Virus record (IMG/VR): IMGVR_UViG_3300044949_000144
Location: 1 to 23,401 of that record
DNA: 23,401 bases
Source: a virus
Strand: one strand, 5' to 3'
Every line of letters starts with the position of its first letter. Position 1 is the first letter of the stretch. Made by a program: the position numbers and the translations under genes. This document shows positions 1 to 23,401 of the stretch, one piece after another. The notes beneath the pieces were generated by a model that did not search any database, was not told the DNA's origin, and was given only the letters and a program-made list of their open reading frames with translations.

Positions 1-555
1 TCGCAAGAAGCCGCGCAGTTCTACAACCAAGCGCAGCAACAAGCGATGCAGCAAGAGCTGGCGCGTCAGGCCGCGCAGAACCAAGCGCAATCGCAAGCCT
101 TTAATCAACTTATGGCGCAGCAAGACCAACGTAATGCCGCCATCGGGCAAGGCTTTGACATTGGCGCACAACGGGCTGCGTTCCAGAACGCCGCACAACA
201 ACAAGCGTTCCAACAAGGCATCGCGCAGCAGCAGTTTCGCAACACCGCTATCCAACAGGCTCTCGCACAACAAGCAGCGATTCGCTCCATGCCGATCAAC
301 GAGATCAGCGCATTGTTGTCAGGCGGTCAGGTTACTTTGCCGCAGTTCCAAGGCTACCAAGGCGTGTCGGTTGCACCTGCGCCGATATTCCAAGCCGGTC
401 AAGCGGCTGGCGATTACGCACAACGCAATTATCAAAACCAAGTTGCCGGGTACAACTCTCAAATGGGATTGCTCGGCAGTCTTGCCGGCGCGGCGGGAAC
501 CGCCTTCGGCGGCCCGCTCGGTGGCGCAATCGGCAAAGGATTATTCGGAGGCTAA
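1..555 (+). CDS. Gln-rich virion/ejection-type protein (5' partial)
   Basis: The frame is open from the first base, so the start lies upstream; 184 residues are visible. I count 42 Gln in 184 codons (29 CAA, 13 CAG), concentrated in the first 100 residues with Ala and Asn, giving a helical, low-complexity AQQQ-type stretch. A middle segment (NEISALLSGGQVTLPQFQGY, about residues 100-119) looks like a conserved folded part. The C-terminus is a Gly/Ala-rich hydrophobic tail (GSLAGAAGTAFGGPLGGAIG) of the kind seen in membrane-active phage proteins. It is followed 3 nt later by the next gene and sits upstream of two larger virion-type genes and the fibre, the position of internal virion/ejection proteins in short-tailed phages. 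The ejection role is inferred from position and composition only. Confidence 0.75.
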   Translation, partial: SQEAAQFYNQAQQQAMQQELARQAAQNQAQSQAFNQLMAQQDQRNAAIGQGFDIGAQRAAFQNAAQQQAFQQGIAQQQFRNTAIQQALAQQAAIRSMPINEISALLSGGQVTLPQFQGYQGVSVAPAPIFQAGQAAGDYAQRNYQNQVAGYNSQMGLLGSLAGAAGTAFGGPLGGAIGKGLFGG

Positions 556-558
556 CGC

Positions 559-933
559 ATGAACGGATTTCGTCCAGACCGCCGACCGCAACAGTTGGCA
601 CAAATGATGGCGATGCAGGAGCGCAATAGCTCCCTATCCGCTCCCGCAGGCCAGCGCGACATGGCAATGCGCCAAGTGCCGGGATTAGCCTACGGTCAGC
701 CGACACCAAACGCTGCGCCCGGCGTGCCTCCGCAGAACATGAACTTTAACGGCCCGATGACTAGCCCGCAGCCCGGTATCACCGGAACACCGGGCATGAT
801 GGGCGGCATGGGTCGCTCGCAAGGTATGTCGCCGCAGATCGGTGGACGCCCGATGCGCCCGCGTATGCCCTCTCCCGCCGGTATGACGACGCCGCAGGGA
901 GGTTCTTACAGAGGGGACTTTGAGAATGGCTAA
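559..933 (+). CDS. Disordered Met/Pro/Gly-rich phage protein
   Basis: This is a 124-residue protein with no recognisable fold. The N-terminus (RRPQQLAQMMAMQERNSS) may be a short helix; from about residue 40 the chain is rich in Pro, Gly, Met, Gln and Asn (PGMMGGMGRSQGM and similar) and should be disordered. It starts 3 nt after the previous stop with a GGAGG-like Shine-Dalgarno inside the end of that gene, and its end overlaps the next gene by 8 nt, so the three genes form one translational unit. Position suggests a minor virion or assembly protein. Function is unknown. Confidence 0.7.
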   Translation: MNGFRPDRRPQQLAQMMAMQERNSSLSAPAGQRDMAMRQVPGLAYGQPTPNAAPGVPPQNMNFNGPMTSPQPGITGTPGMMGGMGRSQGMSPQIGGRPMRPRMPSPAGMTTPQGGSYRGDFENG

Positions 934-2236
934 AACACGCTACGTCTCTACCTTTCGCGCCCCGAGCGAATATGAACGGCAGATGGAGGAAGCCCGTCGC
1001 CGTGCGATGTTGGCCGAAGCCCTCGCGCAACAGCAGTACGAGCCGATGGAAGGCAATGCAGCGCCGATCCCGAAGGCTGCGCCGCTGGTGAAGGCATTGC
1101 AGAGTTTTATGACTGCCCGTGCGGGTAGGCAGGCTGAAGAAGCCAAGGCCGCCGCAGAGAAGGCAGGTCGTACAGAAGCGGTGGATTACATCCGCTCGTT
1201 TGACCCCGAGCAACGCAACGTCAACATGGCCGAATTGGCTGCGATGGAAGCGCCGATGCCGATGGTGGAAGGCGGTCGCGTGTCGTATGCGCCGCCGAGC
1301 GCCGTAGCAGCGCCGAATCAGCGTTTGATGCCGGTGATGGGGGCAGACAATCAGCCCGACTTTAGCCAACCGATGCAAATGCAAGTTGGCGGCCCGCTCA
1401 CTATCGCGCAGAAGCGTGCGCGAGCGTTGGAAGGCTTGGAAAGCACTAACCCGATGGTGCAGCAGTTTGCCATGTCGCAGTACGAAGCGACTGCGCCCAA
1501 AACCGCCAACTTAAAGATAGGCGACATTGACCCGAGCAAGTTTACGCCTGCAAGCGTGGCTGCGGCTACCCGTGCGGGTGACATTAGTCAGTTAGTGCCG
1601 ATTGAAAAACCCGCCGAATCTATGGTGGGCAAACCGTCCCCGGCTGACTTCACGCCCGCCAGCATTGCCAAATTCGCAACATCAGGAAATTACGCTGATT
1701 TGGTTGCTGTTCCCAAGCCTGCGCCTGTCACTAACATTGACCTTGGCCCGAAAGACACCTTTAAGTTAGAAGCTGACTTGCGCGGCGAAGTCAAAGACAA
1801 GTTGAAAGATTACGAAGCGGTTAGAAGTTCGTATCAAAAGATTGAAAACGCACTTAAGACCGGCGCAGGTGACATTGCGGTGGTATATGCGTTTGCCAAG
1901 TTAAACGATCCTACCTCCGTCGTGCGTGAATCCGAGTTTGCTACGGTTGCCAAGTCAGGATCGCTCGGCCAACGCATTAAGAATCTTGTTGAGCAAGCGC
2001 AATCAGGCAAAATGAACCCAGAACTGCGTGAGAATTTGCGGCAACAAGCGCGGCAGATGTACTTGTCGCAGCAAGCAAATGCAGAAAGCATTGTGAATCA
2101 GTATCGGGATTTGGCTGGCACTTATAAGCTAGACCCGAACAAGGTATTGGCAGGCATCAACATCAATAACCTTGTAGCCAAGGAAGATGAAGATGTCATT
2201 GATTTGCCACCTCGCCCGCGTGGCCGTGGGAGATAA
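926..2236 (+). CDS. Putative internal virion/ejection-type protein
   Basis: This is a 436-residue protein. I chose ATG 926 because GAGGGG at 911-916 sits 9 nt upstream; an in-frame TTG at 920 would be only 3 nt from it. The N-terminal 80 residues are Glu/Arg/Gln/Ala-rich and helical (YERQMEEARRRAM), the middle (about 95-280) is Pro/Met/Ala-rich with a repeated S/DFTPAS motif, and the C-terminal 150 residues form a conserved-looking helical domain with the phrase AKLNDPTSVVRESEFATV, which I recall from many phage virion proteins in this gene position. No enzyme motif is visible. It is one of the larger proteins between (unseen) tail genes and the fibre, so a capsid-interior or DNA-ejection role is likely but not shown. 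Confidence 0.8.
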   Translation: MAKTRYVSTFRAPSEYERQMEEARRRAMLAEALAQQQYEPMEGNAAPIPKAAPLVKALQSFMTARAGRQAEEAKAAAEKAGRTEAVDYIRSFDPEQRNVNMAELAAMEAPMPMVEGGRVSYAPPSAVAAPNQRLMPVMGADNQPDFSQPMQMQVGGPLTIAQKRARALEGLESTNPMVQQFAMSQYEATAPKTANLKIGDIDPSKFTPASVAAATRAGDISQLVPIEKPAESMVGKPSPADFTPASIAKFATSGNYADLVAVPKPAPVTNIDLGPKDTFKLEADLRGEVKDKLKDYEAVRSSYQKIENALKTGAGDIAVVYAFAKLNDPTSVVRESEFATVAKSGSLGQRIKNLVEQAQSGKMNPELRENLRQQARQMYLSQQANAESIVNQYRDLAGTYKLDPNKVLAGININNLVAKEDEDVIDLPPRPRGRGR

Positions 2237-2238
2237 CG

Positions 2239-4107
2239 ATGCCAAAATATCGCGTTGAAGGCGAAGTTTACGAAGCCAATAGCCCAGAGGAAGCGTATGC
2301 CAAGCACGATTCTGCTATGGCAATGCGTCAGGGCGCACAAATGTCGCCTGTGGCTCAAGGTGCGTTGACTGCCGCGCAAGGCGCTACGTTTAACTTTGCT
2401 GACGAAATGGCGGGGCTTGTTAACCCGCGATACCGCGATGTAGTGCGTGGCGCTACGCAAGAATTTGCACAGCGCAACCCAATGGGCGCTGCTGGGCTTG
2501 AATTAGCAGGCGGTCTTGCTACTGCTCCGTTTACCGGCCCGCTGTCATTAGGTCGCGGCATTACGACAACCGGAAAAGTGTTGCGTACTGCGGGCGATCT
2601 AGCCGCACAAGGCGCATTGTCAGGCGCAGGGGCAGCCGATGAAGGCGACCGATTAACAGGCGCAGCGCAGGGCGCTGCATTGGGAACGGCCATTGGCGGT
2701 GGTGCAAACGTCGCAGGCCGTATGATCCGCAGCGGTATCATCAACCCCGCCATGTCGCGTTTGCCAGAGGGCGCTTTGGGCATGGTTCCCGAAACGGCTG
2801 GCGGCTATAACGTGCGCCCCGATTACGCCCGTGAGCGCCTCGCAGAATTGCTTGAGCGTGACGCACAGGCCCGAATTATGACGGGCGTGGAGCCGGGGCA
2901 AGAGGCTGTAATGAGCGCAGCCCGATTGCGTAAGCTCGGCCCAGAGGCTCCAATTGCCGCAGCGGGCGGTAACACGCTGGCCGAGATAGATATGCTTGCC
3001 AATCTGCCGGGTGCGGCGGGTCGTCAATTGACCATGCAACAACGTCGCGTTGCGGCGGGTCGTGGCGGGGCTATCACTGAAACGGCAGAGCGTGCTACAG
3101 GCGTCACGCGATCCGCAGAGGATGAACTGACTGATCTTGCCAAGCGTCAGGCAGATGCGGCAGGGCCGTTGTACGACAAATTGCGAAGCGCCACGTTCCC
3201 AGTTGATGAGGAATTGCAAAGCATCCTTGGTCGCGCACGACTTGACCTTGGTGCGGCACAGCGCACGGCCACCCGACGCGGTGAGCCACAAGTTTCGCTT
3301 CGGCAGTTAAAGCAAGGCGATCAGTTGCCGTTTGCCGCTGCCGACCAACTCAAGCGCAGCCTGTGGGATAAAGCGCAAGCCGCTCGCCGCAAAGGCTCAA
3401 ACAATGAGGCTGCCGACCTTGACCGCCTACGTTTAGATTTGGTCAAGAAACTAGATTCGTTGTCACCCGACTACGCTAAAGCCCGCGAAACATTTGCAGG
3501 ATTTGCCGAATTAGAAACAGCGGTGGATTTAGGACGCACGGCGCTGTCGGAAACGGCAGAGTCATTGTCCAAGTTAACCAAGGAAATGACGCCATCCGAA
3601 TTGGAAGCGTTCCGCGTTGGCGCGGTGGATTCGCTGCGACAGGTCGCGGGTTCGCAGTCAGGGCAAACGCGCTTGCTAAATATGTACAAGGAGCCAGAGC
3701 TTAAGGGCAAACTCCGAGCCATATTCGGCAACGATTTCCGTGAATTCCAGCGCATGATTTTGGCGCAGGAAGAACTAAAGAAATTGGAGCGTGTAGGCGG
3801 CGGCTCGCAGACGTTTAAGCGTTTAGCGCAAGCGCAAGACCAGAAAGATGCGTTTGATTTTGTGCAAGCGTCACAAGCAGCGACCAACCCCGTTGGCGCT
3901 TTGCAGATGTTGCAACAGAAAGCCACGCAATACGGTATGCCAGAACAGCAACGCAACAAGTTAGCGCAACTGCTAATGCTGCGCGACCAACCGGCGCAAG
4001 ATGAACTGCGGAATATGCAGGAATATATGCGTCGCCGCGCTATGGGTCAGGCATTGGGTCGGCAAACGTCGGGTCGTATCGGCGCGTTTGGCGCAGGCCA
4101 AGAATAG
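2239..4107 (+). CDS. Large helical virion protein, ejection-type
   Basis: This is a 622-residue protein starting 2 nt after the previous stop, with GGGAG upstream of ATG 2239. The N-terminus (YRVEGEVYEANSPEEAYAKH) is a small beta-type motif I recall from large phage structural proteins. Residues about 80-165 are Gly/Ala-rich and moderately hydrophobic (GAAGLELAGGLATAPF, GAAQGAALGTAIGGGANVAG), suggesting a membrane-interacting segment. The rest is mostly helical, charged and Gln-rich, with coiled-coil potential around 290-460 and 490-570. It lacks a recognisable lysozyme or transglycosylase active site. Its place just before the fibre gene matches the large ejection proteins of podoviruses. 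The stop TAG (4105-4107) abuts the stop of the convergent HNH gene with no gap. Confidence 0.82.
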   Translation: MPKYRVEGEVYEANSPEEAYAKHDSAMAMRQGAQMSPVAQGALTAAQGATFNFADEMAGLVNPRYRDVVRGATQEFAQRNPMGAAGLELAGGLATAPFTGPLSLGRGITTTGKVLRTAGDLAAQGALSGAGAADEGDRLTGAAQGAALGTAIGGGANVAGRMIRSGIINPAMSRLPEGALGMVPETAGGYNVRPDYARERLAELLERDAQARIMTGVEPGQEAVMSAARLRKLGPEAPIAAAGGNTLAEIDMLANLPGAAGRQLTMQQRRVAAGRGGAITETAERATGVTRSAEDELTDLAKRQADAAGPLYDKLRSATFPVDEELQSILGRARLDLGAAQRTATRRGEPQVSLRQLKQGDQLPFAAADQLKRSLWDKAQAARRKGSNNEAADLDRLRLDLVKKLDSLSPDYAKARETFAGFAELETAVDLGRTALSETAESLSKLTKEMTPSELEAFRVGAVDSLRQVAGSQSGQTRLLNMYKEPELKGKLRAIFGNDFREFQRMILAQEELKKLERVGGGSQTFKRLAQAQDQKDAFDFVQASQAATNPVGALQMLQQKATQYGMPEQQRNKLAQLLMLRDQPAQDELRNMQEYMRRRAMGQALGRQTSGRIGAFGAGQE

Positions 4108-4668
4108 TTACCTCCTATGCTGCCCCGCTTTAATACGCCAAATATGCGAGTAATCAACCCCATATCGCTTTGCGAGAACGGGTTTTGGTTCGTCGCTGGC
4201 GCGGATCGCGGCAACATCTGCATCGGAAAGTTTACCGTTCCAATGTTTCAAGCCGTAATTGTGTCGTCGCTTTTTCGCGGTGTCGGCATTGTTTTCGGCT
4301 TTAGTGCCAATGCGAAGGTGTGCCGGGTTGACGCAAGGCGGGTTGTCGCAAACGTGCATAATCACTTTATCATCGGGAATAGTCCCAACGTAAAATTCAT
4401 ACGAGTACCGATGAGCGCGAACAGGTTTTTCACCGGGAAGCAAAAAGATGCCGTAACCGTATTGGTTGCGAGTGCCTTTCCATTCCCAGCAGCCGTCTGT
4501 TTTGTCAAAGCGGCTTTCAAAAACATCATTCGGGCCAAGAATTGCATATTCCGCAAGGCGATTAGCTTTTCTTGCTCGCGTGTAGCAGCGTCGGCACAAT
4601 TTTCGCGCTACAACTTTTGGGGCATTACATTCAACGCAGCTGAATTGAACAACGGGTTGGTAAGTCAT
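4108..4668 (-). CDS. Free-standing HNH homing-type endonuclease
   Basis: This 186-residue protein is on the opposite strand to its neighbours. The start at 4668 is set by a perfect AGGAGG (complement of 4675-4680) 6 nt upstream; a longer in-frame start at 4854 would run into the fibre gene. It has three parts: an N-terminal zinc ribbon (CVEC 11-14, CRRC 25-28); an HNH_3-type nuclease domain with CWEWKG (60-65), HR (86-87) and HVCDNPPCVNPAHLRIGT (105-122), where H105, N114 and H117 fit the metal/catalytic ββα core; and a C-terminal helix-turn-helix (AKRYGVDYSHIWRIKAG, 166-182) for DNA recognition. Such enzymes cut phage lacking the gene and spread by repair. It lies exactly between two structural genes and is flanked by TACCTCCT repeats, suggesting insertion of a cassette. 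Confidence 0.92.
   Translation of the reverse strand: MTYQPVVQFSCVECNAPKVVARKLCRRCYTRARKANRLAEYAILGPNDVFESRFDKTDGCWEWKGTRNQYGYGIFLLPGEKPVRAHRYSYEFYVGTIPDDKVIMHVCDNPPCVNPAHLRIGTKAENNADTAKKRRHNYGLKHWNGKLSDADVAAIRASDEPKPVLAKRYGVDYSHIWRIKAGQHRR
4109..4116. repeat. Left copy of direct repeat flanking HNH gene
   Basis: TACCTCCT followed by (A)TG at 4117-4119. An identical octamer lies at 4673-4680, followed by (G)TG. The left copy overlaps the last codons of the HNH gene (reading Arg-Arg-stop on the minus strand) directly after the stop of the upstream virion gene. The spacing between copies is 564 nt, essentially the HNH gene. Confidence 0.6.
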
Positions 4669-4672
4669 TTGA

Positions 4673-4680
4673 TACCTCCT
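4673..4680. repeat. Right copy of direct repeat; also HNH Shine-Dalgarno
   Basis: TACCTCCT, identical to 4109-4116. On the minus strand it reads AGGAGGTA and is the Shine-Dalgarno of the HNH gene, so the match may partly reflect selection for ribosome binding rather than an insertion footprint. Confidence 0.6.
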
Positions 4681-4717
4681 GTGCGTCAATTCTATGCCAT
4701 TACCGAGGTATAGGTAA

Positions 4718-7700
4718 ATGTCTTTCAATGGTTCTGGGACGTTCGTCATCAACTCAACGGGGCAACCCGTTGTTGCCAACACCGTCATTTCGGCGACGGT
4801 TTTTAACGCCCTGACGGCAGACCTTGCCTCGGGCTTAACGAACTGCATCACCAAAGATGGTCAGTCCACGCCCACGGCCAACATCCCGATGGGCAGCAAC
4901 AAGATCACCGGCCTTGCCAACGGTACGCTGATCGGGGACGCCGCCAACCTCGGGCAAGTGCAGTCCACCGTCGCCAAGCTCATTTCTATCACCGGCACCG
5001 ATACCGTTCTTGGCACGATGTCGCCCACCCTGACCGCTTACGCTGCGGGTCAGTTGTTCTATTTCATCGCCTCGGGCGCGAACACGGGCGCTGTCACGCT
5101 CAACATTGACGGCTTGGGCGCAAAGGCCATCACCCGAGACGGCAGCACGGCGCTGGCCGCTGGCGACATCAATTCGGGCGAGATTGTCGTTGTGATTTAC
5201 GACGGCACCCGCTTCCAAATGATCAATGCCGCCAATTCGTTTGGTAACACGACGATCAACGGCACTTTGGCGGTCACGGGCAACACCGGGCTGCAAGCCA
5301 ATGTGTCTGTCACCTCGGCGCTGTCGGTCGGCGGCACTTTTGCCGTCACGGGCGCTGCAACGCTCGGTAGCACCCTCGCGGTTACGGGCAAGTCAGACCT
5401 GCCCACCGTCTCTACCGCCTCCGCAAACGCGGCTGTGGCGGTTATAACGGACTTGAGCGCAGCCGGTGCGTCCATCACCTCGGCCAACGTCGGCACAGCG
5501 GTTGTCACCACGGGTACTGTCACCAATTTGACGGCAACGAGCGCCTCTGTCGCCTCCGTCAACGCGGGTGTCGCTTTGTTGACGACCGCCACCGTCACGA
5601 ATCTGACGGCAACCGGCGCATCTATCGCCTCGGCTAATCTTGGCAATGCCGTTATCTCGGCGCTGACCCTGACGGGCGTATCGGTTGCCTCGGCTAATGT
5701 GGGCGTGGCGAATATCACCGACCTTCGCGCTGTCGGCGCATCGGTTACGTCGGCCAACCTTGGAACGGCTGTTGTCACCAACGGCACCGTCACCAATCTG
5801 ACCGCCACTAGCGCCTCGGTTGCCTCGGTCAACGCTGCGGTGGCTCTCGTCACGACGGGAACGGTCACGAACCTGACCAGTACCGCCGCCTCGGTAGCCT
5901 CTGCGAACGTCGGCACGGCTGTCATTACAACGCTGACCGCCACGGGTGCGTCTATCGCCTCGGCCAATGCGGGTAACGTACAGGCCACCATCGCCTCGGT
6001 CGGCTCGGCTAACCTTGGCACGGCGGTCATCACGACCGGAACGCTGACGAACCTTACGGCCACCTCGGCATCGGTCGCATCAGTCAACGCTGGTGTGGCA
6101 CTTGTCACCACAGGCACGGTCACGAACCTGACGAGTACGGCAGCCTCTATTGCCTCGGCCAACATCGGCGTGGCAGCTATCGGCTCGTTGTCGTTTACTG
6201 GCGCGTCTATCGCCTCGCTGAACGCGGGTGTTGCCAATATCACCGATTTGCGTGTGGCGGGTGCTTCTGTCACCTCTGCTAACGTCGGCACGGCTGTGGT
6301 GACAGGGCTGACCGTTACCAACGCCTCTGTGGCATCTCTGAACGCGGGTACGGCCACGATCACCACCGGCAACCTCACGTTCTCCAGCACCGCCCAGCGC
6401 ATCACGGGCGACTTTAGCAATGCGACGCCTTCTAATCGCGTGATGTTTCAGACCAGTACCGCGAATTCAAACACTCAAGTTGAACTTATCCCTAACGGGA
6501 CTGCTGTTACGTCTGGTGTAAACCTGTCTAACAACGCAGACCCAAACAATGCGTCTGTGTTTTTTGTTGGAACTGTTGGTACAACCGACCATCGGTTATC
6601 AGGCAACAGTCGCGGCACCGGCACGCTCCTCCCGATGACCTTCTACACCGGAGGCAGCGAGAGGGTCAGGGTAACTACGGTGGGAGATGTCGGTATCGGC
6701 ACGGCTTCGCCGGGTTCACGTTTAGAGGTTTCATCTTCTTCCAACCAAGCGGCATTGTTCAAAACATCTGCTACGGGTTCGTATGGTGCTGTTCAGATTT
6801 TCAACACCAACACCAACGGCGAAGCAAGCATTGGGTTTAGAGACAACTCGGATTCAGACTCTACAAGTTGGGTAATAGGCAAATCCGTTGGCGCAACTGA
6901 CGCTTTCGGCTTTTTCTACGGCTCTACCCGCATGGTCATTGACTCCTCCGGCAACGTCGGGATCGGCGGGACGGCGCGTGCAGATACAAAACTAGACATC
7001 AAGGGAACGCTTCCTAGCGCAAGCGGCGGTTATTCCTACGGAGTAATGAGCGAAGGAACAATCCCAAGTGCAAGTACGCTTGAGGGAAATGGTTTTCTTT
7101 CATTCCCGAGCACTCAAGCCGCCTCGTTTACCCTGCTCAATTTAATTCATTACAACACGCTGCAAGGTACGTTTGGTGCTGGCTCAACAGTAACAAATCA
7201 GTACGGATTCCACGCAGCATCCTCCCTCACCGGAGCCACCAACAACTACGGCTTCTACAGCAACATCGCCTCTGGCTCTAACCGCTGGAACTTCTATGCA
7301 GCGGGGACGGCGGCGAATCATTTTGCTGGTGATGTTCGCGTAGGAAAAACAAACGATGCTGATAGTGGCAACGGGGTAAGAATATTATCTTCCGGCCTTA
7401 TTCAAGCAACACGCGATCAAGCAGACCCACTTTCAGTAAATAGAACGACCAATGACGGCACTTTGGTAAGTCTGCGTCAAGATGGGACTGAAGAAGGCAC
7501 GATTTCCGTCTCTGGCAACACCGTTTCATATAACGCTTTCGCGGGTTCTCACTGGTCGCAACTACAAGACGGCAGTAAGCCCGACATTCTGCGCGGGACG
7601 GTGATGGAGTCAATCAACGAACTTTGCGAGTGGCCGAACGAAAAAAACGAACGACTTCCAAAGGCCAAGATCAGCGACACCGTTGGCAGCAAAAAGGTTT

Positions 7701-7966
7701 ACGGCGTGTTTATGGCGTGGGATAACGACTGGACTGCGACAAACGATATGTATGTCACGGCGGTCGGTGCATTTGTGTGCCGCGTGAATAGCAGCGTTAC
7801 GGTGCAAGAAGGTGACTTATTGGAATCCAACGGCGACGGCACGGCGCGTGTGCAGGCTGACGACATTATTCGCAGCAGCACCATCGGTAAAGTCACAAGC
7901 ACGGTCAAAACGCATCAGTACGCTGATGGTTCGTACTGCGTTCCGACCGTTCTGTATTGCGGTTAA
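4718..7966 (+). CDS. Tail fibre/spike protein with repetitive shaft
   Basis: This 1082-residue receptor-binding fibre starts at ATG 4718 after GAGGTATAGGTAA. Residues 1-170 form the virion-proximal part, with PMGSNKITGLANGT (57-70) and a beta-rich segment common in phage fibre N-termini. Residues about 243-552 are some 14 imperfect 20- or 25-residue repeats with the core A-S-[IV]-x-S-x-N-x-G, probably a trimeric beta-helical shaft. Two VGIGT/VGIGG motifs (about 657 and 746), typical of fibre shafts, follow. The last 140 residues (from about GSHWSQLQDG) contain VYGVFMAWDND, QEGDLLESNGDGTARVQ and RSSTIGKVTS, resembling C-terminal intramolecular-chaperone/peptidase G2-type domains that trimerise fibres and may be cleaved; that assignment is by resemblance. 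GC content falls after about 6430, so the distal part may be exchanged between phages. Confidence 0.92.
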   Translation: MSFNGSGTFVINSTGQPVVANTVISATVFNALTADLASGLTNCITKDGQSTPTANIPMGSNKITGLANGTLIGDAANLGQVQSTVAKLISITGTDTVLGTMSPTLTAYAAGQLFYFIASGANTGAVTLNIDGLGAKAITRDGSTALAAGDINSGEIVVVIYDGTRFQMINAANSFGNTTINGTLAVTGNTGLQANVSVTSALSVGGTFAVTGAATLGSTLAVTGKSDLPTVSTASANAAVAVITDLSAAGASITSANVGTAVVTTGTVTNLTATSASVASVNAGVALLTTATVTNLTATGASIASANLGNAVISALTLTGVSVASANVGVANITDLRAVGASVTSANLGTAVVTNGTVTNLTATSASVASVNAAVALVTTGTVTNLTSTAASVASANVGTAVITTLTATGASIASANAGNVQATIASVGSANLGTAVITTGTLTNLTATSASVASVNAGVALVTTGTVTNLTSTAASIASANIGVAAIGSLSFTGASIASLNAGVANITDLRVAGASVTSANVGTAVVTGLTVTNASVASLNAGTATITTGNLTFSSTAQRITGDFSNATPSNRVMFQTSTANSNTQVELIPNGTAVTSGVNLSNNADPNNASVFFVGTVGTTDHRLSGNSRGTGTLLPMTFYTGGSERVRVTTVGDVGIGTASPGSRLEVSSSSNQAALFKTSATGSYGAVQIFNTNTNGEASIGFRDNSDSDSTSWVIGKSVGATDAFGFFYGSTRMVIDSSGNVGIGGTARADTKLDIKGTLPSASGGYSYGVMSEGTIPSASTLEGNGFLSFPSTQAASFTLLNLIHYNTLQGTFGAGSTVTNQYGFHAASSLTGATNNYGFYSNIASGSNRWNFYAAGTAANHFAGDVRVGKTNDADSGNGVRILSSGLIQATRDQADPLSVNRTTNDGTLVSLRQDGTEEGTISVSGNTVSYNAFAGSHWSQLQDGSKPDILRGTVMESINELCEWPNEKNERLPKAKISDTVGSKKVYGVFMAWDNDWTATNDMYVTAVGAFVCRVNSSVTVQEGDLLESNGDGTARVQADDIIRSSTIGKVTSTVKTHQYADGSYCVPTVLYCG
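5444..6373 (+). repeat. Fibre shaft repeat array (about 14 units)
   Basis: These are tandem, imperfect 60- or 75-nt units inside the fibre gene encoding repeats such as TNLTATSASVASVNAGVALV and ITDLRAVGASVTSANLG. Short units (20 residues) and long units (25 residues, adding TTGTV) are interspersed, and one unit is degenerate (QATIASVGSANLG). The conserved core is A-S-[IV]-x-S-x-N-x-G. Unit number could change by recombination. Confidence 0.85.
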
Positions 7967-7978
7967 TAGGAGGTTCAA

Positions 7979-8293
7979 ATGGCTACTTGGAAAATTGAAA
8001 GCATGATCGTCAAGCCGCAAGACGGCTCGCACACCGACGTTGTGGTGACTGCGGCATGGCGTTGCTCGGCCAGCGATGGCGACAAAACGGCATCCAACTA
8101 CGGCAGCATGGGCTTTGCCTCACCGGGCAATGACTTCGTGGCGTATCCCGATTTGACCGAAGCCGATGTGCTGGGCTGGGTGTGGGCGAACGGTGTGGAT
8201 AAGGCCGAGGTAGAGGCTAACGTAGCGCGTGAGTTGGATATGCTCGTTAACCCGCCGACCGTCGCCAAGCCGCTGCCGTGGAACGCAGAATGA
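7979..8293 (+). CDS. Small conserved phage protein, DUF7936-like
   Basis: This 104-residue protein follows the fibre after AGGAGG (7968-7973) 5 nt from ATG 7979. The sequence MATWKIESM...DVVVTAAWRCSAS, YPDLTEADVLGWVWA and the final KPLPWN match a family of small phage proteins I recall as DUF7936, usually found just after fibre genes. It is mixed alpha/beta with no catalytic motif. Position suggests a fibre-associated, assembly or minor virion role. It overlaps the next gene by 4 nt (ATGA), so translation is coupled. Confidence 0.8.
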   Translation: MATWKIESMIVKPQDGSHTDVVVTAAWRCSASDGDKTASNYGSMGFASPGNDFVAYPDLTEADVLGWVWANGVDKAEVEANVARELDMLVNPPTVAKPLPWNAE

Positions 8294-8442
8294 TTAAGTT
8301 GGAACTATCCGTTGAGGAAGTAAACGCCATCCTGCAAGTGCTGGGCGACCTGCCGACCAAGGTAGGCGCTTGGCCGCTAATGCTAAAGATTAAGGAACAG
8401 GCCGAGCCGCAAGTGCCGAAGGTAGAGGAAACGAAGCAATGA
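8290..8442 (+). CDS. Short conserved phage protein (50 aa)
   Basis: This 50-residue protein is bracketed by ATGA overlaps at both ends, which strongly supports it despite its size. The N-terminal half (KLELSVEEVNAILQVLGDLP) predicts a helix followed by a loop (TKVGAWPLMLKIKEQ) and an acidic/basic tail. I recognise the VEEVNAILQVLGDLP pattern as recurrent in short phage ORFs near fibre and lysis genes; no function is known. Confidence 0.75.
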   Translation: MIKLELSVEEVNAILQVLGDLPTKVGAWPLMLKIKEQAEPQVPKVEETKQ

Positions 8443-8633
8443 CGACGGTGCAAGAGCTAGAGACGACCGTGACGAGCCACATTGATGTTTGCGCGGTGCG
8501 TTACGAGGCCATCCATGCGCGACTGAAGCGCCTTGAGCAGCTTATGCTGAAAGTAGGCGGCGCGATTATCCTCATCCTCCTTGGCGCACTCGGTAGCATG
8601 GGAATGTTGCTCTTGCAGGCGTTGCAGCGATGA
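8439..8633 (+). CDS. XhlA-like small membrane protein, lysis cassette
   Basis: This 64-residue protein has a soluble, helical, amphipathic N-terminus (residues 1-38; IHARLKRLEQLMLKV) and one strong transmembrane helix at 39-59 (VGGAIILILLGALGSMGML), ending in a short ALQR tail. This is the layout of XhlA/hemolysin-type holin accessory proteins. It is coupled by ATGA to the gene before, and by an overlapping stop/start to the GTA-type holin after it, and the endolysin follows, so it acts in lysis timing at the inner membrane. Which of this and the next gene is the main holin is not decidable from sequence. Confidence 0.75.
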   Translation: MTTVQELETTVTSHIDVCAVRYEAIHARLKRLEQLMLKVGGAIILILLGALGSMGMLLLQALQR

Positions 8634-9097
8634 TGGAAACGCTGCTCGGCGGCGTGTTTGGCGGGCTGCTGCGATTAGCACCCGAGGCACTCAAGTTTTT
8701 TGACCAAAAAAACGAGCGCAAACACGAACTGGCAATGCTAGAAGCCGAGATGCGTTTTGCTCAAGTGAAGGGCGAAATCGCCATGCGCCAAACCGAGGCG
8801 CAGATGACGATGGCCGAGGTAGACGCTATTGGCGAGGCGTTTAAAGAGCAATCCCAAACCGCCCGCGCTGCCGGTAAGGTGGTGGCGGCTATATCGGCTC
8901 TCGTTAGACCGTTTGTGACGTACCTTTTTGTGTTGGCCTACGCTGCCGTCAAAGTGGCTGCGTTCCTAATTGCCCTTGAGCAAAACGGCAATTGGAAGGC
9001 TGTGCTTACGTCCATGTGGGGCGTGGATGATATGGCCGTGCTGAATATGATCCTGTCGTTCTGGTTTGTCGGCAGAGTCTATGAGCGCACTAGATGA
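8630..9097 (+). CDS. Holin, GTA holin 3TM-like
   Basis: This 155-residue protein has a hydrophobic N-terminal segment (LLGGVFGGLLRLAPEALKFF, 5-24), a charged helix/coiled coil (25-80; ERKHELAMLEAEMRF), a long hydrophobic region 86-117 with LVRPFVTYLFVLAYAAVKVA, and a last one at 134-148 ending in LSFWFVGRVYERTR. The LVRPFVTY and SFWFVGR phrases match the holin family named for gene transfer agent release (3 TMs). ATG 8630 and 8633 are both possible starts. The endolysin start lies inside its last codons, so holin and endolysin are translated together. It would permeabilise the inner membrane late in infection. Confidence 0.82.
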   Translation: MMETLLGGVFGGLLRLAPEALKFFDQKNERKHELAMLEAEMRFAQVKGEIAMRQTEAQMTMAEVDAIGEAFKEQSQTARAAGKVVAAISALVRPFVTYLFVLAYAAVKVAAFLIALEQNGNWKAVLTSMWGVDDMAVLNMILSFWFVGRVYERTR

Positions 9098-9536
9098 GGC
9101 TATCGGCATCGCCGCTGACCTTTGCAGGCACTTTGAAGGATTCCGTAGCAAGCCGTATATCTGCCCTGCAGGCTATCCCACGATAGGCTACGGCACGGTC
9201 TACAAGCCTGACGGCACCAAGGTCACAATGGACGATGCGCCGATCAGCAAGGCGCAAGCAAACGAGTGGCTGTTATCGGAACTACGAACCAACTACGCCG
9301 CTGGCGTGTTACGCGCCTCACCGCGCCTCATTGCACACCCAAAGATATTGGGTGCTATGATAGATTTCTCATATAATCTTGGGGTTGCGCGGTATCGCGC
9401 ATCTACTTTGCGAAGAAAAGTAGATAAACAAGATTGGGAGGCGGCAAAAGAACAGTTGATGCGATGGACGCGGGGCGGGGGGAAAGTACTGCCCGGTCTA
9501 GTTAGGCGCAGACAAGCGGAGGCGAGCTTGTTATGA
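9081..9536 (+). CDS. Endolysin, GH24 lysozyme family (E-C-T triad)
   Basis: This 151-residue muramidase cleaves the peptidoglycan glycan backbone. HFEGF gives the catalytic Glu19; PAGYPTIGYGT gives Thr34, and the residue in the T4 lysozyme Asp20 position is Cys28 (E19+9, T34 at +15, identical spacing to E11/D20/T26 in T4). This E-8-C-5-T form is common in phage GH24 enzymes. Further family marks are MIDFSYNLG (93-101) and the RWTRGGGKVLPGLVRRRQAE end. No signal-anchor is visible (MSALDEAIGIAADLC is not hydrophobic enough), so export probably needs the holin. I chose ATG 9081, inside the holin gene; an in-frame TTG at 9066 is possible. The length is usual for the family. No Rz/Rz1 spanin pair is seen. 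Confidence 0.92.
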   Translation: MSALDEAIGIAADLCRHFEGFRSKPYICPAGYPTIGYGTVYKPDGTKVTMDDAPISKAQANEWLLSELRTNYAAGVLRASPRLIAHPKILGAMIDFSYNLGVARYRASTLRRKVDKQDWEAAKEQLMRWTRGGGKVLPGLVRRRQAEASLL

Positions 9537-9766
9537 AGAAAATTCCAGTCGTGCAAATGAACGAGGGGTCATGGTATCGGGTTAAGGGCTATACCTATAC
9601 CGAATGTTGCGACTGTGCGCTAACGCACAAAGAAGAATACAGACTTGTAGACGGACACTTGGAATGGAGAGCCGAGTTAGCCCCTGAAGTTACCGCTAGA
9701 CGCCGAAAGGAACTCGGCATAACGGTTAAGAGGAAGGCTAAACGTGACGTTAAGAAAGGCGACTGA
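9533..9766 (+). CDS. Small conserved phage protein with CCxC motif
   Basis: This 77-residue protein overlaps the endolysin stop by 4 nt (ATGA). A central YTECCDCALTHKEEYRLVDG (about 22-41) is a pattern I recall in small phage proteins of unknown function; the C-terminal half is very basic (ARRRKELGITVKRKAKRDVKKG), suggesting nucleic-acid contact. The three cysteines are too few for a standard zinc finger unless it dimerises. The metallophosphoesterase gene starts 23 nt before its end. Confidence 0.75.
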   Translation: MKKIPVVQMNEGSWYRVKGYTYTECCDCALTHKEEYRLVDGHLEWRAELAPEVTARRRKELGITVKRKAKRDVKKGD

Positions 9767-10811
9767 CGAACAGATACTGCAAGCCTTACAAGAATCAAAA
9801 GGCGTTAGGGCGGCAGCAGCACAAAAACTTGGGATCAACATTAGAACCTTGCTGAACCGCATACACGATATGCACGGCAAGGGCTTAAACGTCCCCGGCT
9901 CCACTTACCAGCACAACACAGCGGTTGTGCGTGATGAATTTGAGTTTACCCCGCTGCCTAACGACGACGTTCCGATTGAGGAACTGATTGAGCAGCGCAA
10001 GCGCAAGTTCTTGCACAAGCGCGAACACGAAGAAGCCTCCAAACTCATCCCCATACGCATCAAGATTGCAGGCCCAATCGGCCTACTACATTTTGGCGAT
10101 CCGCACGTTGACGACGACGGTTGTGACATTGAGGCGATAGAGCGCCACACAGCCCTTGTAAACGCCACGGAGGGGCTTTTTGCCTGCAACGTGGGCGACA
10201 CCACTAACAACTGGGTTGGCCGTCTAGCAAGGCTATATGGCGATCAGGCGACATCTGCCGCACAGGCGTGGCGGTTAGCCGAGTGGTTCGTTAACCGCTG
10301 CCGGTGGCTCTACATGATCGGGGGTAACCATGACCTATGGTCAGGCTCTGGCGACCCTCTGCGGTGGATAGCGAAGCATCAGAATTCACTTTACAAGTCA
10401 TCCGAGGCTCGCATTGCGCTGCGGTTCCCTAACGGCGCAGAGGTTAGGGTCAACGCCCGCCACGATCATACCGGCTCGTCCATCTGGAACCCCGCCCACG
10501 GCCCCATGAAGGCCGCCCTGATGGGTACACGCGATCACCTTTATGTGGCAGGCCATAAGCACGAAAGTGCCTATAGCGTCCTAAAAGATGCAATATCTGG
10601 CATAACGATGCACACAATGAAGGTGGCGTCGTACAAGATTTATGACCGCTATGCAAAAGAGCGTGGCTTTCGTGACAACTGTTTGTCGCCGTGTGCGCTG
10701 ACCACGATCAACCCTGACTTGCCGAACGATCACCCTGACTTGATCAAGGTGTGGTGGGAACCCGAAGAAGGCGCGGAATACTTAACATGGCTACGCAGCC
10801 GAGTTGGATAG
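9744..10811 (+). CDS. Calcineurin-like metallophosphoesterase with N-terminal HTH
   Basis: This 355-residue protein has a GTG start at 9744 after AGGAAGG. Residues 8-45 form a Fis-like helix-turn-helix (VRAAAAQKLGINIRTLLNRI). A linker with charged helices (75-100) leads to the phosphoesterase domain: GDPHVD (D119, H121), GD (151-152), GNHD (194-197), RHDH (239-242) and AGHKHE (269-274), the full set of two-metal ligands. It should hydrolyse phosphodiesters or phosphomonoesters; the fused HTH points to DNA as the target, perhaps a repair or recombination nuclease in the SbcD/Mre11 superfamily sense. The substrate cannot be told. It is the first gene after lysis and overlaps its neighbours on both sides. 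Confidence 0.88.
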   Translation: MTLRKATDEQILQALQESKGVRAAAAQKLGINIRTLLNRIHDMHGKGLNVPGSTYQHNTAVVRDEFEFTPLPNDDVPIEELIEQRKRKFLHKREHEEASKLIPIRIKIAGPIGLLHFGDPHVDDDGCDIEAIERHTALVNATEGLFACNVGDTTNNWVGRLARLYGDQATSAAQAWRLAEWFVNRCRWLYMIGGNHDLWSGSGDPLRWIAKHQNSLYKSSEARIALRFPNGAEVRVNARHDHTGSSIWNPAHGPMKAALMGTRDHLYVAGHKHESAYSVLKDAISGITMHTMKVASYKIYDRYAKERGFRDNCLSPCALTTINPDLPNDHPDLIKVWWEPEEGAEYLTWLRSRVG

Positions 10812-11044
10812 TTCCTGCTGGGTGTCAGGATTGTGTGTTTTTTTGTCCTGCTAACGGGCTAGGGTATTACTGCTCGCACGAACACCAATACCTCGGCGGC
10901 GTGTGCATTTGCATGGGCAAATACTACCTACGCGCTGCACCGTTCCGTTGGCCGCCGAGAGTGGCTGACGGGGCTGGGGTTGAACCAGCATTGCCAGAGT
11001 CAAAGTCTGGTGATTTGCCAATTAATCTACCCGTCAACGGTTAA
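10787..11044 (+). CDS. Cys-rich small ORF running antisense through the tRNA
   Basis: This 85-codon ORF starts inside the end of the phosphoesterase gene. Residues 13-45 carry CQDCVFFC, YYCSHEH and GVCICMGKYYL, a pattern that could bind one or two zinc ions and looks like real protein. From about residue 59 (VADGAGVEPALPESKSG) the frame is simply the antisense of tRNA-Gln, a typical translated-tRNA string. Either the gene truly ends with tRNA-derived residues, or the tRNA was inserted over the end of an older gene. The Shine-Dalgarno is weak. A real product is uncertain. Confidence 0.4.
   Translation: MATQPSWIVPAGCQDCVFFCPANGLGYYCSHEHQYLGGVCICMGKYYLRAAPFRWPPRVADGAGVEPALPESKSGDLPINLPVNG
10962..11036 (-). 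tRNA. tRNA-Gln (anticodon UUG)
   Basis: This is a full cloverleaf on the minus strand: acceptor TGACGGG pairs perfectly with CCCGTCA; D-arm GATT/AATC with GG in the loop; anticodon stem CCAGA/TCTGG with loop CTTTGAC (anticodon TTG at the centre); variable loop CAAT; T-arm GCTGG/CCAGC with loop TTCAACC; discriminator G and an encoded CCA end. It lies at the 3' end of the leftward early operon and its first three bases are the TGA stop of the preceding 67-residue gene. It decodes CAA, which is the preferred Gln codon in the Gln-rich virion gene at 1-555. Confidence 0.96.
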
Positions 11045-11237
11045 TCAGAAAATCAATCTCATTCCGCAGCGTCTTGATTTCCAATTCTAGCAGCGTGGCT
11101 TCATCGTGTAGCCCCATGCGCCGCATCGCTACAAACGCATTAGCAAGCCTGTCGCCCTGCTTCTGACCGTACCCCCAAGGGATACGCTCCATCTCCTCCT
11201 TCCACGCTCCCGGCGGGCTGATGTCGTCGTTTACCAT
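11034..11237 (-). CDS. Small hypothetical early-operon protein (67 aa)
   Basis: This 67-residue protein has ATG at 11237 preceded by GGAGGGCGAG. The N-terminal part is Pro/Trp-containing (SPPGAWKEEMERIPWGYG), and the C-terminal part is a helix with coiled-coil character (DEATLLELEIKTLRNEIDFLI). It overlaps the end of a 37-residue ORF upstream. Its stop TGA is also the first three bases of the tRNA-Gln gene, so mRNA and tRNA come from one transcript and RNase P cleavage would remove the stop from the mRNA. Function is unknown. Confidence 0.72.
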   Translation of the reverse strand: MVNDDISPPGAWKEEMERIPWGYGQKQGDRLANAFVAMRRMGLHDEATLLELEIKTLRNEIDFLINR

Positions 11238-11344
11238 ATATCTCGCCCTCCACGCGCACAGCGCCAGTTAGGGGCTGGCACAGAACGCCATTCGCGGTCA
11301 CGGTTAGCCTTGAGCTTGCGGAACAGGTCAATGATCCATCTCAC
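11231..11344 (-). CDS. Very small basic ORF (37 aa)
   Basis: This GTG-started ORF fills the gap between two leftward genes: GTGA overlap with the stop of the 183-residue gene upstream, and a 7-nt overlap with the start of the 67-residue gene downstream. The product reads RWIIDLFRKLKANRDREWRS followed by VPAPNWRCARGGRDIW, basic and Trp/Arg-rich. Overlaps at both ends in an operon where every other junction overlaps support it; there is no recognisable domain. Confidence 0.5.
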   Translation of the reverse strand: MRWIIDLFRKLKANRDREWRSVPAPNWRCARGGRDIW

Positions 11345-11892
11345 GGGAGTGCCTCCACGCTGTAGTTGGTACTAGGTGACTTCCAGCCTTTCGGTAAATC
11401 GCCATTGATCCATGAGGGGTCTACCCAACGCAATTTATTGTTGGGCATAGCAACCCATTGGCCGCTATCTAACGCGATGATGTGGTGATCCTTGGATTGG
11501 TCAGGTATTTCCGACCAACCGCCATTGGCCCAGAACACGCTAAACAGGTACACGCCTGACCGCAGCACCTTGTCGCGGCAATACGCCTCTACTCGGTGGT
11601 TACGCAGGAACTGCATCTCACGCACCTCGCAGAATCGGCTAAAACTGTCCCACCACACGCAGACGTTGAGCGGCAACGGGTCGCAGGGCTTGGAGCAGAT
11701 CGCGTGTATAGGCATCCTTGCCCACATTGCACCACATTCCAGCATCACGCTGAACATAGGCGCTCGCATCGGCTCGGCTCTAAAGCCTAGGACGGTACAG
11801 AGCGTGAAGCCTCCTTGGCCTTCCTGATGGTCGTACAAAAACTCATTGCGAACGTAGGCCGTGGTGTACGGCGTATCTACCATGAAGCTCAT
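11341..11892 (-). CDS. Conserved hypothetical phage protein (183 aa)
   Basis: This 183-residue protein has its ATG at 11892 overlapping the stop of the YbcO-like gene (ATGA). It is rich in aromatic residues, Cys and Trp: TAYVRNEFLYDHQEGQGGFT near the N-terminus, PMFSVMLECGAMWARMPIHA (45-64), VCVWWDSFSRFCEV, then VYLFSVFWANGGWSEIPDQ and KDHHIIALDSGQWVAMPNNK. The mixed beta/alpha look suggests a compact cytosolic domain; no catalytic motif is recognised. I believe related proteins occur in other phages in the same setting, but no function is known. Its place in the recombination operon suggests early expression. Confidence 0.78.
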   Translation of the reverse strand: MSFMVDTPYTTAYVRNEFLYDHQEGQGGFTLCTVLGFRAEPMRAPMFSVMLECGAMWARMPIHAICSKPCDPLPLNVCVWWDSFSRFCEVREMQFLRNHRVEAYCRDKVLRSGVYLFSVFWANGGWSEIPDQSKDHHIIALDSGQWVAMPNNKLRWVDPSWINGDLPKGWKSPSTNYSVEALP

Positions 11893-12173
11893 ATCAGCCC
11901 TTCTTTGCGTAGTTGTGCGATGGTTCGCACCATGCCCTCAAGGTGAGCAAGGCGCACATAGTCGCGGTCAAGATCTGTGCGGAATCGGCGGTCTACGGCG
12001 TCGTGGCAGGCACTACACGCCCACGCACCGAGCAGATCATCAGCTTTGATGCCCATGCCGCTGACCCCTGATAAGCGTATATGCGCCAATACGGTCGTTG
12101 CGCTGTTGTGGTTGCAGATACCGGGCAAGCGCACCATGCAGCCCCTATCTCTCGCCTGATCACGCAGGTTCAT
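11889..12173 (-). CDS. YbcO-like (DUF1364) putative nuclease
   Basis: This 94-residue protein resembles E. coli prophage YbcO. I chose ATG 12173 (GGAG 8 nt upstream) because family members start close to the MNLRDQARDRGC segment; a GTG at 12209 would add 12 residues. Key features are GC12MVRLPGIC20, VLAHIRLSG (29-37; H31) and ACSACHDAVDRR (52-63; C53, C56, H57), consistent with a zinc-supported treble-clef/HNH-like nuclease core. The family is found in lambdoid recombination regions and is thought to process recombination intermediates. It follows the NinB-like gene with a 14-nt overlap. Confidence 0.85.
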   Translation of the reverse strand: MNLRDQARDRGCMVRLPGICNHNSATTVLAHIRLSGVSGMGIKADDLLGAWACSACHDAVDRRFRTDLDRDYVRLAHLEGMVRTIAQLRKEGLI

Positions 12174-12570
12174 ACACCGGCTCCGGTATCCGTATTCCCA
12201 TGTATTCACAGCGAATCTCTAAAAACATTAGATATTCGCTAAATTCTTGTTTGGTCAGTTTGCTAGAGCGTTTGATCGGGCGCATACGCTTGCGGCCAAA
12301 GCCTTCTAGCGTCTCCCAACCAAAGCACTCACCAAGGAAGTATTCGTGTATGTCGTCTCGCGTCCAGCCTGCTAATGCTTCGCCACCGCCCTCAAGGATC
12401 GCGGGATAACACACGCCCCACAGGAAGCGGTTCTGCTGATCGGTGCGCGGTTTCTTCCACTCCAGCACCTCTATGCACCACGCACGGTCAGGCGACAAGC
12501 CCTGCACCATGCGCGTAGCCGCTACGGCTAACTGCTCGGGTGTGGTTCCTTTAGGAAATATGCGCTTCAC
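12160..12570 (-). CDS. NinB-like recombination protein
   Basis: This 136-residue protein has a GTG start at 12570 set by GAGGAG 7 nt upstream, within the end of the glycosyltransferase gene (20-nt overlap). It resembles lambda NinB (Orf), a recombination mediator that binds SSB and single-stranded DNA: AWCIEVLEWKKPRTDQQNRFLW has the strand-loop-helix with (S/T)DQ.NR.LW, and PIKRSSKLTKQEFSEYLMFL matches the C-terminal helical half. The phrase GWTRDDIHEYFLGE (68-81) and FGRKRMRP are strongly conserved-looking. Its neighbours Erf, an SSB-like protein and a YbcO-like protein fit this role. The similarity is by motif only. Confidence 0.72.
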   Translation of the reverse strand: MKRIFPKGTTPEQLAVAATRMVQGLSPDRAWCIEVLEWKKPRTDQQNRFLWGVCYPAILEGGGEALAGWTRDDIHEYFLGECFGWETLEGFGRKRMRPIKRSSKLTKQEFSEYLMFLEIRCEYMGIRIPEPVYEPA

Positions 12571-13219
12571 GCATCCACTCCTCGCCGTACTCAACGTCCA
12601 TGTAGTCCTTAAACCACGGGCCGCCACGGGTGAAGTGGACGGCAATGGGGTTCGGGCATTGGTCGCGGGTATACCACCCTTCAAGGTAATTCCATGTGAT
12701 CGGCAACTCCCCGATTACGTCATCGGTGAGCCAATTAAAGCGGTGTAAGTACATCCCCGTCTCGCGGTTCACCACCTCGGGCGTAAGAGCCTTGACTTGA
12801 GGATGCCCACAGTTGATAAACATGAAAGATGACCAGTTCTTTCGTGGATAGAGATGCTGCGCTTTGTTGTCCATCTTGACGGTTTCAGTAGGCCGGTAGT
12901 CGTGCTTTACAAGAAAGCAGGCTTTTGCCCCGTCGGCGTAGTCCAGCAGTCCCGCAATGTCCCCCCGGAAAAGAAAATCGCAGTCCACAAATACCGCCCA
13001 ACCGTCGTAACCGGCGAGGTATGGGGTCAGAAAGCGGGTAAACGAAAACTCGGTAGACGACAGCGGATCAGTCTCTCGCCAATAAAGGCCACGCTCCCGA
13101 AGTTCTGACTGCACGATGGGCTGAATGTCCACCTCAACGCTAGAGTGCTTGAGGATGCTCTTACGGCACACCTGATACGCGATGTCCTCGCGGCTGTCCC
13201 ATCCGATAAATACCTTCAT
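12551..13219 (-). CDS. GT8-like glycosyltransferase
   Basis: This 222-residue protein has a GT-A fold pattern: MKVFIGWDSREDIAYQV at the N-terminus, STEFSFTRFLTPYL (55-68), the metal/nucleotide-sugar DxD motif in FVDCDFLF (D79, D81), NWSSFMFINCGH (128-139; the acceptor-side SF.FIN.G pattern), and a late HFTRGGPW (195-202) like the HxxGxxKPW of GT8 enzymes. It should transfer a sugar from a nucleotide-sugar donor. It is embedded in the leftward recombination operon with overlaps on both sides (4 nt with the PD-(D/E)XK gene, 20 nt with the NinB-like gene), so it is made early. Possible targets are modified DNA bases, host surface glycans or a protein; sequence cannot decide. Confidence 0.85.
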   Translation of the reverse strand: MKVFIGWDSREDIAYQVCRKSILKHSSVEVDIQPIVQSELRERGLYWRETDPLSSTEFSFTRFLTPYLAGYDGWAVFVDCDFLFRGDIAGLLDYADGAKACFLVKHDYRPTETVKMDNKAQHLYPRKNWSSFMFINCGHPQVKALTPEVVNRETGMYLHRFNWLTDDVIGELPITWNYLEGWYTRDQCPNPIAVHFTRGGPWFKDYMDVEYGEEWMREAHIS

Positions 13220-13692
13220 AGCCGTTCCTCAAAGTCTATGTATCGCCAGCCGAGATACTCGGGCTTAACGGCGTATACGTCGTAATCGTAGCCACGCTCC
13301 TTATCGGTGATGCGCCGCACCACCCAATCGGGGAACGTCGTCGCAACATCTACCAGCGCCGCTACGGTCATGCTGGCGTTAACGATGTAGTAGTAATCGG
13401 GCCGAGGATCGGCAGCATCAAACGATTTCTTGGCGCAGATAGCGGCAGTCTCAAACGGCCACGCCTGATACCCGAAATCGTGCTTGATGTGCTTTACCTC
13501 TATCCGCTTGCCCGAGGCGTATATGTCGCCCTTGTCGGCGTACTCTGCCCGGTCGGCAAAGTCCTTGGCGATCCGACGTTTGGGCAGCGTCACCGTATGC
13601 CCGATGTTCAGGAGGTAAGTCGCCACGACAATCTCTGCCGGGCGACTCGCCCTGAACCTCGCCTCAAAGTCAGAATGGGGTGTCAAGGTCAT
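13216..13692 (-). CDS. PD-(D/E)XK-type nuclease
   Basis: This 158-residue protein shows the restriction-enzyme fold signature: E20 in an N-terminal helix (SRPAEIVVATYLLNIGH), then GDIYASGKRIEVKHI with D56 and E65-V-K67 as catalytic residues. WPFETAAICAKKSFD and PDYYYIVNAS continue the core, and the C-terminus ends in YDVYAVKPEYLGWRYIDFE. The neighbours (SSB-like, Erf, NinB-like) suggest a role in recombination, such as an end-processing or branched-DNA nuclease, though an attack on host DNA is also possible. The start overlaps the SSB-like gene by 23 nt. Confidence 0.7.
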   Translation of the reverse strand: MTLTPHSDFEARFRASRPAEIVVATYLLNIGHTVTLPKRRIAKDFADRAEYADKGDIYASGKRIEVKHIKHDFGYQAWPFETAAICAKKSFDAADPRPDYYYIVNASMTVAALVDVATTFPDWVVRRITDKERGYDYDVYAVKPEYLGWRYIDFEERL

Positions 13693-13954
13693 CCCAGTTC
13701 TTCTCGGTTATCTCGGGCTTCTTTGTGGCTTGGTGCTGCGGCTCGCCTTGCCGCGACAATTTGCCTTCGCCCTTCGGTTCAATCTTAATGCTCATGTACT
13801 TGTCGCCCGTCTTTTGCGAGGACTTAATCCAAGCTGACAGGTTGTAATCTACGTTGTTGATCACCGCTGACCCACGGTAGTCGGGGCGCTTCTCGTTGCC
13901 GTCCTTGTTGTTCTTGAACAGGACGCCTTTCATGTTCGGGTCGTAATCAGGCAC
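13670..13954 (-). CDS. Small SSB-like protein with acidic C-terminal tip
   Basis: This 94-residue protein has N-terminal residues 8-60 in a small beta-rich domain (MKGVLFKNNKDGN, YRGSAVINNVDYNLSAWIK, KYMSIKIEP), compatible with a minimal OB-type or DUF736-like fold. A disordered linker (about 61-85) follows and the chain ends in NWDDLDTPF, much like the acidic Asp-Asp-x-x-Pro-Phe tip by which bacterial SSB recruits partner proteins. It lies between Erf and a nuclease, with 8-nt and 23-nt overlaps. I infer a phage single-stranded-DNA-binding role; homology to classical SSB is not evident in the fold region. Confidence 0.65.
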   Translation of the reverse strand: MPDYDPNMKGVLFKNNKDGNEKRPDYRGSAVINNVDYNLSAWIKSSQKTGDKYMSIKIEPKGEGKLSRQGEPQHQATKKPEITEKNWDDLDTPF

Positions 13955-14594
13955 GGTTCTGCTCCTTTGCTATTTGAATGTACTTCTTGATGGCTGACCG
14001 TTCCTTGGCTGTCATAGCGTCGGCTACGGCAATGTAAAGTTCATGGTCGCTGTTGATTTGGTCATGGACGCCCAACACCGCTAGCGCGATGTCCTTCTCC
14101 TCGGCGTCTAGGTCAAACGCTGCGCGGAACTGCTTAACAAACGAGTCACGCTTAACGGGGTCAACCTCCTTGCCCATATCGCCTCTAGGATCGTTCGTAA
14201 AGCCTTTACGGCCTTGGGCTGCCTCTGCGTCATCATCCACCTGTGCAAGCCCCACAATGGCCGCTAATGCGTAACGGCGGGCATAGGTGATGCCAGAGCC
14301 TTGCCCCTGCGGGCTGGCGTCTTTGGTCAGCACCGGCATCTGCCCTGCGATCCACTCGCCCGAGGCGTGAGCCAGCGTCGTGACTAGCATCAAACCTTGC
14401 TCAGTCATCTGCGTGGTCTGGATCACCGACAAGCCGTTAGCGGCTAACTGCTTACGACAAGCGTCCCAACACGACGCAAGGTCGGCGTATTTGCTTTTAA
14501 AGAACGGGTTGCTGCTGTCTTTCAGCGCACCCGTAATGTCGGCTTGCGCCTTGGACAACGCGGCGGCCAATGCGCCTATGGTTTCACTCTGCAT
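13947..14594 (-). CDS. erf: ERF-family single-strand annealing recombinase
   Basis: This 215-residue protein has the ERF hallmarks: NPFFKSKYADLASCWDACR (29-47), then SVIQTTQMTEQGLMLVTTLAH, GEWIAGQMPVL, and the signature GSGITYARRYALAAIVGL (99-116) followed by QVDDDAEAA. It anneals complementary single strands in recombination and in circularisation of phage DNA. The C-terminal 80 residues are helical and more variable. It is followed by the SSB-like protein, the usual partner for annealing. ATG 14594 lies 11 nt inside the preceding 42-residue gene, with GGAGAGAG upstream. Confidence 0.93.
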   Translation of the reverse strand: MQSETIGALAAALSKAQADITGALKDSSNPFFKSKYADLASCWDACRKQLAANGLSVIQTTQMTEQGLMLVTTLAHASGEWIAGQMPVLTKDASPQGQGSGITYARRYALAAIVGLAQVDDDAEAAQGRKGFTNDPRGDMGKEVDPVKRDSFVKQFRAAFDLDAEEKDIALAVLGVHDQINSDHELYIAVADAMTAKERSAIKKYIQIAKEQNRA

Positions 14595-14712
14595 CTTCTC
14601 TCTCCTTTAGTTCTGCCAAAGCCTTATTGCAGGCTTCTATGCGTTCTTGTTCTTCCAGTTCTTGCATCAATTGATCTTGGTGATGCCACCAAGTCATATC
14701 GTCATCGTGCAT
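14584..14712 (-). CDS. Small acidic coiled-coil protein (42 aa)
   Basis: This 42-residue ORF has ATG 14712 with AGAGGAG 10 nt upstream. After MHDDDMTWWHHQDQ it is one long Glu/Leu-rich helix (QELEEQERIEACNKALAELK). It overlaps the erf start by 11 nt and the upstream membrane-protein gene by 11 nt, fitting the overlapping pattern of the operon. It has no known family; coupling to erf may be its main visible role. Confidence 0.6.
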   Translation of the reverse strand: MHDDDMTWWHHQDQLMQELEEQERIEACNKALAELKEREDAE

Positions 14713-14824
14713 GGCTAGCTCGCTCCTCTGCCGGGGTGCAGCCACCATCGCCGCACGGATCAAGGATGGCTGCTGTGGCGTATAGCACTACAAGCAGGAT
14801 GGCTTGGGGTAACCAGCGGCTCAT
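14702..14824 (-). CDS. Small membrane-anchored peptide (40 aa)
   Basis: This 40-residue ORF has an excellent Shine-Dalgarno (GGGGAGG, 7 nt from ATG 14824) and a 1-nt TAATG overlap with the upstream stop. Residues 6-21 are a hydrophobic helix (PQAILLVVLYATAAIL) followed by DPCGDGGCTPAEER, so it is either a single-pass protein with a short periplasmic tail or a secreted peptide with a signal-like N-terminus. The two Cys in CGDGGC could form a disulphide outside the cytoplasm. Early expression of such a peptide suggests action on the host envelope, but this is inference. Confidence 0.65.
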   Translation of the reverse strand: MSRWLPQAILLVVLYATAAILDPCGDGGCTPAEERASHAR

Positions 14825-15102
14825 TAGTAATCCTCCCCATAAGGGCCGTTCATCAGCGCGTCGTTGGTAGCGATTTCCTCAAGCTCAAAGATGGCATCTG
14901 CGCCAAGGTCGCAAATGTCTAGCTTGATGTCGTGGTTCAGCGATGAGGCGGCCTTGTCGTTATCAAGGAAGATGCCGATTAGGTCGGCAGCCTCAAGGAT
15001 GATGCCGCCATCTAGGTCTTGGGTGTACTCCACGCGCACCTCAAACTTGTTGCCGAGGGCGTAGAACGTACCGAAACCGTGGAATGTGTCTTTGCGAGGC
15101 AT
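14824..15102 (-). CDS. Hypothetical acidic early protein (92 aa)
   Basis: This 92-residue protein has ATG 15102 preceded by AGGAG 8 nt upstream. The N-terminal half is beta-type (FHGFGTFYALGNKFEVRVEYT), then DLDGGIILEAADLIGIFLDN and a strongly acidic C-terminus (LGADAIFELEEIATND). It is very acidic overall, possibly a DNA mimic or inhibitor, but nothing specific supports that. It is the second gene of the leftward operon. Confidence 0.72.
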   Translation of the reverse strand: MPRKDTFHGFGTFYALGNKFEVRVEYTQDLDGGIILEAADLIGIFLDNDKAASSLNHDIKLDICDLGADAIFELEEIATNDALMNGPYGEDY

Positions 15103-15152
15103 ATCTGTTGCTCCTGTGTTGTGTCTATCAACGTGGGATATGTTAACCGATG

Positions 15153-15404
15153 TTATTCCGGCCCGTCAACTACTTTGTTGATAGCGGCAAGCGTGGCTTT
15201 GGCGCTGGCCTTAATTGATGGGCAAAGATCGGGGCCAAACTTGTGTGCGTAAAATTCGGCGTCCGACCAAAGCGAGTTTAGGTGCGGGTCGTCGGCGCTG
15301 ATGTAAACGTGGGTCTTGGTTCCGCGAACATCTTCGGGCGTCGGCAAGCCGCGCTCGTAATGATCCATGTAAAACTTCCAAGGGATGCGAATTAACTGCG
15401 ACAT
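15153..15404 (-). CDS. First gene of leftward operon, hypothetical (83 aa)
   Basis: This 83-residue protein starts at ATG 15404, preceded by AGAGAGG (5 nt spacing) and about 25 nt downstream of the predicted transcription start; the frame runs open further upstream but that would cross the promoter. The sequence is IPWKFYMDHYERGLPTPEDV, then KTHVYISADDPHLNSLWSDA and FYAHKFGPDLCPSIKASAKA. I recall similar small phage proteins (LPTPE...H.YI..DD...L..DAE.Y), of unknown function. As the first product of a strong promoter it is probably abundant early. Confidence 0.78.
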   Translation of the reverse strand: MSQLIRIPWKFYMDHYERGLPTPEDVRGTKTHVYISADDPHLNSLWSDAEFYAHKFGPDLCPSIKASAKATLAAINKVVDGPE

Positions 15405-15435
15405 AACTACCTCTCTGTGGTTAGCGTATGGGCGT

Positions 15436-15464
15436 ATATTAACACAAGTTACAAGCCTTGTCAA
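15436..15464 (-). promoter_or_regulatory. Strong leftward promoter (consensus)
   Basis: On the minus strand, TTGACA (15464-15459), a 17-bp spacer and TAATAT (15441-15436) form a near-perfect sigma70 promoter; transcription should start near 15429 and gives a 25-nt leader to the 83-residue gene. A dyad TAAC-ACAA-GTTA (15440-15451) overlaps the -10 region and two GCGTAT copies (15424-15429, 15432-15437; 8-bp period) cover the start site. Confidence 0.82.
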
Positions 15465-15470
15465 GCCCCC

Positions 15471-15499
15471 TTGATAAAATAGTTTACCTATGTTAATAT
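15471..15499 (+). promoter_or_regulatory. Rightward promoter of the Cro-like gene (leaderless)
   Basis: TTGATA (15471-15476), a 17-bp spacer and TAATAT (15494-15499) make a good sigma70 promoter. The expected start is about 15505-15507, i.e. at the A of ATG 15506, so the transcript should be leaderless. No Shine-Dalgarno is present before this ATG, which fits. Confidence 0.75.
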
Positions 15500-15507
15500 G
15501 CAAACAT
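15490..15507. promoter_or_regulatory. Putative repressor operator over -10 and start codon
   Basis: Dyad ATGTT-N8-AACAT covers the rightward -10 box and the start codon. Its TGTTAATAT half (15491-15499) is repeated exactly on the other strand at the leftward -10 (15444-15436), so one protein, probably the Cro-like product, may bind both promoters. Two TGTTA copies spaced 10 bp (15141-15145, 15151-15155) could be a third site. Confidence 0.5.
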
Positions 15508-15673
15508 GGACATCAATACAGCATTAAAGAAGTTTGGTTCCCCGAGCGGTATCGCACGGGCGTTTGGCGTTAAGCCCCCGGCTGTATCCAGATGGATACG
15601 CAACGGTGCGATCCCGCAGCAGCGGGTGTGGCAGTACAAGGCTGGGCTGGTCAAAGCGCCAAAAGGACGTTAG
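15506..15673 (+). CDS. Cro/YdaS-like HTH repressor (55 aa)
   Basis: This 55-residue DNA-binding protein is MDINTALKKFGSPSGIARAF, followed by the recognition helix region GVKPPAVSRWIRNGAIPQQR (21-40). The pattern FGS..IA.AFGV...AVS.W...G.IP..R is typical of small Cro-type regulators. It is divergent from the leftward operon and shares an operator-like motif with it, so it probably represses both promoters. No Shine-Dalgarno is present; the promoter places the RNA start at the ATG. A terminator-like hairpin lies 17 nt after the stop. No CI-type partner is visible in this window. Confidence 0.88.
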   Translation: MDINTALKKFGSPSGIARAFGVKPPAVSRWIRNGAIPQQRVWQYKAGLVKAPKGR

Positions 15674-15689
15674 TGGACGCTAAAACGAA

Positions 15690-15710
15690 AAGCCCCCGAG
15701 GAGGGGGCTT
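15690..15710. terminator. Hairpin terminator after the Cro-like gene
   Basis: AAGCCCCC (15690-15697), loop GAGGA, GGGGGCTT (15703-15710): a perfect 8-bp stem 17 nt after the repressor stop. The T-rich tract is on the minus-strand side (TTTTCGTTTT), while the plus strand has only TT after the stem, so it should work best against leftward transcription and perhaps partially for the repressor mRNA. Confidence 0.68.
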
Positions 15711-16051
15711 GACGCTGCCGGGGGACTGGCATTACGCTTGTTTTGCGAACTGGCGTACGAGTAGTTTAGCCCCGTCAATGGGCTTGTCAACCTACCTATA
15801 CGCCTCGGCTCATCTGGTCGGGGAAACCACGCGCAGACAGGGCTTAAATCTAGACCGGGGCAGCCAGCCTCTAGACACGCAGCGTATAGCGGGGAAGCGT
15901 GAATGGCACCGGGAAACCGGCAAATGTAGCCCGCAGCAGGGTGGCTCCGTCAGTCATCTAATCTCTGCACGATCCACGTTAGGCGTACTCCGTCTCAACC
16001 GTGCAGAGTTCACCATCAGTCATCAGTTCTAAACCATAGAGAGGTATAGAT
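15711..16051. other. Structured non-coding region
   Basis: About 340 nt have no credible gene on either strand; the only long frame has no protein-like features. It holds several hairpins: AGCCC/GGGCT (15768-15784) inside GTAG/CTAC; CCGG-GAAA-CCGG (15909-15920) with a GNRA tetraloop; and a perfect 9-bp stem CTCTGCACG/CGTGCAGAG (15963-16008). GGGAAACC occurs twice, 90 bp apart; TCAGTCATC occurs twice, flanking the 9-bp stem; TCTAGAC occurs twice. It could be a small RNA, a leader, an origin or an attachment region. Confidence 0.5.
15963..16008. repeat. 9-bp inverted repeat with flanking direct repeats
   Basis: CTCTGCACG (15963-15971) and CGTGCAGAG (16000-16008) are perfect complements around a 28-nt loop. 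TCAGTCATC at 15950-15958 and 16016-16024 flanks the structure. It ends 44 nt before the next gene. Confidence 0.65.
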
Positions 16052-16366
16052 ATGGGAGATTTACACCAGTATTTCCCGACTAAAAAAGAAGAACCTAAAC
16101 CTAGTCATAACCTAGAACATCACATCCACTCCAACCAGAGAACGTGGGATGAATTGGTACGACAATCCCCGCTAAACCGTTTACGCTTCTACGACGCCCA
16201 ACTAGCCCGTGGCATTGAGATTGACCGTGAGCGTGTGGCCGAGTTAGTGCGTGAGGCTGGTGCGGCTGCTGTGCTGTCGGATCGGGATGCGATTGGCTTG
16301 ATACGCCAATTGTGGGGTGAAAGGGCTGTGGAGAAACTTCGTGCTAGAGCTAAAGCGGGGGAATAG
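16052..16366 (+). CDS. Hypothetical phage protein (104 aa)
   Basis: This 104-residue protein has AGAGAGGTATAG before ATG 16052. The first 30 residues are Lys/Glu/Pro/His-rich and probably disordered (FPTKKEEPKPSHNLEHHIHS). Residues 30-104 are helical with DRERVAELVREAGAAAVLSD and IGLIRQLWGERAVEKLRARA, resembling an adaptor or DNA-associated helical bundle. No family is recognised. It opens the rightward gene block after the repressor region. Confidence 0.72.
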   Translation: MGDLHQYFPTKKEEPKPSHNLEHHIHSNQRTWDELVRQSPLNRLRFYDAQLARGIEIDRERVAELVREAGAAAVLSDRDAIGLIRQLWGERAVEKLRARAKAGE

Positions 16367-16369
16367 GAC

Positions 16370-16417
16370 ATGGTGGATTATCTGGCTAGGGCGATGCGTA
16401 AACGAGGCAAAGCGTGA
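16370..16417 (+). CDS. 15-codon minicistron before the nuclease gene
   Basis: ATG 16370 with GGGGGAATAGGAC upstream opens a 15-codon frame (MVDYLARAMRKRGKA) whose stop overlaps the GTG start of the next gene (GTGA, 16414-16417). The good ribosome site here and the weak one at the GTG suggest that translating this short frame delivers ribosomes to the nuclease gene. Confidence 0.35.
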   Translation: MVDYLARAMRKRGKA

Positions 16418-16734
16418 GGTACAAAGCGAGGCGGGATGCGAACGATGGCCTTATTGGCCGGGCGCTACTCGCAGCCGGGTTCACCGTCCACGACTACGCC
16501 TCAAACGGCGGCGTACCAGATCGTCTCGTCGTACGGAATCTGCCCGACGGAACACCGTGGGTGTGTTGGGTAGAAATCAAGGTAGAAAAAGGAAAACTAC
16601 GCCCGAGCCAAGAAAGGTTCCAAGCGATATTTGAGCCACGCGGTGAGTTTTACGTTGCGCGTGATCCCGAGGCGACGGTGCGCGAGTTGATGGAGCGTTA
16701 TCTAGCCGCCATCAAGCCCGAGCAGCTACGTTAG
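16414..16734 (+). CDS. VRR-NUC-like PD-(D/E)XK nuclease
   Basis: This 106-residue protein has a GTG start at 16414 (GTGA overlap with the minicistron). GGVPDRLVV (32-40; D36), WVCWVEIKVEKGKLRPSQER (49-68; E54-x-K56) and the Q66 helix match VRR-NUC/Holliday-junction-resolvase-type nucleases, and the length is usual for the stand-alone phage form. It likely cuts branched DNA during replication or packaging. Its last 23 nt overlap the end of the convergent glycosyltransferase gene. Confidence 0.83.
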   Translation: MRYKARRDANDGLIGRALLAAGFTVHDYASNGGVPDRLVVRNLPDGTPWVCWVEIKVEKGKLRPSQERFQAIFEPRGEFYVARDPEATVRELMERYLAAIKPEQLR

Positions 16735-17374
16735 GCATGAGTGCTTTGCGAGCGCCTTTGTAATGCACGATAGCGGGGTCGGGATGCTGCGGCAGAAACT
16801 CGGGCAGACAGGCGTAATACGATTCAGGCAGGTCTTGCACCTTTGCCCGTTTAGCGTATTCCCGCAGAACCTCCTGATCCCCGTACCACACACGGAACTT
16901 ATCGGGCAGGACGTTGTACATCTCGGCAAGGTCAGCCCAAACGCCCCAATCGGCGGTAATCGTGCAGCAACCGACATACGGGTACACCTCGTCCAACGTC
17001 TTGCCGGTGTATTCGCTGTAATCCTGACCGCGCTGGCGTGGGTTAAACCCCGCGTCACGGTTAAATTCACGGCGGGTCATCGCAACGACGCCCTCCAGCA
17101 CGGCAGCAGGATTCACGGGATGCCGCACAATCATGTCGGTATCCATGTACATCGCTGGCTCCGACAAACCCAATTCCGCAAAGGCATTGGTGCGCCATTG
17201 CATCAAGAACTGCCGATTACCCTGCGTCACAAATACCCGCGAGACACCGGGTACGGCTGGCGTTTGGTGATCGCTGACCTGAATAATGGTCGCATCAGGG
17301 TTGTGGGCGCGAATGGAAAAAACCATCGCGGTAGGCATGGCGATGTCGTCGCCAACGTGGAAGAAAACAAACAT
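16712..17374 (-). CDS. Second glycosyltransferase, GT8-like
   Basis: This 220-residue protein is leftward in a rightward region. MFVFFHVGDDIAMPTAMVFS is the nucleotide-binding start; IIQVSDHQTPAVPGVSRV follows; MYMDTDMIV (76-84) gives the DxD motif (D78, D80); GDQEVLREYA (165-174) and VHYKGARKALMP (203-214) match the C-terminal HxxGxxK element of GT8-type enzymes. The start at 17374 has no visible Shine-Dalgarno and lies 11 bp from the divergent methyltransferase start, so its promoter must lie inside that gene. It probably works with the methyltransferase or the other glycosyltransferase on a glycan or base; the target is unknown. Confidence 0.82.
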   Translation of the reverse strand: MFVFFHVGDDIAMPTAMVFSIRAHNPDATIIQVSDHQTPAVPGVSRVFVTQGNRQFLMQWRTNAFAELGLSEPAMYMDTDMIVRHPVNPAAVLEGVVAMTRREFNRDAGFNPRQRGQDYSEYTGKTLDEVYPYVGCCTITADWGVWADLAEMYNVLPDKFRVWYGDQEVLREYAKRAKVQDLPESYYACLPEFLPQHPDPAIVHYKGARKALMPNVAARA

Positions 17375-17385
17375 AGGGAAACTAT

Positions 17386-17997
17386 ATGCTGAACGTAAAC
17401 CGAAAACGACTATCCCGTGCGATATGGGACACCCTCTTTGCTGACCTGCCTGACTTGCCGTGGCACGTTATTGAGGACTTGGAGAAGTTAGACCCTCTCC
17501 GACGTACTGGCAGCACCAACCACGCCTCCCTAATCGCCTTGTGGGCGGTTATACGGCACTTCCGACCCAAAGTTGTGGCCGAGATCGGCACTTACATCGG
17601 TAAGTCTACGTTCGTGCTGGCAAGAGAGGGCGCAGACGTACACACCTGCGACATGACGCACAACTTCAAATTGCCGCTGACCACCTTTATCACGCAGTAC
17701 CACAGCAGCAGCACCGAGATGCTCGCCAAACTAGACGGCAACATTGACCTGCTGCACCTAGACGGTCGGCTACAGCCCGACGACAAGCCGCACCTTGAGC
17801 GCCTGTTCACGCCCAACACCGTCATCACGCTAGATGACTTTGAGGGAATAGAGAAAGGCGTCTGGAACGCCATGCAGATAGACCTGTCGCAGCGCATCTT
17901 GGTGTACCCGCCCGAGCGAGAGTTGACAGAGCGTTATGCGGTGGGAGATGCTACGACTGCAATCATCCTGCCCAACTTGAGGCTGACGCCGCAATGA
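17386..17997 (+). CDS. Class I SAM-dependent methyltransferase
   Basis: This 203-residue protein has ATG 17386 after AGGGAAACTAT. The SAM-binding motif I is VAEIGTYIGKST (64-75); D89 in VHTCDMTH is the likely ribose contact; IDLLHLDGR (120-128) and VITLDDFEGIEKGVWNA (146-162) fit the small-molecule/sugar O-methyltransferase (methyltransferase_24-like) type. DNA methyltransferase motifs such as DPPY are absent. Next to a glycosyltransferase it may methylate a sugar or nucleotide-sugar product. The next gene overlaps it by 4 nt (ATGA). Confidence 0.8.
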   Translation: MLNVNRKRLSRAIWDTLFADLPDLPWHVIEDLEKLDPLRRTGSTNHASLIALWAVIRHFRPKVVAEIGTYIGKSTFVLAREGADVHTCDMTHNFKLPLTTFITQYHSSSTEMLAKLDGNIDLLHLDGRLQPDDKPHLERLFTPNTVITLDDFEGIEKGVWNAMQIDLSQRILVYPPERELTERYAVGDATTAIILPNLRLTPQ

Positions 17998-18362
17998 GCC
18001 ACAAAGACGCCGCCGAATTTGTAGGCGTATTGCTGCATAGCAGTACTGCCACGCATTTTCTGCATTTGCAGACGGCGAGCTACGCCGCCCACAAGGCACT
18101 CGGCCACTACTACCAGAACATTGTAGACTTGGCCGACAAGTACGCGGAAGCCTATCAGGGCCACTACGGCATCATCCCCCTCGCTGACTACCCTGAAGGA
18201 TTCAAGGTACAGAAGGACGCCGCCGTCTACGCCAACAGCCTGCTGACGTTCGTTAAGGGCATCCGAGACGACCTGCCGAAAGACACCGACTTACAGAACA
18301 TCATTGACGAGATCGTGGGCGAAATCGCCTCCCTTCTGTACAAGCTGGAGCGTTTCAAATGA
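17994..18362 (+). CDS. Dps/ferritin-like small protein (DUF5856-like)
   Basis: This 122-residue helical protein has THFLHLQTASYAAHKALGHY followed by YQNIVDLADKYAEAYQGHYG. H21, H33, D48 and E52 have exactly the spacing of the Dps ferroxidase ligands H51, H63, D78 and E82 of E. coli; the fifth ligand (D67) would be residue 37, which is Gly, with His38 next to it. The protein starts where helix A of Dps starts, without the DNA-binding N-terminal tail, and the C-terminal helices (KDAAVYANSLLTFVKGIRDD, NIIDEIVGEIASLLYKLERF) complete a four-helix bundle. It may bind iron, protect DNA, or have become structural. I recall phage proteins of this type as DUF5856. The stop overlaps the next start. Confidence 0.75.
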   Translation: MSHKDAAEFVGVLLHSSTATHFLHLQTASYAAHKALGHYYQNIVDLADKYAEAYQGHYGIIPLADYPEGFKVQKDAAVYANSLLTFVKGIRDDLPKDTDLQNIIDEIVGEIASLLYKLERFK

Positions 18363-18517
18363 ATCGTAAGGCTGGGCTGTACGCCAACATTCTGGCAAAG
18401 CAAGAGCGCATTAAGGCCGGTTCGGGCGAGCGTATGCGTAAACCCGGCGATCCCGGCGCACCGACCGCCAAGGCGTTCCGTGAGAGCGCCAAGACGGCCA
18501 AGAAAGAGAACAAATGA
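18359..18517 (+). CDS. Small basic phage protein (52 aa)
   Basis: This 52-residue protein is bracketed by ATGA overlaps with both neighbours. It is basic: MNRKAGLYANILAKQERIKA then GSGERMRKPGDPGAPTAKAF and a Lys/Ala tail. I recall RKAGLYANI...RI.SGSGERMR..G.PGAPT as a recurring phage sequence next to DUF6321-type genes. It is probably a nucleic-acid-binding or virion-associated peptide; no proven function. Confidence 0.78.
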   Translation: MNRKAGLYANILAKQERIKAGSGERMRKPGDPGAPTAKAFRESAKTAKKENK

Positions 18518-18804
18518 CAGCCGCGTGGACACGCAGCGAGGGCAAGAACCCGAAAGGCGGGCTGAACGCCAAGGGTCGTGCCTCGTATAAGGCCGAGACA
18601 GGCGGGACTCTGAAGCCGCCGGTCAAGTCAGGCGACAACCCACGCCGAGCCTCTTTCCTCGCAAGGATGGGCAATATGCCGGGGCCGATGGCAAAAGACG
18701 GTAAGCCCACACGCCTCGCGCTCGCACTTAAGGCATGGGGAGCCTCTAGCAAGGAGGACGCCCGAGCCAAGGCCAAAGCCATTAGCAGCAGGAACAAAGC
18801 CTGA
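18514..18804 (+). CDS. Small basic protein, DUF6321-like
   Basis: This 96-residue protein reads WTRSEGKNPKGGLNAKGRAS, then FLARMGNMPGPMAKDGKPTR and LALKAWGASSKEDARAKAKA. This matches a small, Gly/Lys-rich family I recall as DUF6321, widespread in phages. Net charge is strongly positive, with few hydrophobic residues, so DNA/RNA or capsid-interior binding is plausible. The start overlaps the 52-residue gene, and the ADP-ribosyltransferase-like gene starts at its last base. Confidence 0.82.
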   Translation: MTAAWTRSEGKNPKGGLNAKGRASYKAETGGTLKPPVKSGDNPRRASFLARMGNMPGPMAKDGKPTRLALALKAWGASSKEDARAKAKAISSRNKA

Positions 18805-20009
18805 TGGCCGCTGACCGTAATCGTTTAGCCGCCGCCCTCGCCTACGAGGAAGAACGCCGACGGCGCATGATGGAATCCGTCCCGACGACGGATAACCTGC
18901 CGCCTGTTCAGCCGACCCGCCGCAGCCTACGCACCGACCTTGAAAACCTGTCATCGGGCATCGGTCAGGGCGTGGTCAACCAGTTAGAGGGCGTCAAAGC
19001 ACTTGTCACCGACCCCGTAGGCACGGCCAGAGCCGCTTACGAGGGCGTTAAAGGCATTGTGCGCGACCCGACCGTATTAGCCGACGCATTGCGCTACACC
19101 GCCCAGAAAGCCACTAGCGGCCCGTTAGGCGCGGGCGAAGTGATTGGCGAGATGGTTAGCCCGATGCGCGGCAAAGGCCCAATGGCCGAAATTGACGTTT
19201 ACCACGGTACGCCCCACCGATTCCCCGGAACAGAAGCCAACCCACTAGGCGAATTTGACGCAAGTAAAATCAATACGGGTGAAGGCGCGCAAGCATATGG
19301 GCATGGTATTTACCTTGCCGAAAGTCCGAAGGTGGCGGAGGGATACAAAGAGCGCCTAGCCGCATCAAGTTATATGAAAGATTCGCAATCGGTTGCTTAT
19401 GGCAAAATTTGGCAAAAAGCAGCAGATGCGGCGCTAGAAACCGGCGCGGCGCACCCAGATTATTCAAGAGCAATTTCATCGCAAATTATGGATTGGGTGG
19501 ACGGCGGCCGAAAGCCAGAAACTTTTTTGCGATACAACCGCGTTCCGTCAAGCGCAAAACCCGCTTATGAAGCAGCCGTAAAGGAATACGTGGGTTTGCA
19601 AAAAACTCCGGGCAACCTTTACACCGCCGACCTACCCGACGAAATGGTAGATCGGATGCTGGATTGGGATAAGCCGTTAAAAGAGCAACCGGCCGCTGTG
19701 CGTGAAGCGTTTCAGGACATCATGCAATCCAATTTATGGGACGAAGATACCCGCAAATTGATTTCAGGAGTAGGAATAGAGGCCGATGAAATAACGGGAA
19801 AAAAACTTTATGAATTGTTAGCGAGTTCTGACGAGCTAGCCGGTAAAGGGCGATTTGGAAAAGCAGCTAGTGAAGAATTGGCGCGGCGCGGTGTCCCCGG
19901 CATCCGATATTTAGACGCAGGCAGCCGAGGCCAAGGCGGCAGCGGCACACGTAACTTCGTCGTGTTTCCCGGCGAGGAAAAAAAGGTCAAGATTCTTAAA
20001 CAAGAGTAA
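18804..20009 (+). CDS. ADP-ribosyltransferase-like protein
   Basis: This 401-residue protein has an N-terminal 125 residues that are helical and Arg-rich with a weakly hydrophobic stretch (LGAGEVIGEMVSPM). The enzyme domain begins at DVYHGTPHRF (131-140; H134), continues with FDASKINTGEGAQAYGHGIYLAESPKVA in two segments (151-178; G-x-G-I-Y, Y181 in EGYK) and closes with GIRYLDAG and RNFVVFP near the C-terminus. This is the ART pattern of phage polyvalent proteins (ART-PolyVal-like, H-Y type). It would transfer ADP-ribose from NAD to a host or phage protein or nucleic acid. GC is about 45% inside the domain (19381-19440, 19741-19800) versus 65-68% just outside, so the domain core may be a recent exchange. 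A terminator-like hairpin follows. Confidence 0.78.
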   Translation: MAADRNRLAAALAYEEERRRRMMESVPTTDNLPPVQPTRRSLRTDLENLSSGIGQGVVNQLEGVKALVTDPVGTARAAYEGVKGIVRDPTVLADALRYTAQKATSGPLGAGEVIGEMVSPMRGKGPMAEIDVYHGTPHRFPGTEANPLGEFDASKINTGEGAQAYGHGIYLAESPKVAEGYKERLAASSYMKDSQSVAYGKIWQKAADAALETGAAHPDYSRAISSQIMDWVDGGRKPETFLRYNRVPSSAKPAYEAAVKEYVGLQKTPGNLYTADLPDEMVDRMLDWDKPLKEQPAAVREAFQDIMQSNLWDEDTRKLISGVGIEADEITGKKLYELLASSDELAGKGRFGKAASEELARRGVPGIRYLDAGSRGQGGSGTRNFVVFPGEEKKVKILKQE

Positions 20010-20014
20010 AACGC

Positions 20015-20044
20015 CCACCGCCTCTGCAACAATGCACGCGGTGG
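20015..20044 (+). terminator. Hairpin terminator before the methyltransferase gene
   Basis: CCACCGC (20015-20021) pairs with GCGGTGG (20038-20044); the loop contains a second small stem TGCA-ACAA-TGCA. CTTTCTAAATT follows. It lies 5 nt after the stop of the ADP-ribosyltransferase-like gene, which fits a rho-independent terminator with a modest T tract. Confidence 0.6.
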
Positions 20045-20082
20045 CTTTCTAAATTAAACTAATGCGGTAGGAATAGTACGTA

Positions 20083-21288
20083 ATGCAAATTGAGCAAATT
20101 GGGATCGCTACCCTGATCCCGTTCGCCAAGAACAGCCGAACCCACGACGACGCGCAAGTTGCCCAGATTGCGGCCAGCATCCGCGAGTTTGGGTTTACCA
20201 ACCCGGTATTAATAGACGAGGCTAACGGCATTATTGCCGGTCACGGGCGCGTTATGGCCGCCCGCAAGCTAAAGATGGCCGAAGTACCTTGCATACGGCT
20301 ATCCCACCTGTCGGACGCCCAAAAGCGGGCGTATGTCATCGCTGACAACAAACTTGCCCTCAACGCCGGTTGGGACGAGGCCATGCTAAAGCTGGAGTTG
20401 GCCGACTTAAAGGCGCTGGACTTTGACCTAGACCTGACCGGCTTCAACACCGCCGAAATAGACGCCCTGTTAGCCGAGAAAGGCACCGAGGGGCTAACTG
20501 ATCCCGACGATACGCCAGAGCCGCCCGTGGAGCCTGTTACGCGGCTTGGCGACGTATGGGTATGTGGGCAGCACCGCGTGATGTGCGGTAGCAGCCTTGA
20601 AATGACCGCAATGGAGCGCCTTTGCGGCGATCAGCGGGTAGATATGTTGCTCACCGACCCGCCTTACAACGTGGCGTACGAGGGTGGAACTGGCTTAAAA
20701 ATTCAGAACGACGACATGGGCGACGCGGAATTTAGAATTTTTTTGCGCGATGCTTTCGTTGCAGCCGATACGGTGATGAAACCGGGTGCGGTGTTTTATA
20801 TTTGGCACGCCGATTTGGAAGGCTACAACTTCCGTGGAGCTTGTCACGATGCGGGGTGGAAAGTTCGCCAATGTTTGGTCTGGAAAAAGTCGTCATTGGT
20901 ATTGGGCCGACAGGATTATCAATGGCAGCACGAGCCGTGCTTGTATGGGTGGAAAGACGGATCAGGGCATTTGTGGGCATCCGACCGCAAACAAACCACA
21001 ATACTTGAATTTGATAAGCCCTCCCGAAATGGCGAACATCCCACCATGAAGCCTGTGGCGTTGTTTGAGTATCAAATGCTTAACAACACCAAGGGCGGGG
21101 ACATTGTGCTGGACTCGTTTGGAGGCAGCGGCACAACTTTAATTGCAGCCGAAAAGAACGGACGCATAGCCCGCATTATGGAGCTAGACCCCAAGTACGT
21201 TGATGTGATCGTCAAACGCTGGGAGGACTTTACCGGCGAGAAAGCCGTGCTAGAGGCTACCGGCGAACCGTTTAAGGCTGCGGCATGA
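20083..21288 (+). CDS. ParB-like domain fused to DNA adenine/cytosine-N4 methyltransferase
   Basis: This 401-residue protein has residues 1-95 as a ParB/Srx-type domain (LIPFAKNSRTHDDAQVAQIA, GIIAGHGRVMAARKLK). Residues 155-400 are an amino-methyltransferase of the beta order: DPPY (192-195, motif IV) precedes FGGSGTT (346-352, SAM-binding motif I), with HPTMKPVALF (319-328) between. It methylates the amino group of A or C in DNA; which base is not decidable. Such ParB-MTase fusions are common in phages and protect genomes from restriction or mark DNA for packaging. TAGGA lies 10 nt before ATG 20083. GC is about 45% near 20701-20760 and 55% on both sides. TerS overlaps its stop by 4 nt. Confidence 0.92.
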   Translation: MQIEQIGIATLIPFAKNSRTHDDAQVAQIAASIREFGFTNPVLIDEANGIIAGHGRVMAARKLKMAEVPCIRLSHLSDAQKRAYVIADNKLALNAGWDEAMLKLELADLKALDFDLDLTGFNTAEIDALLAEKGTEGLTDPDDTPEPPVEPVTRLGDVWVCGQHRVMCGSSLEMTAMERLCGDQRVDMLLTDPPYNVAYEGGTGLKIQNDDMGDAEFRIFLRDAFVAADTVMKPGAVFYIWHADLEGYNFRGACHDAGWKVRQCLVWKKSSLVLGRQDYQWQHEPCLYGWKDGSGHLWASDRKQTTILEFDKPSRNGEHPTMKPVALFEYQMLNNTKGGDIVLDSFGGSGTTLIAAEKNGRIARIMELDPKYVDVIVKRWEDFTGEKAVLEATGEPFKAAA

Positions 21289-21680
21289 GAAGCCGTCGTA
21301 AGGAGCAAACTATTAGCCAGCGCACCGGCCAACCCAAACAAGGGAACCAAGGCGAGGGCGGCGGTCGCCCCCGCTTTGAGATTGACTACGAGGCGGTCAA
21401 AAAGCTGGCGGGCATTCAATGTACGCAGGCCGAGATCGCCGCTTGGCTGGGTTGCAGCGTGGACACGCTCCTGCGCGACGAGAAGTTTTGCGAAATCTAT
21501 AAAAGCGGTGTGGAGAACGGCAAGATGTCCCTGCGGCGGCACCAGTGGCGGGCGCTTGAGGACGGCAATACCACAATGCTGGTATGGCTTGGGAAACAGT
21601 ACCTCGGCCAACGGGAAAAGAACGAACTAACCGGGGCAGACGGTAAAGACTTGGTGATCACATGGCTGCCGCCCCAGTAA
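21285..21680 (+). CDS. terS: Terminase small subunit-like DNA-binding protein
   Basis: This 131-residue protein has a basic, disordered N-terminus (RSRRKEQTISQRTGQPKQGN) before an HTH: KLAGIQCTQAEIAAWLGCSV then DTLLRDEKFCEIYKSGVENG. A helical part (SLRRHQWRALEDGNTTMLVW) for oligomerisation follows. It should recognise the packaging site and hand DNA to TerL. Position, HTH type and a 19-nt overlap with the terL start support the call; TerS sequences are poorly conserved, so the identity rests on context. Confidence 0.85.
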   Translation: MRSRRKEQTISQRTGQPKQGNQGEGGGRPRFEIDYEAVKKLAGIQCTQAEIAAWLGCSVDTLLRDEKFCEIYKSGVENGKMSLRRHQWRALEDGNTTMLVWLGKQYLGQREKNELTGADGKDLVITWLPPQ

Positions 21681-23002
21681 TCATTCCTTACGCGCCGCGA
21701 AGGGTGTTTATGCCCTTCCATGAGCGCAACAAGCGATGGGCGTGTTTGGTAGCACACCGCCGTGCAGGCAAAACAGTCGCCGCGGTCAACGACATTATCC
21801 GAGCGGCTATGTTCGCCAAGTCGCCAAACCCACTATACGCCTACATTGCCCCGTACCGATCACAGGCGAAGGCGGTGGCGTGGGATTATTTTAAGTATTA
21901 CGCCCAGCCCATTACGAAAGACGTCAATGAGTCCGAGCTAACGATTGAATTGGTGAACGGTGCGAAGGTGCGGCTGTTCGGCGGCGACAACGCCGATGCG
22001 ATGCGTGGCTTGGGCTTTGATGGCGTCTACATGGACGAGTACGGCGACTTCAAGCCGTCCGTATTTGGGAACGTGGTAAGGCCGGCCATGAGCGACAAGC
22101 AGGCATGGGGCGTGTTCGCCGGTACACCAAAAGGAAAGAACCAATTTTGGGAGATATATGAAACCGCCACTCGTCTCCCTAGCGAGTGGTTCCTGTTGCG
22201 CCTTCCCGCCTCAACCAGCGGGCTTCTCCCTGCGACAGAGCTAGCCGCAGCAAAGGCGCAGTTGGCCGAGGATCAGTACCTACAGGAGTACGAATGCAGC
22301 TTTGAGGCTGCGATCCTCGGTGCTTTTTACGGTAAGGAGATGCGCGAGGCCACAGACCAAGGCCGCATCACCAACGTGCCGTACGACCCCAACCTGCCGA
22401 CGTATACCGCATGGGACTTGGGTTACCGCGACGACACCGCGATATGGTTCTACCAAGTCACCCGTAGCGAAATCCGCGTCATAGACTTCTACGCCGTGTC
22501 GGGCGAGGACATCCACACAATTGCCGATGTGGTACGCAATAAGCCGTACCGCTATGCCAAGCACTACCTACCCCATGACGCTCGGGCTAAGAGCCTACAG
22601 ACCGGCAAGAGCATTATTGAGCAACTGGCGGCGCAACTAGACATCGCCAAACTCGCTGTTGTCCCCGACATTGGTGTGCAGTCGGGCATCCAAGCAGTAC
22701 GCATGATGCTGCCGCGTGTGTGGTTTGACGCGACCAAGTGCAGCGATGGCATTGAGGCGCTGCGTCAGTACCAACGCGAATACGACGAGGACAAGAAAGC
22801 CTATCGTCAGTCACCGCGCCACGATTGGACATCACACCCTAGTGACGCTTTCCGTATGGTTGCGGTATCATGGTCTGAAGTCGCTGACAAGCCCCCAGCG
22901 CCAGAGGTCAAGCCGCTGATGGTGGGGCCAGAGAACACAGTCACGCTAAACGATATGTGGGCGGTTCACGACCGCACGACGACAAGGAGAGCAAGGATAT
23001 GA
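21662..23002 (+). CDS. terL: Terminase large subunit (packaging ATPase/nuclease)
   Basis: This 446-residue motor protein has Walker A AHRRAGKT (31-38), the Q-like segment PYRSQAKAVAW, Walker B GVYMDEYGD (121-129) with the catalytic Glu126, and coupling motif FAGTPKGKN (152-160). The nuclease half has D252 in TAWDLGYRDDTA (249-260), VIDFYAVSGED (273-283), and HPSDAFRM (392-399) as RNase H-type metal ligands. It packages DNA into the prohead and cuts concatemers. The length is usual for the family. ATG 21662 lies inside terS; the next gene overlaps its stop by 4 nt. Confidence 0.95.
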   Translation: MAAAPVIIPYAPRRVFMPFHERNKRWACLVAHRRAGKTVAAVNDIIRAAMFAKSPNPLYAYIAPYRSQAKAVAWDYFKYYAQPITKDVNESELTIELVNGAKVRLFGGDNADAMRGLGFDGVYMDEYGDFKPSVFGNVVRPAMSDKQAWGVFAGTPKGKNQFWEIYETATRLPSEWFLLRLPASTSGLLPATELAAAKAQLAEDQYLQEYECSFEAAILGAFYGKEMREATDQGRITNVPYDPNLPTYTAWDLGYRDDTAIWFYQVTRSEIRVIDFYAVSGEDIHTIADVVRNKPYRYAKHYLPHDARAKSLQTGKSIIEQLAAQLDIAKLAVVPDIGVQSGIQAVRMMLPRVWFDATKCSDGIEALRQYQREYDEDKKAYRQSPRHDWTSHPSDAFRMVAVSWSEVADKPPAPEVKPLMVGPENTVTLNDMWAVHDRTTTRRARI

Positions 23003-23301
23003 GCATTGTCAGCCCGAATCGTTACCCCTACGAAACAGTTGCCGCCTCGCAGACCGCACAGGTACTCGGTGGCACAGGTGCCGTGGGTGATTACCTCCAT
23101 CGCATTGTGGTGACGGTCACGGCGACCGGCACAAGCACTTTAAGCGTGTTGGATAACAGCACAACGGTGTTGACGATGGCTGCGAACACCCCGGTGGGCG
23201 TTTACAGCCTTGAGATCAACGCTGCCTCTGCCAGCGGCCCGTGGAAGATCACGACCGGCGCAGGCGTGACCGTGATGGCTGTCGGATTCTTCACGGCCTA
23301 A
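22999..23301 (+). CDS. Small beta-rich protein between terminase and portal
   Basis: This 100-residue protein starts at ATG 22999 (overlap ATGA with terL), preceded by AAGGAGAGCAAGG; the frame is open further upstream inside terL but without a ribosome site. YPYETVAASQTAQVLGGTGA, then a Thr/Ser/Val-rich beta region (RIVVTVTATGTSTLSVLDNS) and GVYSLEINAASASGPWKIT. I recall this SQTAQVLGGTGA.GDYL pattern in small phage proteins near terminase genes, probably a decoration or head-associated protein. Its function is unproven. Confidence 0.82.
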   Translation: MSIVSPNRYPYETVAASQTAQVLGGTGAVGDYLHRIVVTVTATGTSTLSVLDNSTTVLTMAANTPVGVYSLEINAASASGPWKITTGAGVTVMAVGFFTA

Positions 23302-23303
23302 TC

Positions 23304-23401
23304 ATGGAAGGCATACTGCAACCGGAACTGGAAAAGTACCTCCGCACCATCGCGCAGTATGACGCCGAGTTCGCTAAATGGACGGCGCGAACCAAGAAGA
23401 T
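23304..23401 (+). CDS. Probable portal protein (3' partial)
   Basis: Only 32 complete codons are visible, starting MEGILQPELEKYLRTIAQYD and continuing AEFAKWTARTKK. The position right after terL and a small head-type gene, and the charged helical start (DAEFAKWTARTKK), fit a portal protein of podo-/siphoviruses, but the visible part is too short to be certain. It starts 2 nt after the previous stop. Confidence 0.5.
   Translation, partial: MEGILQPELEKYLRTIAQYDAEFAKWTARTKK

Follow-up and report, generated by a model that had tools for sequence, protein, structure and literature searches.

A predicted leaderless cro mRNA conserved across operator changes in tailed phages without a recognisable integrase

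The stretch of DNA analysed here (the window) is a 23.4-kb tailed-phage fragment (23,401 nucleotides), in the middle of which a leftward gene block diverges from a gene for a 55-residue Cro-like protein, a putative autorepressor (15506..15673, plus strand). The first leftward gene encodes an 83-amino-acid protein assigned to no family by Pfam (15153..15404, minus strand, from the ORF list), and the same operon includes an Erf-like single-stranded DNA annealing protein identified by Pfam (13947..14594, minus strand). The Cro-like protein scores 33.5 bits against P22_Cro (PF14549), above the cut-off of 30.2, and has solved relatives in the PDB (Xfaso 1, P22, Pfl 6 and N15 Cro). Its AlphaFold model shows a helix-turn-helix fold of the Cro type with four helices (pLDDT 84); the best fold match is N15 Cro (TM 0.65-0.69, probability 1.0), at a modest E of about 0.01.

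A consensus scan placed the cro promoter at 15471..15499 on the plus strand, where TTGATA (15471-15476), a 17-bp spacer and TAATAT (15494-15499) are followed by GCAAAC and the ATG at 15506. The -10 element ends 6 nt before this ATG, and -10 spacing predicts an RNA start at A15506. Divergent from it, the leftward promoter (15436..15464, minus strand) consists of TTGACA (15464-15459), 17 bp and TAATAT (15441-15436); its RNA is predicted to start near 15429, which gives a leader of ~25 nt (15405..15429) with the Shine-Dalgarno (SD) sequence AGAGAGG (15416-15410) and an ATG at 15404. A second leftward promoter, TTGACG-18-TAACAT, lies at 15140..15169 (minus strand). Sequence and scan thus confirmed the promoters, spacings, SD and start codons of the first-pass annotation, including the normal leader of the opposite promoter. 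The SD absence that it noted for the 55-residue gene also held: anti-SD pairing is +1.5 kcal/mol for cro, compared with -6.1 for the other window genes (n = 28), most of which pair normally. Translation from another upstream codon, which it had raised as a check, is ruled out because an in-frame TAA (15494-15496) lies within the -10, leaving no upstream in-frame start before ATG 15506; the TAA recurs at this position in many relatives, and alignments of the protein family begin at residues 1-5. The promoter rules used follow E. coli sigma-70, with approximate weights, and may fit the host of this phage less well. Because promoter-like sites number 4 per 2.3 kb compared with 1.6 in shuffles, hexamer pairs alone are weak evidence and the comparison between relatives carries the claim.

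Protein and alignment searches of IMG/VR recovered 163 cro loci, some on contigs present twice, corresponding to 86 distinct 80-nt upstream sequences and 32 clusters. The cro start codon is ATG in all 163. With a two-hexamer score that leaves the -10 free anywhere from 0 to 44 nt before the ATG, 29 of 32 clusters had the -10 of their best promoter ending 6-8 nt from the start codon (6 nt, n = 17; 7 nt, n = 8; 8 nt, n = 4), compared with 6.8% in shuffles. Because of their shared ancestry, the clusters are only partly independent of one another. Spacer bases vary between clades (GCAAAC, ACACAA, GGCAAA, TTTTGC, ACGAAA and others) while spacer length is fixed. At a spacing of 6 nt, transcription would normally be expected to begin at the A of the ATG; many clade II promoters, with spacers of 7-8 nt that leave room for a 1-2-nt leader, have pyrimidines directly before the ATG, the A being the first purine. 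Anti-SD pairing upstream of cro has a median of -2.25 kcal/mol among cluster representatives. More distant cro genes, reached through the double-pseudoknot RNA described below, keep the same layout, with TATCCT or TATTCT at 6 nt or TAACCT at 7 nt. The spacing conserved in divergent relatives, the missing SD and the invariable ATG lend strong support to the leaderless cro transcript proposed in the first-pass annotation, and on these sequence comparisons we regard its leaderless form as very probably real. SDs do precede cro in some places, namely the distant locus L216 (where the SD is strong), the cultured Methylophilales phage Venkman EXVC282S and three cI-carrying Pseudomonas phages with related Cro, so the leaderless state appears lineage-specific and not common to all Cro.

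Predicted 14-bp palindromic operators overlap both divergent -10 elements, in keeping with the divergent regulatory arrangement suggested earlier. In the window, the motif scan placed the right operator TTTACCTATGTTAA over the cro -10 (15483..15496), the left operator TTAACACAAGTTAC over the leftward -10 (15439..15452) and a third, TTAACCGATGTTAT, at the second leftward promoter (15143-15156). These are the only sites in the window within one mismatch of the clade I motif TTAACnnnnGTTAA, and all three lie at predicted promoters; shuffles contain a mean of 0.43 such sites, and 1 of 200 contained three. Only this one-mismatch set is informative, as a two-mismatch scan of the window gave 7 sites against 5.9 expected, which is chance level. 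At least two TTAACnnnnGTTAA sites occur in 31 of 36 clade I loci and TTTAGnnnnCTAAA in none; for TTTAGnnnnCTAAA in clade II the figure is 24 of 46 loci, with TTAACnnnnGTTAA in none. The recognition helix differs in parallel, reading PPAVSRWIR in clade I and KGAVSQWVK in clade II. This linked change of operator and helix is the best evidence that Cro binds the predicted sites, and the leaderless spacing is kept through it. Given sites on both divergent promoters and on a third leftward promoter, the protein is probably a repressor of both its own gene and the recombination operon.

We therefore propose a course of events built from these elements. Upon phage entry, the cro and leftward promoters would fire, yielding a cro mRNA whose 5' end would lie at the AUG or within about 2 nt of it. 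The AUG would be used by the 5'-end (70S-type) initiation route. A Cro dimer would bind the 14-bp palindromes over its own -10 and that of the divergent recombination operon, and accumulating Cro would damp both promoters. Packing of operator, -10 and AUG into one block would give the leaderless form. The most likely role of Cro would be that of an autoregulated timer switching early genes off. Taken whole, a P22/N15-type Cro made from a leaderless mRNA, autoregulated and shutting off early genes, is an explanation in which we have good confidence.

The same packing could mean that leaderlessness is a by-product of placing an operator over the -10 beside the gene, the missing leader having no translational role. 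Operator sites end 8-9 nt before the ATG, a distance as tightly fixed as that of the -10, and this packing could by itself account for the spacing. On the other side, loci L047 and L048 have lost the right-promoter operator and still hold the -10 6 nt from the ATG, and the invariant ATG fits the AUG preference of leaderless translation (PMC9031893). We give the by-product reading a little under an even chance. A translational role for the leaderless cro mRNA, in the form of a differential response to ribosome state, is a hypothesis here; the MazF stress-ribosome model that underlies such ideas was not reproduced in other laboratories (PMC9031893). Dozens of natural variants, in which the predicted RNA start stays at the AUG while operator, recognition helix and spacer change, offer natural material for testing why leaderless mRNAs are so common among phage repressors.

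The first-pass annotation called the locus a switch, which in the lysis-lysogeny sense now looks doubtful. Two relatives of 34,174 and 35,674 bases carry 127-bp terminal repeats and are thus probably complete. Across 10-12 records including these two, we found no integrase (PF00589), serine recombinase (PF00239) or S24 repressor. Nor was a second HTH_3 regulator found in related genomes, where HTH_3 matches are weak and in the window correspond to cro itself. In one of the probably complete relatives, Pfam named structural, lysis, recombination, modification and DUF1376 genes and no lysogeny gene, and none of 84,980 genomes scanned held a prophage copy. Since the relatives are without integrase and CI, an early-gene timer is likelier than a lysis-lysogeny switch, which these gene contents make unlikely at this locus; the genomes may carry a divergent, unrecognised repressor. 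That the phage has a temperate lambdoid switch, with CI and integrase absent from this contig only and cro as its lytic regulator, draws some support from the window being just a 23.4-kb fragment, from a lambda-like gene order (leftward recombination genes, Cro, replication-type gene) and from Pseudomonas homologues that adjoin cI. It is nevertheless improbable given that integrase, resolvase and S24 repressor are all missing from the two probably complete relatives (34-36 kb) as well as from seven further long ones, and that the prophage search came back empty. The locus thus presents a Cro without recognisable CI or integrase.

Less probable still is a leadered cro mRNA begun further upstream, from another promoter or by another sigma factor, with merely a poor SD. 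In three of the 32 clusters a slightly better hexamer pair lies 16-28 nt upstream, although the 6-nt site ranks second there and scores nearly the same. When the -10 alone is scored, three clusters move out to 23-25 nt; with the -35 included, the types of the window and of L002 come back to 6 nt. In a few relatives the operator contains G-rich, SD-like stretches (down to -6.6 kcal/mol), which would be relevant to a transcript begun further upstream. However, the scanned stretch of the window contains a single plus-strand promoter upstream of cro, and an upstream start would leave the conserved spacing unexplained. The idea that the 55-residue protein is a YdaS-type toxin or antitoxin and not a Cro repressor (Pfam YdaS_toxin, 29.3 bits, just below the cut-off of 30) is barely credible, as P22_Cro exceeds its own cut-off, operators change along with the recognition helix, no partner gene was seen, and a YdaS protein has itself been argued to behave like Cro (PMC8630535).

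Leaderless phage repressor mRNAs are already known as a kind. Leaderless cI mRNAs are classical, and lambda cI is expressed from PRM as a leaderless mRNA adjoining a divergent promoter. A similar arrangement is found in CP-933P, where the leaderless repressor mRNA of paaR2 lies beside a divergent promoter (PMC8630535). In both of these systems it is the lysogeny repressor whose mRNA is leaderless, with cro or ydaS as the other arm, whereas in the window Cro itself is predicted to be leaderless. A leaderless Cro-sized case, which the first-pass annotation set apart from lambda cI, is not new, because cro and cI of PY54 were both mapped as leaderless mRNAs by RACE (PMC4488713). PY54, an N15-type telomere phage, shares with the window phage a small Cro and an mRNA starting at the AUG (predicted here); it differs in being temperate with cI, which was not found in the relatives of the window phage, and in that PY54 Cro occupies a single site (OR3) and leaves its own promoter unbound, compared with predicted sites at both promoters in the window. 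What is new is a leaderless layout conserved across operator changes that serves the only recognised repressor of integrase-free phages.

Other systems share parts of this arrangement. Venkman, whose terminase is related, has in gp19 a 55-residue Cro heading rightward genes and divergent from leftward genes, but there AAGGAG precedes cro within a leader of ~30 nt. P22 Cro and Xfaso 1 Cro belong to the same sequence family (PF14549), although the match covers only the N-terminal ~40 residues. The homologues examined in temperate Pseudomonas phages are SD-led, unlike the window cro. Rhodoferax phage P26218, which has the nearest terminase, has no annotated cro. Outside phage regulators, the C.PvuII control gene of a restriction-modification system is also small, autoregulated and expressed from a leaderless transcript beginning at the start codon (PMC2997769), but it works in an activator circuit for an endonuclease and the window Cro in a phage early operon.

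Downstream of cro, 138 loci carry a minus-strand unit consisting of TTGACA-N16/17-TAnnnT, two hairpins and a terminator-like hairpin. In the window, a scan and alignment A5 place its OOP-like promoter (TTGACA-16-TAAACT) at 15763..15790 and the predicted small RNA of ~75 nt at 15683..15756 (both minus strand), the terminator-like hairpin ending ~10 bp from the cro stop. Both hairpins vary in stem sequence and keep their pairing, by a direct count of the stems that is a lower bound for the second hairpin; an alignment with MAFFT and RNAalifold did not recover the two 5' hairpins. In its location the small RNA recalls lambda OOP, with cro on one side and, in some relatives, a DUF1376 gene on the other, but it has no overlap with cro. 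A second rightward promoter-like sequence, TTGACG-N17/18-TAnnnT, is conserved on the plus strand and faces the OOP-like promoter; the window copy, TTGACG-18-TACGCT, lies at 15709..15738 and has its key positions conserved in alignment A5. The two conserved sigma-70-like promoters (15709-15738, plus; 15790-15763, minus) have predicted starts ~12 bp apart, and the spacer of the leftward one is often a palindrome of varying sequence.

A plus-strand RNA of ~200 nt with two pseudoknots follows between cro and ORF 16052 (15807..16008 in the window). In alignment A6 its 55 pairs, pseudoknots included, are paired in 98.3% of cells; 99 cells changed on both sides, compared with 32 in shuffles, and 23 pairs showed such changes. 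A pattern scan recovered 116 stretches, with cro upstream in 61 of the 71 that could be assessed and several unrelated small genes thereafter. In Rfam, the relatives' RNAs had no match at E 0.1 and the window had only a weak sub-threshold match. The OOP-like RNA and the double-pseudoknot RNA may be part of the same control module as cro. We suggest tentatively, and with rather low confidence, that leaderless autorepressing Cro, an OOP-like RNA with its promoter opposed to a second rightward one, and the double-pseudoknot RNA constitute one undescribed conserved module that times early genes, in which loss of the leader would make repressor synthesis depend on ribosome state. Both RNAs beside cro offer a concrete new target. 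At L005:1390-1640 a different conserved, structured-looking stretch (CCCCTTGACATGGGCTAAATCTGTCAGCG...) takes the place of the double-pseudoknot RNA, and L023, L025, L044 and L049 carry a similar stretch downstream of cro; in the L003, L008 and L009 types a DUF1376-like gene comes directly after.

Elsewhere in the window, the minus-strand gene at 16712-17374, whose start region (17374-17390, minus strand) lies inside a divergent gene, was not counted as a second leaderless case because its -35 is poor. This gene lacks an SD and carries TATAGT 6 nt ahead of its ATG, an arrangement kept in relatives.
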